Positions 1-64,000 of a stretch of DNA of 64,000 nucleotides are shown here, piece by piece. The notes beneath the pieces are model-generated. The model saw nothing but the letters and a program-made list of their open reading frames with translations, was not told the origin of the DNA and did no database searches. The position numbers and the translations under genes were made by a program. The stretch comes from Oligoflexales bacterium (GTDB lineage Bacteria > Bdellovibrionota_B > Oligoflexia > Oligoflexales > RGVZ01): positions 62,001-126,000 of the forward strand of contig CANJZQ010000002.1 of assembly GCA_947479535.1 (NCBI GenBank), in the 5' to 3' direction. Within the stretch, counting starts at the first letter, position 1. Each line of letters begins with the position of its first letter.

Positions 1-112
1 GGGTGTCGTGTTCGCCACGACCCGAAGTGACATCTTTTCCACAAGAACTCACCATGGCGGCCTCGAAAGAAACCACCAATACCATCGCTAACCGCTGATA
101 ATTTGCCATCAT
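1..112 (-). CDS. Predicted lipoprotein, N-terminal part only (runs off the left edge)
   Basis: The minus strand is open from an ATG ATG pair at 112/109 to the window edge, giving 37 codons. The N-terminus looks like a lipoprotein signal: a short polar start, a hydrophobic stretch (residues 9-20), then VSSCGK, which fits a lipobox with Cys24 as the lipidated residue. AGGTGG lies eight bases before the ATG, inside the end of the preceding gene, and the start follows that gene's stop by two bases, so the two are probably co-transcribed. Nothing can be said about function because the mature protein lies outside the window. Confidence 0.55.
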   Translation of the reverse strand, partial: MMANYQRLAMVLVVSFEAAMVSSCGKDVTSGRGEHDT

Positions 113-114
113 GA

Positions 115-642
115 TCAAGCCACCTGGGAAAGTTCACCAAGAAATTTTCGATAATTGCGCTTGGTGACATCATCCCGGAAAACGGGCTCAGCTTCAATCG
201 CGAACCAGGGCGGTTCGGCACTGATCTGACGAATTTCTTGGACGACCACCAGAACTCCGGGCGGGTTGATTTGAATGATGGACCCCAAATCCAACTTGAA
301 TTTCGTGTAAAGCCGCATCGTGTGGGTCCCCAACGATGCCAGATAAGCTTGGGAGGGCTCCCCTGAACTGGCGCCCATTGAACTGAAGTTACGAAGGCCA
401 TCATCCACAAATTCACCGGTATCCTGGATGTTGACCCTCATAAAAAGATTTTCTGCACGCTTTGGAAGGATTGCGGACAGCAAACGCCCGGCCACGGACC
501 ATTGACGGGCAGAGAGAAAAATCACTCCAAAAATCGTGAGCATCAAAGCCACAATCGCCGCAATCAGGGCCCATGTTTCAGCAGCAAGCAAAAACCACGG
601 ACCGCCGTCGCGTGCCTTCGCATATAGTTCAAGCGGATCCAC
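115..642 (-). CDS. Membrane-anchored protein of unknown function
   Basis: This encodes 175 residues from a GTG start preceded by GGAGG. One strong transmembrane helix (about residues 17-44) follows a short N-terminus. The remaining ~130 residues form a soluble domain rich in beta-type hydrophobic alternation, with the stretch GSIIQINPPGVLVVVQEIR near residues 120-140. I do not recognise the family. It lies 18 bases after a CBS-domain gene and two bases before a lipoprotein gene, so the three form a small operon. The layout suggests an inner-membrane protein linking a cytoplasmic nucleotide-sensing CBS protein with an exported lipoprotein, but this is inference only. Confidence 0.6.
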   Translation of the reverse strand: MDPLELYAKARDGGPWFLLAAETWALIAAIVALMLTIFGVIFLSARQWSVAGRLLSAILPKRAENLFMRVNIQDTGEFVDDGLRNFSSMGASSGEPSQAYLASLGTHTMRLYTKFKLDLGSIIQINPPGVLVVVQEIRQISAEPPWFAIEAEPVFRDDVTKRNYRKFLGELSQVA

Positions 643-660
643 AGGCGCCTCCGAAGGCTG

Positions 661-1149
661 TCAAGGTGCGCCTTTTGGCAAACTCAAAATATCCAAAACA
701 CTGTCAGCTCCGCCATTTTCCGAGGTGTCCTTTTGCATGACCCGCAGAAGATCTGTTGATGTAATGATGCCGAGCAAGTGGTTCTCATGGTCGGTAACCG
801 GAAGAGAATCGATTTCCTTTGCCACCATCGTCTCTGCAACGGCAGAGAGCTTTGCGGATGGCCGGCAACTGATCACCTCGCGCTTCATGATTTCCCCGAC
901 TTTAACATCAGGAAAAATCATCCCTCCTTCACCGAACGTGGAGCGCAAAAGGATATCGCGGTCGGAGATCATTCCGATCAGTTTGCCGTCCTGCACGACC
1001 GGAAGGTGACGGCAGTGGATATCCTTCATGAGGGCATAGGCGTCCTCGACAAGATCATCCACGAGGGCACAAAGAACATGCCTCGTCATCTCTTTATCTG
1101 AACGCGGCTTGCCCACGGGAGATTTGCTTTTTTTTGAACCGGACGACAT
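661..1149 (-). CDS. Tandem CBS-domain protein
   Basis: This 162-residue protein is almost entirely one CBS pair (Bateman module). The first CBS (about residues 20-80) contains HLPVVQDGKLIGMISDRD. The second (about 90-150) contains SLPVTDHENHLLGIITSTDLL. Such modules bind adenine nucleotides and often regulate a partner; no catalytic domain is attached. The ATG at 1149 was chosen because GGAGGG stands ten bases upstream, whereas the longer form would begin at a TTG at 1221 with no ribosome-binding site. It is the first gene of a minus-strand operon with the membrane protein and lipoprotein that follow. The target of regulation is unknown. Confidence 0.85.
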   Translation of the reverse strand: MSSGSKKSKSPVGKPRSDKEMTRHVLCALVDDLVEDAYALMKDIHCRHLPVVQDGKLIGMISDRDILLRSTFGEGGMIFPDVKVGEIMKREVISCRPSAKLSAVAETMVAKEIDSLPVTDHENHLLGIITSTDLLRVMQKDTSENGGADSVLDILSLPKGAP

Positions 1150-1277
1150 TTCCAAATGACCCTCCAGCGAAAACTGCAACGGAACAACCGTGCGATGATT
1201 TGCCTGAGTGCCGTGAAGCAAGAAATATTCCCATTCGGTGGCAGCATGACTTAATATGTCGGTTGAGGCGGGCAGAA

Positions 1278-2006
1278 ATGATGATCCATAAAAAAAAATC
1301 CGGACGTATCACCAGACGTACCACCAGACGCTGCAACAGAAATGGCAGGCGAAGCTTCAGCCTGAGCATGTTGTTCGGCCTCATGCTTGCGACGGGAACT
1401 CACGCGCACGCAATGCCGAATCCAGACGGGAAGTCGTCGACTGCGGAGACGCCGCCCCCGGTTTCATCGGGCGCGCTCGAAGTTCCCAAGGCCACACCAA
1501 ATACCGAGGCAGAATCAGATGACGGCCGCTTGATTCCAATCCGCAAAAAAACAGTCCGCAGGGGACGCGAGGCAAGAATCTGGAGTATCGGGGCCCGCGC
1601 TGGCAGCCTGGGCAACACGGGAGTTCTGGCCCAGTATGTCGGTGAGGGTGATGTGGCGTGGAACGTGGGCATCAACATGATGGACTATGCGGGAAAAAAC
1701 GGAGTGGGACTGACCATCGATCGCCTGAGCCTTCTGGACGATGGGTTTAATCCGTTGGCATGGCCAACCCTGCAAAAGTGGGACGCCAGCAGAGGCAAGA
1801 TCGTTTACTTGACTGGATTTGGGATTCAAATGGACAGCCAGGGGTTCTTTCCAAGGCTGCCCGTTGGCGCGCAGTACACGATGACGGGTGACCCGGTCAC
1901 GTGGTCGGCACAGGCCACTTTGTTCATTGGTCAAGTGCTCGGAACAAGCCCTGGAGTAGGGTTTGGATTGGCTCCGGAAATCGCGGTCCGGTATGTCATC
2001 GAGTGA
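1278..2006 (+). CDS. Exported protein of unknown function, possibly a small outer-membrane barrel
   Basis: This encodes 242 residues. The first ~45 form a long signal peptide: an Arg/Lys-rich n-region, the hydrophobic core SLSMLFGLMLATG, and a likely cleavage after THAHA. After a low-complexity Pro/Thr/Glu linker (about residues 46-95), the C-terminal ~130 residues have alternating hydrophobic/polar strands rich in Gly and aromatics and end in an aromatic-containing strand (AVRYVIE). This would suit a small beta-barrel or periplasmic beta-sandwich. The start at 1278 (or the adjacent ATG at 1281) is preceded by GAGGCGGG; an in-frame upstream extension overlaps the CBS gene and hides the signal peptide. 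No family was recognised. Confidence 0.6.
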   Translation: MMIHKKKSGRITRRTTRRCNRNGRRSFSLSMLFGLMLATGTHAHAMPNPDGKSSTAETPPPVSSGALEVPKATPNTEAESDDGRLIPIRKKTVRRGREARIWSIGARAGSLGNTGVLAQYVGEGDVAWNVGINMMDYAGKNGVGLTIDRLSLLDDGFNPLAWPTLQKWDASRGKIVYLTGFGIQMDSQGFFPRLPVGAQYTMTGDPVTWSAQATLFIGQVLGTSPGVGFGLAPEIAVRYVIE

Positions 2007-2045
2007 CGTCGAACGGGGTTTGGGTGACTTTTTGCTTGCTCAAGT

Positions 2046-2084
2046 CGGATTCGTGGAATACTAACGCCCCGAATCCGTTTTTTT
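2046..2084 (+). terminator. Intrinsic terminator after the exported-protein gene
   Basis: A perfect 8-bp stem, CGGATTCG (2046-2053) with CGAATCCG (2070-2077), encloses a 16-base loop and is followed directly by seven T residues (2078-2084). It sits 40 bases after the stop at 2006 and before the next same-strand gene at 2179, which would therefore need its own promoter. The long loop is the only weak point. Confidence 0.75.
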
Positions 2085-2178
2085 GTCCGCGAATCGAATT
2101 GTTTTTCCCATATAAGCCAGCGATTGGGCTGGTGTTTCTACGGGGCGCCGCAAATGCCCCTCTATGAGGAGACCGAAG

Positions 2179-2736
2179 ATGAGTCGTTCCAGCTTTCGTA
2201 CGTTCCTGTCCTGCGCTGCCTTTGCTTTTGCTTCAATGTTAACCTCTTGCGGCGAAGCTCCCAGCGACTCGTCGGCCTATCTCTCCAGTGTTTCAAGTTT
2301 CAGTATGAAGCCTCAAAATGGCGAGCGTTTTCCCCGCACCCCAGACAACACAATGACCCCGGGCAGCAAATGCGGCAAGCCCGACACCTACCGCTACGGC
2401 GAAAAGGTTCCCTACTGCGAGCGCAACGTAAAATCGTCGCGCAAGGCGGCCATCTTTGTCCGGTACGACGAGGAACTTGGTTTCGGCACGACGAGCATGC
2501 ACCGCATGCAGTTCAAGATTGACCATCACATCCCGCTTTGCATGGGCGGCAGCAACGAAGACGACAACCTGTGGCCTCAGCACAGCACGATCTACGAGCT
2601 GACCGATCCGGCAGAGGGATTTCTGTGTGAAAGAATGGCTCAAGGCACCTTGCGCCAGGCACAAGCGATTCAGATCATCCAATCCATCAAGCAAACGCCT
2701 GAGCGCGCCGCTGAAATTCTGCCTGAAGCCTTCTAG
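2179..2736 (+). CDS. Exported HNH-nuclease-like lipoprotein
   Basis: This 185-residue protein has a lipoprotein signal: a hydrophobic core (about residues 8-22) then LTSCGE, a clear lipobox with the lipidated Cys near residue 24. The mature part contains DHHIPLCMGGSNEDDNLWPQ (about residues 115-134), the DH.IPL..GG....NLWP pattern of a widespread HNH-endonuclease-like family. The usual following K-D-x-x-E is replaced by TDPAE, and a short LC-containing helix and AQAIQ helix close the domain as in that family. The start at 2179 has AGGAG seven bases upstream; an ATG at 2164 lies before that site. If active it would act outside the inner membrane on free DNA or RNA, but the altered motif leaves activity uncertain. 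Confidence 0.75.
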   Translation: MSRSSFRTFLSCAAFAFASMLTSCGEAPSDSSAYLSSVSSFSMKPQNGERFPRTPDNTMTPGSKCGKPDTYRYGEKVPYCERNVKSSRKAAIFVRYDEELGFGTTSMHRMQFKIDHHIPLCMGGSNEDDNLWPQHSTIYELTDPAEGFLCERMAQGTLRQAQAIQIIQSIKQTPERAAEILPEAF

Positions 2737-2744
2737 ACTGGTTT

Positions 2745-5228
2745 TCAGGGGGTACTGATCACATCATGGCGCCGCAAGTTGAGCGGCACCATGATTCGTG
2801 ATGCAAGGCCCTGCTGCTGACGCCAGGTGTTGTACTCAGTTCCGAGCAACCAAGCTTCAAGATCGCGCAGAACCGGTAGTTCCACCCGCATTTGCTGCAG
2901 GGACTGCAGGGCTTGACCGTGATCGGGAAGGATCATGGTGGCCAATCGCGCAAGGATTTTACCAATAAGCTCATGGGCCTCTTGGTCGGTAAAACTACGG
3001 CTTTCCTGTCCTAAATCTTGCCATGCGATCCGTTCTTCGGCGCTCAAATCCCGCAGCCAGCGGGCTACCTTTGATGTCTGGGCTTTATATTCTGGAATAT
3101 GAGCCACACGAGGAATCATCTCTGAAACAAATGAGGCGAGCCGGGTCACTTGCCAGTTCCAAGCGCTCATGCCGAGGCGTTGCCCTAAAATCACATACAG
3201 CAATCCCCATGCAGTGGCCGGCGCCAATTGCACAAATGGGGGCAGTGCGATGCCTCCGAATGCGGACTGTTCATGGCTGAAACGGAACATCTGGGCATTG
3301 GAAGGCAGCCACTTGAGTCCCTTCAGCGCCGCATCGATCTGGGCTTCGATAGAACCAGCGGGCGATGAAACAGCCTTCAGCACCCTTGCCCGGCTATCGA
3401 AAAGACTGAAAAGCACCGGCAACCGCGAACCGACGCGCAAGATGGCGCGGCCAAATCGCGCCTCGCGCGGAGCAAGTCCCCCGAGGACCGTCGATTCAAT
3501 CGCATCCATCGTAGGCGCGAGAGAAGGGCAGTATCCGCGTTTCTCCCCAGAGATGTCGAGAGCATGCCGCACCGATGGGGCAAGTGACTGGCGCGCAGAA
3601 AGGATGGTTGCCACGCGCCACGCAAGGTCATCGCTTTGCGTTGCGTTGGCGGATTGCCAGATGGCATTCAGGTCACCATTGGTCAATCCGGCAACAGAAG
3701 CTTTTTTAAGGATCGCAAGGCGCAGGACATCCGGGGCTTTTTTCTGACGCGCGATCCGCTCAAGTTCGGTGAGAACAATCAGGGGCGTTCGCCAACTCGA
3801 CTTCAAGTAGCATTCGATGTCATGAGCGCTGAAGGAATCAGATTCCCCGGCAATCGTCAGTTGGGAAAGCATGACGCGCTTTTCTTCGTCGCCGGAATAG
3901 GTGCTCCCATGGCGCGAAACATGGAGGGTTGCGGCGCGCAGCAGATCACTCCAACGAAAGGGGAGTGCAAACTCAGCACTGGCCGAAACGTCGACGATCA
4001 TACGCCGGCTCTTCCAAAGGGTCTCCTCGTGACCACTTCCGTGAGCAATATATTGATGCAGCAATGCAATGCCGTGCCACCAGGCATCGAGAAGGTTTGA
4101 TGAATCACCCGTCACCTTCAAAGGCCCTTGCCAAAGGGCAGCATCAAGGGGGGCCGGATGAAACGTCAAGGCGTTTGCTTGCAGCGTGGCATAGAGCCCC
4201 GGAACAATACCTGCCAGATCGCGATTCAACACGATCATCTCTGAAAACTGGGCCCACGCTTCTGGTATTTGCGGCAGGTGATTTAGGGCCACCTTGAGGA
4301 TTTCATTAAGTCGGGCGCGCCCTGCATCGCGCGATCCAGCCGAGCGGCGCGCAGAAGCCAGACGCTGCTCCAGAACCTCAATCCGCTGTGGCCATGTCCC
4401 TTCGCTCAACTGAACTTCCAGCGGGTCGGCTGCGGCCGCAGGAGATTCCCTCACCGTCTGGTTGAGCAATTCCACAGCCTCAGGATAGCGCTCGCTGTTG
4501 TTGGAAATCAATCGAACCAGATCCCGGACATCAAAATCAAAACCAAGATCCACCGCCAGACGGGCCGCCTTGATGGCAACATCGTCGTAAGATGTCCCAG
4601 GACCTGCGTCAGACAATTTGCTGGCGTCGAGGATGATCGCGCGATGAGCCCGGAAATACATAAAAGCAGGAGTGGGATCGCTACCGCTAGCTAGAAATAA
4701 AAACACCAGCAGGCGCTCTGATGGCATCAACTGGGCAGAATCCCGCGCCCGAATCAGCGATTCGGCGACAAGGTCAAAATGTCCGGAACTCCAGGCAATC
4801 ACAGCGAGGCGTTCACGAACTGACGGGTGTAAATGTAAATAATAGCCGTGGCGGCCCTCGCGCAGCGTGGCTGCCAGTTCAATAAGTTCCTGCTTGCTAC
4901 CGTGAAGGGCACAAAGTTCTAAAAAGTGCGCCGCAGAAACATCAGCGGGGGCGAGCATGAAAAGTTTCCAGGCTATCGGCTGAAGCTGTGGCCACTTGGC
5001 GCCAGAATCGATCATGGCAGAAAGCATTTTACGAAGTTGAGCCGCATCCTGCTTGTCGGGCGCAGCACTCTGGACCTCGGCGCGAGTCGGAAGTGCTGGC
5101 TCTGGCTGACGTGACTTGATTGCGGCAAAACCACGCTCGATGACTTCAGCCATCGGAGCGCCGTTGGCGCGGGCTTCGCGCAGGATCCGCGCAAGCTGGG
5201 CGGGCGACATGTCGCGCTTCACATCCAT
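2745..5228 (-). CDS. Large protein of unknown function (827 residues)
   Basis: No signal peptide or transmembrane helix is evident, so it is probably cytoplasmic. The sequence is dominated by amphipathic alpha-helical segments rich in Leu and Ala throughout, as in TPR- or HEAT-like solenoids, without a regular repeat that I can define by eye. The N-terminus (MDVKRDMSPAQLARILREAR) looks like a small helical domain followed by a Pro/Ala linker near residues 40-60. A Pro- and aromatic-rich patch appears around residues 655-690. No catalytic motif was recognised. It stands alone on the minus strand: the plus-strand HNH lipoprotein converges on its end with an 8-base gap, and lgt diverges from its start. 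Confidence 0.6.
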   Translation of the reverse strand: MDVKRDMSPAQLARILREARANGAPMAEVIERGFAAIKSRQPEPALPTRAEVQSAAPDKQDAAQLRKMLSAMIDSGAKWPQLQPIAWKLFMLAPADVSAAHFLELCALHGSKQELIELAATLREGRHGYYLHLHPSVRERLAVIAWSSGHFDLVAESLIRARDSAQLMPSERLLVFLFLASGSDPTPAFMYFRAHRAIILDASKLSDAGPGTSYDDVAIKAARLAVDLGFDFDVRDLVRLISNNSERYPEAVELLNQTVRESPAAAADPLEVQLSEGTWPQRIEVLEQRLASARRSAGSRDAGRARLNEILKVALNHLPQIPEAWAQFSEMIVLNRDLAGIVPGLYATLQANALTFHPAPLDAALWQGPLKVTGDSSNLLDAWWHGIALLHQYIAHGSGHEETLWKSRRMIVDVSASAEFALPFRWSDLLRAATLHVSRHGSTYSGDEEKRVMLSQLTIAGESDSFSAHDIECYLKSSWRTPLIVLTELERIARQKKAPDVLRLAILKKASVAGLTNGDLNAIWQSANATQSDDLAWRVATILSARQSLAPSVRHALDISGEKRGYCPSLAPTMDAIESTVLGGLAPREARFGRAILRVGSRLPVLFSLFDSRARVLKAVSSPAGSIEAQIDAALKGLKWLPSNAQMFRFSHEQSAFGGIALPPFVQLAPATAWGLLYVILGQRLGMSAWNWQVTRLASFVSEMIPRVAHIPEYKAQTSKVARWLRDLSAEERIAWQDLGQESRSFTDQEAHELIGKILARLATMILPDHGQALQSLQQMRVELPVLRDLEAWLLGTEYNTWRQQQGLASRIMVPLNLRRHDVISTP

Positions 5229-5339
5229 GATCTGCTACCTGTTTAGGGATATTTCCAGTTTAGCACACAACAGCGTATTTTCGCGGTTGCAGCACGCCCC
5301 CTCTGTCCGGTACGATTTCATTAACAAAAAGGGCAAAAA

Positions 5340-6119
5340 ATGCTGACATATCCGAATATTGACCCAGCCATTTTCACCATCGGACCCTTTCAGCTTCGCT
5401 GGTACTCGCTCATGTACATCATTGGCCTTGTGGCCGTGTTCCTGTTTCTGCGCCGCGCTGTGCGCAAGGGCAGGCTCAAAATGACGGACGAGCAAGTCGA
5501 AACCAGTCTGGTTTATGGTCTGATTGGAATGATCCTTGGGGCAAGGGTCGCCTACGTCTTTATCTACAACTTCGATTACTACAAGCATCACTTGAGTGAA
5601 ATTCCGATGATCTGGCAAGGCGGCTTGTCATTTCACGGTGGGTTGACGGGCGTGGTCTTGGGTCTGTTTCTGTTCTGCAAACGCAACAATATTGAATTCT
5701 TGAGTTTGGCGGACAATGTCGCCGCGATCATCCCCGTGGGTTTGGGCTTCGGCAGGATTGGCAATTTTATCAACGGCGAATTGTGGGGCCGCGTGACCGA
5801 TGTTCCGTGGGCCATGGTTTTTCCAACTGGCGGTCCGCTAGCCCGGCATCCATCGCAGATTTACGAATCTTTTTTGGAAGGCTGGTTCCTGCTTGCCTTG
5901 ACGTTGTTCGTCTATTCCAAAAAACCAAAAACGGGCGTTGTGTCGGCCACGTTTCTTCTTGGCTACGCGAGTTTCAGATTTGTTGCTGAATTTTTCCGCG
6001 AGCCGGACGCGCAACTAGGCACTGTGATCGGCCCATTTTCGATGGGCCAGGTCCTTTGCGCACTGATGTGGTTGTTTGGAGCCGCCATCTTGATGGTGTC
6101 ACAAAGCCGCCGCAGGTGA
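5340..6119 (+). CDS. lgt: Prolipoprotein diacylglyceryl transferase
   Basis: Lgt transfers a diacylglyceryl group from phosphatidylglycerol to the lipobox cysteine of preprolipoproteins, the first step of lipoprotein maturation in the inner membrane. The 259-residue length is normal and about seven hydrophobic segments are visible. The family signature GRIGNFINGELWG spans residues 138-150, with the key Arg139 and Glu147, and a conserved His is present in FHGG (His99). The start has a purine-rich AAAAAGGG upstream. Its last 21 bases overlap, in antisense, the end of the motE-like gene. The many lipoproteins in this window would be its substrates. Confidence 0.97.
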   Translation: MLTYPNIDPAIFTIGPFQLRWYSLMYIIGLVAVFLFLRRAVRKGRLKMTDEQVETSLVYGLIGMILGARVAYVFIYNFDYYKHHLSEIPMIWQGGLSFHGGLTGVVLGLFLFCKRNNIEFLSLADNVAAIIPVGLGFGRIGNFINGELWGRVTDVPWAMVFPTGGPLARHPSQIYESFLEGWFLLALTLFVYSKKPKTGVVSATFLLGYASFRFVAEFFREPDAQLGTVIGPFSMGQVLCALMWLFGAAILMVSQSRRR

Positions 6120-7010
6120 AGCCATTGGCCCGGCAGGCGCAGGTGATGGTGACACCGAAGCTGCAGGAGAGGTTGCCCCAGGCAAAGGAGCCATAGCCGA
6201 TTTTGCCGCTGGCTCAGAGGTGCCAAGCTCTGCTGGTTTCGCATCCGGGTTCTCCGAAAAATTCTCCTTCGGGAGCCCCTTGCAGTCTGCAAATTCCTGA
6301 CGCAATGAAGAATTCATTTCCTTCAACAAGTCATACTCTTTCCCCGACCGAACTCGTCCAAAGTATTCACTGAGCTTTACCGACTTGTCGGCACTCATCG
6401 TTTCAAGGATCAAGGTGACCTGCTTCTGCCGAAGGCGTTTAAACAGTGCCACCACCAAATCCTCGTCCATTTTCTCAATCACGGGCGCAGCCTTTTTTGG
6501 TTCCATCTTGTCATACAGCTCAACCAGCTTGTCGAGGCGTTGACCTTTCAAATCCTTTTCCTGCTGAATGCTCTGGGCAAAGAATTTACGCTCGTCATCC
6601 AGGCGTTTCAATTTATCGTCGATTGATTTTTCCAACCGTTGAAGCTGCCTCTCACGCTTGCCGAGCATGGTAACCCGCTCGTCGATCTGCTTTTTTTTGC
6701 GGTCTGCCATACTCAAGTACCGTGCGACATCTTCCTTCTGAAGTTTTTCGCGATTGAGAGCCGGCAATTCAAGAAGATCATCAAGGAAACTTTTGCGGTT
6801 TCCATCCGGGGTCGCCTTGACCGCATTGTCTGCTGAAGGATCGGTTGCACCCGCAGTTTCTGATTCAGCCGCATGAAGGCCGGCCTCACCAAAACGGAGC
6901 TGCCCGGATTGAATGGCGAGAAACACAAACAACAGGCTCAGTTTGATTCCTGCCACCCATTTGAACCACGCTGGAAATCCACCAACACCATGTTCTGTCT
7001 TACGAATCAT
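6099..7010 (-). CDS. MotE-like flagellar protein (MgtE N-terminal-type domain)
   Basis: The 303-residue protein has a single N-terminal membrane segment (about residues 17-38), a strongly charged coiled coil (about 95-160, with repeated Lys/Glu/Arg-Leu), and then an alpha-helical region containing LYDKMEPKKAAPVIEKMDED, typical of the MgtE_N/MotE group. The last ~50 residues are Pro/Ala/Ser-rich. MotE proteins are exported or membrane-linked partners of the flagellar motor in alphaproteobacteria, and similar genes commonly follow fliJ. The start overlaps the fliJ stop by four bases (ATGA), so it is the last gene of the flagellar operon. Its exact role here is inferred from domain type and position. 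Confidence 0.75.
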   Translation of the reverse strand: MIRKTEHGVGGFPAWFKWVAGIKLSLLFVFLAIQSGQLRFGEAGLHAAESETAGATDPSADNAVKATPDGNRKSFLDDLLELPALNREKLQKEDVARYLSMADRKKKQIDERVTMLGKRERQLQRLEKSIDDKLKRLDDERKFFAQSIQQEKDLKGQRLDKLVELYDKMEPKKAAPVIEKMDEDLVVALFKRLRQKQVTLILETMSADKSVKLSEYFGRVRSGKEYDLLKEMNSSLRQEFADCKGLPKENFSENPDAKPAELGTSEPAAKSAMAPLPGATSPAASVSPSPAPAGPMASPAAAL

Positions 7011-7465
7011 TGATTTACCCTCGATTGCAGGAATCTGCGGAGTGACACCTCGTCGAGACCTTTCTGCTCCTGGCGGGAAAGATCCTTCCTGAACTTAATC
7101 CGATGCCCCTCTTGGAGTTTCTCAACAGCACTCAATTCCCGCTGTACGATGCTCAAGTGCATCATTTGCGACTGCTCTATGCCATCGACTTCTTTGAGTT
7201 TTTGAAAAAGTTTGAAGAGCGTTTCCCGCGCATGATCAACCGCCGCCTCCAACGCCGACAGCATGCCTCTTCCAGCCGACTCGCGCTCAGCATTCAGGCG
7301 CCCAACCCCGTTCAAGTAGCGCTCTTGCCACGCAAATAATTCAGATTCCATCTTCACTTTTTCACGGCGAATCTCGGCTAAAATGATGGCTTCTTCATCG
7401 ACCTTTTTTTGCTTGATTCCGACCACCGGGTCCAAGCGTGAAATCTTTTTCAGATATTTTTGCAT
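7007..7465 (-). CDS. fliJ: Flagellar export chaperone FliJ
   Basis: FliJ is the coiled-coil stalk of the flagellar type III export ATPase and helps recycle export chaperones. The 152-residue product is of normal length and almost wholly helical and charged, with no Pro-rich breaks. It opens with YLKKISRLDPVVGIKQKKVDEE, close to the usual FliJ N-terminus. GGGAG lies just before the ATG. It lies 20 bases downstream of fliI and overlaps the motE-like gene by four bases. FliJ is poorly conserved in sequence, so the call relies on composition, length and position together. Confidence 0.85.
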   Translation of the reverse strand: MQKYLKKISRLDPVVGIKQKKVDEEAIILAEIRREKVKMESELFAWQERYLNGVGRLNAERESAGRGMLSALEAAVDHARETLFKLFQKLKEVDGIEQSQMMHLSIVQRELSAVEKLQEGHRIKFRKDLSRQEQKGLDEVSLRRFLQSRVNQ

Positions 7466-7485
7466 TCAACTCCCAGAGCGTCTCA

Positions 7486-8850
7486 CTAAATTCTGCCTGC
7501 AAGGAGTCCGCGCAATCCAACGATGGCTTCATCAAAGGTCGAGCGTTCATCAATGTCTTGTTTCAGGAATCGCTCAATTTGCGGCATCAATTGAATTGCA
7601 AGATCCAGATTCGGATTGGTCCCAGGCTGATAGGTTCCGATCTGAATGTAATCAAAGTTCTCCTCGTATACGCCAAGCAGCGACCGCAACTTGTTTGCAA
7701 TGGTCCAATGTTCCTTGGAAACAATATCAAACATGACCCGGCTGGCACTGGTCACAATGTCAATGGCAGGAAAATGCCCTTTTGCGGCAAGCGAACGGGA
7801 AAGATTGATGTGACCATCAAGAATCGAACGCGCGGCATCAGGGATGGGATCATTGAAGTCGTCGCCATCCACCAATACCGTATAGAGACCGCTAATACTT
7901 CCAGAGCCTTCTGGCATGGGACCACAGCGTTCAAGAAGCCGTGGAAGCAGGGAAAATGTCGAAGGTGGATATCCCTTGGTGGTTGGTGGTTCGCCGACGG
8001 CGAGCCCAATCTCACGCTGGGCCATTGCAACGCGTGTCAGGGAATCCATCATCAGGAGAACGCGCTTGCCTTTCGCTGCAAAATGCTCGGCAATAGAAGT
8101 TGTAAGCCTTGCTCCGCGAAGACGCATCAAGGGCGACTGATCACCCGTCACGACAACCACAACAGAGCGCGCAAGTCCTTCGGCACCGAGATCGCGCTCA
8201 AGAAATTCGCGAACCTCGCGCCCCCGCTCGCCGATCAAACCAATTACATTTATATCGGCAGAAGAACCACGGGCTATCATGCCCATCAGCACCGACTTTC
8301 CAACTCCAGAACCTGCCATGATTCCAATGCGCTGCCCCTCGCCAAACGTCAGCATGCTATCCATGGCGCGCACACCCAGTGTCAACTGCCCATCAATGCG
8401 CTTTCGCATCATCGGGTTGGGGGCGTCACGGTCCAGCGGAACCAAGGCGCTCCCGGCACCGTCGAGTGAGCCCAAAGTTCCAGTCAGCGGCTGCACCATT
8501 GGATCGATCACCCGGCCGATCAAATGATCGCCGACGGTAACCTGGTCGAAGCGGTGGATGCCCGCGACTGAACAACCAGGGGCAATGCCACCCAGGCTGT
8601 TGTATGGCAGGATCAGAGAGCGATCCCCCCGAAAGCCGACCACTTCACCCAGAACCTCGCCCTGATGACCGCCAATTGCGATGGAAACAATGGTGCCTAA
8701 TTGTGAGCCTGGCAGAAATGCCTCGACCACTGTACCAACCACGTCGCAAACCTTGCCACGTGGATCCCAATTTATGTGGGAAAATGAACGGGCCAGATCA
8801 CCACGTGAAAAACGCCTGAGGCTGACAGGAGATTTGGCAGATTCTTCCAC
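7486..8850 (-). CDS. fliI: Flagellum-specific export ATPase FliI
   Basis: FliI is the hexameric ATPase of the flagellar type III secretion apparatus, related to the F1 beta subunit. The 454-residue protein shows Walker A AGSGVGKS (residues 179-186), Walker B VLLMMDS (264-270) and the family segment AVGEPPTTKGYPPS shortly after. It begins at GTG two bases after the fliH stop and is followed 20 bases later by fliJ, matching the usual fliH-fliI-fliJ order. All expected motifs are intact, so it should be functional. Confidence 0.97.
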   Translation of the reverse strand: MEESAKSPVSLRRFSRGDLARSFSHINWDPRGKVCDVVGTVVEAFLPGSQLGTIVSIAIGGHQGEVLGEVVGFRGDRSLILPYNSLGGIAPGCSVAGIHRFDQVTVGDHLIGRVIDPMVQPLTGTLGSLDGAGSALVPLDRDAPNPMMRKRIDGQLTLGVRAMDSMLTFGEGQRIGIMAGSGVGKSVLMGMIARGSSADINVIGLIGERGREVREFLERDLGAEGLARSVVVVVTGDQSPLMRLRGARLTTSIAEHFAAKGKRVLLMMDSLTRVAMAQREIGLAVGEPPTTKGYPPSTFSLLPRLLERCGPMPEGSGSISGLYTVLVDGDDFNDPIPDAARSILDGHINLSRSLAAKGHFPAIDIVTSASRVMFDIVSKEHWTIANKLRSLLGVYEENFDYIQIGTYQPGTNPNLDLAIQLMPQIERFLKQDIDERSTFDEAIVGLRGLLAGRI

Positions 8851-8852
8851 TA

Positions 8853-10043
8853 TCAGCTCGCTTTCTCGTCTTTGGCAAACAAGGTCACATCAGCCTGACT
8901 CAGTAGATTCTTCACCATCTTTTTAGCCTGAACATCGACCACGCTCAATTGCGACTCCAGACGGAATTCCCAGGCAGGAATCTGTGCATCCCTGACAAGA
9001 TGATCATCCAGATCCTTGATGCCTGATTTTGCCATGGCATCGGCCGTCTCGGGATTCAAACGAATCTTGAATTGGTCGCCCTTGACCGTTTCCGATACGG
9101 CCTTGCGCATAATCGAGGCGAAGGAATCCGGACGAATTTCAAACTCGCGCTCGAGCAGGGCCTCGCCCATCGCCTGGCAAAGATCAAAAAAGTTCTGCTG
9201 GACGTTATCCAGAATCTGACCTTTCAACGACTCGAACTCCCGGATCAACTCCCCAGCGCGACCAAAAAACTGACTTGCAGTCTGCCGTGCGCCCAACTCT
9301 CCCTTTTCCTCACCACTGCGAAAGCCTTCCTGATAGCCAGTGTCATAGCCAGACTTGCGTCCCTCAAGAACAGCGGCCTCTTTTGCTTCTGCGACGGCCT
9401 TCTGCATCTCCTGCTCCAGATCCTTACGGACCTTCCAGGCATCGGCTGCTTCAGCCTCAACGGTTGCAGCCGTCTCGCCGGTACCACCGGTCTCCAAAGG
9501 AATGAATGAATCTGAACCGGATTCCTCGCGGTTGATCCGAAAGGATCCGGCCTCCCGCTCAAGGACTGACTCTGTCCCAACGAAGGGTGAAACTGCGGGT
9601 TCTGGTGGCGGGGCGGAAACAACCTCGGCCACGGCAGCAGCTGCGTCACTACCGAAAATCATGGCCAACTCCCGTTGACCCTCATCACTCAACTCCATGG
9701 CATCATCGCCACGACCAATCCTGCGACGGCGGCCAGTCGATGGCGACACAACTTGATTCCACTCTGGGGTGAAATCAACTGGTTTGATGATATTCCTGTC
9801 CCCATCCTGAGATTTCAGCTTCTGGTCAAACTTTGGATGTGCACGGACCGTCTTTTCCAAATCCGCAGCCGTATGAAGACGGGCGTGAATGATGGTTGCA
9901 TCTTCATTGTCAAATGACGCAATTGGAGTCGGGCAGATTTCTTCAAAGGAATAACTACCGATTGAAACATGATTCATCAGGCGGTCGTTGCCTTTGATAA
10001 ACCGCCCGGCACGCTTTTTCCCGTCAGTGTTTAGTGTTGCCAT
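8853..10043 (-). CDS. fliH: Flagellar assembly protein FliH with a long N-terminal extension
   Basis: FliH regulates FliI and tethers it to the export gate and C-ring. The C-terminal ~190 residues fit: a Glu/Ala-rich coiled coil, then repeated GxxxG spacing (GRKSGYDTGYQEGFRSGEEK, about residues 230-250), then the globular C-terminal domain. At 396 residues it is well above the common 230-290. The extra N-terminal ~200 residues are hydrophilic and rich in Ala/Pro/Glu, with no recognised domain. The ATG at 10043 is preferred over a TTG at 10052. The upstream neighbour is fliF, not fliG. Its start lies five bases after the fliF stop. Confidence 0.88.
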   Translation of the reverse strand: MATLNTDGKKRAGRFIKGNDRLMNHVSIGSYSFEEICPTPIASFDNEDATIIHARLHTAADLEKTVRAHPKFDQKLKSQDGDRNIIKPVDFTPEWNQVVSPSTGRRRRIGRGDDAMELSDEGQRELAMIFGSDAAAAVAEVVSAPPPEPAVSPFVGTESVLEREAGSFRINREESGSDSFIPLETGGTGETAATVEAEAADAWKVRKDLEQEMQKAVAEAKEAAVLEGRKSGYDTGYQEGFRSGEEKGELGARQTASQFFGRAGELIREFESLKGQILDNVQQNFFDLCQAMGEALLEREFEIRPDSFASIMRKAVSETVKGDQFKIRLNPETADAMAKSGIKDLDDHLVRDAQIPAWEFRLESQLSVVDVQAKKMVKNLLSQADVTLFAKDEKAS

Positions 10044-10048
10044 TTCGA

Positions 10049-11665
10049 TCAACCTGCCTGGTTCGGACTAAGTATCAACCTGATCGCCTCAACGGTGCGC
10101 TTTGGGTCGTTCTTGGCGATGTATAAGATCTGTTCCTGCTGCGTCATCTTCTCGAACGGAACCTCTTCCTTGACATGAAGCGACTGCACCATGCTCTGCT
10201 CAAGGTCCGGCTTGTATTCTTCGATAAGGGCAGCCTGGTGCTTGCGCTCATTGTCATAGGTGAGCCAGCGGAAGTAGGGACGTACAATAAACGCGAAAAA
10301 CAAGACCAGGGAAAGGGCGGCGGCAATTGAAATCGCAATGGTCGAGAAATACTCACGCCGCTCTTGGGTTTCCATTGAGATGACTTGGCGCTGCGTATTA
10401 TCAAGTTGGAACATCATATTGTGAACTTGAACTTCGTCACGACCATCTTTGAATCCCATGGCCCGTTTGACAAGCTCCTCGATTTTTTTCATTTCTTCAT
10501 CCGAGCGCGGCTCAAACGCAACCTTCGCTCCGTCTCCGAGGCCCTCTTGTTTCCCGTCCACAAGAACGGCGGCCGTCAGGCGACGCAACGTCCCAACGGG
10601 AAGGAGCTTTTTGCTGACCGTTTTTGACACTTCAAAATTGACGAGTTCCGAATCCCGTTTATTCGACGATGAATTTCCAGACGAAGATGGAGTCTCCTGC
10701 TCACCAGGGACATTAGACTTGCTGCCGGGAATACCTGTCGGATTGAGGCCGGTGCCCTGCATGGACTCGCCAGAAGTATTTCGCGAAACCACAGCCGTCT
10801 TGTCCGGGTCGACATCCGAAATTGTTTGCTCTTCCTGGGTAAAATCAACCGTTGCGTCGACTTTCGCGTCAACATGTTCATGTCCAACAATCTTTCCGAC
10901 GATTGACCTGATCTTCTCTTCAAGTTCCTTTTCCACGGTCTGCTTATAGCCAAGCATTTCCTTGGTCATCTTCGAGGCATAGTCCTCGGATTCCACCTTT
11001 GTGAGAAGCCTGCCTTCCTGGTCGATGATGGAAATATTGTTGGGCTTGAGGCCCTCGACTGCCCGGGAGACAAGATGCTGGATTCCGCGGATTTGTTTGT
11101 CATCAATGACAAAGCCACGCTTCGTCTTGATATAGACGGATGCGGTCGGCTCCTTTTGTTCCTGAACAAAAACGGTCTGTTTGGGCAGGACAATATGGAC
11201 ACGGGCGGAATTGATCCCATCAATGGACATGATGGTTCTTGAAAGTTCGCCCTGAATGGCTCTCAGCCGGTTGATCTGCTGCTCAAATTCAGTCCTGGCA
11301 AACTCCTGCTTGTCGAACTTTTCCCAACCGACGACACCGTGCGCAGGAAGTCCTTCCTGTGAAAGCTGAAGGCGCAGCGAGAGAACACGTTCTTTAGGAA
11401 CCTTCACACCTTTTGAATCCACAACAAAGTCGTTGACTCCGTTGCGCTTGAAGTGCTCCACAATAGCCTGCGAGTCTTCGGAACTTAAGTCCACGAAAAC
11501 ATATTCGTAAGGGTCTTCATGCCCAACAACAAGAAGGCCTGCAACCCCCGCAATAATGCATGCAACCACCGCCCCGATGGTGATCTTCCGGGAAAGAGAC
11601 TGCCCACTCCAAAACGCGCTGAGTTGGGCCCAAACTTTTAAAAATGATTCACGAAGGTTGTTCAC
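10049..11665 (-). CDS. fliF: Flagellar MS-ring protein FliF
   Basis: FliF forms the MS-ring in the inner membrane, the base for rotor and export apparatus. The 538-residue protein has an N-terminal transmembrane helix (about residues 27-48), the YscJ/FliF ring-building domains (to about residue 250), a disordered Ser/Asn/Gly-rich loop (about 285-340), a second transmembrane helix (about 440-462) and a cytoplasmic tail. The tail carries NDPKRTVEAIRLIL near the C-terminus, matching the segment that binds FliG in other bacteria. Start is GTG with GGAG six bases upstream. The following gene is fliH; a fliG gene, the usual neighbour, is absent. Confidence 0.97.
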   Translation of the reverse strand: MNNLRESFLKVWAQLSAFWSGQSLSRKITIGAVVACIIAGVAGLLVVGHEDPYEYVFVDLSSEDSQAIVEHFKRNGVNDFVVDSKGVKVPKERVLSLRLQLSQEGLPAHGVVGWEKFDKQEFARTEFEQQINRLRAIQGELSRTIMSIDGINSARVHIVLPKQTVFVQEQKEPTASVYIKTKRGFVIDDKQIRGIQHLVSRAVEGLKPNNISIIDQEGRLLTKVESEDYASKMTKEMLGYKQTVEKELEEKIRSIVGKIVGHEHVDAKVDATVDFTQEEQTISDVDPDKTAVVSRNTSGESMQGTGLNPTGIPGSKSNVPGEQETPSSSGNSSSNKRDSELVNFEVSKTVSKKLLPVGTLRRLTAAVLVDGKQEGLGDGAKVAFEPRSDEEMKKIEELVKRAMGFKDGRDEVQVHNMMFQLDNTQRQVISMETQERREYFSTIAISIAAALSLVLFFAFIVRPYFRWLTYDNERKHQAALIEEYKPDLEQSMVQSLHVKEEVPFEKMTQQEQILYIAKNDPKRTVEAIRLILSPNQAG

Positions 11666-11676
11666 AACTCACTCCC

Positions 11677-12030
11677 TCAGACAGGCATCCGCATGACTTC
11701 CTGGTACGCTTCTAGGGCACGATTCCGAACTTGAACCATCAGATTAAAAGTCAATTCCGCAGTCGACGCAGCAAGCATGGTCTCATGCAGATTTTCTGAC
11801 TTTCCGGTCACCACGCTGGTCGCCATCTTGTCTGCCGTCTTTGCGTTTTCGTTTACTTCAGAGACACGGGCCTGAAGTTGATCGAAAAACGACATTTTCC
11901 CCGTATTGGGCGAACCCTCGGGTTGGACTGGAAGTCCGGCTGCTCCGGTCGAGCTCTCGCGCCGGATCTCATTGAACTTGGCAAAGAGATCTTCGGCGGA
12001 TTTTGCTGAAATGGACATTTGGGAACTCAT
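11677..12030 (-). CDS. fliE: Flagellar hook-basal body protein FliE
   Basis: FliE is the small adaptor between the MS-ring/export gate and the proximal rod. The 117-residue product ends in the typical pattern LAASTAELTFNLMVQVRNRALEAYQEVMRM, shown here in two parts: LAASTAELTFNLM (about residues 86-98) and RALEAYQEVMRMPV at the C-terminus. The N-terminal ~45 residues are variable linker. A strong AAGGAGG precedes the ATG. It lies between flgC and fliF, the standard order. Confidence 0.95.
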   Translation of the reverse strand: MSSQMSISAKSAEDLFAKFNEIRRESSTGAAGLPVQPEGSPNTGKMSFFDQLQARVSEVNENAKTADKMATSVVTGKSENLHETMLAASTAELTFNLMVQVRNRALEAYQEVMRMPV

Positions 12031-12052
12031 ATCAAGCCTCCTTCAAACCGGA

Positions 12053-12490
12053 TCAGCGACCAATCTCAAGAGCCTTCATTGCCATCTGCTTGGTCTCGCT
12101 GAGCGCCGTCGCATTTGCCTCATAGGCCCGCGTTGCGGAGATCATGTTGACCATCTCAGTCATCACTTGAATATTTGGGAGCTCCACGTATCCGTCCGCA
12201 TCAGCATCCGGGTGCGATGGATCCAGCATCCGGCGGGGAGCGCCTTGATCTTGATGGATACCAGAGACTTGGACTTTCGAGAGTTTCGTGTCATGGGTTC
12301 CGTCAAGATAATCCTGAAACTGGTTGCCGGTTGGTTGGGCCGAAAAGATAACATCCCGGCGGCGATAGGCGCCGCCTTCTGGTGTCCGGGTCGTCTGGGC
12401 GTTGGCCAGGTTTGTACTGAGAACGTTCATTCGCAAGCGTTGGGCCGACAGGGCCGAGGAACTGATCGACATTGATTTGAAGGTACTCAT
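12053..12490 (-). CDS. flgC: Flagellar basal-body rod protein FlgC
   Basis: FlgC is a proximal rod subunit. The 145-residue product carries the rod N-terminal motif SISSSALSAQRLRMNVLSTNLANAQT split over residues 8-33 (key part LSTNLANAQT) and the C-terminal motif VNMISATRAYEANATAL (about 118-134) shared by axial flagellar proteins. The ATG at 12490 is preferred to a TTG at 12496 because GGGGGACG lies at the right distance. It follows flgB with a two-base gap. Confidence 0.96.
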   Translation of the reverse strand: MSTFKSMSISSSALSAQRLRMNVLSTNLANAQTTRTPEGGAYRRRDVIFSAQPTGNQFQDYLDGTHDTKLSKVQVSGIHQDQGAPRRMLDPSHPDADADGYVELPNIQVMTEMVNMISATRAYEANATALSETKQMAMKALEIGR

Positions 12491-12492
12491 GA

Positions 12493-12918
12493 TCAACGTC
12501 CCCCGCTAATGGCATAACGAAGCATGCCCAGTTTCCGGTTCAAGGTCTCAACACTCGCGCGGTAAAGGATCTGGTTCTCAGAGAACTGCGCCATTTCTGT
12601 GTCGATATCTACAGTGTTTCCATCATTCGCCACCGATTCACTAGGCCGCACAAAAACATCGGGGCGGACTGAACCATCGGCTTGGGTAAACGCATTGTGC
12701 AAGTGCTTTGAGTTGTTCGTCTTGACTGGCAGGATTTCGCCGCCACCCGACACCTCTTGAAGTTGTTTTTCAAAGTCATACCCAAGGGCGCGGTATCCAG
12801 GAGTCTCTGCATTGGCGATGTTGCTTGTGATCACCTGACTGCGACGCATCCGGTGACTCAAGGCAGACATCTGCACGCGGTCATTAAAATTGAACAAGCT
12901 GTTAACTGCCTGGCTCAA
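12493..12918 (-). CDS. flgB: Flagellar basal-body rod protein FlgB
   Basis: FlgB is a proximal rod subunit that polymerises on FliE. In the 141 residues the motif RSQVITSNIANAETPGYRA (about residues 26-44) is the rod signature, and QFSENQILYRASVETLNRKLGML lies near the C-terminus (key part ILYRASVETLNRKL). The start is a TTG whose last bases overlap the stop of the activator gene (TTGA), with GGAGGG shortly upstream. This coupling puts rod synthesis directly behind the regulator. Confidence 0.95.
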   Translation of the reverse strand: MSQAVNSLFNFNDRVQMSALSHRMRRSQVITSNIANAETPGYRALGYDFEKQLQEVSGGGEILPVKTNNSKHLHNAFTQADGSVRPDVFVRPSESVANDGNTVDIDTEMAQFSENQILYRASVETLNRKLGMLRYAISGGR

Positions 12919-14039
12919 CTCGCCCTCCCCGTCAGCGGCGCGATCACATCGATGCCTTCCGCCGAAAACTCATTAATCTTGTTTCGCAATGTTCTGAGGC
13001 TGATTCCAAGCGTCTTTGCTGCGTGCGTCCGGTTCCCCTGATGGTGCTCCAACGTGCGCAAGATAAACTGTGTTTCCACCTGCTGAAGGGTCCGACCAAC
13101 TGGCAATGCCTCGATCCAGGCCCGATTTTCGCGGTCTTGGCGCCCACCAACGCCCTCGAACCCAAGGTCAGCGGCTTCAAGGACATCAGAGGTGCAGCCC
13201 ACGACCGCACGCTTGATGACATTTTGCAGCTCGCGAACATTGCCCGGCCATGAATAGGCACGGAGGGCCTTCTTTGCGTCATCGGAGATCCGAAGTTGGG
13301 TGCGACCAGCGCTAATGGATTCTTTTTCAGCAAAGTAGAGCGCAAGTGCGTCAATGTCGGATTGACGATGCCGCAGCGCGGGAACCTCGATATGAAGAAC
13401 GTATAGCCGGTAGTAAAGGTCCTGGCGAAATTCACCCTTTGCAACCATCGCCATTGGATCAATGTTGGATGTGGCAATGATTCGTCCATTGAGGGAGACA
13501 TCTGAGTTGCCGCCAAGGCGACGAACCTTTCTCTCTTCAATGACACGCAGCAATTTTGCCTGGTTTCCACCATCGATGTTTGTGACCTCATCCAAGAGAA
13601 GGGTGCCATTGTTGGCACTTTCCAAAAGTCCGATCCGGTCAGCAACCGCGCCAGTGAATGCTCCCTTTTCGAAACCAAAGAGTTCACTCTCAAACATTGC
13701 CGATGGGATTGCAGAGGAGTTCACTGCAACAAACGGACCAGATGAAAACACCGACCGGGCATGAATGTACCGGGCAATTGTTTCCTTGCCGCTACCGGAT
13801 TCGCCGGTGATCAACACCGGCAGGTTTACGGCTGCGATTTGGTCCGCAATTTCCTTGATCCGGCGCATGACTGGATCTGCGACCAGCCAACCGCCATCAC
13901 AGACAACAGGCTCCATAGCGGGGGCAGTTGCCTGTTTGGATTTCGCATATTCAACATAGCCCGCCGGGGTAACCGGCTGAACGGAAACTTTGGATGATTG
14001 GGAAACGAATTGATCTCTGCGAAAGGCCGCGTTGTTCAT
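12915..14039 (-). CDS. Sigma-54-dependent flagellar transcription activator (FlbD/FlgR-like, no receiver domain)
   Basis: This 374-residue AAA+ enhancer-binding protein opens sigma-54 promoter complexes. Walker A GESGSGKE is at residues 79-86, the sigma-54 contact loop GAFTGA at 126-131 and Walker B GTLLLDEV at 145-152. A Fis-type helix-turn-helix (HAAKTLGISLRTLRNKI) lies near the C-terminus. Only ~50 variable residues precede the AAA+ core, so there is no phosphoreceiver domain and activity must be controlled otherwise, for example by partner proteins or amount. It is embedded in the flagellar operon, 52 bases after the TPR gene and overlapping flgB by four bases. Because the operon has a sigma-54 promoter, autoactivation is likely. 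Confidence 0.93.
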   Translation of the reverse strand: MNNAAFRRDQFVSQSSKVSVQPVTPAGYVEYAKSKQATAPAMEPVVCDGGWLVADPVMRRIKEIADQIAAVNLPVLITGESGSGKETIARYIHARSVFSSGPFVAVNSSAIPSAMFESELFGFEKGAFTGAVADRIGLLESANNGTLLLDEVTNIDGGNQAKLLRVIEERKVRRLGGNSDVSLNGRIIATSNIDPMAMVAKGEFRQDLYYRLYVLHIEVPALRHRQSDIDALALYFAEKESISAGRTQLRISDDAKKALRAYSWPGNVRELQNVIKRAVVGCTSDVLEAADLGFEGVGGRQDRENRAWIEALPVGRTLQQVETQFILRTLEHHQGNRTHAAKTLGISLRTLRNKINEFSAEGIDVIAPLTGRAS

Positions 14040-14091
14040 CGAATCTCTCCGTTCGAGGATATTTCCTGCACGCCAAACATGTCTTTGAAAA

Positions 14092-16425
14092 CTATTTCTT
14101 CTGAATCTGGGTCAGCCTTTCGGTGGCCAGATTCGCGTAGAACAAATTGTTGCCGTCTGCCTTCGCCTTTTCCAGAGCAGCCACGGCTTCATCTTTTCTG
14201 CCGGCCCGATAGAGAAGAAGTCCTGCTTTGTAGAGGGTTTCAGCACGGCCTTCCCAATTCTCGCTTTCAGCAGCCACCAGTCCGAAGATCCGGCCTGCAT
14301 CGAGGTATTCATTGTCTTTCCTGTATTCCTCGGCCAACTGCAGCAGTTGATCCATCCAGGCCTTGCGCGCCTCTTTATCATCGCCAAATTGGGTCGGCTT
14401 CATGTCACGGAGAAGGCCAAGGGCATCGCGACGCTCCTTGTCCATCCCAAGGACAGCAAACCGCGCAGCGAGATTTGAGATTAATTTTGCGGACGCTGCC
14501 GACGGGGAGAATTCGTTCCTCAGGTCTGCGTTAGATCCACCCGCCGATGTCGACTGCCTGGCTGCATGGTGATCCTTCCAAGATGACAGGATCAGCTTCG
14601 GAGGGGTCCTTAACTTGGCCGCTGAAGTCAGGGATGCCTCAATTGGTTGCCGAAATGCAGCGTAGAGCGCTTCACGTTCCGCAGGCTTCAAGCCGGCAAG
14701 GGTTGCTGCCATGCCGCGATCGGCTTCAACCATGGCCCTTTGAAATGGTGATATTTTGGTTTGCCCGGCCTTCATCCGCACCAAAAGGTCACTGGCCTCT
14801 GATGCCGTCTGGGCCAACCAGAACTGCGATTTGAAACGGTCCGTCCCAGAGCCTTCTTCTGCCGCAGTTTGATAGAACGCGACTGCAGGCTGGGGCTGTC
14901 CGATGTTGCGGTAGGACTCTCCCAGCGCCCATGCAGTTCTAGGATTCTTCCGCACGGACTGAAGGGGTTTTGGCAGAAGCTCGTACGTCTGAACGGCATC
15001 AACATGGCGACCGTCCATTGAAAGCTTTTGAAGGAGTTGGTCGATGCGCGAACGCAGGCGGATCAGCAACTCGCCCCGCATCGGATCAAAGGCCGCCGTC
15101 TTGTAATCACGAAAGTAGTTCGCTGCGAAATTTCCGGCGTCCGTTGTCCATTCACGGCGCGGATCCAGCCTTGCGGCGAGCAGCAAGGATGCCGCAAGAA
15201 ATCTGGTGCGTGGATGGGTTAGGTTAGGGAGCGTCGATTCAAGCTCCCGCGCATCCATTTCATCCAAGGCCGGAATGAGAGTGGCAGACTTGGCATCGTC
15301 GCCTTGAACCGGTGAATTTGACGGCAGGGAACGCCAATAGGCGGTGCGCAAAACCTTGCCCGCCCGATAATCTGGTGTCGTTGATGAAACATCGAGCGCG
15401 ATCAAGGCTGGAGACACCTTGGCAAAAAGATCTGCCTCGCCAGAGGCGATGGCCTCAAGGGCCTGCACGTCTACAAGACGCAGCAAAGCTAATTTATGCT
15501 CAGGTGTTCCTGGAAATCTTTTAGCGATCGCATCGTAGTAGCCACCGGCAAGTGAGGTGTTCCCTTGGCCGAGGTGAATTTCCGCCATCCTCCAAAGGTT
15601 TCCAACATCACGTTCAATGGCGAGAGGGTCGTGAAACAACAATTGCTGATACACGAACATGGCACGCAATTCTTGCCCATCCCCATACAGGGATGTCGCA
15701 AGCTCAGAAAGGCCCTGCGTCGAGGCCATACTGCGCTGGCAGACATCCATCGGAATTTCTGCCGCATATTTTGATTTAGCCGGGAGCGGGTCAAGGCGGT
15801 AAACCGGATCTGCCATTCCACCCCACGACGGCGCGATCCCTGGCTTTGCCTGCTTCAACTGGGAACACAGGTCTGCCGCGCTCTCAAATTTCTTGGGGGC
15901 CGCCTGGAAAATCCTTCGTTGGGGCGCTTGATCTGAAATCGCGTGATTCCCGGAGGATCCGGTTGTTTTCGTCACTTGGGCGACAGGCGCTGCCACAGGG
16001 GTTTGAATTTCATCAGCTGACTTGCCCGGAGTGTATCCGCGCTTGAAAAGCTCAATGACGATTCGAAAGGGTTCATCGAAATCATTGATGGTGGCCACAA
16101 TGTCGCGTGACTTCAATTTAATCAGGACTTCAACGCCATCGGGACCACGGTCTTTCACGAGGAGGCGACGGACCAGCTGCTCATCATAGTGTTCCAGCGC
16201 ATTCAGTTCCGTCGAGGACGTCTTCAGAATCTCGATCTTTACCAGGTTTTCAACGGCATCGTATTTCGCCGTGTAGGGGCGTGACTGGGGAAATGGCAGG
16301 ACAATTTCAGCATAGTCAGCGGCATGCCCTGACCCGCTTGCAAAGGCCAGGCAAATGGCACCAGTCGCAATTGCGACGGATACCGGGATGCTTCTCGATG
16401 TCCATGGCCAATGGAAGGAGAACAT
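14092..16425 (-). CDS. Exported TPR-rich protein, first gene of the flagellar operon
   Basis: The 777-residue product starts with a signal peptide (hydrophobic residues about 13-30, likely cleavage at GSGHA|AD). An AMIN-like beta domain follows (about residues 35-130, including YDEQLVRRLLVKDRGPDG and VRIVIELF-like strands), then a ~90-residue linker. The long C-terminal part is helical with TPR-type repeats, clearest near the end (GRAETLYKAGLLLYRAGRKD). It should be periplasmic. The ATG at 16425 has AGAGG upstream; a GTG at 16437 is possible. As the promoter-proximal gene of the sigma-54 flagellar operon it probably serves flagellar assembly or anchoring in the periplasm, but this is context-based. 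Confidence 0.8.
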   Translation of the reverse strand: MFSFHWPWTSRSIPVSVAIATGAICLAFASGSGHAADYAEIVLPFPQSRPYTAKYDAVENLVKIEILKTSSTELNALEHYDEQLVRRLLVKDRGPDGVEVLIKLKSRDIVATINDFDEPFRIVIELFKRGYTPGKSADEIQTPVAAPVAQVTKTTGSSGNHAISDQAPQRRIFQAAPKKFESAADLCSQLKQAKPGIAPSWGGMADPVYRLDPLPAKSKYAAEIPMDVCQRSMASTQGLSELATSLYGDGQELRAMFVYQQLLFHDPLAIERDVGNLWRMAEIHLGQGNTSLAGGYYDAIAKRFPGTPEHKLALLRLVDVQALEAIASGEADLFAKVSPALIALDVSSTTPDYRAGKVLRTAYWRSLPSNSPVQGDDAKSATLIPALDEMDARELESTLPNLTHPRTRFLAASLLLAARLDPRREWTTDAGNFAANYFRDYKTAAFDPMRGELLIRLRSRIDQLLQKLSMDGRHVDAVQTYELLPKPLQSVRKNPRTAWALGESYRNIGQPQPAVAFYQTAAEEGSGTDRFKSQFWLAQTASEASDLLVRMKAGQTKISPFQRAMVEADRGMAATLAGLKPAEREALYAAFRQPIEASLTSAAKLRTPPKLILSSWKDHHAARQSTSAGGSNADLRNEFSPSAASAKLISNLAARFAVLGMDKERRDALGLLRDMKPTQFGDDKEARKAWMDQLLQLAEEYRKDNEYLDAGRIFGLVAAESENWEGRAETLYKAGLLLYRAGRKDEAVAALEKAKADGNNLFYANLATERLTQIQKK

Positions 16426-16477
16426 GGGACCTCTCACGTGCTGTGCAAATTTGATTTTTTAATTCAGAAGAAGACTG

Positions 16478-16493
16478 AGCAAGGGCCGTGCCA
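16478..16493 (-). promoter_or_regulatory. Sigma-54 promoter of the flagellar operon
   Basis: On the minus strand the sequence reads TGGCACGGCCCTTGCT, an exact match to the sigma-54 consensus TGGCACG-N4-TTGC(A/T). The -24 GG and -12 GC are correctly spaced. Transcription would begin near 16467, leaving a leader of about 40 bases before the ATG at 16425. It is the only such match I found in a spacer of this window, and it stands before the operon that encodes the sigma-54 activator. Confidence 0.92.
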
Positions 16494-16524
16494 ACTTTTA
16501 GGGCGGGTGTAACTACCCTAGAAC

Positions 16525-16603
16525 GAGGCAGATTTTTCATCCGAAAGTTTCTTCCGGACAAAATTCTGCAGGGTCAAAAATGACCCGGGGAAAGTTCTGC
16601 CTC
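16525..16603. promoter_or_regulatory. Candidate enhancer (activator-binding) region with nested inverted repeats
   Basis: A perfect dyad, GGGTCA-AAAA-TGACCC, occupies 16571-16586, about 105-120 bases upstream of the predicted sigma-54 start site, the usual distance for an enhancer-binding protein site. It is nested in a longer inverted repeat, GAGGCAGA (16525-16532) with TCTGCCTC (16596-16603). A 10-bp palindrome TTGACGTCAA at 16632-16641 may be a second site. The likely ligand is the Fis-type helix-turn-helix of the activator encoded in the operon. Alternatively the region could fold as a structured RNA, but I saw no transcript that would include it. Confidence 0.6.
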
Positions 16604-16709
16604 TGCCAAATATCCGCCGCGAACGGTACTTTTGACGTCAACCCCATGACGCATTCGCCAAAGTTCTGGCTGCTATCGCATTCTGGCAAATTTTTTTTTT
16701 TAGAAACCC

Positions 16710-16737
16710 CTAAAGAGATGTCAAAAAAGGTCGATAG
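16710..16737 (+). promoter_or_regulatory. Sigma-28 (FliA)-like promoter of the PilZ gene
   Basis: C-TAAA at 16710-16714, a 15-base spacer and GTCGATAG at 16730-16737 match the flagellar sigma-28 pattern TAAA-N15-GCCGATAA at the whole -35 core and six of eight -10 positions, with exact spacing. The start point would be near 16745, about 47 bases before the PilZ ATG. The rest of the 366-base spacer between the two divergent genes holds the sigma-54 promoter, the dyads and a 13-base T run at 16689-16701. Confidence 0.6.
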
Positions 16738-16791
16738 GCCTAAAGGTGCACTGGATTTTTGTTGAGCAAGCACCGAATTTCAAAGGGTAAT

Positions 16792-17151
16792 ATGTCTCAG
16801 TTGCGCATCAGGTCAAAACGGATGGAGACCCGCAGGTTTCGGGTCTCTGGCCGCGCCGTTGGGCGCCTTGTGTCAATTAGCGGGGACCGGTTGATTTCGG
16901 TCCGTCCCACGGATGTTTCCCGACGTGGACTCGGGTTTATCGCAAAAGAAGCACTCCCTCACGGTGGACAATACTGGCTGGAGATTGACGAAGCCCGCCT
17001 GCGGGTCGAAGTCACCCATTGCCAGTCGCACCTGGGCATCGAAAGCATGTACCAGTGCGGAGTGTTTACCCGCGACCCTGATATCGACCTCGAACAAGTG
17101 TTTGCCCGCTTGGGTTTACTAGAGGAAACCCTTCAAGCAGAAGGTTTTTGA
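16792..17151 (+). CDS. Single-domain PilZ protein
   Basis: PilZ domains bind cyclic di-GMP through an N-terminal RxxxR and a later (D/N)xSxxG. In this 119-residue protein ETRRFRVSGR (about residues 12-21) supplies the arginines and TDVSRRGLG (about 41-49) the second motif, so binding is likely. No other domain is present, as in small YcgR-like or MapZ-type effectors. The ATG at 16792 has AAAGGG five bases upstream; a TTG at 16759 has no ribosome-binding site. The gene has a sigma-28-like promoter and faces away from the flagellar operon, so a role in adjusting motility to c-di-GMP is plausible. Its last 19 bases overlap the convergent kinase gene. Confidence 0.85.
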   Translation: MSQLRIRSKRMETRRFRVSGRAVGRLVSISGDRLISVRPTDVSRRGLGFIAKEALPHGGQYWLEIDEARLRVEVTHCQSHLGIESMYQCGVFTRDPDIDLEQVFARLGLLEETLQAEGF

Positions 17152-19451
17152 ATCGCAGCCATCACCCGGGCAACAGACGGGGTGCCTTTTCGGATGATTG
17201 GAAATCCGGCGTCATTGGTTTCAAGCCTGCCAATATCCCAATCACTGCAAATAATGATGTCCTGAACCCCGGCTTCACGGGCCTTTCGTGCCAGCGTCAT
17301 TCCGTCCATCGCACCACCTTCGAAATGATAATCAACCACAAGGATCGGCGCGCGGGACAAAATCATGTCTTCTGGGGCAAGCCTTGCAAGCAGATCGTCG
17401 GGATTTGCAAAAACAATCACGTCTGCATCGGTGGACTCGCGCTCCCACATGTCACGAACAAAGGGACTGTCATCAACGACAACAATCAATCTGCGGGCGG
17501 CTCTGCTTTTTAACGAGCCTTCAAAACGGCTGGCATGCAAAACCACGGCAAGGTCAGGCAACCCACGATCCGCCGGAATCGATACTTCCATTTCAAGGAT
17601 CGATCTTTCTGGATCGTACTGATGGCGAACCATTCCACCCATTGATTCAGCCAGACGCCTGATGATGACCAGACCAAGTCCGCGATTGCGTCCGTTTGGA
17701 CCAAAGGCCCCAAGACTATTTCTGACCCTGGTATTTCCGAGGACAATAAAGTTTTCTTCTGAAAAGTCCGTCACCTTGTTGCCGATTGTGATCAAGCAAG
17801 CAGGGACGGTCCCATCGCCTTGCTGCATTGCAACCTCACGGGTGGCGATGGTGATGATCGAGTCGCGTGGGGCTGAACACGCCGCATTGTCCAACAGGTT
17901 GTCCACGATCCGGCGCATTGCAATCGGATCACCAGACATTCGTGAGTGATGCGTCCAAGACGTTTTGAAACTCAAACCCCGGCCATCAAACGATGGCAGC
18001 AGTCGCGAAAGGGATGCTTCCGTCAGGTCGACGATTGAAAAACTTTGTGAGGTCACGTTGGATTTTCCGTCAAACGATTCTTCAAGCGCTGCCAACTCCA
18101 CTAAAAATCCATCCAAGTACGCTGTGCTGTCTGGATCCTGAAATTTCACCGCACGACGAAGGTCGTGGACCACCATCCTTGCCTGAAGAGCCATTGCAGA
18201 TTTCGCAAGGTGGGTGGCCGAGAGGTCAATCGCCATTTTTTTCATCCGGCCATCGCGCTGACTGGACCTGCGAATGGTTTCAAACACGACAGGGATTACC
18301 GATGAGATCAAAAGCGACATCACAGGGGGAGTCAGAGATTCTGGCAGAACAGGCGCAAAAACTAGCAGCCCAAATGTCCAGATTAGGCCAAGCACCATGG
18401 CCGAAGCCAGGCCCGGCGCCATCGAAAGGCACAAAGCGATTGTGGCCGCGATTGCCAGCGTGAGGATTGACCACACGGACACCGGGGTCGGCATGGTCCC
18501 ATTGATGGCGGAATTTGCGATTGCAGAGATTTGCGCCACTGACCCTGAATCGGATGATCCTATGATCACCAGTTCCGGAGGCTTGCTTGAATGGTTGGCG
18601 CTTAGGAGCGTCTCAAGGGGTTCTGCTTGCAGAGGCAATAGAGGCAGCAAAACAAAACCACCATCGGATTGAACCTGCCGGTTTCCGATTTCAATCTTGC
18701 CCCTGCGGATTGACACCCCCCAGGGGAAATCCCGCGGCGCGAGTGCAAGGTTCGCCACCAACCGGTCTTCCCGCCACCTGGCAACCGGGAGAAAGGAATT
18801 TCTGTCCATGCCAATCGAGTCGATCAGGCCAACCCCGGCAATGACATCGGCAAACTCGACTGCCGGACCGGCCAAAACCTGAACTGAAATATCAGGTATT
18901 TTTCGAAGGTCCTGAAGGGACGTCAATTCTGGAGATGAGTTGCCAGGTTTGCTGTTGCGGATGGAGTCCTGAACAAACTTCTCTACCGGCATCCCGAACA
19001 GCATTGGATCAGCCGGTGATACACCCGGCCGGGGGTTCACCATGCGCAACGGCGCATAGACTTCGATGCCTTTTGCCGCTGCATCGCGGAAGCCTTGAAG
19101 GTAGCCCGGTTGAGCTGCGTTTACGCCTGAAAAAACCTCTTCTTCTGGAATCAGAATTCGTTTCGCGCCAAGGTCGCCCAAACTTTTAAAAATCGCCTGC
19201 CAATCTTCTGCCCCAGGGGATAGCCTGCCCGTGCGCATCCGCCATGATTCATCCCAAACAAAAACACGCAGCTTTGGGTTAAATTGGTTGAGGCGTCCGA
19301 CGTTGTCCGGTTTGTCCCATAGTTTTCCAGCGATGTCATAACTGCCTGGGCTGACCCAAGACATGGCAATCCAGGACGCCCAGCCCCACGCCAGGACAGT
19401 TGCCGCCAGCGAGGCCATGGAAAACCTGTTGGTCCAAAAATGGTGCTTCAC
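17133..19451 (-). CDS. CHASE2-domain hybrid histidine kinase
   Basis: The 772-residue protein has a first transmembrane helix (about residues 13-33), a CHASE2-type extracytoplasmic sensor (about 35-320), further hydrophobic helices (about 326-392), a phosphotransfer helix with His429 in VVHDLRRA, an ATPase domain with N-box NLLDNA (518-523) and G-box GRNRGLGL (587-594), and a C-terminal receiver domain with Asp660/661, phosphoacceptor Asp707 and Lys755. No DNA-binding output is attached, so signalling must pass to a separate phosphotransfer or response protein. GTG start preceded by AAGGCGG. It stands alone, its end overlapping that of the PilZ gene. The ligand is unknown. Confidence 0.88.
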   Translation of the reverse strand: MKHHFWTNRFSMASLAATVLAWGWASWIAMSWVSPGSYDIAGKLWDKPDNVGRLNQFNPKLRVFVWDESWRMRTGRLSPGAEDWQAIFKSLGDLGAKRILIPEEEVFSGVNAAQPGYLQGFRDAAAKGIEVYAPLRMVNPRPGVSPADPMLFGMPVEKFVQDSIRNSKPGNSSPELTSLQDLRKIPDISVQVLAGPAVEFADVIAGVGLIDSIGMDRNSFLPVARWREDRLVANLALAPRDFPWGVSIRRGKIEIGNRQVQSDGGFVLLPLLPLQAEPLETLLSANHSSKPPELVIIGSSDSGSVAQISAIANSAINGTMPTPVSVWSILTLAIAATIALCLSMAPGLASAMVLGLIWTFGLLVFAPVLPESLTPPVMSLLISSVIPVVFETIRRSSQRDGRMKKMAIDLSATHLAKSAMALQARMVVHDLRRAVKFQDPDSTAYLDGFLVELAALEESFDGKSNVTSQSFSIVDLTEASLSRLLPSFDGRGLSFKTSWTHHSRMSGDPIAMRRIVDNLLDNAACSAPRDSIITIATREVAMQQGDGTVPACLITIGNKVTDFSEENFIVLGNTRVRNSLGAFGPNGRNRGLGLVIIRRLAESMGGMVRHQYDPERSILEMEVSIPADRGLPDLAVVLHASRFEGSLKSRAARRLIVVVDDSPFVRDMWERESTDADVIVFANPDDLLARLAPEDMILSRAPILVVDYHFEGGAMDGMTLARKAREAGVQDIIICSDWDIGRLETNDAGFPIIRKGTPSVARVMAAIQKPSA

Positions 19452-19600
19452 CTGATTTTTACCGCCTTCAGGATGCTATTAATCGATCCTTCGGACCATC
19501 AGCGGCCATCTGAAGCCACTTTGGGCGTCTGCAGACTTGTCATGGTTGGCGGATAAACCAAAATTCGTGATAATCATGATCCATTCAGGAAGGTTGGCAC

Positions 19601-20299
19601 ATGAACAAGTCGATCGAAATTCAGAGCCTTAAATTTGGCTACGCCCGGGGAGAAGATGTCATCGACATCGAAAGCCTGTCGGTTTCATGCGGGGAACGCA
19701 TTTTTCTTCATGGGCCTTCAGGATGCGGAAAGACGACGCTGCTTGGATTGCTTTCGGGAATCCTTGCGTCATCTCATGGCTCCATCAAAATCCTCGGTAA
19801 TGATTTGGGTGCCATGCCTCCAGCGGAACGCGACCGGTTTCGTGGCGATCATTTTGGCTACGTGTTCCAGATGTTCAATCTGCTTCCCTATTTGAACGTC
19901 ATGGACAACATCACGCTTCCCCTGCGATTTAGCCAGTCACGCTTGAGCAAAGTGTCTGGAACGCCTGAATCAGAAGCTTTGGTCCTGGCTCAGGCCTTGG
20001 GTATCGGAAATCTGATGAAACGACAGGTGATGGAACTCAGCGTTGGACAGCAACAAAGGGTGGCCGCCGCGCGAGCCTTGATCGGCAAACCGGAGATTCT
20101 GATTTGCGACGAACCAACATCCGCCCTTGACCACCTGCATCGTGACCGGTTTCTCGACTTGTTGATTGATGTCGTTGGCACCAGCAAAACCACGCTGATT
20201 TTTGTGAGCCACGACCGGAGCGTTGCCAATCGATTTGAGCGCAGCGTTGATCTGGCGGCGTTGAACCGCGAATTTCGTGCATCCACTGGCGATGACTGA
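19601..20299 (+). CDS. ABC transporter ATP-binding protein (LolD/MacB-like)
   Basis: The 232-residue ATPase has Walker A GPSGCGKTT (residues 38-46), a Q-loop (VFQMFN, about 88-93), signature LSVGQQQ (146-152) and Walker B ILICDEP (166-172). It belongs to the group that pairs with FtsX-type permeases, as in LolCDE and MacB, which move lipids, lipoproteins or metals between membrane and periplasm rather than import with a binding protein. The permease follows after 11 bases. GGAAGG precedes the ATG. It is the first gene of a plus-strand operon reaching at least the response regulator at 23828. The 149-base spacer upstream holds the promoter region, where I saw no convincing box. Confidence 0.93.
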   Translation: MNKSIEIQSLKFGYARGEDVIDIESLSVSCGERIFLHGPSGCGKTTLLGLLSGILASSHGSIKILGNDLGAMPPAERDRFRGDHFGYVFQMFNLLPYLNVMDNITLPLRFSQSRLSKVSGTPESEALVLAQALGIGNLMKRQVMELSVGQQQRVAAARALIGKPEILICDEPTSALDHLHRDRFLDLLIDVVGTSKTTLIFVSHDRSVANRFERSVDLAALNREFRASTGDD

Positions 20300-20310
20300 G
20301 GAGAAAAACC

Positions 20311-21579
20311 TTGCGTACCATCATTCACCTTGCCCTGCGCTCGATCATGAATCGTCGTGTCACGAGCGCCTTGACGATCCTCGCCATTGCCTTGAGCATG
20401 TCGCTGCTTTTGATTGTTGAGCGTTTAAGAACTGGCGCCAGAGAGGGTTTCACCGGAGTCATCAGCCAGACGGACGTCATTGCCGGGGCTCGCAGCAGTC
20501 CGATTCAACTTTTATTGAACAGTGTTTTTCAGATCGGAAGCGCATCGAACAACGTCACCCCAAAAACATGGGAGCACTTCCGCAATCATCCCGCCGTGGC
20601 GTGGACCATTCCTGTTTCCATGGGTGACAGCCACAAAGGCTTTCGGGTTGTTGCCACCAACGAAGATTTTTTTGCGCACTATCACTATCAACGTGACCAT
20701 CGCCTGGAATTTGCGTCAGGAAAAGCCTTCACGGATGACCACAGTGTCGTGGTCGGTGCGCGCGTCGCACGGGAGCTGGGTTACACCGAAGGAACAAAAA
20801 TAATTTTAGCCCATGGCTTGGCCGCTGAATCATTCGTCAAACATGAAACTCATCCGTTTTCCGTCAGCGGAATTCTAAAGGCAACAGGGACACCATTTGA
20901 CCGGAGCCTCTTTATTTCGCTGCCTGCCATGGCACAGATGCATGAGGCCCAGGGTGACCGTGCGGGTAACGGCGAGGATGCTCATCATCCGCGCGACCAC
21001 GATAGCCACGATGACCACGATCATCTTCCTGGGTTGTCTGCCATTTTCATCGGAACGAAAGCGCGCACGGATGCTCTGGCACTTCAGCGGGAAATTCAAA
21101 CCTACGAGGCTGAACCCATGACGGCCGCCTTGCCCGGGCTGACCTTGGCCCAACTTTGGAGCGCCTTGTCCTACGCCGAAGAGGCCCTTCGGGCGGTATC
21201 CATGCTGGTCATCGTGGTCGGGCTGCTGAGCATGATTGTTGCCCTCTATAATTCCCTCAACGAACGCCGCCGTGAAATGGCCATATTGCGAGCCCTTGGG
21301 GCTCGCCCTTGGATGATTACCGCCATCCTTCTGGTCGAAGCGGGACTTTTAACCGGAATTGCCGTCGCGACCAGCATTGCCCTGACTTATGCGGCCTTGA
21401 CGGGAGCGACGGGAATGATCACGGCCAACTTCGGAATATCGTTGCCCATAACGAGCCTGTCAGGAGAAGAATGGCTGCGCTTGGGGATCATGTTCTTGAC
21501 GGGATTGGCGATGGCGGCACTCCCGGCGCGACGTGCCTACCGCAATGCCCTTGTGGACGGACTTACAATCCGGATATGA
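20311..21579 (+). CDS. FtsX-like ABC permease with a His/Asp-rich periplasmic loop
   Basis: This 422-residue permease has the FtsX/MacB layout: one N-terminal transmembrane helix (about residues 18-37), a large periplasmic domain (about 40-285), then three helices near the C-terminus, with ALYNSLNERRREMAILRALGA (key part ERRREMAILRALG) as the family coupling motif. A loop at residues 223-238 reads DAHHPRDHDSHDDHDH, with six His and six Asp, and looks like a divalent-metal-binding site. The start is TTG with GAGGAG seven bases upstream. Together with the ATPase and the DUF3299-like gene it resembles metal-linked ABC operons known from Vibrio and Shewanella; that comparison is from memory. Transport of zinc or copper is a hypothesis. 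Confidence 0.88.
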   Translation: MRTIIHLALRSIMNRRVTSALTILAIALSMSLLLIVERLRTGAREGFTGVISQTDVIAGARSSPIQLLLNSVFQIGSASNNVTPKTWEHFRNHPAVAWTIPVSMGDSHKGFRVVATNEDFFAHYHYQRDHRLEFASGKAFTDDHSVVVGARVARELGYTEGTKIILAHGLAAESFVKHETHPFSVSGILKATGTPFDRSLFISLPAMAQMHEAQGDRAGNGEDAHHPRDHDSHDDHDHLPGLSAIFIGTKARTDALALQREIQTYEAEPMTAALPGLTLAQLWSALSYAEEALRAVSMLVIVVGLLSMIVALYNSLNERRREMAILRALGARPWMITAILLVEAGLLTGIAVATSIALTYAALTGATGMITANFGISLPITSLSGEEWLRLGIMFLTGLAMAALPARRAYRNALVDGLTIRI

Positions 21580-21589
21580 ATTGGGAGCC

Positions 21590-22084
21590 ATGAAACTTAA
21601 ACAGATCCTATTGATTGCATCCCTTGTTGCAGCTCCGGTCAGCGGAATGATGCTGCATTCCTGGTGGACGTCCCGGGATGCACACACACCCTCGCCGCAA
21701 AATGCTTCGGGCGAAGTTAAAACGATTGAATGGCCTACGTTGGCTCAGTATGACCTTAAATCTGGTAAGCCATCAGATTTATTGAAAGAACTTGATGGTC
21801 GGCTGGTCCGCCTGCCAGGTTTCATGGTCCCTCTGGAAGACAACATGAAACTGGTCAAAGAATTTTTGTTGGTCCCGGATCCGCAGGCCTGCATCCACTA
21901 TCCACCGCCGCCGCCGAACCAGCAGGTGTTGGTCCAAATGGTCGGCGAAGAGTCTGCCTCCGTTGACTGGAAACCGGTTTGGATTGAAGGGCATCTGAGG
22001 ATCACATCGGGCACCACCAAATACGGCACGGCGATTTTCCAAGTGAAGGCGCGACGGACCGAAGCCTACAAGGCAGGGTTCTAA
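21590..22084 (+). CDS. DUF3299-like exported protein
   Basis: This encodes 164 residues. The N-terminal hydrophobic stretch (about residues 5-22) is a signal peptide or anchor. The rest has the OB-fold-like strand pattern of DUF3299: LDGRLVRLPGFMVPLE (about residues 69-84), LVPDPQACIHYPPPPPNQ with a conserved Cys-x-His-x-Pro run (about 97-114), and the closing WIEGHLRI strand. This family is typically encoded beside an ABC ATPase and FtsX-type permease, as here, and is associated with metal handling; its biochemical role is not known to me. Start at 21590 rather than 21533, since the longer form overlaps the permease and buries the signal. The stop shares a base with the kinase ATG (TAATG). 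Confidence 0.8.
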   Translation: MKLKQILLIASLVAAPVSGMMLHSWWTSRDAHTPSPQNASGEVKTIEWPTLAQYDLKSGKPSDLLKELDGRLVRLPGFMVPLEDNMKLVKEFLLVPDPQACIHYPPPPPNQQVLVQMVGEESASVDWKPVWIEGHLRITSGTTKYGTAIFQVKARRTEAYKAGF

Positions 22085-23094
22085 TGAAGCTTGGAATTCA
22101 CACAGGACGTTTGGCCGTGAAGGCCGCATCCAAACTTCGTTTTTTATTGAATCCGATATCCTTGTTCGTCGGACTACAGACCCTGTCGGTCACGACGATC
22201 GTCCTCTGGGTGGTATGGTTCACCCGCCAGGAGGATCGTCTGAAGAATCTCGTTGGCTCTAGAGAATGGGCCAACATCGAGAGCGGCACGACAGTGGCCA
22301 TCCTCGTTATTGGCTGTATTCTACTGGGCGGGATTTTGGTCCTGACCGTCGTCTGGTTCCTGGACGGACTCCGTCAAAGCGCCATCATCAAGCAACAACG
22401 AAACTTCTTGTCCAGTGTCACTCATGAGGTGCGCTCTCCTCTTGCCAGCATACAACTAGCACTGGAAACACTTGGTCGCCGCGAACTCGACCAGGGAATC
22501 CGCGATCGCCTGATTGCGGGCGCCCATCAGGACATTGCGCGCATGACGCGACTGGTCGATCAAATCCTGATCGCAGCGCGATTGGACCGCGGCATCACCT
22601 TATTTGCTGAGGGACCCGAAAATATCGATCTAGTGGAATGGCTGCCGGCGGTTGTCGCTGATGCTGCCGGAACCAACGTGAGTCCCGACAAGGCCAAAGT
22701 CCAAGTCGACGTGGCTCCTGGGACCCGCTTGCAGGCTCCGAGCCAGGCCCTGCGCCTTGTGCTTGAAAACCTCATCCAAAATGCGATCAAGTACTCACCG
22801 GCAGGTTCCCCCGTTCAGGTAAAGGCGGAATGCCGGGACGATGGATCAAAGATTCGGATCATGGTTTGCGATCAGGGCATGGGCCTTGAACCGCAAGAAA
22901 TCAAACAAGTCTTTCGCATCTTCAGGCGCGGCGACCGCGCTGTAAAAAAAGCCATACCAGGCACTGGCCTTGGACTTTACATTGTCGAATCGATGACTCG
23001 TATCATGGGCGGACGCGTGCGAGTCGAATCTGCTGGTATCGATCAAGGTGCCGCGTTCATCATTGAATTGCCTGCGGCTGCTGGAAAAAAATGA
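22084..23094 (+). CDS. Membrane sensor histidine kinase
   Basis: The 336-residue kinase has two transmembrane helices (about residues 26-46 and 71-93) with only ~25 residues between them, so it probably senses membrane state or a partner rather than binding a large ligand. The phosphoacceptor is His114 in SVTHEVRSPLAS, followed by an ATPase domain with N-box LIQNAIKYSP, D-box DQGMG and G-box PGTGLGLYIV. No clear HAMP domain is present. The start overlaps the stop of the DUF3299-like gene by one base, and its end overlaps the regulator gene by four, so the ABC module is translationally coupled to the two-component pair. Confidence 0.92.
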   Translation: MKLGIHTGRLAVKAASKLRFLLNPISLFVGLQTLSVTTIVLWVVWFTRQEDRLKNLVGSREWANIESGTTVAILVIGCILLGGILVLTVVWFLDGLRQSAIIKQQRNFLSSVTHEVRSPLASIQLALETLGRRELDQGIRDRLIAGAHQDIARMTRLVDQILIAARLDRGITLFAEGPENIDLVEWLPAVVADAAGTNVSPDKAKVQVDVAPGTRLQAPSQALRLVLENLIQNAIKYSPAGSPVQVKAECRDDGSKIRIMVCDQGMGLEPQEIKQVFRIFRRGDRAVKKAIPGTGLGLYIVESMTRIMGGRVRVESAGIDQGAAFIIELPAAAGKK

Positions 23095-23828
23095 ACGTAG
23101 ACGGAACCATTAAAAATATTCGACAACCATCGGGTTCGATATTGCTCGTTGAAGACGAACCGAACCTGGCCTTTACCCTCGATTTGAACTTGAAGGCGGA
23201 AGGCTACGATGTGTCGGTGTGCAAGGATGGTGACGCTGCAGAGGAATTGATCCGCAGCTCGGGCTCCGCCTTTGACTTGTACCTGCTGGACGTGAACCTC
23301 CCTGGCCGCAACGGATTTGAAATTGCAAAAGTGATCCGGGAAAAAAACCAGCGCGCCGGAATCATCTTTCTAACCGCAAGGGCTTCCGAATCTGACTCGG
23401 TGCGAGGCCTTTCGCTGGGCGCAGATGACTACATCACAAAGCCATTTCGTCTGGTCGAGCTGCTGCTCAAGGTCAAAAGAACCTTGGCACGGTGCGCCAT
23501 GTTTGAAACGGGAGAGACCGTTTCGACTGGAACGCTGATTTGGGGGCCGTTTGAACTTGATTCTGAAAAACTACTCATCAAAACCCCAACGGGTCAGTCG
23601 GTCCTGACCCGCCTTGAGGCTGACATGCTCAAAGAATTCTTTTTAAATCCCGATCGCGTCTTGAGCCGCCAACACCTCCTGGCTAAAGTCTGGGGCGTGA
23701 GCGAAGGTGTAGAAACGCGTACGGTCGATAACTTTGTCGTCCGCCTGCGCCGCCTCATTGAATCCAATCCAGCCAACCCGAGATACCTGAAAAGCATTCG
23801 AGGAAGGGGTTACGTTCTTGCACCTTGA
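23091..23828 (+). CDS. OmpR/PhoB-family response regulator
   Basis: The 245-residue protein has an N-terminal receiver (acidic Glu21-Asp22-Glu23, phosphoacceptor Asp67 in LLDVNLPGRNG, Lys near 117 in ITKPFRL) and a C-terminal winged-helix DNA-binding domain ending in RYLKSIRGRGYVLAP, the typical OmpR-type wing. Overlapping the kinase gene by four bases, it is the cognate regulator. The likely targets are envelope or metal-response genes, perhaps its own operon, but I could not identify a repeated site in the upstream spacer. Its end overlaps the dapF start by 11 bases. Confidence 0.95.
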   Translation: MNVDGTIKNIRQPSGSILLVEDEPNLAFTLDLNLKAEGYDVSVCKDGDAAEELIRSSGSAFDLYLLDVNLPGRNGFEIAKVIREKNQRAGIIFLTARASESDSVRGLSLGADDYITKPFRLVELLLKVKRTLARCAMFETGETVSTGTLIWGPFELDSEKLLIKTPTGQSVLTRLEADMLKEFFLNPDRVLSRQHLLAKVWGVSEGVETRTVDNFVVRLRRLIESNPANPRYLKSIRGRGYVLAP

Positions 23829-24744
23829 ATTCGAAAAATGGCATGGATGTAAAAACGATTTTTTGGTGACTTGGATCCAAGCCACAGACAAGGATATTGT
23901 CGTCCCAAGTCTGCAACGGCAAGCCACGCAGATTTGCGACCGCAACGGGTCTGGTGTTGCTGCTGACGGAATCCTGGTCTTGATCACCAAAAATCACCGC
24001 GAGCTTTTTCCAGAAGAACTGGTCGTCATCAATTCAGACGGGAGTCTGGCAAAAAACTGTGGCAATGGACTTCGTTGTGCAGCACGCAGTGTTTTAAGGA
24101 AGATGGATTCTGCGGGGATGCAGCCTGCCGACTTGCCGCCAGCCCTCGAGCTCCGGATCCAAGGGCGTCCTTTTTGGTGCAAGGTATTTGGTCCGAAAGG
24201 CTTTATCGGTATCGACATGGGATCAGCCACGATTGAGTCGATAGGCCCACAACACCTCATACGAAAAGAACTCAACGACGCACTGGAAAAATTCCAGATC
24301 AAACAACCAACAGCCATCTACAAGGTTGATGTTGGAAACCCCCATCTTGTCTTACTTGGCATTGCGCCAGACAAGGGTTCCTTCTCAGCCTTTGCAAACC
24401 AGATCCAGAATCTTGACGGCTGGGATGGCATCAATGTCCACGCAGCCACCGAAGAGGCTTCTGATGACCGCATCGTCAAATCAGCTGCCAAAGCCATGAA
24501 TATCTCTGTTGATCCAATTTGGTCTGCTCTTCCATGGGAGCGCGGTGTTGGATTAACCCAGGCTTGTGGCAGTGGAGCCGTCGCCATCGCAGCCGCGATC
24601 TCTGCGGCCGACGACATGGGCGAAAACTCAACGTGGACGGCCATCAAGATGCCAGGAGGCGACCTCTTTGTGCAAATCGCAGATGGCAATCACATCCTTG
24701 CGGGTCCGGCCACGCTGGTATTTACTGGATCCTTGGAAATTTAA
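23818..24744 (+). CDS. dapF: Diaminopimelate epimerase
   Basis: DapF converts LL- to meso-diaminopimelate, needed for lysine and for peptidoglycan cross-links. Both catalytic cysteines are in place: Cys81 in NCGNGLRC, and the second in ACGSGAVAIA near residue 258. The 308-residue length is at the upper end of the family. The start is a TTG inside the end of the response-regulator gene; no later ATG would keep the conserved N-terminal motif KWHGCKNDF (residues 7-15, equivalent to the usual HGxGNDF). Its place behind a two-component pair suggests shared expression with envelope genes. Confidence 0.95.
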   Translation: MHLEFEKWHGCKNDFLVTWIQATDKDIVVPSLQRQATQICDRNGSGVAADGILVLITKNHRELFPEELVVINSDGSLAKNCGNGLRCAARSVLRKMDSAGMQPADLPPALELRIQGRPFWCKVFGPKGFIGIDMGSATIESIGPQHLIRKELNDALEKFQIKQPTAIYKVDVGNPHLVLLGIAPDKGSFSAFANQIQNLDGWDGINVHAATEEASDDRIVKSAAKAMNISVDPIWSALPWERGVGLTQACGSGAVAIAAAISAADDMGENSTWTAIKMPGGDLFVQIADGNHILAGPATLVFTGSLEI

Positions 24745-24756
24745 AAGGGACTTGGA

Positions 24757-25539
24757 ATGACTCAAAAGACCATGAAGAAGAACCTGCCGGCGGTGGTTCA
24801 TCCGGTCGAAAGTACATCCGACATCCTTAAGCGGGTCCCGCTTTTAATGCCGCTTGTGCGGACACTTCAAACCTATCACCGGCATCAGGTGGTCGGGCTG
24901 CGCAATCTCCCAAAATCGGGACCCTACCTGTTGGTCACCAATCACAGCCTTGCCACCTACGACATCCTCCTCTTGTTTGGAGCAATCTTTCAGAATTCAA
25001 GGCGCCTTCCCCGCCCGCTGGTCGACCGCGCATTCTGGCGCGTCCCTTATCTCGGGAACATCATGAATTTTTTTGGTTCTGTGCAGGGCAGCCACGATAG
25101 CGCGAAACAGCTTCTCGCAGAGGGCAATATCGTCGCGGTTGCACCGGGTGGAATGCAGGAAGCGTTGCGCACCTCTGACGAACGCTACCAAGTCCGTTGG
25201 CGTAAACGCAGGGGCTTTGCCCGACTCGCCATGGAGGCCCAGGTACCGGTCATCTTGGCCGCCTGCCCAAGGGCCGATGACTTGTACGCAATTTACCCAA
25301 ATTTCTTGACGAGCTTTATTTACGATAAACTGCGCATGCCCCTGCCAATTGCCCGTGGCATTGGTCTGACAATCATCCCGCGTCCCGTGAAACTCGTGCA
25401 TTACTTGAGCGAGGCAATGCGCCCTCCGAAAATGGATGCCGATCCGGACATCAATGCAAAGAGGCTCGAAGCCTGGCATTTGAAATTGACCAAGCGGATG
25501 CAACAACTGATCGGAGAAGCCATTGCCCATGAAAACTGA
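24757..25539 (+). CDS. PlsC-type 1-acyl-glycerol-phosphate (lysophospholipid) acyltransferase family protein
   Basis: This 260-residue protein has the acyltransferase motif NHSLATYD (residues 62-69), fitting the NHx4D catalytic signature, and the second block VAPGGMQEAL (about 127-136), which here reads GGMQEA rather than FPEGTRS, as in diacylglycerol- or hemolysin-type members. A Pro-containing block (QVPVILAACPRA) follows. It probably acylates a lysophospholipid or related acceptor at the inner membrane. ATG follows the dapF stop by 12 bases, with GGGAC-rich upstream sequence. Its end overlaps galE by 11 bases. The exact substrate cannot be told from sequence. Confidence 0.85.
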   Translation: MTQKTMKKNLPAVVHPVESTSDILKRVPLLMPLVRTLQTYHRHQVVGLRNLPKSGPYLLVTNHSLATYDILLLFGAIFQNSRRLPRPLVDRAFWRVPYLGNIMNFFGSVQGSHDSAKQLLAEGNIVAVAPGGMQEALRTSDERYQVRWRKRRGFARLAMEAQVPVILAACPRADDLYAIYPNFLTSFIYDKLRMPLPIARGIGLTIIPRPVKLVHYLSEAMRPPKMDADPDINAKRLEAWHLKLTKRMQQLIGEAIAHEN

Positions 25540-26530
25540 AGGCACAGGGACACCGCAGACCGTTCTGGTGACCGGAGGATGCGGCTATATCGGTAGCCAT
25601 GTCGTCCGCCAGTTGTCATTGGCCGGCCACAAAACAGTGATCCTGGACGATCTATCCACTGGGTTTCGCGAACTTCTCACTCCAGGCGCCGTCCTTGTTG
25701 AGGGAAATTGCGCCGACAAGAGCCTGGTCACCAAAATAATTCGCGACCACAAAATATCAACGGTGATGCATTTTGCGGCATCTACGGTGGTTCCGGAGTC
25801 GGTGGCGAACCCGGTCAAATATTACAAAAACAATGTGGGCGGCAGCCTCTCGTTGATTGAGGCCAGCCTTGAGGCAGGCGTCAGAAACTTTATTTTTTCA
25901 TCGACGGGATCGGTTTATGGAGAGGCGGCACCTGTCCCGGTATCGGAACATTATCGACCAGAGCCAACGAATCCATATTCACGTTCAAAGTTAATCACCG
26001 AGACGATGCTTCGAGACATCTCTGCATTGACTGGCCTGAAATATGTGATTCTAAGATACTTCAATGTTGCCGGAGCCGACCCCGATGGGCGCCAGGGGCA
26101 GAAGTCGAAAAACGCGACGCACCTTATAAAAATCGCATCGGAAGTGGCCTGTGGGAAACGGAAATCACTAAGCGTTTTTGGAATGGACTACGACACCCCG
26201 GATGGCACTGGCGTGAGGGATTACATCCATGTCGAGGATTTGGCTTCAGCCCATCTAGCAGCGATGCTGCACCTTGCTCGCGGCGGCGAATCCGACACAT
26301 TCAACTGCGGATACGGTCACGGATTCTCGGTGCTCGAAGTGATCAAGGCCGTTGAAGCTGTGACCGGGAAACAGCTTGAGGTCAAGATCGAGCCGCGCCG
26401 CCCCGGAGACATTTCATCCTCGGTTGCCGACAACGAAAAAATAAAAGAAAAACTTGGTTGGAATCCCCAGTATGACGACCTCAAATTGATCGTAGAGCAT
26501 GCCGTCCAATGGGAAAAATCACTAAACTGA
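25529..26530 (+). CDS. galE: UDP-glucose 4-epimerase
   Basis: GalE interconverts UDP-glucose and UDP-galactose, supplying sugars for LPS and capsule. The 333-residue protein is an extended short-chain dehydrogenase: NAD-binding VTGGCGYIGSH near the N-terminus, active-site serine/threonine in FSSTGSVYGE, and catalytic Tyr/Lys in YSRSKLITE. The segment DYDTPDGTGVRDYIHVEDL is characteristic of GalE. ATG at 25529 was chosen; a TTG at 25523 is closer to the GGAGA site and cannot be excluded. Last gene of the operon; its last nine bases overlap the convergent PilZ-receiver gene. Confidence 0.94.
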   Translation: MKTEGTGTPQTVLVTGGCGYIGSHVVRQLSLAGHKTVILDDLSTGFRELLTPGAVLVEGNCADKSLVTKIIRDHKISTVMHFAASTVVPESVANPVKYYKNNVGGSLSLIEASLEAGVRNFIFSSTGSVYGEAAPVPVSEHYRPEPTNPYSRSKLITETMLRDISALTGLKYVILRYFNVAGADPDGRQGQKSKNATHLIKIASEVACGKRKSLSVFGMDYDTPDGTGVRDYIHVEDLASAHLAAMLHLARGGESDTFNCGYGHGFSVLEVIKAVEAVTGKQLEVKIEPRRPGDISSSVADNEKIKEKLGWNPQYDDLKLIVEHAVQWEKSLN

Positions 26531-27403
26531 TTTTATAGATGAATTATGGATGTCACTGCCGGTCGCTTGAGCCGCAGCCAGAGCCGTCACGAATACCGTG
26601 AGCAGCGTCAATTGCCGTTCCGTAATATGCTCAAAACTCATCCCCGCACTTGCGCCTGTGATCGACAACCGGCGGACCCTGCAGGATAACCGGAAAATCT
26701 CACCTTCATCGGGCGGGAAAATATCGTTCACTGGAATCTGCAGGCGAACCTGAGACTTTAGGTCAAATGGGATGTTTAAGTCTTTCGCTGCGAGCATGGC
26801 CCCGTGGAGGCTGATATCCACGAGAGTTCCCTTCCGCCAGGCCTCACTGCCTAAAACCTGAAACGAAACCGGCATTCCAATTTTGAAACGGCGGCTACGC
26901 CGCCGGTTGCGAAACTCCAACGCCTGCTTCACCCTGGCAACAATATCCAGAGCAGACTGACCCTTCAAATCAACGTAATCATCATTTTCCTGATGAACCA
27001 CCAAATGATCGCGATAGGCCGCCGTCATCTCTTTTGGCTCCCTGGTCAAGAACAGGACCGGCAACCCGTCGTCAGCCTTTTTTTCCTTCATGAATTTGAC
27101 CAGTTTAAGCAGACGATCGCGCGGGGCAAAGGTGTCATCCAGAATCATCAAATGAATTTGACGCGAAATTTGTCTGGCAAGTTCGTCGGGAGTTTTTGGC
27201 TGCACCAGAACGTATGTCTTACCAAGGCTCTCAACATACCGCGTCATGGCCTCGACCTTGTCTGGTGACACGCTCTGGGCCAGGGCCATGACCACATAGG
27301 ACTTCTGCTTTTTCTTGGGTGCCACCAGGTATTCGGCAACCCCACCGTCAGATGGGTCCTGAGCCTTCCCTGTCTTTTTAGATTTATCCTCGTCTTTGCT
27401 CAT
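26522..27403 (-). CDS. Receiver-like plus PilZ domain protein
   Basis: In this 293-residue protein a disordered Lys/Asp-rich N-terminus (about residues 1-32) precedes a receiver-like alpha/beta domain (about 35-160) with LMILDD at the expected phosphoacceptor strand, and then a PilZ domain (about 165-275). The PilZ part has the arginine cluster RRRSRRFK and the motif VDISLHGAM (DxSxxG), so c-di-GMP binding is likely. The ATG at 27403 has GGGAG eight bases before it and lies 14 bases after the upstream stop; a longer form from 27442 overlaps that gene. As last gene of an envelope operon it may tie that system to c-di-GMP level. Confidence 0.8.
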   Translation of the reverse strand: MSKDEDKSKKTGKAQDPSDGGVAEYLVAPKKKQKSYVVMALAQSVSPDKVEAMTRYVESLGKTYVLVQPKTPDELARQISRQIHLMILDDTFAPRDRLLKLVKFMKEKKADDGLPVLFLTREPKEMTAAYRDHLVVHQENDDYVDLKGQSALDIVARVKQALEFRNRRRSRRFKIGMPVSFQVLGSEAWRKGTLVDISLHGAMLAAKDLNIPFDLKSQVRLQIPVNDIFPPDEGEIFRLSCRVRRLSITGASAGMSFEHITERQLTLLTVFVTALAAAQATGSDIHNSSIKSV

Positions 27404-27417
27404 CGTGGCGCTCCCAA

Positions 27418-29028
27418 TCAAAGGCGCTTTTGGATGCTCCAACCAGACACGTGCTTGAAAAACGAATACGGCTCAATGCGGACACCGTTAAGGTTTTCCT
27501 GAAAGGCGGCATGGTGAGTCAAAGTCCAAAGGAAGATGTAAGGAGTCTCATCGGCAATGACTGCGTGAATCTTGTGACTAATCGCCCGTTTCTTTTCGAA
27601 GTCATTCGTGGCGTCAGCCTCCGTCAGCAGGGCATCAATGGTTTTATTCTTCAACAAGACAAAATTATTTCCCCACGCTCCTGCACTACCAGAATGAAAG
27701 AGGCTCATGATGTTACTGGCATCATCAAAACTCCATGATGCCAAAGTCAGGTCATAGTCGTGGTCAAAAAGAACCCTTTTCTTCCATGAAACCCAATCAA
27801 GAAAATGCATTTCAATCTTGATCCCTGCCTTTTCGAAGTACGACTGAAGGCCAAGGACAATCTTCTTCAGCGTCTCGCCTTCTCCGGAAACCGGCACAAC
27901 CATCGAAAGCTTCAGGGGATTTCCCTTGCTGTCCTCGAGGATTCCATCGGAATTCTTATCCGTATAACCCGCCGATTCAAGGATCTGCCTTGCGCGCCCA
28001 AGGTCGTATGCAACCGATGGCACATCGAGATTATAGGCCCACGAGGTCGGCGGAAAAGGCCCGGAAATCAGGCGGCCTTTGCCCTGGAAAAATGCTTCCA
28101 GCATCTCCTTGCGGTTTACCGCCAGAGCCAAGGCCTGACGCACCCGGCGGTCGCTCAAAATTGTCCGGGAGGTGTTCATTGCAACAAAACTGTAGGAAAG
28201 AGCGTCGTAAGGGAGGAGCAACAGGCGCTTGTCCGCCATAATTTCGGCAAGATCCCGTGGACTGACATAGGTAATGAGATCGAGCGCATTAAACATAAGG
28301 GACTGGGCCATGACGCTTTGGTCGGCATAGCTCTTCATCACGATGGTTTCGATCTTGGGGGCGCCTCCGAAGTACATTGGATTGGCGCGCAGAAGAACTT
28401 CTCCTTGTTTGTTGGACTTGATGAACTGATAGGGACCAGTTCCAATGGGGTGTTGCACAAACGCACTCTCGCGAAACGAAGCTCCGGATTTGACGTTCGA
28501 AAACGCTGTGGCCGGAAGAATTTTGAACATCAAAATCCTAAGTGGATCCGAAACGGCCCGACGCAACGTGATTTTCACGGTCAAGGGATCCAATTCTTCT
28601 GCAGAAGCGATCCCAGAGAAGCGCTCAGAGTTCGGAATTTCAGACCGCGCCTGCAACAGAAATTTCACCGTCGCGACAACATCCTTGGCCTGAAAGGAGG
28701 CACCGGGTTCCTTCGGCGATGATTTAGCCGACGACGCGGGTCCGTGCCATGACGTGTTATTCCTGAGATGGAAGGTTACGTCTGTTCCATTTTTGGAAAC
28801 CTCCCAACTTGTTGCAAGAGCCGGCACGTAATCACCGCTGCGACTGAGGTCAACAAGGCCATCAAAGACCAGGTCAGAGAGCCTCTGGGCCGTCGCTTCA
28901 TGGGCCGTGTATGGATCGAATGTTTCCAAACGCCCCGTTTCCCCATAAACCATGCGATTCTCGGCCGCGAAGGCGTCGCCAGTGATCGCCACCCAGAACG
29001 CCATAAAAATCAGACTCCGCATGGACAT
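27418..29028 (-). CDS. Family-5 extracellular solute-binding protein (DppA/OppA type)
   Basis: The 536-residue protein begins with a signal peptide (core about residues 4-17, cleavage near DAFA|AE) without a lipobox. The mature part has the SBP_bac_5 architecture: an early LETFDPYTAHEATAQRLSDLVFDG block (key part LVFDGLVDL), then VTFHLRNNTSWHGP, and GTGPYQF near the middle. Such proteins usually capture peptides or nickel for an ABC importer, but no permease or ATPase gene is nearby. It lies nine bases downstream of the TolB-like lipoprotein gene in a six-gene envelope operon, which is unusual for this family. Confidence 0.9.
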   Translation of the reverse strand: MSMRSLIFMAFWVAITGDAFAAENRMVYGETGRLETFDPYTAHEATAQRLSDLVFDGLVDLSRSGDYVPALATSWEVSKNGTDVTFHLRNNTSWHGPASSAKSSPKEPGASFQAKDVVATVKFLLQARSEIPNSERFSGIASAEELDPLTVKITLRRAVSDPLRILMFKILPATAFSNVKSGASFRESAFVQHPIGTGPYQFIKSNKQGEVLLRANPMYFGGAPKIETIVMKSYADQSVMAQSLMFNALDLITYVSPRDLAEIMADKRLLLLPYDALSYSFVAMNTSRTILSDRRVRQALALAVNRKEMLEAFFQGKGRLISGPFPPTSWAYNLDVPSVAYDLGRARQILESAGYTDKNSDGILEDSKGNPLKLSMVVPVSGEGETLKKIVLGLQSYFEKAGIKIEMHFLDWVSWKKRVLFDHDYDLTLASWSFDDASNIMSLFHSGSAGAWGNNFVLLKNKTIDALLTEADATNDFEKKRAISHKIHAVIADETPYIFLWTLTHHAAFQENLNGVRIEPYSFFKHVSGWSIQKRL

Positions 29029-29037
29029 GTGTGCCCC

Positions 29038-30426
29038 CTAATTCTGCAAGAAGACAGGTCGCGTCAGCCCAGATGGACGCCCCTGCAGTTGAATACCCTG
29101 ATTGGTCAGAGCCACAAAAACCTTGTCCCAGGCGCCAACCTGGGCCCGAAAACTCAACACACCAAGTTTTGACATCATAATGTCACGATTCATCTTGGTA
29201 TTCGTTTTAAAATAGTAGGTCTGTCCCTCAAAAAGATCATACGCATGGATCGGGTTGAATAGGGAAGGATCGCGTTTTACATAAATGACTTTTCGCGCAT
29301 CCGGAGTCCATGCCGGCCCGGTGTTCAAATCGACCACCACATCACGGGCTACGAGGTGATTGGCAAGGGCCTCGTCTGAAAGGGGAAAACTGCGGAGGTC
29401 CGTTGGAATAACGTGAATATTCCAATGCAAACTCTCGACCATGGAGTCTCCGCTTTGTTCTCGCACGGCACTGTAGAACGCGACAAACCTGCCATCCGGC
29501 GACACCGTCGGACGAAGCTCATCTGCATCGCTCTTCGTCAGGTTAAATGGCTGAGCCCAGCCCTGACCCGATGGATTTCGCCGGGTCATGACGACATCAT
29601 GGTTCTGAGCATCGCCACTAGAAAAAACAATCCTTTTCCCATCGGGATACCACTCCGGGAAGAGATCGGTCTCACGTGAGTTGCTGACCTGGAGCACGTT
29701 TTGATCATCAACTTCCACGACGTATATTTTTGCCGCCCCTTTACGGGAACTGACAAATGCGATTTCATTCCCAGCAGGATTCCATGATGCATACCCATTT
29801 TTTGCGCGGCTCGATGCAACCGTTTGTTCACCGCCGGCAACGCTGCCGACATAAATATTGAATTCGCCAACCCCGCCATTCGACACAAACGCAAACCGGT
29901 TGCTATCGCGCGACCAGCGCAACCCGGCATTGTAGGACATCATCGAACTTCCTGATCCAGATAGTCCCTCAAGAAAGTTACCGGAACTGGCCCCCGGCAG
30001 AACCATAAGTTCGCGGGCGAAATCTCCCATGAGATCTTTCAAAAGGATCCTGCGACTGTCTGAACCAATGATTTCAAATCCAAGATAAACTCCGTCGGCA
30101 GACCAACTTAAATTTGCCTCATTCATCGCATCGTCGGATGAGGTCAACTTGCGCACCTCGACCATCTGGACTCCCTGCCTGGCAGCCGGCAGGTTTGGAA
30201 AATGCTTTTCAAAGTATCCGGAACCTGGGAAAAACCGTTTGATGAAAGTCGGGAAATAATTCCCATCGTCCGCCTTGAAATCAACCAGGCTGTCACGGGA
30301 TTTATTTTTGAAATAACGCCCGTACAAAGATGCCGGCGACCACTTTCGTGCCGCAGTTGTGCATCCGGCGAATGAACCTGTTGCGACCGCAATACCCATG
30401 ACCATGGCGATCGTTGATCTATTCAT
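29038..30426 (-). CDS. TolB-like beta-propeller lipoprotein
   Basis: In this 462-residue protein the N-terminus is a signal peptide ending in SFAGC, an acceptable lipobox with Cys near residue 21. The mature region is a WD40-like/PD40 propeller: repeated blades such as ANLSWSADGVYLGFE, LRWSRDSNRFAFVS, ASWNPAGNEIAFVSSR, and FPEWYPDGKRIVFSS. This matches the TolB C-terminal half, though no TolB N-terminal domain is evident and it is not beside tolA/pal. The ATG at 30426 overlaps the stop of the PEGA lipoprotein gene (ATGA), which decides the start. Probably periplasmic, membrane-attached and protein-binding. Confidence 0.82.
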   Translation of the reverse strand: MNRSTIAMVMGIAVATGSFAGCTTAARKWSPASLYGRYFKNKSRDSLVDFKADDGNYFPTFIKRFFPGSGYFEKHFPNLPAARQGVQMVEVRKLTSSDDAMNEANLSWSADGVYLGFEIIGSDSRRILLKDLMGDFARELMVLPGASSGNFLEGLSGSGSSMMSYNAGLRWSRDSNRFAFVSNGGVGEFNIYVGSVAGGEQTVASSRAKNGYASWNPAGNEIAFVSSRKGAAKIYVVEVDDQNVLQVSNSRETDLFPEWYPDGKRIVFSSGDAQNHDVVMTRRNPSGQGWAQPFNLTKSDADELRPTVSPDGRFVAFYSAVREQSGDSMVESLHWNIHVIPTDLRSFPLSDEALANHLVARDVVVDLNTGPAWTPDARKVIYVKRDPSLFNPIHAYDLFEGQTYYFKTNTKMNRDIMMSKLGVLSFRAQVGAWDKVFVALTNQGIQLQGRPSGLTRPVFLQN

Positions 30427-33392
30427 CTCTTTGAAAGCCCTGCTTGCGTCTGCTTCAAGTAAACTCGCGCGTTTGCGGCAAGTACCGTCGCTTGTTTTTC
30501 GGACTCCTCGCCTGGATTCAGCGCATCGAGATAATTCGTCCATGCACGGTTGGCTTGCTCAAGGGCAGACTGGTCATTGATCAACAGCCAACGCCGGTGA
30601 AAACTCAACGCGCGGAAATATTCCAGATTTTTAACCGACTGTTTGAAATCTTTTTTTGGAAGGAAACGGGTGAATTTTGAGGCGCGATCAAGGATCGCTG
30701 CAGCCTTGGCGAATCCATCTGCGGCCGTTTTTGGGTTTGATCGCGAAGCCTTTTCCGCGATCATGTGGATTGCGATTCCCTCGTTAATATGGGTGCCGAT
30801 GAATCGCTTGTCGATGAAATCGCGAACTTCAGCTGCGGATGTGACACTGGAGAAAAACTTCTCGGCCATAGCCGGATCATTCAGCTTCCCGAGGGCAAGT
30901 TCTCCAGCCATGTGGCGGCTGACCAGATAGTCACTGTGATTGGAGGGAACCTTCGCCAGGTATGCGATGGCTTCACTCGTCTTTCCGCTGTCCGCGATCT
31001 TCCGTGCCTTTGTGGCCACGTCGTCTTCCAGTTGAATGGCTCTTGCGCCAGTCAATTCCAGGGTGCCTGCGTCAATTTCCAGAATCGTTGAATACTTCTT
31101 GTAGCCTTCAGGACCAGCAATCTCCATCTTCAGAAACGCACCGGAGCCATCCAGTTTAGTGTCAAGCGGTGTCTTGCCAGCCAACTTGCCGTCAAGAAAT
31201 ACAGCGGCACCCGGAGGCACAGATTCCAAACGCAAGCGGGAAGCTTCTGCTTCAATCGCAACCTCAACCTGACGGCCAGGGTTCAAAGTCGTCTCAAACG
31301 AACCAGGATTCCATCCAGCCTTTACGACCGACAGCTTGCCCGCTGTCCCCTGAAGTTTCCGCGGCAGATAAACGACCCCATTGCTGTTTGACGTACCAAC
31401 CCAAACATCGTTGAAATAGACATTGGCTTGAGCGATGGGACGCGGATCGTCGCCCGCCTTGTTGCGAACCAGGACCGAAAATGAGCCATCCTTGTCCGCG
31501 ACGGAAGGAGCTGAACCCTTGGCCGTGTTTTTTTGTTTTGTCGCTTCCGCCGCCATCGGTACAGGATTTGCTGCAGACTTCTCTGGAGACCCAGCGTGAT
31601 CCAGGGCAAGACCCCGCATCACAACAACATCTCCGCGGCCCGGATGTTTATTCGACGTCCCGTTATCAATCATCAGCGTCAATTCAGCACCAGAATCACT
31701 GGATGCCCCTTGCCCCGCAGATGTCATTGATGCATCAGGAACCCTGGCGGATGCGATGTTCGCGATGGTTTGTTTGCGTCCGCGTGCATCAGTTTGAACG
31801 CCAAACACATCGAAACGGTCACCCGGTTTCACGATGGCGGCAAGCTGCCCCGGCAGCAGGGCGCGGACCTGGTCTTTGCCGGCGGACATGATGACGCCCT
31901 GAAATGGAAGTGACCGCATCAGCCGTTCCGCGAGCCCGTCGATTTGCTTTTGAAAACCAGCTGCAAGTTCCGGTTTTGAAAGATCTCCTGCTAACGTCTC
32001 CTTCGCAGCCGCCATCACGATGCCCTTGGCATCCACCGCCACAAGCTCAACCTGAGATTGACCCTCACCTGCCGCCAGGGACCGGCGAATGCGCAGGTCG
32101 GGATTTTTTTGTCCCTTGCCAGCTTTCACAAGGATTTTACGGGAGAAAACTTTGCGATCGAGCGCCGAGTCACTCATCTTTACCAGGGCACTTGCGAGTT
32201 TCCCATCCAACGATGAGGATGTCTGGCGGGATTCCTCGACTGTGACAACAGGAACCTTCGAAAGATCACCGACAAAATGCCTCTCCAAATGAATGTCGCC
32301 CGTTGTGGCAAATTCAGATTCGGAAGATTCCGGCAGGAATCCCTGCGGAGCTGCCATCTCGACCTTCAACATTGACACACTGGAACGCTTGTTTGCCGCG
32401 GTGCCTTTGAAGGTGAAAAGAAAACGGCCGGACTTGTCTGTCGTACCGGCTGGTTGTCCATCAACCGAAACCACGACACCTTGAAGGGGGTAGGTGGAAG
32501 TCACACCACGAGCGAAGGCCAAGACCTCCATTTTGTGGCCCTTTTGCACCTGGATCCGGACAAGCTTATTGGTGAAATCCACCTGCAGATCCTGACTTTC
32601 GGTGATGTAGCCCTGTTTCAAAATACGGAGAGCCCACACGGAGCCAGACTCCATTCGAACAGCGCAGCGGCCCCTGACATTTGTCGTACACAGGGTTTTT
32701 TCAATGTCGTCACCTGTCGTCAAGATGGCAGCGACGCGTGCACCGGAAACTGCGGATTCACCGGCATAGACGTGAAATGTGACAAGCACATCTTTCACTG
32801 GCGCTGGTTTTATTTCGGCGATCTTCTCTTCTTCTTTTACCTGGCCATCCTCCGCAGGAAGCGCCGGGATTTCAACTTGGCTCACCGCTGCAGGAGCCGG
32901 ACTTTCAACAACCTCTGACTTGACTTTGGCTGGGTCCGCGGCGACTTGATCCGCTACCGCCGGCGAAGCGACGGGTGAAGTTGAGGGTGAGAGGGCATTG
33001 GCTGCAATTGCTGCGTCAGCTGGTTTTGGCTTTGGAACAAAATACATCACCGCCTTCACCACAACGGGGCGTGATGTGGACTTCGACAGGTCAATCGTCT
33101 CCATGTGAGGAGCAAAATAATAGCTGTCGCTGGTTTTGGTGATCTCGACCGAGACTTGGGAACCCTCAATGATGGCAGGCTTCCCCGCGAGCATTCCTTT
33201 TGCATCAGTCGTACCGATGATCCGGCCACCAACTTTCACTTGGGCCTCATGAACCGGGTCACCTTGGTTGGTCCGGACCTCGACCCGCAAAGGAGTGACG
33301 ACTTCACGCCGGCACGAAGCCGACAGAATGATCGCACCCGATAAACACGCCACTGCTAAAATTCGGTTTTTGATCGTGGACAGGGTCGGCAT
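30423..33392 (-). CDS. Large multidomain PEGA lipoprotein
   Basis: The 989-residue protein has a signal peptide with lipobox LSASC (Cys about residue 27). Domains in order: a carboxypeptidase-regulatory-like beta domain (about 35-115), a Pro/Ala/Glu linker (115-200), two similar beta domains (about 205-390), a central module with a TolB-N/FlgT-like feel (about 390-610, including ALLPGQLAAIVKPGDRFDVFG), another regulatory-like domain (about 650-730), a PEGA domain (LESVPPGAAVFLDGKLAGKTP, about 735-800) and a helical TPR-like C-terminus. PEGA domains occur on surface proteins and are thought to bind other envelope components. Strongly coupled to the TolB-like gene by a four-base overlap. Confidence 0.82.
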   Translation of the reverse strand: MPTLSTIKNRILAVACLSGAIILSASCRREVVTPLRVEVRTNQGDPVHEAQVKVGGRIIGTTDAKGMLAGKPAIIEGSQVSVEITKTSDSYYFAPHMETIDLSKSTSRPVVVKAVMYFVPKPKPADAAIAANALSPSTSPVASPAVADQVAADPAKVKSEVVESPAPAAVSQVEIPALPAEDGQVKEEEKIAEIKPAPVKDVLVTFHVYAGESAVSGARVAAILTTGDDIEKTLCTTNVRGRCAVRMESGSVWALRILKQGYITESQDLQVDFTNKLVRIQVQKGHKMEVLAFARGVTSTYPLQGVVVSVDGQPAGTTDKSGRFLFTFKGTAANKRSSVSMLKVEMAAPQGFLPESSESEFATTGDIHLERHFVGDLSKVPVVTVEESRQTSSSLDGKLASALVKMSDSALDRKVFSRKILVKAGKGQKNPDLRIRRSLAAGEGQSQVELVAVDAKGIVMAAAKETLAGDLSKPELAAGFQKQIDGLAERLMRSLPFQGVIMSAGKDQVRALLPGQLAAIVKPGDRFDVFGVQTDARGRKQTIANIASARVPDASMTSAGQGASSDSGAELTLMIDNGTSNKHPGRGDVVVMRGLALDHAGSPEKSAANPVPMAAEATKQKNTAKGSAPSVADKDGSFSVLVRNKAGDDPRPIAQANVYFNDVWVGTSNSNGVVYLPRKLQGTAGKLSVVKAGWNPGSFETTLNPGRQVEVAIEAEASRLRLESVPPGAAVFLDGKLAGKTPLDTKLDGSGAFLKMEIAGPEGYKKYSTILEIDAGTLELTGARAIQLEDDVATKARKIADSGKTSEAIAYLAKVPSNHSDYLVSRHMAGELALGKLNDPAMAEKFFSSVTSAAEVRDFIDKRFIGTHINEGIAIHMIAEKASRSNPKTAADGFAKAAAILDRASKFTRFLPKKDFKQSVKNLEYFRALSFHRRWLLINDQSALEQANRAWTNYLDALNPGEESEKQATVLAANARVYLKQTQAGLSKR

Positions 33393-33417
33393 TACGATCT
33401 CCAGTAGTCGTCGGGAT

Positions 33418-33867
33418 TCAGAATTGTGGCAGGGTCAACAATGCGCCGCCCTCGCCCCTGCTGGCAGCAGGATCGCTATTGATTTCAGAAGTTCTTGCCC
33501 GGGCTTGCCCAAGAGGTTTTAGAACCAGCTTGACCGTCTGTGATTTGATTAGATCAAGTCGAACGGATACTGGCTCGTATCCAGGGACCAAGGCCTCAAT
33601 CAAATATTTTCCTTTGGGCAAATCCTCGGAGCTCTCAAAAGTTCCATCAGGGTCTGGAACCAGTATCAATGAAGCTGGCTCATCTTTGTCAACGCTGGCA
33701 TCAAGGCGGGTGACATTCACACGAGCGTCAAAAAGGGCCTCAGAACCAAGTTCAGGTCCCTCGAGACGCCCTGAGACTGTCGTAGCGCATCCACACACCA
33801 ACGCAGCTGACATTGTAATGAGGAGAAAAAAAACGGAACGAAACATCAGAAAAGATGGGCGAACCAT
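33418..33867 (-). CDS. Small lipoprotein with a beta-sandwich domain
   Basis: In this 149-residue protein a signal peptide (core about residues 9-24) ends in ALVCGCATT, with lipidated Cys near residue 27. The mature part has a single carboxypeptidase-regulatory or PEGA-like sandwich, with DPDGTFESSEDLPKGKYLIEA as its core turn and strands (key part LPKGKYLIEALVPGYEPVSV). This resembles domains of the much larger lipoprotein encoded next, 25 bases downstream, so the two may be derived from one another and interact. GGAGAGAG stands before the ATG. No enzyme motif. Confidence 0.72.
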   Translation of the reverse strand: MVRPSFLMFRSVFFLLITMSAALVCGCATTVSGRLEGPELGSEALFDARVNVTRLDASVDKDEPASLILVPDPDGTFESSEDLPKGKYLIEALVPGYEPVSVRLDLIKSQTVKLVLKPLGQARARTSEINSDPAASRGEGGALLTLPQF

Positions 33868-33923
33868 GAGAGCTCTCTCCGAGAATGGGAACGTGACGAA
33901 AGGGAATTCAGATCAGGAGGAGA

Positions 33924-34853
33924 TTAACCTTCATCATCATTCGACTCAGAGGCTTCTCCGCCCGACACGGCATCCTCTGATGCCTGCCTGGACTCCTTGG
34001 CAGCCTTATTATCCTGCGACTGTGCGTTGCTGGCAAGATGACTGAACCGCATATTGACTGGAATCGTATAGCTTGACCGGTACTTTCCGGCTTGCCCCGA
34101 AAAGGCAATGTCTACCGTCAACACGCGCCCTTCAAAACGGGGAGGCAATGAAAAAACAAAACTTCGGCGGGCATAGCGCCGGATTCCGAACCGCTGTCCA
34201 TGTTCCGTGTTCAGGGGATCACCCGTAACCGACACTGTGAGAGCCTTTGGCACGGTGATGCTGATCCTTTCACCACTCTGCCTTTCAACTGCCGCGATGC
34301 CCCAGATGAAGCCTTCGGCCTTCTTGGAAGAATCAGAGTTGCGCAGATCGAAAAAAACTTCGAAAACACCATCCCGACGAATCACACTTGGATTTGACAA
34401 TGAAACCGGTGACTTGGGGTCTTCCCGAGAAGCCATCTTCGCCTTTTCCGGCGTATCGGTCATGACGGGAGCTTCGGTTGCCTTCGGCGCTGCCTTTTCC
34501 GACTCAACGGATGCGGCTGGCTTGACTGCCGGACTCGAAGCCGCAGCAAATTTGCGATCCTTGACTTCAGGGTAAGCGCGCTCGAATACCCCGTCATGTA
34601 GTGTCTGATATTCGAAAATCACTGCACGGGATGTACTCAACTCAGCCCGCAAGTCGCTTTGCTTGGCTTCCAGGCGCACCAGAAGGACTCCGGACGCAAG
34701 CCCCCAAATGACCACAACCCCTGAGGCGATGGCCATGATTGAAGCAGTGCGCAAGGTGACCCGAACGGTTTTCGTCTTGGCGGCGTCGACGAAATAGATC
34801 AGGTTTACATGGCGCTGCGCACTGAAAAATGATTTCCAATTTCTAGGTGCCAT
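33924..34853 (-). CDS. Membrane-anchored protein of unknown function, first gene of the PEGA operon
   Basis: In this 309-residue protein a short positive N-terminus leads into one transmembrane helix (about residues 37-59), followed by a helical stretch, a Pro/Ala/Glu/Lys linker (about 105-150), and a beta-rich periplasmic domain (about 155-275) with SVIRRDGVFEVFFDLRNSD and a closing strand pattern; the tail is acidic and disordered. No family recognised. It opens the minus-strand operon that continues with two lipoproteins, a TolB-like protein, a solute-binding protein and a PilZ protein. The 84-base AT-rich gap to the divergent heptosyltransferase gene must hold both promoters; I could not assign them. 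Confidence 0.65.
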   Translation of the reverse strand: MAPRNWKSFFSAQRHVNLIYFVDAAKTKTVRVTLRTASIMAIASGVVVIWGLASGVLLVRLEAKQSDLRAELSTSRAVIFEYQTLHDGVFERAYPEVKDRKFAAASSPAVKPAASVESEKAAPKATEAPVMTDTPEKAKMASREDPKSPVSLSNPSVIRRDGVFEVFFDLRNSDSSKKAEGFIWGIAAVERQSGERISITVPKALTVSVTGDPLNTEHGQRFGIRRYARRSFVFSLPPRFEGRVLTVDIAFSGQAGKYRSSYTIPVNMRFSHLASNAQSQDNKAAKESRQASEDAVSGGEASESNDDEG

Positions 34854-34937
34854 TTTTCTACCAGTTGCCAGTTCATTTTAAATCTATTTTAATCAAAATG
34901 AAAAATTTTATCAACTGTCAGGGTTTCTAATTCACCT

Positions 34938-36074
34938 TTGAACCAAAAAAGCTCCAGATCAGCCCCTGTGAAACTCGTCATCATCAGATCGTCGAGCATC
35001 GGCGACGTCGTCCTTGCAACGGCAGCCATCCAATACGCATTGGACTGGAGCCTGAGGCACAATCAGCCCGTTGAATTACATTGGATTGGTCGGGCTCCAG
35101 CCCTTGAATTAATCCGGTTATATTGTCCAGGCGTTGCCTGCCACGACATCACAGGTATGGAAAAATCGAGAGGACGCGGTATCAGCAACTTGCCGGCTGA
35201 AATCGATGCGTGCGTTGACCTGCAAGGCAACCTTCGATCACGCCGGCTCGCAGCCCACATCCGGAGATGGCACGGGGCAACCATCTCACGCCCCGATAAA
35301 AAGTATGCAATGAGAACAATTCTGGTGGTGTCTGCCCGCCTGTTTGGCCGTGCGTTTGAGAGGACGTTTGGTCGCGGGGGACTTGGGTTGATGTGTCAAA
35401 AAACCCTCGGCAAATTTAGCCCACCTGTTCCCCAATACCAACTCGCTGCTCTGGCAATGGCAAAGGCCCTGGGAGAAAAATCCGGCACTGCAATTCAGAT
35501 CAAGCCAACGCTTAAAGCACCTGAACCAGACGCCAGACTCGATCGCAACATGACCTGGCTAGCAATTGCTCCTGGGGCATCTTACCCAGCAAAAAAAGCT
35601 CCCGCACAGGTTTTTGAACAGGTCCTCGGCCGCTGCGTTGGAAAACTTCCTCCTGATATACAGATCGGAATCGTCCTCTTGGGCGACCAACGAGAGAGAA
35701 CGGACTGCGACGAACTTGAACGGAGGCTGTCTGCACAACAATGGGATGGACCTGTCTTGAACCTTGCAGGATCAACGACCCTGACGGAAACAGTCGCGGT
35801 GCTCGCCGGGTGTCGCGCCATCTTGAGTAACGATTCGTCTCTGGCGCACATCGCAGAATCTTTGGGTAAGTCTGCCTTTATGTTGTTTGGACCAACAACG
35901 GAGGCCTTTGGCTTTGCGCCACACTTGCCGCAAAGCCGGGCTTTTTCAGCATCACTCGGCTGTCGTCCTTGCTCCAAGCACGGAAAAACGCCGTGCCGTT
36001 ACAAGGATCATGCGTGCTTCCGGACTATTGACACCCGGAGTGCTGGCGATGCACTGGCCGAGGTCTTTGCGTGA
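34938..36074 (+). CDS. ADP-heptose:LPS heptosyltransferase family protein (GT9)
   Basis: The 378-residue protein has the GT9 opening KLVIIRSSSIGDVVLATA (about residues 12-29) with the conserved Asp, a mid-protein ADP-sugar block near WLAIAPGASYPAKKAP, and the C-terminal signature LSNDSSLAHIAESLGK followed by FGPT, all as in WaaC/WaaF. The product would add heptose to the LPS inner core on the cytoplasmic face. A Cys-rich tail (CRPCSKHGKTPC) is present, as in many WaaF-type proteins. The start shown is a TTG without a good ribosome-binding site; a GTG at 34968 is the alternative. It overlaps waaA by four bases. Confidence 0.88.
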   Translation: MNQKSSRSAPVKLVIIRSSSIGDVVLATAAIQYALDWSLRHNQPVELHWIGRAPALELIRLYCPGVACHDITGMEKSRGRGISNLPAEIDACVDLQGNLRSRRLAAHIRRWHGATISRPDKKYAMRTILVVSARLFGRAFERTFGRGGLGLMCQKTLGKFSPPVPQYQLAALAMAKALGEKSGTAIQIKPTLKAPEPDARLDRNMTWLAIAPGASYPAKKAPAQVFEQVLGRCVGKLPPDIQIGIVLLGDQRERTDCDELERRLSAQQWDGPVLNLAGSTTLTETVAVLAGCRAILSNDSSLAHIAESLGKSAFMLFGPTTEAFGFAPHLPQSRAFSASLGCRPCSKHGKTPCRYKDHACFRTIDTRSAGDALAEVFA

Positions 36075-37354
36075 ACGCCATTAAAAGTGCCGCAGCATTC
36101 TTGTCGTCCTGCATCATCGAGCTTCTTTTTCAGGTGATCGCCTTGCTGGCGATTGTCCCCGGATTTTCCATGGGAACTTTGGCGAGACAAATCCGCGGGC
36201 GCTCCAAAGGAATCGACTCCATTGATTGCATCAAACCTTCCAGCCCCTCATGCCGGGGCGACCTGCTTTTCTTTTGCAGTTCGGCCGGAGAATATGAGCA
36301 GGCACGACCTGTCATTGACCGCCTCTCTGGCCGACTCGACCTTGAGCCGATCATCTTGTTTCTTTCCCGATCTGGGCTCGATTACATCCGCGCTCGCGGA
36401 GAAGACATTCGAGCAGCGCTGGCACCACCGGACACCTTGTGGCGATGGCGACATTTCGACTCGCGCCACCGCATCCGCGGAGCCGTTGTGGTGCGACATG
36501 AATGGTGGCCGTCGTTTCTGAATGTTTTTGGCAAGAATCGTCCACTATTCTTGATTGCTGCCGGTCGTCCAGCAGGATCGCCAGAATCAAGAATCCGAAA
36601 CCTTGGTCGCGGATACCTCGCACGACACTTCACCAAAATCTGCGCCGTTGATGAGGGCAGTGCCGATTTTTTTTCAAAAAACTTCCATATTGATCCGGCC
36701 AAAATCGTTGCCACCGGCGACACCAAGCATGACCGGGCCATGGACCGGGCGCGCACGACAAGGATCAGTGATCCCCTTCAGGCCAAGGTCCAGAAATTTG
36801 CGGGCGGTCGCAAGATACTGGTCGCAGGCAGCATTTATACTGCCGACATTGAACTTTTAACTTCTGCGTGGCGGACCCACCCCGAACTTCAGGAATCATG
36901 GGTTGTTGTTGCCGTTCCCCATCATACCAACGAGAGCACCGCCAGAGGCTTGCAGGCCCGAATCAATCAGGCAGGTTGTGATTTTTTACTGCTCAGTCAG
37001 ATGGGAATTTTAGCTGAGTTATATTCCCTGGCCGATGCTGCCTGGGTCGGGGGAGCCTGCCATAACAAGGTGCACAATGTCTTGGAGCCAGCTTCCCACG
37101 GCACCAGTTTGGCATGCGGCATGAAGTTCCAAAATAGCCCCGAGGCCGTACAAATGGCCGGGGAGGGTATCTTGCGGGCGATCGACACTCCGGATCAACT
37201 CGCCGATTGGCTGATCGCGGCAAGCACACGGGTCACTGGCCAGGTTCAATCCAGCGCCTCACCAAGCCGCTTGTTTGTCATGGCACGGACTGGAGCTACC
37301 GAAAAGATTTGTGCGCTGCTTGAACGGTGCCTCGCTGCGCCAGAAAGATCCTGA
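36071..37354 (+). CDS. waaA: 3-deoxy-D-manno-octulosonic acid (Kdo) transferase
   Basis: WaaA attaches Kdo to lipid A at the inner membrane. The 427-residue protein begins with a membrane-associated helix (about residues 16-36), then CSSAGEYEQARPVI, whose Glu corresponds to the family's catalytic base, and later ILVAGSIYTADIE and the donor-binding segment WVGGACHNKVHNVLEPASHG, equivalent to the usual GGSxxxxGGHNxLEPA. The start is GTG overlapping the upstream stop (GTGA), and the stop overlaps the RNase gene (TGATG), so the three genes are coupled. Confidence 0.93.
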   Translation: MNAIKSAAAFLSSCIIELLFQVIALLAIVPGFSMGTLARQIRGRSKGIDSIDCIKPSSPSCRGDLLFFCSSAGEYEQARPVIDRLSGRLDLEPIILFLSRSGLDYIRARGEDIRAALAPPDTLWRWRHFDSRHRIRGAVVVRHEWWPSFLNVFGKNRPLFLIAAGRPAGSPESRIRNLGRGYLARHFTKICAVDEGSADFFSKNFHIDPAKIVATGDTKHDRAMDRARTTRISDPLQAKVQKFAGGRKILVAGSIYTADIELLTSAWRTHPELQESWVVVAVPHHTNESTARGLQARINQAGCDFLLLSQMGILAELYSLADAAWVGGACHNKVHNVLEPASHGTSLACGMKFQNSPEAVQMAGEGILRAIDTPDQLADWLIAASTRVTGQVQSSASPSRLFVMARTGATEKICALLERCLAAPERS

Positions 37355-38883
37355 TGCTGGAAAAACAGTTGATCATCAATATCAATGAATCCGAGACGCG
37401 AATGGCTTTGCTTGAACGCGGGGATCTAGCCGAGCTGTATATTGAGCGCCACCACGAACGCGCCATGTTTGGAAACATCTACAAGGCGCGCGTGAACCGT
37501 GTGCTGCCCGGCATGCAGGCGGCTTTTATTGATATCGGTGCCGAAAGGTCAGCCTTTCTCTATGCAGGAGACGTCATCAAAGGCGATGTCACCAAAGGCC
37601 TTGAGGATGATGTGGACGACCAGGGCGACTGGCAGGAGGAGGATTTCGGCAAACCGACCCGGGTGAATCGCGGTCCCATCGAAAAAATCCTGAAGGAAGG
37701 TCAACAAATCCTCGTCCAAATCAGCAAGGAGCCCTTGGGAAGCAAAGGTGCACGCGCAACCATGCACATGTCCTTGGCGGGGCGGTATCTGGTGCTTGTA
37801 CCCGGCACATCAAAGATCGGAATTTCAAAGCGGATATCCGACGAAGGCAAGCGCCTGCACCTCAAGAATCTTGTGAAATCAATCAAACCAAAAGGTGTCG
37901 GAGTCATTGTGCGAACTGCGGCGGAAGATGCCGACGAGCGAAGTCTGGCCAAGGATCTCCGCTACCTCATTCGCAACTGGCAAAGGATTCAACTCAAGGC
38001 GCCGCGCGAATCTGCACCGGCACTGCTATATCAAGATCTGGACGTGGTCCGAAAAGTGACCCGCGATCTCTTCTCCAGTGAAGTCAGCAAGATCGTCATC
38101 GACAATCAAAATGCATTCGATGACCTTCAACGCTTTCTTAACGCAACGACCCCTGGCGCCAGTCGAAAACTCGAACTCCATTCCGCTAAAATTCCGATCT
38201 TTGATCTTTACGGGATTGAAATGGATATTGGGCGGGCATTGGGGCGCAAAATTGATTTGCCCTCTGGCGGCCACCTTGTCATCGATCAGACGGAGGCCCT
38301 GACCTCTTTCGATGTAAACACGGGAAAATACGTCGGCCGCAACAATGTGCGCGACACCGTTGTCAGAACCAACCTCGAGGCCATCACTCAAATCGTCCGC
38401 CAACTTCGCGTCCGCAACATCGGCGGGATCATTGTCCTGGATTTTATCGACATGGAACGGGAGACAGACCGGGAAAATGTTTTTCAGTCCCTTCAAGAAG
38501 AACTGAAAAAAGACAAAGCCCGCAGCACTGTGTTGAGGATCAGCGAATTCGGCCTGGTGCAGATGACACGAAAAAGAACAGCCGAATCCCTTGAGCGGCA
38601 ACTCATGGAGCCCTGCCCATGCTGTGATGGCAGGGGCAGAATCCGCAGCACGCAGACAGAGGCCTACGACCTGATCCGCGAGGTCATGCGCCTCTCGCTG
38701 CAAATCGGTAAAAAATCGTTACGCTTGCGACTGCGCGACGACATCCGCGACTGGCTTCTTCACGAGGAAAAAGACCTTTTCGACAGGGTTTTGAAAGAAT
38801 ACGGCGTGACCGTGATCTTTGAGAATGCGCCAGTGAGCCGTGCAGACCTTAGCCAAGCTGCATTTGAAGCATTTCCCGGCTGA
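37354..38883 (+). CDS. rng: Ribonuclease E/G family endoribonuclease
   Basis: RNase E/G cleaves single-stranded A/U-rich RNA and matures rRNA. In the 509-residue protein an S1 domain (about residues 35-130) holds an acidic insertion, followed by the catalytic core with magnesium-binding aspartates in SFDVNTGKY and LDFIDME, and a zinc-link cysteine pair in EPCPCCDGRGR near the C-terminus. The length fits RNase G or a short RNase E; no long scaffold tail is present. The ATG at 37354 overlaps the waaA stop; an upstream ATG at 37327 would lie inside waaA. An RNase in an LPS operon is notable. Confidence 0.93.
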   Translation: MLEKQLIININESETRMALLERGDLAELYIERHHERAMFGNIYKARVNRVLPGMQAAFIDIGAERSAFLYAGDVIKGDVTKGLEDDVDDQGDWQEEDFGKPTRVNRGPIEKILKEGQQILVQISKEPLGSKGARATMHMSLAGRYLVLVPGTSKIGISKRISDEGKRLHLKNLVKSIKPKGVGVIVRTAAEDADERSLAKDLRYLIRNWQRIQLKAPRESAPALLYQDLDVVRKVTRDLFSSEVSKIVIDNQNAFDDLQRFLNATTPGASRKLELHSAKIPIFDLYGIEMDIGRALGRKIDLPSGGHLVIDQTEALTSFDVNTGKYVGRNNVRDTVVRTNLEAITQIVRQLRVRNIGGIIVLDFIDMERETDRENVFQSLQEELKKDKARSTVLRISEFGLVQMTRKRTAESLERQLMEPCPCCDGRGRIRSTQTEAYDLIREVMRLSLQIGKKSLRLRLRDDIRDWLLHEEKDLFDRVLKEYGVTVIFENAPVSRADLSQAAFEAFPG

Positions 38884-38885
38884 AC

Positions 38886-39740
38886 TCACTTTTTCCGGCA
38901 AGACACGCGACTGGAAACCTCAGCAGGCGACAGGCCGGCCATGCACGTGCGCAAGTCCAAATTAAATCTGGCCAGGCACTTCCCTGTTCCCTCGGCTGAA
39001 ATTTTTACGTTTGCTGCTTGCCCCGGCGCAGAGTCCACTTCACAAACAGAAGCCTCAACGTCGGCCTTTTCACAGGAAGGCTGAACCGGCGGACAATCCC
39101 CCGAATAGCTTGACTGCTTTTCGCAAACAATATTCTGAAGGAGTGTCGGATTCATGTTACGGGAACACGCCACCCTGGAAAGCTCATAACGAGCAACACA
39201 AGCATTTGCACCCCAAGCCACAAGAGGCGCGTCGCCAGCTGTTGGATTTGTATTTTCACTGGCTGCGATGCAACGGCTTGGATCAAACAAGGTGATGCAT
39301 ATTCCGGGAACGACCGGGCATTTGCGGTCGCTTGCGTCAGGAGCACATTTGATCGCATCCAGAGTCTTGACGTCCCAACTGCGATTGCATGCCGCAGTCA
39401 ATACGGCCTTCCTGGCCTCACATTCACTCCCGGCATAAGCAAATAAATTGTGCCCGGGCGTCAACACGACTCCAGAAAATTCACGCAGCTCACAAAAGGT
39501 CTGTTTTGGGTCTTGTGGGCATGACTTTTCAAGCTCCTTGCAGATCGCGGCCCGCGGAGATGCAGCGTCTGCACCACCCTTGGTGCCCGCTGCGTCAGGG
39601 CCGACCGTCTCTTGAACGGCAGCGCCGCCTGCCCCGGAACTGGATTGCTGCGTCCTGATGGTCTTCTTTCCCAGACAAGATGCCAGCGCGACTCCGCACA
39701 TCACCATCAGAATTTTTTTAAAGAGGCTATTTCTGCTCAT
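38886..39740 (-). CDS. Cysteine-rich lipoprotein with a triplicated module
   Basis: In this 284-residue protein the signal peptide ends in ALASC (Cys about residue 22), then a Gly/Ala/Thr linker (about 25-60). The rest is three copies of a ~75-residue module, each with CP-x(2-4)-x-C near its start and C-x-AR-x(2)-L-x(4)-C near its end: ECEARKAVLTAAC, ACVARYELSRVAC and KCLARFNLDLRTC. The regular cysteines imply disulfides in the periplasm or on the surface. No known family was recognised. Its ATG overlaps the flgD end by 14 bases, so it is made with hook proteins; whether it has a flagellar role is unknown. Confidence 0.78.
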   Translation of the reverse strand: MSRNSLFKKILMVMCGVALASCLGKKTIRTQQSSSGAGGAAVQETVGPDAAGTKGGADAASPRAAICKELEKSCPQDPKQTFCELREFSGVVLTPGHNLFAYAGSECEARKAVLTAACNRSWDVKTLDAIKCAPDASDRKCPVVPGICITLFDPSRCIAASENTNPTAGDAPLVAWGANACVARYELSRVACSRNMNPTLLQNIVCEKQSSYSGDCPPVQPSCEKADVEASVCEVDSAPGQAANVKISAEGTGKCLARFNLDLRTCMAGLSPAEVSSRVSCRKK

Positions 39741-40740
39741 CTGGGTTCTCCGCTGGCTGCTCTCCTGAATCCATAATCACAGGGATCGAGGCTGCGCCAG
39801 CCAATAGTTCCTCGTCAGGTTTTTCCTGTTCGTTTACAGCTTGCGGCTCTTTGGCCATTGGCCGTTCATTCATTTTTGGCTTCTCGTCGACCATGCGAAC
39901 CGCCACCACATCATTCGCAGAGATTTTTCCTGCCGGCGTCATAAAGGCGCCACCCGGATCCTTGAGATCCACTCCAGTGACCTTGATTCTGGTCTGCACT
40001 GGCACCGGGACCGCTAGACCTTCATCTCCCGTCGCCGTGATTGAGAACGTATAGGCCCCGTCTTGCAAGCCTTTCCCGTCGCTGCCCACACCGCTCCACT
40101 GCAAGTCCTGCTCCCCATCGCGCAATTGCCCAAGTTCTTCGGTTGCAACAATATTTCCATTGCCGTCGCGAACTTCGAGGGTGGCACCAGTCACCGGCCG
40201 GTCGATATTGAAACTAACCTGGCCCGCATTACCCTGCGAAACAAGGGCCCGACCACCCTCAACAGTGACTTCACGCCCAACGTAATCCAACATGCCAAAG
40301 TTGCGGCCGTTGCTTTGACCCTTCAGCATTTCTGTCAGAGTCTTGTTGACGTTCAACATTTGCTCAAGTCCGTTGAACTGCGCCAGCTGTGCGGCCATCT
40401 GAGCACTATCGTCTGGCTTCAAAGGATCCTGATTCTGCAGCTGGGCAATGAACAGTTTGAGGAAGTCGTCCTTGTCGAGTTCATTTTTCGGCCCACGCTG
40501 CGTGTTATTGCGGCCATTGATGGCGCGAAAGAAGTCTTCGTCCGTCTTGGCCGCTGAAAGGTCCCCATCTTTGTTTGATGCGCGTTCTTTCGCAACATCC
40601 AGATTGGAACTCATCAGGATGTTTTTGAAGGACGCATCACCTTCGGAAGATGAAACCTTTGAAGGTCCAGCCCCATCAAGGATATTTGGCGCACCCTTAC
40701 CCTGGTATGGACTAATCTTTTCTTGCATCGATGTACGCAT
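39727..40740 (-). CDS. flgD: Flagellar hook capping protein FlgD
   Basis: FlgD forms the cap under which hook subunits assemble. In this 337-residue protein the conserved N-terminal core DDFLKLFIAQLQNQDPLKP (about residues 95-113) and QLAQFNGLEQML follow a long variable leader. The Ig/Tudor-like domain (about 150-255) includes the FlgD-type GxHxLxWxG-like segment as LQWSGVGSDG. A ~65-residue Glu/Pro-rich tail extends beyond the usual end. ATG at 40740 has GGAGG in place; a TTG at 40755 does not. It follows fliK by 49 bases, the normal pairing of length control and cap genes. Confidence 0.93.
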   Translation of the reverse strand: MRTSMQEKISPYQGKGAPNILDGAGPSKVSSSEGDASFKNILMSSNLDVAKERASNKDGDLSAAKTDEDFFRAINGRNNTQRGPKNELDKDDFLKLFIAQLQNQDPLKPDDSAQMAAQLAQFNGLEQMLNVNKTLTEMLKGQSNGRNFGMLDYVGREVTVEGGRALVSQGNAGQVSFNIDRPVTGATLEVRDGNGNIVATEELGQLRDGEQDLQWSGVGSDGKGLQDGAYTFSITATGDEGLAVPVPVQTRIKVTGVDLKDPGGAFMTPAGKISANDVVAVRMVDEKPKMNERPMAKEPQAVNEQEKPDEELLAGAASIPVIMDSGEQPAENPDEQK

Positions 40741-40789
40741 GCTTTTGTCCTCCAAATCGACGATTCAAAAACTGTCTTCCAAATTCTGA

Positions 40790-42859
40790 TCAGGCGAGAA
40801 CTTTGATCCGGCCATCACCACCGAAACTACGATCCGATAAATCGACAATGCGAAAGGAGCGAAGTGCCTGACGACCCATCTGGACGTTCAATGCCTCAAT
40901 CGATTGCGCCGGAGCACGTCCTGAAGAGGCCCCAGCAAGCGACGGATTTTGGTTGCGGGCATCATCAAAACCCTGGGACCGTCCTTGATTTACCAAATTT
41001 CCTTCTGCACCGGTCCATGCCCTCGTGGTGAATTCACGAAGGTTCAAATTTTGTTCGCTGAGCGCCGATTTCAATTGGGTCAATTCCCGGGCAACCAACT
41101 CCCGAAGTTCCCCGGACCCAGCCATCACACGCACATCGACTTGCGAATCCTTGTCAATTCGAACCGCAACTTCGAGATTTCCGGTCTCTGGACTCGACAG
41201 GTCGAGTCGCATGGCGCCAAGGTTGCTGACTGATGTGTGGCGGATTGCATCTTGAATTTTCCGGAAAGCGTCACTGGCGTGACGAGACTTGATTTCGCTG
41301 CGCTCGGCCTTTTCTGGAGCAGGTGCTTCAGCAGTGTCCGCAGGTTTGATTCCCTCCTGCGCCAGTCCGCGTTCGATATTTGAAAGCAGAATTGCCTCTG
41401 GCACTGCTTTTTCTGTTTCATCTGCGGAAGATAGAGCTTCAAAGGTTTCTTTGTTGGACTCTTGGCCGGAATTCCTGTTTTCACCCTGCATATCCCTTTG
41501 AGCCAACAGGTCCGGTGCCTGCATGGATTCAAATGTCAGAGAATCTTGAAAGGCCATCGCCCCATCATTGCCAAGGTCGCCGGTTTCGCCGAATTCATCC
41601 CATGCACCGCGGCCGATCTCGATGACCCTGGCGCTGTTACCGAACTCTGACTGAAGTTTCGCTTTGAATTCCGTTAGATCCGTTGGCGGAGAAAATGAAA
41701 CACTGTCCTGAAGGATCTCCTGCGAAGGCGCGGGAATGATTGATTCTTGCGCTGGCTTTCCTGAATTGGCTGCCGACGGCTCAGCAAAACCCTCCATCAT
41801 GGCTTGGTCGCTTCCCGACATCCCCGTCAGAATTTCGAGCATTGGCCCAGCATTGGATCCGAAGGGGGATCCTGCGTTGAAGGCATTCAAACCAATAGAT
41901 TGAAAGTTCACATCGAGCGGCTGTGCCATGTTGTGTGGGCCCCAACTGCTGGCCGACACAAGTGCCTGTGCCATGATCGCCTGCGTTTCAAGGCTGTTGC
42001 TTGATTTGAAAGCCAGCAAGTCAGCACCAGTGTCTTCAATCTCGGGTCCAGTCATCTTGTCCATGATGCCAGTCTGCTTGCCAGATGATTTTGCCATGGC
42101 GAGCGACTGCTGCATGTAGCCAGAGACCCCTTCCAGTGCGATGGCTCCTTTCAGCCGGTTAAGTTCCAACTCGACCCTCTTGGGGTCAGCGCCCAACGCA
42201 CCGAGAACCTGGCCACGCTGGAGAGGACCAGACGTGTCGACACCCAAGGCCAATGCCTGCGTGATCAATTCCGGACCAAAACCAAGCTCACGCATGACAT
42301 TGCTTGGTTTCACATCCTCGTTCATATATCCGCCCAGATCTTCTTCAGTCAGGGCGTCCATAATGAACCGGCTCGATGCCATCAACTGTGGCAACTCCTC
42401 AACGCCTCCCGACGATTGAGTTCCTTCCAAAAACTGCAATGCGGCTGGCTTGGCATCAGGGTTCTGTTTGACCAGTTGTCGCAGGATCTGATTGGCCATG
42501 GATGCCTGACCCTTGCCTCTTGCTTCGCGTTCGGCCTTTGGCTCCTTGGGTACTTTTGCTTCCTTGGGTGCCTTTGAATCTTTTGAATCCTTGGCCTCGG
42601 CTGCGCTACTGCCTCCAGACGCCTCCGAATTGGCGTCGTCTGCGACTTGTGATTCAAACTCCTTGCGTGTCCGGTCCTGAGCTGGACGCTGAGCTGGCCC
42701 TGCATTCGAAGCCGGCGCAGCAGACGAGGCACCAGACGAGGCCGAAGAGGCTGCCGGCGAAACCCCTGTTGACGAAGCCGAGGACGACGATGATGACGAT
42801 GCAAGCGCAGAACTCAAGGCTGCGGAGATTGATGGGCTTTGCGAATTTTTCGAAATCAT
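40790..42859 (-). CDS. fliK: Flagellar hook-length control protein FliK
   Basis: FliK is a secreted ruler that sets hook length and switches export specificity. The 689-residue protein has a very Ser/Ala-rich N-terminus (about residues 14-55), a long disordered middle, and the C-terminal Flg_hook domain (about 555-650) with MRLDLSSPETGNLEVAVRID (key part LSSPETGNLEVAV) and LTQLKSALSEQNLNLREFTT. The great length is within the wide FliK range and could match a long hook. ATG overlaps the stop of the alpha/beta hydrolase gene by four bases. Confidence 0.9.
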   Translation of the reverse strand: MISKNSQSPSISAALSSALASSSSSSSASSTGVSPAASSASSGASSAAPASNAGPAQRPAQDRTRKEFESQVADDANSEASGGSSAAEAKDSKDSKAPKEAKVPKEPKAEREARGKGQASMANQILRQLVKQNPDAKPAALQFLEGTQSSGGVEELPQLMASSRFIMDALTEEDLGGYMNEDVKPSNVMRELGFGPELITQALALGVDTSGPLQRGQVLGALGADPKRVELELNRLKGAIALEGVSGYMQQSLAMAKSSGKQTGIMDKMTGPEIEDTGADLLAFKSSNSLETQAIMAQALVSASSWGPHNMAQPLDVNFQSIGLNAFNAGSPFGSNAGPMLEILTGMSGSDQAMMEGFAEPSAANSGKPAQESIIPAPSQEILQDSVSFSPPTDLTEFKAKLQSEFGNSARVIEIGRGAWDEFGETGDLGNDGAMAFQDSLTFESMQAPDLLAQRDMQGENRNSGQESNKETFEALSSADETEKAVPEAILLSNIERGLAQEGIKPADTAEAPAPEKAERSEIKSRHASDAFRKIQDAIRHTSVSNLGAMRLDLSSPETGNLEVAVRIDKDSQVDVRVMAGSGELRELVARELTQLKSALSEQNLNLREFTTRAWTGAEGNLVNQGRSQGFDDARNQNPSLAGASSGRAPAQSIEALNVQMGRQALRSFRIVDLSDRSFGGDGRIKVLA

Positions 42860-43668
42860 TTTTTCGCCTCCGATGCATTGATGAACTTCCTAATTGCTGC
42901 CAAGGCCTCATCCGGGCGGTCGATGGTCAACTCGTGACCTCCACCCTCTATGCCAAGCAATCTCGCACCGGGAATCAAACTGGCAATGAGCTCGCTGTTT
43001 GCGGTGGGAACAAACTGGTCGCCCTTGCCATAAAGAACCAACGTTGGAACTTCGATCCCACGCAATTCATCACGAGCCCTGAATCTTGCGGCGGCCAGAA
43101 TTTGTTTCACAATCACTGCCGGAGCAACCTTTGACGCCTGGTCAATGCTGAGCCAGTCTTTTGCGACTTTCTTCCGCAACTCCATCGGGGCTTCGGGCCC
43201 CAAAAGCAGGCGCGCAAGGTCGTCATAAATGGCCGGACCGAAAGCGACCGCACGCAGCAATAACATCCAGGCAGATGCACTCAATCGGGCATGACCACTG
43301 CCCGCGATGCTGGAATTCACGATCACGAGGGAGGACGTTCTGGCGGGATGCTTGACACCCACTGCCATCGCCACCATTCCACCCAACGAAACACCCATGA
43401 TGTGCGACTTCTCACTACCCACTTCGTCAAGAACCTGCATGACATCATCTGCCAGATCATAGATCGTGTCCGTGACACTCATGCCTCGTTTGGATTTACC
43501 GATCTCGCGGGCATCGATGGTGATGGCCCGGAAATGGCCTGCCACTTTGTGTTCAAAGCCAAGCCAGTGTTTCATGTTGCGCCCAAGGCCACGCAGCATC
43601 ACAAGATCCGGGCCTTCGCCTCGAACTTCGTAATGAATCCCGGACTTGCCTTTGCGCGATCGACCCAC
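42856..43668 (-). CDS. Alpha/beta-fold hydrolase
   Basis: In this 270-residue protein the catalytic triad is visible: nucleophile Ser in GVSLGG (about residue 94), Asp in YGKGDQFVP (about 221) and His in GGGHELTIDRP (about 248). The oxyanion loop reads RGLGRN, and the strand after it is IDAREIGKS, where most relatives have RGxGxS. The substrate is unknown; esterases, lactonases and haloalkane-type hydrolases share this fold. GTG start with GGGAG six bases before. It heads the operon with fliK, flgD and a lipoprotein, coupled by ATGA. No direct flagellar role is known to me. Confidence 0.88.
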   Translation of the reverse strand: MGRSRKGKSGIHYEVRGEGPDLVMLRGLGRNMKHWLGFEHKVAGHFRAITIDAREIGKSKRGMSVTDTIYDLADDVMQVLDEVGSEKSHIMGVSLGGMVAMAVGVKHPARTSSLVIVNSSIAGSGHARLSASAWMLLLRAVAFGPAIYDDLARLLLGPEAPMELRKKVAKDWLSIDQASKVAPAVIVKQILAAARFRARDELRGIEVPTLVLYGKGDQFVPTANSELIASLIPGARLLGIEGGGHELTIDRPDEALAAIRKFINASEAKK

Positions 43669-43787
43669 CTGGCGCTCCCTAAAGTGACGCTAAAAAAAGC
43701 TCAATGGTATTGCTGCACAGAGCTTTAAAGACTCCTGGCGATGTTTTAAGTGTAACCCGCTTGAAGCGCAGGGATCCCACGCTGGGC

Positions 43788-43822
43788 AAAAGTTTCCCTG
43801 TGGCGAAATCGCCACGGGTAAC
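43788..43822 (-). terminator. Intrinsic terminator after the aminopeptidase gene
   Basis: A strong hairpin reads GTGGCG-ATTT-CGCCAC on the minus strand, extended outward by CCC/GGG (with one bulge) and GTT/AAC, and followed by a T run (complement of 43788-43791). The other side carries TTTTT at 43823-43827 on the plus strand, so it may work both ways. It stands about 40 bases after the aminopeptidase stop and ends that one-gene unit. The rest of the 195-base gap holds only the promoter region of the hydrolase operon. Confidence 0.75.
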
Positions 43823-43863
43823 TTTTTCCTGGGTAAATCCGAAGAAATAGACGGGTTACTGGA

Positions 43864-46437
43864 TTACTTCTGGTCTTGAAGTTTTTGGACCGCAGAGTCG
43901 AGTTTGCGAAACTTTTCCTGCATGGCCTCCAACTTTTTCTCAAGGGTCTGGACTTTGGTGTCGCCCGGTTTGCGCAGCTGATCAAGGATCCGGTCCACTT
44001 CCACCCGTTCTTGAAGTGGCAGTGACGGACGCAGCCCCTCCAGAGCCCGCGCAGCCTCCGCCACACCGCCTGATCCGATGCCACGGTAGGCACCTTGCCG
44101 GATGGTCATGAGTTCGTTTCGCAAAAGAGTCACAAGTTCCGAAACGATTTGGGTTTGCATGGGCTTTTTTGAATATGGATAAAGCCCGGCTATGGCCTGA
44201 GCCGCAGTCGGCATCGCGCGATAGGACACCACGCCGGACTTGATCCGGTTGAGGCAAACATGCGCCGCATCCTCTGAACGGAAAGCTGCAAGTCCCCTGA
44301 AAACAGATGATTCGACGAAACCGTGGCGGTCAAGGCAGGCAAATTCACGTTCGATTGCTGCCATCAGAGCCGGCTGGCGCTGCGCAGCCAGGCATTCTAT
44401 CAAGGCGCCGCGACAAAGTGGGGGCAACGCCTCTTGAAGCCGCGCCTGGACAACCTCCACAATCCGCTCATCGATGAACTCGCGCGCGGCGTTTGCCAGG
44501 GCATGAAGGACGCGCGAATCTTTTTCAGATTTCATCCAACCCACAAGGTTTGCCAAACTGGCTTCGGTATTTGACTCTCCGAAGAAAGGGGCAACTTCAC
44601 AACGGACCCCCCAATGGGGCTCCTGCACCATCGCGGATCCAACCGCCTGAATGTTTGCGTTGCGCCCCGACTTCATCAGTTCATTCGCAGCAAGGATCCG
44701 GCCAATGACGTCGCCCGCACCCGTCAGCTGGGCCTTCAGCAAATCATCGCCGGGGCTGAATTCGAGTTTATGTAAAACCCTGCATTTGGGATCGAAGCGA
44801 ACTTGCTCAGGCCGCTGTGCCATCGGCACCACAAAATCATGACGCTCGCGCTCAATGGAGACGGCTTGCGTGTGGGCCACCCCTGACATTGTCCAGCCTA
44901 TGTCCGTTTGCAAAACGAAAGCCGTCCCCGCCTTTTTGTTTTCTCCGTCGACGGCACACTGCTTTTGTTCAACCGAAAAAGTCCCGGTTTTTGCGGTTTC
45001 ATCCCACGCAAAAGAGACTTTCAAATCAGGATAACCGTCACCCATGATCCACTGATCAAAAAACTTCACGAGGGAACGTCCAGAGTGTTGTTCCAGTTTG
45101 CGCCTGAAATCGTCAGTTTCGACAACACGGCCGCGGAAGGTTTTAACGTAGTCTTGCACTCCAGCCCAAAACACATCGTCACCAAGCATCCCGCGCAGCA
45201 TGTGCAGGCGGCACGCACCACCCGGATACAAATGCCGATCGTACATTTGCCACGAGGACTTGAAACGCCGCGTGACGATAGGGCGACGGTATTTTTCATC
45301 GGCCTCTGAAAAATAGGCTTGGGCATTACGGTGGTAATCAACCAGGGCATCGTCGGTTCCGTGACGGTCCTCGAGCCAGCACTGCTCCATATAGGTCGCC
45401 CAGGATTCCTTGAGCCAGGCGTGGGCGAAATCACGACACACCACACTGTCACCAAAAAAACTGTGGGCCATCTCGTGGATGTTCACTTGGTCAATGAACC
45501 ATGACCATTCCTTGGCATGGGCTTCATCGGCGACAAAAATGTCGCTCCAGCTGACGAGCGAAATATTCTCCATTGCGCCACCAAAGGCAGGCAGTGCGAA
45601 CTGATAGTATTTCGGAAAGGGAAAAGGGGAATCAAGTTTGGTGGTCAACCAGCGCAACATGTCTTTGGTTCGACCAAAGGACCTTTTCAGGTCGGCGACC
45701 TCATGGGGAGCCGTCGCAAAACTCGCCACCGGAATTCCTTCAAATTCGCCATCATCGGCACAGATAAAATCGCCAATGGCAAAGCAAATCAGGTAGCTGG
45801 GACAAGCCTGTTCCAGACGCCAGTGGGCCGTTTTGGTGCTATCGCCCCGGTCCTTCTCACTGATCAGGGATCCGTTGGCCAAAATCGTAAACCGTTTTTC
45901 TGCCGTAAGATGAAAATCCAGTGTGGTGCGAACGTGAGGCAGATCAACACAAGGCAGCCAGTAGCGTGCACGTTCGGTCTCATGGTCCGTCGCGGCATAG
46001 GTTGGCTTGATGTGGGACGGCTCCTTGCCTTTATTGGGAGGATTAGGGGCAGGATTCATAAAAAATAAACCAGTCACTGGTTTTTCGATCCGGTACACCA
46101 CTTCGATCCTGCGCTTTTCGCCTTGGGCCAGAGGCTTGGCCCAGCGGACGTTGATTTTCTCGCCGTCATAGCGCCATGACAAGTCGTGGCTGTCCGGATC
46201 TTTGACCATCAGGTCCAAGAAAGCCACGGCGTCCAGAATCAAACGGTCGGCGCCAGCCGCACGGGCGATGGCCGTTATGGTTACGATGCCCGAAGCACCC
46301 TGACCGCTGACGTCAACCTTAAGGTCGATATCCGAATGAACGGGTTCGATCTGCTGGTCGGGTGGATACTGGTCTTCGGCACCTGGACCGCTAAAAGACT
46401 CGATTGGGTTTAAATGATGAAGCCGGTTCAAGCACAT
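43864..46437 (-). CDS. pepN: M1-family zinc aminopeptidase
   Basis: This 857-residue metallopeptidase removes N-terminal residues from peptides. GAMEN (residues 287-291), the zinc site HEMAH (321-325) and the distal Glu344 in WLKESWATYM form the intact M1 catalytic set. A HEAT-like C-terminal region with short helical repeats follows (about 560-810), ending in a short coiled coil. No signal peptide, so it is cytoplasmic. The gene is alone, preceded by GGAG and flanked by its own terminator. The symbol is by family; it may differ in specificity from E. coli PepN. Confidence 0.9.
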   Translation of the reverse strand: MCLNRLHHLNPIESFSGPGAEDQYPPDQQIEPVHSDIDLKVDVSGQGASGIVTITAIARAAGADRLILDAVAFLDLMVKDPDSHDLSWRYDGEKINVRWAKPLAQGEKRRIEVVYRIEKPVTGLFFMNPAPNPPNKGKEPSHIKPTYAATDHETERARYWLPCVDLPHVRTTLDFHLTAEKRFTILANGSLISEKDRGDSTKTAHWRLEQACPSYLICFAIGDFICADDGEFEGIPVASFATAPHEVADLKRSFGRTKDMLRWLTTKLDSPFPFPKYYQFALPAFGGAMENISLVSWSDIFVADEAHAKEWSWFIDQVNIHEMAHSFFGDSVVCRDFAHAWLKESWATYMEQCWLEDRHGTDDALVDYHRNAQAYFSEADEKYRRPIVTRRFKSSWQMYDRHLYPGGACRLHMLRGMLGDDVFWAGVQDYVKTFRGRVVETDDFRRKLEQHSGRSLVKFFDQWIMGDGYPDLKVSFAWDETAKTGTFSVEQKQCAVDGENKKAGTAFVLQTDIGWTMSGVAHTQAVSIERERHDFVVPMAQRPEQVRFDPKCRVLHKLEFSPGDDLLKAQLTGAGDVIGRILAANELMKSGRNANIQAVGSAMVQEPHWGVRCEVAPFFGESNTEASLANLVGWMKSEKDSRVLHALANAAREFIDERIVEVVQARLQEALPPLCRGALIECLAAQRQPALMAAIEREFACLDRHGFVESSVFRGLAAFRSEDAAHVCLNRIKSGVVSYRAMPTAAQAIAGLYPYSKKPMQTQIVSELVTLLRNELMTIRQGAYRGIGSGGVAEAARALEGLRPSLPLQERVEVDRILDQLRKPGDTKVQTLEKKLEAMQEKFRKLDSAVQKLQDQK

Positions 46438-46503
46438 GGTTCAACTCCAAGGCACGAGGGCCCTTTTGGGTTGCGGAATGCCGTCTGTTACAGCAAGTTT
46501 CCG

Positions 46504-46532
46504 TTGACAATTGGAGGCCCCACCGGGATAAA
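46504..46532 (+). promoter_or_regulatory. Sigma-70-type promoter for rplU-rpmA
   Basis: TTGACA (46504-46509), a 17-base spacer and GATAAA (46527-46532) match the housekeeping consensus at six and four positions. It lies ~100 bases upstream of the rplU ATG, in the 197-base gap to the divergent aminopeptidase gene. The long leader might hold an L21 autoregulatory structure, but I could not define one. Confidence 0.65.
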
Positions 46533-46634
46533 GAGGGGCTCTGCTGGGAAAGGCTACTGGATTCGGAAGCGTTTATCCAAAGTTTTTCAGCAAGCGGTCA
46601 AAAGATTATCTCCAGATTCTAGTAGGTTAGCGAA

Positions 46635-46946
46635 ATGTACGCAGTCATCAAAACGAGCGGTCATCAGTTCAAGGTCCAAACCGGCGATCTCATTCGCGTT
46701 AACCGTCTCGACGGCAATCCGGGTGAAAAAGTCTCCTTCGATGAGGTTCTCCTCGTTGGCGGTTCCAAAATTGGCGTCGGATCTCCGACGGTCAAAGGAG
46801 CACGGGTCGAAGGTGTGATCAAAGAACACACCCACAACGACAAGGTTGTGATCTTCAAGTACCTCCGTCGTAAAAATTACAAGCGCACCCGCGGCTACAA
46901 GCACGCCGTAACGGTCGTCGAAATCAACAACATTACTGGCGCCTGA
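46635..46946 (+). CDS. rplU: Ribosomal protein bL21
   Basis: The 103-residue product is a standard-length L21. It opens with MYAVIKTSGHQFKVQTGD and contains KVVIFKYLRRKNYKRTRGYK (key part FKYLRRKNYKRTRG), the 23S rRNA-binding signature of the family. Followed after 60 bases by rpmA, as in most bacteria. TAGGTTAG precedes the ATG. Confidence 0.98.
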   Translation: MYAVIKTSGHQFKVQTGDLIRVNRLDGNPGEKVSFDEVLLVGGSKIGVGSPTVKGARVEGVIKEHTHNDKVVIFKYLRRKNYKRTRGYKHAVTVVEINNITGA

Positions 46947-47006
46947 TATCCATCCACGGTACCCCTGAGGTACTTCTGGACGAACAGGTGCTGTTGAGGA
47001 GTCGTC

Positions 47007-47267
47007 ATGGCACACAAGAAAGCAGGCGGCAGTAGCCGCAACGGTCGTGATTCCAACCCGCAATACCGGGGAATCAAGGTTTATGGCGGACAATCCGTCA
47101 TTTCCGGCAACATCATCGTGCGCCAGGTTGGCAGCACCTTCCATGCCGGTGAAAATGTCGGTCGCGGCAAGGACTTCACGCTGTTTGCCATGGCAGACGG
47201 TGTGGTGAAGTTCGAACGCGTGGGCAAGGATCGCCAAAAAGTATCCGTGTACCCGGCTCAGGCCTAA
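47007..47267 (+). CDS. rpmA: Ribosomal protein bL27
   Basis: The 86-residue product begins [20 protein letters not shown], the usual N-terminus that reaches the peptidyl-transferase centre, and lacks the cleavable extension found in Firmicutes. [19 protein letters not shown] (key part [11 protein letters not shown]) is the family core. GAGGAG lies before the ATG. A strong terminator follows. Confidence 0.98.
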
Positions 47268-47290
47268 CTTAGAAGTTATTCCAATCCAAG

Positions 47291-47328
47291 ACCGCAGGTG
47301 CGTGTTTAAGCATCTGCGGTTTTTATTT
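47291..47328 (+). terminator. Intrinsic terminator between rpmA and obgE
   Basis: CCGCAGGTGC (47292-47301) pairs with GCATCTGCGG (47310-47319) over ten positions with one G-U, around an 8-base loop, followed by TTTTT-A-TTT. It closes the ribosomal transcript; some read-through would be needed for, or a separate promoter must drive, obgE only 12 bases later. Confidence 0.9.
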
Positions 47329-47339
47329 CAAGAAATCCC

Positions 47340-48542
47340 ATGAAATTTGTCGATTCCACTGAAGTTTTCATCAAAGCCGGCGACGGTGGCTCGGGCATGG
47401 TCAGTTTCAAGACCGCCCGCAACATGCCAAAACTTGGCTGCGACGGCGGTGATGGCGGACATGGCGGCAACGTCATCCTCGTCGGCAACCGTCAGCTCAA
47501 TACCCTGAGCAATTTGCGCTACAAGCGCCAGTATGAAGCCGAAGACGGACAGCGCGGCGGAACCAGCAATAAAACCGGTGCCAACGGCGAAGATCTGGTC
47601 ATTCCCGTTCCCTTGGGAACCCAAATTATTGAAGCCGAATCGGGCCGCTTGATCAACGAGGTCCTCGGGCATCAACAACGGATCATCGTCGCCAAGGGCG
47701 GCGAACGTGGCCTAGGCAACCAGCGCTTTTTGACCGCGACCCATCAGGCTCCGGTTGAATTCACCGAAGGTACCAAGGGTGAATCGGCCCACCTGCGCCT
47801 TGAGTTAAAACTCATTGCCGATGTTGGGCTGGCTGGTTTTCCGAATGCCGGAAAATCGACGCTGCTAAGTGTCATGAGTGCTGCGAAACCGAAAATCGCT
47901 GACTATCCTTTCACAACCCTGGTACCGAATCTGGGTGTGGTTGAGTTGAAAGACCGTAGCGTCTTTTCTGGCGAGGCCTTCGTCATGGCCGATGTGCCGG
48001 GACTGATCGAAGGCGCAGCCGAAGGCAAGGGCTTGGGCCATGCCTTTTTGCGTCATCTGGAACGCACGCAATTGATCGCCTATCTCGTCACGGCCGTAAA
48101 CGACGAGGGCATTGCCCCGGCCGACGCATTTAAAACCCTGCGCGAAGAACTTGCACAGTACAGCCCAGAGCTCGCCGCGAAACCCGTTTGCGTGATCCTC
48201 AGTAAAATAGACTTGATTGCACCTGATGAGCGCAAGGCTGTGATCAAAAAATTATCAGCACGCCTTAAAAAACAGGGCTTTGATGTCCTGCCTATCTCGT
48301 CTGTGGAAAATAATGGAATCGACGAGCTTAAGCGTTACCTGTATGATCGGGTTCAAGATTACAAAAACCGAACGATCACCGGGACACCCACCATCTGGGA
48401 CCTGGATAAATCAGCGATGGGCAAGATTGCCCGGCGCTGGCTTTCTATTCCCGGAGTGCGTTTGGAGCTGACTGAAAAAGAGAGCCAAGAGGTTCTCGAA
48501 ATGAAAAATCCAGATGTACGGAAACTGACCTCGAATGGCTGA
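47340..48542 (+). CDS. obgE: Obg-family GTPase
   Basis: ObgE is an essential GTPase in late 50S ribosome assembly and growth control. In this 400-residue protein the glycine-rich Obg fold (residues 1-158) is followed by the G domain: G1 GFPNAGKS (166-173), G3 DVPG (218-221), and G4 SKID (about 285). After the G domain, residues ~335-400 form a short C-terminal region (including ARRWLSIPGVRLELTEKE) distinct from the acidic tail of E. coli and not clearly the OCT domain of Gram-positives. ATG overlaps nothing; its stop overlaps the nadD start by eight bases. Confidence 0.96.
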   Translation: MKFVDSTEVFIKAGDGGSGMVSFKTARNMPKLGCDGGDGGHGGNVILVGNRQLNTLSNLRYKRQYEAEDGQRGGTSNKTGANGEDLVIPVPLGTQIIEAESGRLINEVLGHQQRIIVAKGGERGLGNQRFLTATHQAPVEFTEGTKGESAHLRLELKLIADVGLAGFPNAGKSTLLSVMSAAKPKIADYPFTTLVPNLGVVELKDRSVFSGEAFVMADVPGLIEGAAEGKGLGHAFLRHLERTQLIAYLVTAVNDEGIAPADAFKTLREELAQYSPELAAKPVCVILSKIDLIAPDERKAVIKKLSARLKKQGFDVLPISSVENNGIDELKRYLYDRVQDYKNRTITGTPTIWDLDKSAMGKIARRWLSIPGVRLELTEKESQEVLEMKNPDVRKLTSNG

Positions 48543-49227
48543 ACCTGTTAAACCGACCAAAACTTCGGATGCTTTCCGGAATGCTCCATCTGTCATTATT
48601 TTTGGAGGCACGTTCGATCCACCCCACGCCGGCCACGCGGCTTGCTTGAAGGCGTTGACCGAGCAATTCACAACATCAAAAATTGTTGTCATCCCAGCCG
48701 CAGAACCGCCTCCAACCAATGGCAAAGCAAAAAAACCATTGCTCAGCTTTAAAGACCGCCTGGAACTTTGCCGCCTGATGGTGGCCGACATTGGCACCAC
48801 CGCCGCCATCGAAGTCAGTGACATTGAAGGAAGGCTCGGGTCTCCCAATTTCACGGTCAACACACTGGAAGCCCTGATCGATTCTGCGCCGAAAAAAAAA
48901 TACGGCTCCGCACTGGCTATCACCATTGGAGCAGACCAATTTTCTGCCTTTGAAACCTGGCATAAGCCAGAGCGGATCATCGAACTGGCTGACTTGATTT
49001 TGGTTCCACGCAGCGATGAAGCCCTGAAGTGGCCGACCGGAGACATCACAAAAAAGGCCCGCGTTTGGACCTTGAACGTGAAAACACCGCGGGTTTCTAG
49101 CACCTCGATTCGCCAATCGATCGAGAATAACAAACCCATTGCCGCAGGTTGGTTGACGCCCAAGGTTCTTTCCCGTTTGCAAGAGATGACCGGCAAGGCT
49201 ATAGAACCGGCTCTTAGCTTTTTTTGA
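48535..49227 (+). CDS. nadD: Nicotinate-nucleotide adenylyltransferase
   Basis: NadD makes nicotinic acid adenine dinucleotide in NAD synthesis. The 230-residue protein has the nucleotidyltransferase motif GGTFDPPHAGH (about residues 23-33) and the C-terminal VSSTSIRQS, equivalent to ISSTxIR. The N-terminal ~20 residues are a variable extension. It begins inside the obgE end, and is followed by rsfS as in many genomes. A hairpin at its stop codon may limit read-through. Confidence 0.95.
   Translation: MAEPVKPTKTSDAFRNAPSVIIFGGTFDPPHAGHAACLKALTEQFTTSKIVVIPAAEPPPTNGKAKKPLLSFKDRLELCRLMVADIGTTAAIEVSDIEGRLGSPNFTVNTLEALIDSAPKKKYGSALAITIGADQFSAFETWHKPERIIELADLILVPRSDEALKWPTGDITKKARVWTLNVKTPRVSSTSIRQSIENNKPIAAGWLTPKVLSRLQEMTGKAIEPALSFF
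49198..49225 (+). terminator. Possible weak terminator or attenuator at the nadD stop
   Basis: GCTA-(T)-AGA pairs with TCT-TAGC around a 6-base loop with one bulge, followed by seven T residues that run into the nadD TGA. Stem strength is modest, and rsfS follows 52 bases later on the same strand, so partial attenuation is more likely than full termination. Confidence 0.4.
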
Positions 49228-49276
49228 TTTTTAAGGATTTTTCATTCAGTTTTTAATAAGTTTTTGAGGATAAAGC

Positions 49277-49627
49277 GTGAAACCCAACGACATCGCCATC
49301 GAAGCCGCCAAAGCTGCCCATGAAAAAAAGGCCTCTCGCATGACCGCACTTGACCTGCGCGGCCTCTCGGACCTTTGCGATGTGCAAATGATCTGTTCCG
49401 GTGAAAATGAGCGCCAGACCAAAGCGATCGCCGACGCAATCACCGGACACATCAAGCAAAAAGGTGGCGGACATCCCGTCGCCGTAGAAGGACTTCAGAC
49501 TGGCAGCTGGATCCTGATCGACTACGGGTCTGTTATCATCCATGTTTTCATGAATGAGTACCGTGACTACTACGCCTTGGAATCCCTGTGGCCGACGGCC
49601 AAGGCGATTTCCTTGCCCGGCGCCTGA
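49277..49627 (+). CDS. rsfS: Ribosomal silencing factor RsfS
   Basis: RsfS binds L14 and blocks subunit joining under starvation. The 116-residue product has the family core: ALDLRGLSDLCDVQMICSGEN near residues 24-44 (key part LDLRGLSDLCDVQMI), GLQTGSWILIDYGSVIIHVF (about 74-93) and YYALESLW. Start is GTG with GAGGA six bases upstream. Position between nadD and rlmH is typical. Confidence 0.96.
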   Translation: MKPNDIAIEAAKAAHEKKASRMTALDLRGLSDLCDVQMICSGENERQTKAIADAITGHIKQKGGGHPVAVEGLQTGSWILIDYGSVIIHVFMNEYRDYYALESLWPTAKAISLPGA

Positions 49628-49643
49628 GGCGTCTGGCTGTCCC

Positions 49644-50081
49644 GTGCGCCTTATCCTGACGAAACAAGCCAAGGTCGTACTGCCCGGCATCCGCGACCTC
49701 TGCCATATGTACGAAACTCGCCTTAAGCGTTTTTACGACGTGGAATGCGTCGAGCAAAAAGGCGCCCCGGCCAAGCCTTCGAAATCCAATCCTGCCAATC
49801 CAGGAATCCTGACGGTTGCCCTTGATGAAAAAGGGGCGGTTTGGACGTCTCGCGACCTCGCCACGAAACTGCAAGCGTGGGCCGATGACCCGCGCATCAA
49901 AGCGGTCCGTTTTGTCGTCGGCGATGCCCACGGCCTGTCCAAAGATGTCCGCGACTCAGCGGATTTCACTTGGGCCCTATCGCCCTTGACCCTGCAGGGC
50001 GACCTTGCCTGGATGATTTTGTGGGAACAGGTCTACCGCGCAGTGACACTGAACAAAGGCATCCCGTACCATCACGACTGA
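49644..50081 (+). CDS. rlmH: 23S rRNA pseudouridine-1915 N3-methyltransferase
   Basis: RlmH is a SPOUT methyltransferase acting on assembled 70S ribosomes. The 145-residue product has FVVGDAHGLSKDVR, the SAM-knot loop equivalent of GGPxGLS, and ends in WEQVYRAVTLNKGIPYHHD, whose YHH end is diagnostic. GTG at 49644 gives the correct N-terminus (VRLILTKQAK); an earlier ATG at 49554 lies within rsfS in another frame. The N-terminus is a few residues shorter than average. Confidence 0.94.
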   Translation: MRLILTKQAKVVLPGIRDLCHMYETRLKRFYDVECVEQKGAPAKPSKSNPANPGILTVALDEKGAVWTSRDLATKLQAWADDPRIKAVRFVVGDAHGLSKDVRDSADFTWALSPLTLQGDLAWMILWEQVYRAVTLNKGIPYHHD

Positions 50082-50118
50082 TCATCTTCCGAGACTTCCG
50101 GGCCCCCTGCGCACCCTC

Positions 50119-51252
50119 TCAAAATGCCTCGTTGAGCTGGACGTACAGACCCTCGGACTCCGGCGATTTTCCATAATCCACCCGGATCCCAATTCGCTCA
50201 TCCTCATCGACAACAAATCGGATTCCACCACCAACGGAATATTTGGCGGGGGTTGCGGCAATCTGGTCGATCGTACCCGCAACGTTGCCAGCTGAAGCAA
50301 ACCCGGCGCCCCGAAACCTGCCCCAAATCGGAAAGCGATATTCTGCCTCGCCAATCACAGAAACCTTGTCGCGGTAGCGCCCTTCGTAATACCCGCGCAT
50401 GCGATCCGGTCCGCCAATACTCGCCAGTTCGCGAAACGGGACATCTCCGTTTTGTCCTTGGCAAAACAACCGAAAACCGAAAACCTGCGCGCCGGTGAGA
50501 TTGAAATAACGCCGTGCCTCCAATTGAACATCGTTGTAGGGGCGATATCTGGAGTTCATGGGTTTAAAGTGAATCAGGCGCAACGTATCAAAAGCACCGG
50601 CCATTGGGGCAAAGAGGTTGTCACGGGTGTCCCTCGTAAACAGCATTCCGACACCGCCGGAACGCGCGCCCTCAGATCCCGTCAAAGCCCCTGATGCAAG
50701 GGCCCCGTCGGGTGCCGATGTCGTTACTTGATAGGCACTTTGGATGGCGACCGGCCCGAGACTCCAACCAAATGAAGTTTCACGCTCCCACGAAGCCTCT
50801 ACAGAAGCAATATTGCTAGAGTAATCCTCTTCCATCGCAGGCGTCGTCCGGGGACCGACGCCCCAGATCTTGTCTGGGTAGCGCCGGTAACGGCTAAAGA
50901 TCGAAAGATGATCCTTGCCACCATTCCAACGGCGGCTCAGAAGCAGCGATGTGATCAGCTGCTTCTTCTCCGTCAAAATCACAATGGGCTTTATCTGAGA
51001 CGGCTTGGCTTCCGCTGGATCAGCATCATTGCGAAAGTAGTAAATAAACAAGCCACCGGCAGCGACTGCCGTCTCCGGCGTGTAATAAATCGCTGGAATG
51101 GGAATAAACCCACTTTTGGCCTTGGCTGACTGATCCGCTGCAAAGACGAATTTCGGCTCAAAAATCAACAGGCACAACATCCCCGACAACGCCGCGAGTC
51201 TGGTTGCGCCTGGAAACCTCCCGTGCCGATGATTAAAACCCGAAAAGCTCAA
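50119..51252 (-). CDS. Omp85-type outer-membrane barrel protein without POTRA domains
   Basis: In this 377-residue protein a signal peptide (cleavage near KFVFA|ADQ, about residue 39) is followed directly by a C-terminal Omp85/surface-antigen beta-barrel. The loop-6 motif is recognisable as GGPDRMRGYYEGRYRD (about residues 283-298), corresponding to the (V/I)RGF/Y motif, and the last strand ends in LYVQLNEAF with terminal Phe. No POTRA domain is present, so it is not BamA or TamA; it resembles short patatin-less Omp85 members of unknown role. TTG start overlapping the upstream lipoprotein stop (TTGA). Confidence 0.8.
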   Translation of the reverse strand: MSFSGFNHRHGRFPGATRLAALSGMLCLLIFEPKFVFAADQSAKAKSGFIPIPAIYYTPETAVAAGGLFIYYFRNDADPAEAKPSQIKPIVILTEKKQLITSLLLSRRWNGGKDHLSIFSRYRRYPDKIWGVGPRTTPAMEEDYSSNIASVEASWERETSFGWSLGPVAIQSAYQVTTSAPDGALASGALTGSEGARSGGVGMLFTRDTRDNLFAPMAGAFDTLRLIHFKPMNSRYRPYNDVQLEARRYFNLTGAQVFGFRLFCQGQNGDVPFRELASIGGPDRMRGYYEGRYRDKVSVIGEAEYRFPIWGRFRGAGFASAGNVAGTIDQIAATPAKYSVGGGIRFVVDEDERIGIRVDYGKSPESEGLYVQLNEAF

Positions 51253-51551
51253 GGTTTTTTGGTGCCTGTCTTTTTCTTCACCTTTGGATGCTTCTTCTTG
51301 GATTTAACCTTTTTCACGGGAGCAGATGTGGCCTCGGACACTTCAGCCGCCTCAGGCGCACCTGTTGCGTCCTCTTGAATTTTATACTCAGGAACGGCCG
51401 TTGGATCGCTGCTGGCCGGCTGGTTTACGTCCCCGGCCACCGGCTCGTCCGGCGATGCCGCCTGATCCTTTGAGCAAGCACCTGTCAAGGTCAGGGCCAA
51501 GCCTGCACATGCAGCCATTGCGATTTTGCGGAAAATTGATGCCTGCACCAT
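51249..51551 (-). CDS. Small lipoprotein with a lysine-rich tail
   Basis: In this 100-residue protein the signal peptide ends in LTGACSKD (lipidated Cys about residue 24). The mature part is Pro/Ala/Glu-rich and disordered, ending in a strongly basic tail (VKSKKKHPKVKKKTGTKK) that could bind LPS, peptidoglycan or nucleic acid. The ATG at 51551 has AAGGGG upstream; a longer reading from 51623 would remove the signal peptide from the N-terminus. It is coupled to the Omp85-type gene by four bases, so the two may work together at the outer membrane. Confidence 0.7.
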   Translation of the reverse strand: MVQASIFRKIAMAACAGLALTLTGACSKDQAASPDEPVAGDVNQPASSDPTAVPEYKIQEDATGAPEAAEVSEATSAPVKKVKSKKKHPKVKKKTGTKKP

Positions 51552-51696
51552 GAAGTGCCCCTTTTGTAAGCAAGTTGAAAAGTCACGCACCGTTACTCTG
51601 CCACAACGTAAAGTCGTTGCCAAAAAAATCAGAAATCTCCTGCACGAAGGAAAAACCGGGTGGCGATCCTGCTATTTTGGGCTAAAACTTCGCCCT

Positions 51697-54420
51697 ATGA
51701 CTGAACCTCAAAACCTGACCCCGATGCTCCGGCAATACTTTGACCTCAAGGCCCAGGCCGGGGATGCAGTGCTTTTTTGCCGCATGGGCGACTTCTATGA
51801 AATTTTTGGTCCGGATGCCGAGGAGATCGCGCCAAAAATGGACGTCGTCCTGACCAGCCGCGAGCGCGGTGATGCCGAGAGGATGCCCTTTTGCGGTGTG
51901 CCTTACCATAGCGTCAAAACCTATTGGCTCAAACTTTTGAAGCAGGGGTACAAGGTCGCCATCGCGGAACAGTTGGAAGATCCTGCCCTGACCAAAGGCC
52001 TCGTTTCGCGTGGCATTGTTCGAGTTCTGACCCCAGGCTGCATCGATGAATTGGAGGCCCTTGACTCCACGGCCACCAACCATGTGTTGGCCGTTTATGA
52101 ATGTCCCTCCCAGAAATCCTGGTCTGCCTTGGTCGTGGAACTATCAACTGGCGAACTCCGCTTGGGCAAAATCCAGCTGACGGAACTGACCCGGCTCGCC
52201 CAGGTTTTCCGGCCAAAAGAAATCTGGGCACGAAGCTTTCACCACGAGGCCCTCAAAGGGCTTTTGACGCAGATCCTCGGCCCGCAGATGGCGGATGACG
52301 CTCCCGCACTGCTCGAAGCCCTTCCTGAAGCCCCACTGAGAGACGATGGCCTGGCCCGGGAACTCCTGAAGTCCTGCCTCGGAAAAGAAACTTTGGACGG
52401 ATTCTCATGTGGAAAAGTTGCCGGCGGCGCAGAACTTCTGGCATCCGCCTTTCAGCGCCTGCGCAATCTCAATGCAGGCTGCTCCCATTTCAGGGCGGTT
52501 AAGCCTCTTTTTGATCCAGATCACATGATCCTCGGGCCGACCGCCGTGCGGGATCTTGAACTTTTTGAAACCGCCCTGCGTCGACAACAAGAAGGCAGCC
52601 TGGCGCGCACGATTGACCGGACGCTGACACCGATGGGGTCGCGCCGCCTGCGTGAACTTCTCGCGCGGCCTCTCGTTCATCCGGAAAAGCTTTGTGCGCG
52701 GCTTGATGTCGTGGAATTTTTGGCGGGGCTTGGCGACGACCGCCTGGCACGACTGCGTGACTCCTTGCGCAAGACGGCAGACTTGGCGCGGCTGACCACG
52801 AGGGTCATGGCCCGCTCGGCCCATCCGGCAGAGCTTGCAATGGTCCGGCAAACCCTTGGAAATTCGGCTGCCTTGGCGCAGCACATTCGCGAACTTGCTG
52901 GCAGCGATGCCAAATCAAGACTTTTGCGCGAACTTACCGCACCGCTCGAGTCGACGGGGACAGCCCTGGAAATTTTAGAGGCAGCCCTGGCGGAGCATCC
53001 GGCCAATCTTGGAGCCGGCTCGGGAACCTTTCGAGAAGGCTGGAACGATAACCTTGACCGCTGCAACGCCTTGGCGCACGGGGGCGAGGATCAAGTCGCT
53101 GCTTATGAACAAAAACTACGCGGCGAATCAGGCATTGGTAATTTGAAAATCAAACCCCATAAGACTTTTGGGCTGCTCATTGAAATCACGAGAGCCAACG
53201 CTGCAAAAGTGCCTGCGCATTTTGTCCGCCGCCAGACGATGGTCAATTGCGAGCGTTTTGCCACCCCGGAGCTCGACCGTCTGGGTACAGAATTGCTGGC
53301 GGCTCAGGATGCTGCCATCGCACGCGAGGCGGAACTCTACACCGGGCTTTTGGAAACTCTGGCGCTCCATCGCGATGCCCTTTACGCGTGTGCCGAGGCC
53401 TTGGCTGAAGCTGACGTCTGGCAGGCTTTTGCCTGGCTCGCCCTCAAGGAAAACTATGGCCGGCCCGTGACCTTGAAAAAAGACACGGCGGGCAAGAACG
53501 TCAAACTCAAATTGACGGCCGCTCGCCATCCCGTTGTGGAACGCAGCGTTGGCCGTCACAGTTTCGTTGCCAATGATGTTGAAATGTCAGGGGGCATCCG
53601 CCAACTGTTGATCACTGGCCCCAACATGGCAGGCAAGTCGACCATCATGCGCCAGACGGCCATCTGCGCAATCTTGCATCAGGCTGGCTGTTTTGTACCG
53701 GCAGCTGCGGCGGAACTTCCCGTTTTTGACCGCGTGTTCACCCGCGTCGGCGCTTCGGACGACCTGTCGCGTGGCCTGTCCACTTTCATGGTGGAAATGA
53801 CGGAGGCCGCAGAAATTCTGCGAGAGGCAACATCCGACAGCCTTGTGATTCTCGATGAAGTGGGACGGGGAACATCCACCTCTGATGGTCTGGCCATCGC
53901 CAGTGCAATATTGGAAGAGATCGCCACCCAAAACACTTCGTGGACTCTTTTTGCAACCCACTACCACGAACTTGTCGGTTCTTCAGCCCACCTGGCCAGT
54001 GTCAAACCGGTTCAGACGGAGGTCCTTCAGCAGGGGGCCAAAATTATTTTCAGCCACCGCCTTGTTTCTGGTGCCAGCGGCAGCTCATATGGAATCGAAG
54101 TTGCAAGGTTGGCCGGCGTTCCTGAGGCTGTTCTTGAGCGGGCAAGGATCGCAATTTCAAGGCCCTCACCGGCTCCAGTGGAATGCCAAGAAGGCGAGAA
54201 GGGGATGCACCCCCAGGAGAAAGGCCAGAATCCGGTACTGGCAAAGCTTGAATCGGCGCGAATCAACCGGATGACACCCATTCAAGCACTCAATTTGCTG
54301 GCGGAGCTCGTCGATCTCCACGCTAGCTTTAGTGCGGGTTTGACCCAAAATACGGGGATGGAGTTAAATCCAAACGCCGTTGGAGGGGCTGGCGGCCAAG
54401 GGGAGCTTTTTCCCCTCTAA
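51697..54420 (+). CDS. mutS: DNA mismatch repair protein MutS
   Basis: MutS recognises mispairs and starts repair. In the 907-residue protein the mismatch-reading Phe-x-Glu lies in GDFYEIFG (about residues 31-38), the core and clamp domains follow, and the ATPase has Walker A GPNMAGKST (about 641-649) and Walker B LVILDEVGRGTSTSDG (about 715-730). A ~60-residue C-terminal region with a dimer-type helix completes it. The ATG at 51697 gives the normal N-terminus; an open stretch to 51526 is antisense to the lipoprotein gene. The ribosome-binding site is weak. Confidence 0.97.
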   Translation: MTEPQNLTPMLRQYFDLKAQAGDAVLFCRMGDFYEIFGPDAEEIAPKMDVVLTSRERGDAERMPFCGVPYHSVKTYWLKLLKQGYKVAIAEQLEDPALTKGLVSRGIVRVLTPGCIDELEALDSTATNHVLAVYECPSQKSWSALVVELSTGELRLGKIQLTELTRLAQVFRPKEIWARSFHHEALKGLLTQILGPQMADDAPALLEALPEAPLRDDGLARELLKSCLGKETLDGFSCGKVAGGAELLASAFQRLRNLNAGCSHFRAVKPLFDPDHMILGPTAVRDLELFETALRRQQEGSLARTIDRTLTPMGSRRLRELLARPLVHPEKLCARLDVVEFLAGLGDDRLARLRDSLRKTADLARLTTRVMARSAHPAELAMVRQTLGNSAALAQHIRELAGSDAKSRLLRELTAPLESTGTALEILEAALAEHPANLGAGSGTFREGWNDNLDRCNALAHGGEDQVAAYEQKLRGESGIGNLKIKPHKTFGLLIEITRANAAKVPAHFVRRQTMVNCERFATPELDRLGTELLAAQDAAIAREAELYTGLLETLALHRDALYACAEALAEADVWQAFAWLALKENYGRPVTLKKDTAGKNVKLKLTAARHPVVERSVGRHSFVANDVEMSGGIRQLLITGPNMAGKSTIMRQTAICAILHQAGCFVPAAAAELPVFDRVFTRVGASDDLSRGLSTFMVEMTEAAEILREATSDSLVILDEVGRGTSTSDGLAIASAILEEIATQNTSWTLFATHYHELVGSSAHLASVKPVQTEVLQQGAKIIFSHRLVSGASGSSYGIEVARLAGVPEAVLERARIAISRPSPAPVECQEGEKGMHPQEKGQNPVLAKLESARINRMTPIQALNLLAELVDLHASFSAGLTQNTGMELNPNAVGGAGGQGELFPL

Positions 54421-54561
54421 AGACCGTTGCGCGGCTGGATTCGAAAGGGTTTAATGTTCCGGATCCGATGGCTCGAATTGCCATCGCAAAACACTGCGGC
54501 GGGCAGAAATTTGTTCAAAGAACTGATCAAAAAAGTGATGTCAGGCAAGGAAGATACCAGC

Positions 54562-55380
54562 ATGGCAAAGAGCAAACCAAAGAGCGCTTCGAAAAAAGTA
54601 ACACCTGCGAAAAAGCCTGCGGCAAAAGCAAAGCCTGTTGCAAAGGCAAAGCCTGTCGCAAAATCAAAGGTGGCCGTAAAGGCAAAGGCAGCTCCTGCCA
54701 AGCCAGCGCCAAAAATTGCGGCAAAAGCTCCAGCCAAGACGCCGGTCAAAGTCCCGACTCGCACCATTGTTGAGTCAAAAAAATCAGTTGAGGTTGCGCC
54801 AAAAACTGCAGGCAAGCCAGTTGCGGCGGGTAAAGCCACTGCGACGGTTGCGCCAAAGCCAACACCGACCATCTCGGCTGCGAAACCTGCCGTTAAAATG
54901 CCGAAACCCACTATGTTCAAACCCATGAGCCGCGATGACGATGATGAAGAAACTGTGGTCAAGCGCGCGGGAACCTCTTCTGATTTGTTTACCGAAGAAG
55001 AACTGACCACGTTCCGCAACATGCTGAACGAGGAAAAACGCAAGATTTTGGCCAAATCAAAATCCGCCACCGCCAGCGGCAACATCGCCCTTGAAAAAGA
55101 CGAGATGTACGACGAAGTCGATTTGGCGTCAGCCACTGCTGAACAAAACCTGACCCTCAGGCTTTTGGACCGCGACCATAAACTACTGGCTGAAATTGAT
55201 CATGCGATCGACAAGATCGACACCGGCGAATACGGCTTCTGCGAAGGCACCGGCGAAATCATCCCAAAACGCCGTTTAGAGCTGCGTCCATGGTGTCGCC
55301 ACAGCGTCAAATACAAGGAACAGCTTGAGCGCATGAAGAAGTCTGGGCGGGGAGTCGCAGACGAAGACGAAGCGTTCTAG
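54562..55380 (+). CDS. DksA/TraR-family protein with a histone-like N-terminal tail
   Basis: DksA binds RNA polymerase with ppGpp. In this 272-residue protein the C-terminal ~115 residues are DksA-like: a coiled coil with an acidic tip (residues ~165-230), then YGFCEGTGEIIPKRRLELRP. Of the four zinc cysteines, only the first (Cys in GFCEGT) is in place; the others are Thr, Ser and Tyr, so no zinc site is expected. The first ~140 residues are Lys/Ala/Pro-rich and repetitive (AKAKPVAKAKPVAKSK), like histone H1 or bacterial Hc1, suggesting DNA binding. The ATG at 54562 has AGGAAG upstream. A compact repeat with terminator follows. Confidence 0.85.
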   Translation: MAKSKPKSASKKVTPAKKPAAKAKPVAKAKPVAKSKVAVKAKAAPAKPAPKIAAKAPAKTPVKVPTRTIVESKKSVEVAPKTAGKPVAAGKATATVAPKPTPTISAAKPAVKMPKPTMFKPMSRDDDDEETVVKRAGTSSDLFTEEELTTFRNMLNEEKRKILAKSKSATASGNIALEKDEMYDEVDLASATAEQNLTLRLLDRDHKLLAEIDHAIDKIDTGEYGFCEGTGEIIPKRRLELRPWCRHSVKYKEQLERMKKSGRGVADEDEAF

Positions 55381-55389
55381 GCCTCACCA

Positions 55390-55518
55390 TGAGCGCCGCG
55401 AAGGATCCTTTCTTAATCCGTCATCCTGAGCGCAGCGAAGGATCCTTTCTTCCGCGTTGAAGAAAAGATTCTTCGGCCTCTGGCCTCAGAATGACGGATT
55501 AAGAAAGGATCCTTTTTT
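55390..55518 (+). repeat. Dispersed-type hairpin repeat acting as terminator after the DksA-like gene
   Basis: Two 29-base arms, 55401-55429 and 55486-55514, are inverted copies with one mismatch (G-U in RNA), enclosing 56 bases, and the second arm runs into TTTTTT-C-TTTTT. A 25-base direct repeat (55390-55414 and 55427-55451, one mismatch) lies inside. The core, TCATCCTGAGCGCAGCG followed by AAGGATC, is a repeat type seen in many bacterial genomes, so this is probably one copy of a dispersed element. It separates two convergent genes and would terminate the mutS-dksA side efficiently. Confidence 0.85.
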
Positions 55519-55525
55519 CTTTTTA

Positions 55526-56869
55526 CTAAGGACAGCTCGCCGGCTTGCTCACTCCAGGGGTATTCGCTGCCAATGCGGTGAACTGGGCACAAAGGTCTGC
55601 CGGTGCTGTTCCGGCTCCCGGATATTGCGCCGCAATTTGAGCAGACAGTGCTGTGACGGCTGATGAGGTAAACTGTCCTTTCAACGCGCTCTGCTGTTTC
55701 GCACTATCGCTGCCGCCGGAAATCGCGCCCGCCGTTGTTTTCAACGCCGTCATTGAAGTCGAAATTCCTTTAGATATGTCACCCGTGCTGGAACTCATCG
55801 TGGCAAAAGCCTGACTGGCCGAATTCATCGCAGACAGGGTCGCTAGCAACTGCGAGATCCCGTCAATTGTGCCCGGTGATGGAAAAACCGTATCTATCGA
55901 ATCGATCAAGTCTGTCGAGGCGTCGATCATGTTTGATAAAGATGGAAAGCTCGACTTTTCCTTATACAAAGTCACGCGGCCTTGAAGGTTTGAAGTGCCA
56001 GCGGCAGCACTCACTCCGGATGAATAATTAAGAATACTCTGAAAGGCCAACGCCTCGCCGATGTGGGAAAAGGCCCAAATCAAGTGGATGCTGCCTTTGC
56101 GTTTGCTGCTGCGCCGGTCCGAAGTTGGACATGTCGTCGTGCTGTCGCGTGGATCATCAACATCGCGAACAGAATCTTCGATGAAGCCACACAAGTAGGC
56201 CGGAACCTGGTTCAAGTAAGAAAGTAGAGGAACTGAGGCACGCAGCGATTCGTTAACGGGCTGGGGTTCAACCAATGGATAGTCGGCATAAAATGACTTC
56301 CCGTAAGCCGTGGCATCCGTATAGGCCGAAGAAAGTGCTCCTTTATCTGCGTCGCTCAAAGCCACCAGGTCGCTCAGAGCATCCAGCGTGCTCGCTAAAG
56401 TTGACGTCGCGGCCATCGCCTCTGCTGATCCTCTCGGTTGGGACATTGCCGCATCTTTGGCGATCGCATCAGACATCAGGTCGAGGTCAACTTCCCAGTG
56501 TCCGGTCAGTTTTTCGGGAACGGCGGCAAGGTTGGTGCCCGTACTCCCAAGGGAAATCAGTTTTTTAAGCAATGAAAAAGAGTCCATTCCGCCTTGAGCC
56601 AGACTAATGTAGCCGAGGATGATTGCACCACTCTCGTTTTCGCGATCTTGCTTCAAAGCCTTTTGCGCAAACCCCGCGGCGTCAGAAAATGAGCCCCGGT
56701 CATAAGCGGCGCGAGCGCGCACCAAAAGGCTGTCAACCCCATCATCATCCGCCCAGATTTGGGTCAGATTGGTGTCTGGTCCGCATGAGGTCAAGACAAT
56801 CGCAGTGGAGCATGCCGTGATCCACCGCATTGCAGCACCCATTCGACTACCTCTGTTAAAATTGCGCAT
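55526..56869 (-). CDS. TPR-containing lipoprotein of unknown function
   Basis: In this 447-residue protein the signal peptide ends in VLTSCG (lipidated Cys about residue 29). The first part of the mature protein has a TPR-like pair (LVRARAAYDRGSFSDAAGFAQKAL, key part YDRGSFSDAAGFAQKAL). The rest is Ser/Thr/Ala-rich helical sequence with few Cys, ending in a Cys pair region (ADLCAQF, PASCP). No known family. GAGGATGATTC precedes the ATG, and the ftsB-like gene ends 14 bases upstream. It is the last gene of the glmU-to-lipoprotein operon. Confidence 0.65.
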   Translation of the reverse strand: MRNFNRGSRMGAAMRWITACSTAIVLTSCGPDTNLTQIWADDDGVDSLLVRARAAYDRGSFSDAAGFAQKALKQDRENESGAIILGYISLAQGGMDSFSLLKKLISLGSTGTNLAAVPEKLTGHWEVDLDLMSDAIAKDAAMSQPRGSAEAMAATSTLASTLDALSDLVALSDADKGALSSAYTDATAYGKSFYADYPLVEPQPVNESLRASVPLLSYLNQVPAYLCGFIEDSVRDVDDPRDSTTTCPTSDRRSSKRKGSIHLIWAFSHIGEALAFQSILNYSSGVSAAAGTSNLQGRVTLYKEKSSFPSLSNMIDASTDLIDSIDTVFPSPGTIDGISQLLATLSAMNSASQAFATMSSSTGDISKGISTSMTALKTTAGAISGGSDSAKQQSALKGQFTSSAVTALSAQIAAQYPGAGTAPADLCAQFTALAANTPGVSKPASCP

Positions 56870-56883
56870 GAATCATCCTCAAT

Positions 56884-57180
56884 TCATTCCGTGAAAAAAA
56901 TGATTTTTTCGTCACCATCAGTCACATGGTACTTGTCGCGCAAAACCTTACGGGCGTAGTTTTTCGACGATTTGATCCGCTCGATTTCTTCCTGCATGTC
57001 GCGGTTTCCGGATTCAAGAACGGAAACGGCCGCTTCAAGCTTTCGGGCGCTGTCCTTGAGTTTGAAATAGGCGCCAACGGAACTCCGGCCACGCACAACG
57101 CCTACCATCAAAACCACAACGGCGAACCAGGCGAGCCATCGCGTAATTCTGCGGATGTCTTGTTCTGTGGAAAGTTCCAT
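56884..57180 (-). CDS. FtsB/DivIC-family cell-division protein
   Basis: FtsB-type proteins are small bitopic division proteins linking FtsQ and FtsL. This 98-residue product has a short cytoplasmic start, one transmembrane helix (about residues 16-33), a coiled coil (about 45-75, LKDSARKLEAAVSVLESGN) and a C-terminal patch KNYARKVLRDKYHVTDGDEKIIFF, typical of the family (key part ARKVLRDKYHV). The ATG at 57180 was chosen; a TTG at 57201 would add seven residues. Neither has a good ribosome-binding site. It lies 47 bases after the helicase gene. Confidence 0.8.
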   Translation of the reverse strand: MELSTEQDIRRITRWLAWFAVVVLMVGVVRGRSSVGAYFKLKDSARKLEAAVSVLESGNRDMQEEIERIKSSKNYARKVLRDKYHVTDGDEKIIFFTE

Positions 57181-57227
57181 GAGAAAGATTGTATCAGCCA
57201 AAACCAGCAGAAACTAATCGCGGGCGA

Positions 57228-59492
57228 CTAAATATCATCCCAGTCATAGGTAAGTTCTTTGCCCGTATCGGGCTCCAGGTGGTGAACCGCAACCTTGCGT
57301 TTACCGAGTCCGTCAAATTCAACCACGGCCTTGACATGTCCAAATTCATCGATGATTTGATCAATGATTCCAGAACCATACGTCGGATGATTGACGCGGT
57401 CACCCACAGCCGCATCGTAAGGCTCAGATGGCTTGCGTGAACGGTCTGTGGATTCGGTGTCGTCGTCATAATCGCGATTCCACGAATCCACCATAGCCTT
57501 ATGGTTGACGTCGGTAGCCATCAGTTCACGAGGAATTTCTTTCAAGAACCGCGAAGGCATGTTGGCCATGGTGTTGTTGAAAACGCGGCGACGAAAGGCA
57601 CTGGAGAGGGAAAGTTTTTTTCGGGCCCGGGTCATCCCAACGTAGAACAAACGGCGCTCTTCTTCCAGATCGGCCTCATCCTCGGACGACTTGCCATAAG
57701 GCAGAAGGCCATCTTCAACACCGACAATATATACCCGGTCGTACTCAAGCCCCTTGGCACTGTGCAAGGTCATCAAGCTGACGCCTTGGGCATTTTCGTC
57801 CTCCGTGGTCACAAGTGTCACTGATTGCAACCAGTCCGACAGGGCCTCGAGGCCTTTTTTGGACCCTTCTTCTTCAAAAACCGCAAGGGCACCGGCGAGA
57901 TCGTGAATATTTTCAAGCTTGTCCACGACCTTGTCGGGAAATCTATTTTCAAGCCAAGTCCGGTAGCCCGTCAGCTTCACGAGAGTCTCAACAAAGTTGG
58001 CAAGACCACCAACGGCCAACTGCACTTTCAACTCATCGAGTAGTTCACAAAATGCTCTGAACTTCGGGCCGACCCGAGGCGCGTTGTCATCTGCCAGCTG
58101 CCTTAAGGTAGCCAGCATCGGTTTTCCGATGCTGTTTGCTGCCTTCGCCAACTGATCCACTGCGGTATCCCCGAGGCCTCGCGCAGGAACATTAATCACA
58201 CGCCGCAGGCTGACATCATCAGCGGGGTTGGCCAGAAGTCGCATATAGGCCATCAGGTCCTTAACCTCGGCTCGATCGTAAAAACGAAGCGCACCGTACA
58301 CACGGTATGGAATCCGGTCCCGACGAAGGGCTTCCTCAAGGGGGCGTGACTGACTATTGGTCCGGTAAAAAATCGCCACATCCCGCAGGGGATAAGTGCT
58401 GATCTCGTCAAGTATCGACCGGGCCACGGCCCAGGCCTCGACTTCCTCGTCGGCTTCAATGCGGAAATGAATCGGCTCGCCCCGGTCGTTGGCCGTCCAG
58501 AGGCGCTTTTGAGCACGCTTGGTATTGTTGCTTATGACTGAACTCGCGGCATCGACGATGCTGCTGGTCGACCGGTAGTTTTGCTCCAGCTTCAGTACCT
58601 TGGCATCGGGATAGGTGGTTCCAAATTCCAAAATATTTGCCGGAGTTGCTCCACGCCAACTGTAAATCGACTGATCATCGTCACCCACAACGCACAAATT
58701 CCGATGCGAGGCCGCGATCAAGGTTAAAAGTTCGTTCTGGGTTTTATTCGTGTCCTGGTATTCGTCGACCAGAACAAAGCGGTACTTTTGTTGCATCGCA
58801 GTTCGCACGCGGGAGTTGTTGCGCATGAGGAGCAGCATGTTCATGAGAAGGTCGTCAAAATCCATGGCATTTGAAGCTGCCAAAACCTCTTGGTACCGCT
58901 TGTACACATTAAGAGCGGCGACAGGCATCAACTCACCGTACATGCGGTTGATGGTCTCGCGCTCGTGAGGAAAGAGGGCTTCCGTTTTAACGTCATGCAA
59001 AAAACCGCGGTAATCACCGACCGTGAGATTTTTGTCGAGTTTGATTTCGAGCTCTTTTAACACAGCCTTTAAAGCAGACACCGTGTCGCTGTCATCGTAG
59101 ATCGTAAAATCAGAAGTAAAGCCTGCTTCATCGGCAAATTCACGCAGCCACCTGGCGCAAGCCGAGTGGAATGTGGTGATCAGGGCGCGCGAGCCAAAGG
59201 GAGTCAACTCTTCGACCCGGCCGCGCATTTCGCCAGCCGCCTTGTTGGTAAAAGTCACCGCCACAATTTGCCAGGGGGGAACACCACTCTCGATCAAATG
59301 AACAATGCGACGCGTGATAACACGGGTTTTACCGGACCCTGCTCCGGCAAAAATCACCATTGGGCCATCGACGTGGGATGCCGCCTCGCGTTGGATCGGA
59401 CAAAGGCCTTTCAAACATTCTTCGCGCGCGTCCTCGCGACCCCGGATTCCTCCAGGGCGCAGCACGTCGAAAAGATCGGGTTTTTCAGCCAT
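57228..59492 (-). CDS. pcrA: UvrD/PcrA-family superfamily-1 DNA helicase
   Basis: In this 754-residue 3'-5' helicase Walker A AGAGSGKT is at about residues 49-56, motif II at VDEYQDTN (about 230), motif III at GDDDQSIYSWRGA, and motif VI at VGMTRARKKL. The C-terminal region holds GDRVNHPTYGSGII and VEFDGLGKRKVAV, which fits the Tudor-like RNA-polymerase-binding domain of PcrA/UvrD. Roles are repair, replication-conflict resolution and transcription-coupled repair. The ATG at 59492 follows the glmS stop by three bases. PcrA versus UvrD naming is a matter of family convention. Confidence 0.95.
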   Translation of the reverse strand: MAEKPDLFDVLRPGGIRGREDAREECLKGLCPIQREAASHVDGPMVIFAGAGSGKTRVITRRIVHLIESGVPPWQIVAVTFTNKAAGEMRGRVEELTPFGSRALITTFHSACARWLREFADEAGFTSDFTIYDDSDTVSALKAVLKELEIKLDKNLTVGDYRGFLHDVKTEALFPHERETINRMYGELMPVAALNVYKRYQEVLAASNAMDFDDLLMNMLLLMRNNSRVRTAMQQKYRFVLVDEYQDTNKTQNELLTLIAASHRNLCVVGDDDQSIYSWRGATPANILEFGTTYPDAKVLKLEQNYRSTSSIVDAASSVISNNTKRAQKRLWTANDRGEPIHFRIEADEEVEAWAVARSILDEISTYPLRDVAIFYRTNSQSRPLEEALRRDRIPYRVYGALRFYDRAEVKDLMAYMRLLANPADDVSLRRVINVPARGLGDTAVDQLAKAANSIGKPMLATLRQLADDNAPRVGPKFRAFCELLDELKVQLAVGGLANFVETLVKLTGYRTWLENRFPDKVVDKLENIHDLAGALAVFEEEGSKKGLEALSDWLQSVTLVTTEDENAQGVSLMTLHSAKGLEYDRVYIVGVEDGLLPYGKSSEDEADLEEERRLFYVGMTRARKKLSLSSAFRRRVFNNTMANMPSRFLKEIPRELMATDVNHKAMVDSWNRDYDDDTESTDRSRKPSEPYDAAVGDRVNHPTYGSGIIDQIIDEFGHVKAVVEFDGLGKRKVAVHHLEPDTGKELTYDWDDI

Positions 59493-59495
59493 CAA

Positions 59496-61328
59496 TTACT
59501 CTACTGTCACCGACTTCGCGAGATTACGGGGTTGATCCACATCGGTTCCACGCATGTCGGCAACATAGTAGGCAAGCAGTTGCAGCGGAATGACCGACAG
59601 GATTGATTGCAGGTGGTCATCACCAATTTGTGGGCACGGGATGTAGTGCTCGCATATCGAGCGAAAGCGTTCGTCCTCAATATCTCCGACACCGATGATC
59701 CGGCCTTGCCTCGCCCTGACTTCTTCGATGTTCGAAATCATTTTTTCATATTGATTGTCACGAGGAGCAATGGATACCACCGGCATATGGCGATCAACGA
59801 GTGCAATCGGCCCGTGCTTCAGCTCACCGCCGGCGTAGCCTTCCGCATGAATGTAGGAAATCTCTTTCAACTTCAACGCACCCTCAGTTGCCACCGGGAA
59901 ACTTGGTCCGCGGCCAATGAAAAGCATGTTCTGGGCTTCGTATAATTTGTGGGCAATCTCCTCGATGACCCCGGCGGCATTCACCGCACGGTCTACCAAT
60001 GCAGGAAGGTGCCTCATCGAGTCAAAGGACTTCTCAAGTCGCCTCGCAGCCACCGTCTTGAGTTTTTCGCCGATGGCCAACGACAGGACATAAAAACTCA
60101 GGACCATCGCAGTAAAGGCTTTCGTCGACGCCACGCCAACTTCTGGCCCTGCTTCCATATAGAGAACCGCATGGGATGCCCTGGGAATCGACGAAAAGCG
60201 CACATTGCAAATGCTCATCACCTGACACCCGCGCTCAACCGCATGCTTGACGCAGGCCAAGGTGTCCGCCGTTTCACCCGACTGGGAAACAGCAATCACC
60301 AGGGTCGAAGCATCGATGCAGGGATTGCGGTAACGAAATTCACTGGCCAGTTCAACGTTAGCAGGCAGGCGGGTGAACTCTTCGATCATGTAACGACCGA
60401 TTTGCCCCGCATAATGGGCTGTTCCGCAGGCAACGATTGCGACATTTTTGATGCGCCCAAGGTCCAGGGCATCAATTCCCGTTTCCTTGTCGACGAAAGT
60501 ATTTTCCTTCAGATCAACGAGCCGGCTCAAGATGCTGGACATTACGGCAGGCTGCTCGTGAATCTCTTTCAGCATGTAATGCTTGTAGCCTTGCTTGTCT
60601 GCACTTGAAGCCGACCAGTTAAGAACTGCGGGGTCGCGGCGAACCGACTTTCCGGCGAAGTCCCAAACTTCAATGGAATCGGCTTTCAACCGCGCAAACT
60701 CACCGTCCATCAGGAAAACCGCGCGATTTGTATGAGGCAAAAGGGCCAACGCATCACTGCCAAAAAAGTTTTCCCCGTCACCCGCACCAAGCACCACTGG
60801 ACTGCCTTGCTTGACGACATACATCTGGCCCGGCTCGCGGGCATACATGATGCCCAGCGCATAGGCACCGCGCAGGTGCTTCACGGTTTCCATGATGGCT
60901 GCCTTGAGATCTTTCGTGCGCTCAAGTTCCGCGTGAAGTTGGTGCAACACCACTTCGGTGTCGGTGTCGCTTTTAAATTCGACACCAGACTTCATGAGCT
61001 GCTCTTTGAGCTCACGGTAATTTTCAATGATCCCGTTATGGATGATGACGAGGTCACCATGGAGGTGCGGGTGGGCATTGCGGGCCGTCGGCGCACCGTG
61101 GGTTGCCCAGCGGGTATGCCCCATGCCCATCGTTGCCTTTAACGGCAACTCTTCGAGGCGCGGTTCCAGATGGACCAGCTTGCCCTCGGCTTTAACAAGT
61201 TCGATCTTGCCGTGATCCAACACGGCAATGCCGGCTGAATCGTAGCCACGGTATTCAAGGCGCTTCAGCCCGTCAAAGATCAGGCGAGCGCAAGACTTCG
61301 AACCAACGTATCCAATGACACCACACAT
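59496..61328 (-). CDS. glmS: Glutamine--fructose-6-phosphate aminotransferase (isomerizing)
   Basis: GlmS makes glucosamine-6-phosphate, entry point to peptidoglycan and LPS amino sugars. The 610-residue protein has N-terminal Cys2 in MCGVIGYVG (glutaminase nucleophile after Met removal), two SIS domains (about residues 290-600; SQSGETADT near 350 and SFPVATEGALKLKE near 495) and ends in NLAKSVTVE, the usual C-terminus. It follows glmU by 28 bases. No glmS ribozyme was seen in that short gap. Confidence 0.97.
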   Translation of the reverse strand: MCGVIGYVGSKSCARLIFDGLKRLEYRGYDSAGIAVLDHGKIELVKAEGKLVHLEPRLEELPLKATMGMGHTRWATHGAPTARNAHPHLHGDLVIIHNGIIENYRELKEQLMKSGVEFKSDTDTEVVLHQLHAELERTKDLKAAIMETVKHLRGAYALGIMYAREPGQMYVVKQGSPVVLGAGDGENFFGSDALALLPHTNRAVFLMDGEFARLKADSIEVWDFAGKSVRRDPAVLNWSASSADKQGYKHYMLKEIHEQPAVMSSILSRLVDLKENTFVDKETGIDALDLGRIKNVAIVACGTAHYAGQIGRYMIEEFTRLPANVELASEFRYRNPCIDASTLVIAVSQSGETADTLACVKHAVERGCQVMSICNVRFSSIPRASHAVLYMEAGPEVGVASTKAFTAMVLSFYVLSLAIGEKLKTVAARRLEKSFDSMRHLPALVDRAVNAAGVIEEIAHKLYEAQNMLFIGRGPSFPVATEGALKLKEISYIHAEGYAGGELKHGPIALVDRHMPVVSIAPRDNQYEKMISNIEEVRARQGRIIGVGDIEDERFRSICEHYIPCPQIGDDHLQSILSVIPLQLLAYYVADMRGTDVDQPRNLAKSVTVE

Positions 61329-61356
61329 CGGCGTGTTCCTGTCAGAAAAAATAGAT

Positions 61357-62460
61357 TTACTGGATCATGCTCAACGGCGGAATGTTCTCGCCGGGATTCA
61401 CGACATAATTTCGCACCACAGAACCGGCACCGATCACGGCACCGTCACCCAACTCCACGTCATCCAACGTGACATTGGAGCCAACCTTACAACCGCGCCC
61501 GATCACTGTCCTGCCTTCCAGACAGGCCCCTGGACCAATCTCGCTGTCCACTCCGACCTTGCAGTCGGCTTCCACGTGGCAGCTTTCCGGATTGTGAAAG
61601 GTAACTCCAGATTTCATCAGAGATTCAATCATCCTTCGGACCAAGATCTTTTCCACGGCAGCCAGCTGACTGCGGTCGTTCACCCCCAAAAAGTCTTGCC
61701 AGTCGTCACACTCATGAACAACGACTTTTAGGTTCTTCTGCACGGCGAGCCCAAGACAATCCGTCAAGTAGTACTCGCCTTGGCTGTTGTTGGGGTGCAA
61801 CTCATCCATCAACCCAAACAGCGAGGCAGCCTTCGCAAAGATCACGCCAGAATTACAGCGGTTGATATTTCTTTGTTCGGGGGACGCATCGCGCTCTTCA
61901 ACGATCGCAGCAAATTTATCATCCGCACTCGTCAATATCCGCCCGTAGCCGGTCGGATCTGCAACCCGCATGGCGAGGACTCCGAGGTCTGCACCACTGG
62001 CACGGCAAGCGGCCACGAACTTCAGGAGGGCCTGACCCGTGATCGCCGGAGTGTCGCCGGCACAAATAATGACCTCATCTGGCTGCACGGCCTGTAGTGG
62101 ATTTCCTTCATCCTCAAGAAGTTCGGCATTTGCGAAACCAGGCTTCTTGATCCCCGGAAGGGCCGGATAGGCTGAAGCCACGGCATCGCCTGTGCCCCGC
62201 GCTGTTTTCTGGACGCAAAAGACAGCCGAGGGGAAACGGCGCCAGGCTTCACGTCCAGAGGCTGCCATGGTTGGACTGATGACGACAATTTGTCGCTCGA
62301 TACCGGCAGCTTGGAGGCTGCGCACCACCCAATCCAGCATTGGCAGGCCAGCCGCCTTGTGCAGCACCTTGGGCAAGTCGCTTTTCATGCGCGTGCCCTT
62401 GCCTGCGGCCAGGACGATACCGGAAATGACTGTTTTTGATTTTGAAAGGCTCTCACTCAT
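61357..62460 (-). CDS. glmU: UDP-N-acetylglucosamine pyrophosphorylase, GlmU-like short form
   Basis: GlmU normally acetylates GlcN-1-P and then uridylylates it. This 367-residue version has the full N-terminal pyrophosphorylase: LAAGKGTRMKSDLPKVLH (residues 17-34), AGDTPAI and the NINRCNSGV block. The left-handed beta-helix that follows has only about four to five coils (from about residue 280, with VGVDSEIGPGACLEGRTVIGRG) and stops at PPLSMIQ. Full GlmU is ~450 residues; the acetyltransferase active-site region is missing. It probably does only the second reaction. ATG at 62460 decides the N-terminus; a longer reading reaches 62559 without support. Confidence 0.9.
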   Translation of the reverse strand: MSESLSKSKTVISGIVLAAGKGTRMKSDLPKVLHKAAGLPMLDWVVRSLQAAGIERQIVVISPTMAASGREAWRRFPSAVFCVQKTARGTGDAVASAYPALPGIKKPGFANAELLEDEGNPLQAVQPDEVIICAGDTPAITGQALLKFVAACRASGADLGVLAMRVADPTGYGRILTSADDKFAAIVEERDASPEQRNINRCNSGVIFAKAASLFGLMDELHPNNSQGEYYLTDCLGLAVQKNLKVVVHECDDWQDFLGVNDRSQLAAVEKILVRRMIESLMKSGVTFHNPESCHVEADCKVGVDSEIGPGACLEGRTVIGRGCKVGSNVTLDDVELGDGAVIGAGSVVRNYVVNPGENIPPLSMIQ

Positions 62461-62570
62461 ATCGGGAAAGTACCGCGGTCTGGACAGCCCGGCAACGCCG
62501 CAATTTGACGGCACGCGATGCATCTGGCAGAAAACTGACTGGGGTTTTTTAATTGGCAAAGGGGATCTTC

Positions 62571-63323
62571 GTGGGAATCGTGCAAAAGTTCAAAGCCTGG
62601 CGCCAAAGCCAGCACGAAGGAAAAGTCGCCCGGGCTGCCAAAACAGCTAAAAATCCCAAGGCAATCCGTGAAGACCGCTGGGCGGCACTGGAAGCCCTTT
62701 GTGCAATGGAAGAACCGGAAGAGGCCGTCCCGCATCTTTTACAACGCTTTGAATTTAGTCTGGAAAACGGGATCGGCGACGCGCGGGAAAAGGAACTTGC
62801 GATGGGTGGCATCACCCGCTTTGGCGACCGGGCCGTACCTCAAGTGATGGAACACCTGGCAACAACCACCCGGATCGCTTGGCCGATCAAGATCCTGAAA
62901 GCCTTGGGCGACGACACTTTGGTGGTCGAAGGATTGAAAAAGGCGCTGAACTTTGGCGAGACCACTTTTGATCAAGGCCAGACCGACAAAAACTACGATT
63001 TGCTCTGCCATCTGGTTGAGCACAAGCTGGGCTCGTATGCCCACGAGTTGCGCCGGTTTCTGGAAGACCCGGACGAACGCGTCCGCTTTGCCGCTGCCGA
63101 AGTCCTGATCGAGCAAAACGATGCCACCATGATTCCCATGCTCGAAGGTTTTCTAACCGACCAGACGGTGGAAAACATCCGCATCAGGCAGGCTGTTCTG
63201 CGCGCCTTTGTCGAGCGTCAATGGACCTTGACCCAACCCGAACGGATTTCAGGGGGTGAAGTGGTTCCCGGAGTCTACGTCACCCAAAGCAGAACCTTGG
63301 CCGTGCGCGGACAGCATTCGTGA
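62571..63323 (+). CDS. HEAT-repeat protein
   Basis: In this 250-residue cytoplasmic protein several HEAT/armadillo-like helical pairs are visible: REDRWAALEALCAMEEPEEAVPHLLQRF (key part WAALEALCAMEEPEEAVPHL), GITRFGDRAVPQVMEHLA, and ERVRFAAAEVLIEQNDATMIPMLEGFL (key part RVRFAAAEVLIEQND). The spacing suits scaffold or regulatory proteins. GTG at 62571 is chosen since AAAGGGG stands eight bases before it; a TTG at 62553 is the alternative. It diverges from glmU across 110 bases and overlaps the VOC gene by four. Function unknown. Confidence 0.72.
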   Translation: MGIVQKFKAWRQSQHEGKVARAAKTAKNPKAIREDRWAALEALCAMEEPEEAVPHLLQRFEFSLENGIGDAREKELAMGGITRFGDRAVPQVMEHLATTTRIAWPIKILKALGDDTLVVEGLKKALNFGETTFDQGQTDKNYDLLCHLVEHKLGSYAHELRRFLEDPDERVRFAAAEVLIEQNDATMIPMLEGFLTDQTVENIRIRQAVLRAFVERQWTLTQPERISGGEVVPGVYVTQSRTLAVRGQHS

Positions 63324-63724
63324 TTTCTCCGGCAGCCATCTGCCAGATTGAAATCCCGGTCTCGGACGTCGAGGCCTCTGTCCAGTTTTACGAGCATGTC
63401 TTTGGCTGGCACCGTTCGCCCGCGGAAATTCAGGAATACATCGTTCTTGAAACGCCTGATTCAGCGTCAGACAGGCCACATTCGGTTGGAGTCAGCTTGA
63501 TTCCAGGCGCAACTCCAGCCGGACGCAACGGGCACGCCCATACGGTCCTTTATTTCCAGGTCGAAGATCCTGAGGAAATTGCGCGGCGGGCTGTTACTTT
63601 TGGCGGAACCAAACGATTTGGCCCCCGCAAGGTTCCGTCCTACGGCGAAATCTGGCGCATCACAGATCCCGATGGCAATCAGTTTGGCCTTTTCAAACCC
63701 GCCGTTCGCCGCCAAGAAGATTGA
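63320..63724 (+). CDS. VOC-superfamily (glyoxalase/bleomycin-resistance-like) protein
   Basis: The 134-residue protein is one VOC double module. It opens with IEIPVSDVEASVQFYEHVFGW (key part IPVSDVEASVQFYEHVFGW) and closes with WRITDPDGNQFGLFKP, the family signature. Of the usual metal ligands the last Glu/His position is not clear, so catalysis cannot be assigned; many members are binding proteins or dioxygenase-like. GTG start overlaps the HEAT-protein stop (GTGA). Confidence 0.85.
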   Translation: MISPAAICQIEIPVSDVEASVQFYEHVFGWHRSPAEIQEYIVLETPDSASDRPHSVGVSLIPGATPAGRNGHAHTVLYFQVEDPEEIARRAVTFGGTKRFGPRKVPSYGEIWRITDPDGNQFGLFKPAVRRQED

Positions 63725-64000
63725 TCAAACGATTTTGCGTTGAATGTCTGGATTCAAACGGGCGAGAAGTTCGTAGTGGATCGTATCGGCCCAGCCAGCA
63801 ACTTCTCCGGCAGAGAGAAACTCTGCCCCATCCCTGCCAATCAAAACCGCGATGTCGCCGACTTTCGCCGCCGGGACTTCCGTAACATCAATCATCATCA
63901 TGTTCATGCACACGCGCCCAACGACCTGACATCGGGCACCGTGAACAAGAACGTAAGCGGAACTGCCACTGGCGGCCCGGGGGAAGCCCTCATAATAGCC
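63725..64000 (-). CDS. alr: Alanine racemase, C-terminal part (runs off the right edge)
   Basis: The minus strand is open from the stop at 63725 to the window edge, 91 codons. The visible part has the catalytic-tyrosine motif, here GYYEGFPRA (usually GYADGxPR), then VVGRVCMNMMMIDVTEVP (key part GRVCMNMMMIDVT, as GRVxMDxxxVDV) and the end WADTIHYELLARLNP, close to the standard WAGTIxYExLxRI. The enzyme makes D-alanine for peptidoglycan. The shorter internal GTG (63913) is not the start. The N-terminal two-thirds, with the PLP lysine, lies outside the window. Confidence 0.9.
   Translation of the reverse strand, partial: GYYEGFPRAASGSSAYVLVHGARCQVVGRVCMNMMMIDVTEVPAAKVGDIAVLIGRDGAEFLSAGEVAGWADTIHYELLARLNPDIQRKIV

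Follow-up and report, generated by a model that had tools for sequence, protein, structure and literature searches.

What switches on a flagellar operon whose second gene encodes a sigma-54 activator devoid of a receiver domain? We addressed this question at a locus of an Oligoflexales bacterium (GCA_947479535.1, contig CANJZQ010000002.1), within a stretch of 64,000 nucleotides that we refer to as the window. Oligoflexales belongs to Bdellovibrionota, a phylum that includes predators, and our literature search on its class and flagellar sigma-54 regulation returned nothing on the operator and regulon described here. An earlier note, written from the sequence alone, had proposed that a sigma-54 promoter drives the operon and that the receiver-less activator encoded by its second gene binds a GGGTCA-N4-TGACCC dyad upstream. 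The promoter and the gene assignment hold up, but the dyad does not stand as the activator's site.

The operon and its sigma-54 promoter

The operon runs on the minus strand from 16425 to about 6100 and encodes, in this order, an exported TPR protein (14092–16425, with a probable signal peptide and an ATG at 16425 after GAGAGG), the sigma-54 activator (12915–14039), FlgB (12493–12918), FlgC (12053–12496), FliE (11677–12030), FliF (10049–11665), FliH (8853–10052), FliI (7486–8850), FliJ (7007–7465) and an MgtE_N-like protein. As the earlier note had it, the window holds a single sigma-54 activator gene, the second of the operon (14039–12915, after 16425–14092); the genome encodes six clear ones, five of them outside the window. 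Two relatives, at 94% and 86%, are metagenome-assembled genomes labelled Pseudobacteriovorax, order Oligoflexales. The succession of TPR protein, activator, FlgB and FlgC is kept in nearly all order-level loci that we fetched, an exception being L106 (genome G028), where an activator homologue with 41% identity lacks adjoining FlgB and FlgC genes; no FliM match was found in that genome. The TPR protein evolves fast, with about 30% identity across the order, and a search for a solved relative returned none; it is reminiscent of PflA and similar TPR proteins of the periplasm that serve the motor.

Upstream of the operon, the −24/−12 box TGGCACGGCCCTTGCT (16493–16478, minus strand) matches the sigma-54 consensus at 12 of 12 positions, exactly as previously claimed, and is the sole perfect match to TGGCACGN4TTGCW in the window. 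It predicts a transcription start near 16467, and 14 of its 16 columns are invariant in an alignment of four congeners. Across the 30 Oligoflexales genomes (14 genera) for which DNA upstream of the operon was to hand, every orthologous promoter carries a sigma-54 box with a score of at least 14, in all 30 loci directly 5′ of the TPR gene, a degree of conservation for which chance cannot account. The genome has one copy of rpoN and ten perfect sigma-54 boxes, of which only the one in the window was seen 5′ of a flagellar gene. Judged by this conservation, the promoter before the flagellar operon is a genuine sigma-54 promoter, conserved order-wide.

The promoter is flanked by a divergent PilZ-like gene (16792–17151, plus strand), which has a weak PilZ match (E value of 0.004) with visible RxxxR and DxSxxG motifs, is kept in the genus and, in some further genera, is found close to the operon; its product is a possible c-di-GMP sensor. 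At the PilZ-like gene ends another gene (17133–19451, minus strand), whose large product has the ATPase domain of histidine kinases (Pfam HATPase_c) and, by eye, a receiver-like C terminus.

A conserved array of N6 operators

For an unbiased view of possible activator sites, we scored all inverted 4-mers with spacers of 0–12 in the 260 bp preceding each of the 30 boxes, weighting hits by genus and using dinucleotide shuffles as background. GTCA-N6-TGAC was found in 13 of the 14 genera, compared to an expectation of 0.05, and GCCA-N6-TGGC in a genus-weighted 6.5 of 14. Taken as one class, G[CT]CA-N6-TG[AG]C occurs in all 14 genera, as a rule in two or more copies per promoter, and reaches 26.7 genus-weighted sites versus 0.12 in the shuffles. 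Whereas the N6 spacer yields these 26.7 sites, N4 yields 0.5, and every other spacer stays near background.

In the window, the array begins with operator A (GCCAGAACTTTGGC, 16657–16670, minus strand), a member of this class whose 14 positions are all invariant in the genus, followed 20 bp on by operator B (GTCATGGGGTTGAC, 16637–16650, minus strand), the most conserved site and the one found as GTCA-N6-TGAC in 13 of the 14 genera. An imperfect operator C (GGCGGATATTTGGC, 16605–16618, minus strand; 12 of 14 positions invariant in the genus) lies 32 bp past B. Many other genera have a similar spacing from A to B (20–24 or 29–31 bp), and most have an imperfect site ending in TTTGGC about 24–34 bp after B. 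Closer to the promoter lie two genus-level repeats 31 bp apart, D (GGCAGAACTTTCCC, 16588–16601; 11 of 14 invariant) and E (TGCAGAATTTTGTC, 16557–16570; 12 of 14 invariant), both on the minus strand, D also matching GGCA-N5-TGCC at seven of eight positions. We also rejected a reading of the TTGAC within site B as a −35 hexamer, since no −10 was visible by eye and a sigma-70 scan gave chance-level sites only.

The dyad singled out in the earlier note, GGGTCAAAAATGACCC, is indeed present at 16571–16586, about −104 to −119 from the start near 16467, where it lies in the poorly conserved linker that separates repeats D and E. Its perfect symmetry and its enhancer-like distance speak for an activator bound at this very site, yet we regard that reading as very improbable. 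In the genus alignment only 6 of its 16 columns are invariant, against 8.6 on average for the region, and the dyad is lost in two of three congeners (L076 and L077); beyond the genus, N4 spacing stays at background in the 14 genera. A genome search for further copies beside other sigma-54 promoters was negative, the exact dyad occurring once in 2.4 Mb, and the N4 class is absent from the fliL promoters described below. By a rough estimate, a perfect dyad with 6-bp arms is expected about 0.5 times in a 200-bp stretch with 11 possible spacers, so that finding such a dyad carries little weight by itself; its occurrence in the linker is probably accidental. Conservation establishes array, box and operon alike, and the conserved operator is the G[CT]CA-N6-TG[AG]C array rather than the N4 dyad.

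A second promoter and the candidate binders

A genome search for N6 sites turned up another sigma-54 promoter that carries them, 5′ of fliL-fliM. Fetching its orthologues via FliM gave 12 promoters with a usable box from six genera, and G[CT]CA-N6-TG[AG]C sites are present in all six; several other order-level fliL promoters showed no convincing box or site. The mixed dyads GCCA-N6-TGAC and GTCA-N6-TGGC also occur at fliL-fliM promoters, which shows that both half-sites interchange and that the sites share one specificity. As a control, we took 12 class-level genomes that lack the receiver-less activator; upstream of fliM, the dyad was absent from them and no sigma-54 box exceeded a score of 12.5. 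For Oligoflexales flagella, these data provide an operator that can be put to the test and part of a regulon, comprising the flgB and fliL operons. The 2.4-Mb genome (G000) further encodes at least six flagellin-like proteins, plus FlgL-like ones (L164–L171).

Which protein would bind the array? The activator encoded in the operon consists of an AAA+ domain with a GAFTGA motif, a lid and an FlbD-type helix-turn-helix of the Fis type, and its best named model, Caulobacter FlbD, is matched from model position 120 only. As previously stated, it has no receiver, and neither it nor its orthologues across the order have even a degenerate one at the N terminus. These orthologues are 41–94% identical; in 21 of them the N-terminal ~50 residues are unconserved, with the AAA+ domain and the DNA-binding helix nearly invariant. 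The helix, GNRTHAAKTLGISLRTLRNKINEF, is nearly identical to that of alphaproteobacterial FlbD, and a search for the FliX partner was negative in the genomes of all 28 relatives, with Caulobacter as a positive control. Among class-level relatives, the closest matches to the activator are 37–42% identical and mostly 470-residue frames.

Self-activation through the array, with the activator binding G[CT]CA-N6-TG[AG]C at its own promoter and at fliL-fliM in a positive feedback, would fit several of these observations: the activator is conserved along with the operon throughout the order, the DNA-binding helix is nearly invariant, as are the array sites, dyads of this kind are bound by Fis-type helix-turn-helix proteins, and sites at fliL are lacking in the class-level relatives, whose activator matches are distant ones only. 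However, the helix barely differs from that of FlbD proteins, and their known site, GGCA-N5-TGCC, was not found here, and a self-activating loop that depends on sigma-54 only would need a starter. We therefore do not favour autoregulation by the operon's activator and consider it possible but rather unlikely. Still more doubtful is its stronger form, in which receiver-less FlbD proteins make up an order-wide lineage that, although its recognition helix has hardly changed, recognizes G[CT]CA-N6-TG[AG]C in place of GGCA-N5-TGCC and activates the sigma-54 promoter of its own operon; were it true, flagellation would be a self-sustaining all-or-none state.

The sites themselves point elsewhere. The FlbD site is CCCGGCA-N5-TGCCGGG in Caulobacter, and a FlbD from Desulfovibrio recognizes a dyad much like it (PMC3333781); perfect GGCA-N5-TGCC has no copy in the 42 promoter sequences that we scanned. 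FleQ binds GTCAAT-N2-ATTGAC, that is, GTCA-N6-TGAC (PMC10723142), and the GTCA-N6-TGAC dyads at the operon promoter match this consensus. The genome carries a FleQ-like activator gene on contig C29, cut at its N terminus by the contig end, whose best solved match is FleQ, helix-turn-helix included; it adjoins rpsB-tsf-pyrH-frr (neighbourhood as read here), not flagellar genes. Because the sites fit the FleQ and not the FlbD consensus, and such a gene lies elsewhere in the genome, this FleQ-like protein is the most likely binder of the array.

FlbD-type sites do occur elsewhere. Azospirillum has paired GGCA-N5-TGCC sites 5′ of fliF, and alphaproteobacterial plasmids carry FlbD genes together with such pairs before fliF, with no strong sigma-54 promoter there; in Qipengyuania, the stretch examined held no annotated FlbD. 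Two perfect copies, 23 bp apart, lie before a C8 flagellin (L223, 4708–4743) and one before flgE (L218, 12062), in both cases with no sigma-54 box nearby, which weighs against reading them as sites of a second regulatory tier.

Both proteins might also share the array, the FleQ-like activator starting the operon and the FlbD-like product later reinforcing or repressing it, for instance via the degenerate repeats D and E. In its favour, the genus has conserved both repeats, and in Caulobacter early genes, fliF among them, are repressed by FlbD through ftr sites (PMC3930126), but D and E are degenerate and genus-specific, and we hold this arrangement to be improbable.

A candidate two-tier cascade and its relatives

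On balance we lean towards a two-tier cascade, in which the FleQ-like protein switches on the operon and the operon makes the FlbD-like activator; as part of this joint reading, the promoter at 16478–16493 would, with marginally better than even confidence, be the class-II flagellar promoter of Oligoflexales. The sigma-54 form of RNA polymerase would wait at this box until a sigma-54 activator, bearing a Fis-type helix-turn-helix, occupies A, B and probably C (16605–16670), about 110–180 bp upstream of it, and loops to open the promoter. The operon would then make the receiver-less activator alongside rod, MS-ring and export proteins. As the activator is receiver-less order-wide, its supply is its probable control: it would be made only when the operon promoter fires, be governed by synthesis and not by phosphorylation, and act on later flagellar genes, as what we infer to be the next tier. 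On this view, its synthesis would be what switches the activator on, a simple solution for a protein devoid of a receiver.

This arrangement partly resembles Caulobacter FlbD, with which the activator shares an AAA+ domain with GAFTGA and a near-identical DNA-binding helix, and whose activity is not set by phosphorylation (PMC3096577). It differs in that the activator here is without any receiver, with no FliX in the 28 relatives, and in that the promoter is of the sigma-54 type, not CtrA-dependent, and without GGCA-N5-TGCC. The FlbD homologue DVU1063 of Desulfovibrio vulgaris is likewise a flagellar sigma-54 regulator, with an atypical receiver (PMC3333781), but it retains that receiver and binds GGCA/TGCC dyads. 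As in the cascades from FleQ to FleR in Pseudomonas and from FlrA to FlrC in Vibrio, the early promoters are of the sigma-54 type and carry GTCA-N6-TGAC sites, and the early tier would make a second sigma-54 activator (PMC3930126, PMC10723142); unlike in those cascades, the second activator here is receiver-less and FlbD-like, has no kinase gene in its operon and is encoded within the rod/MS-ring operon itself.
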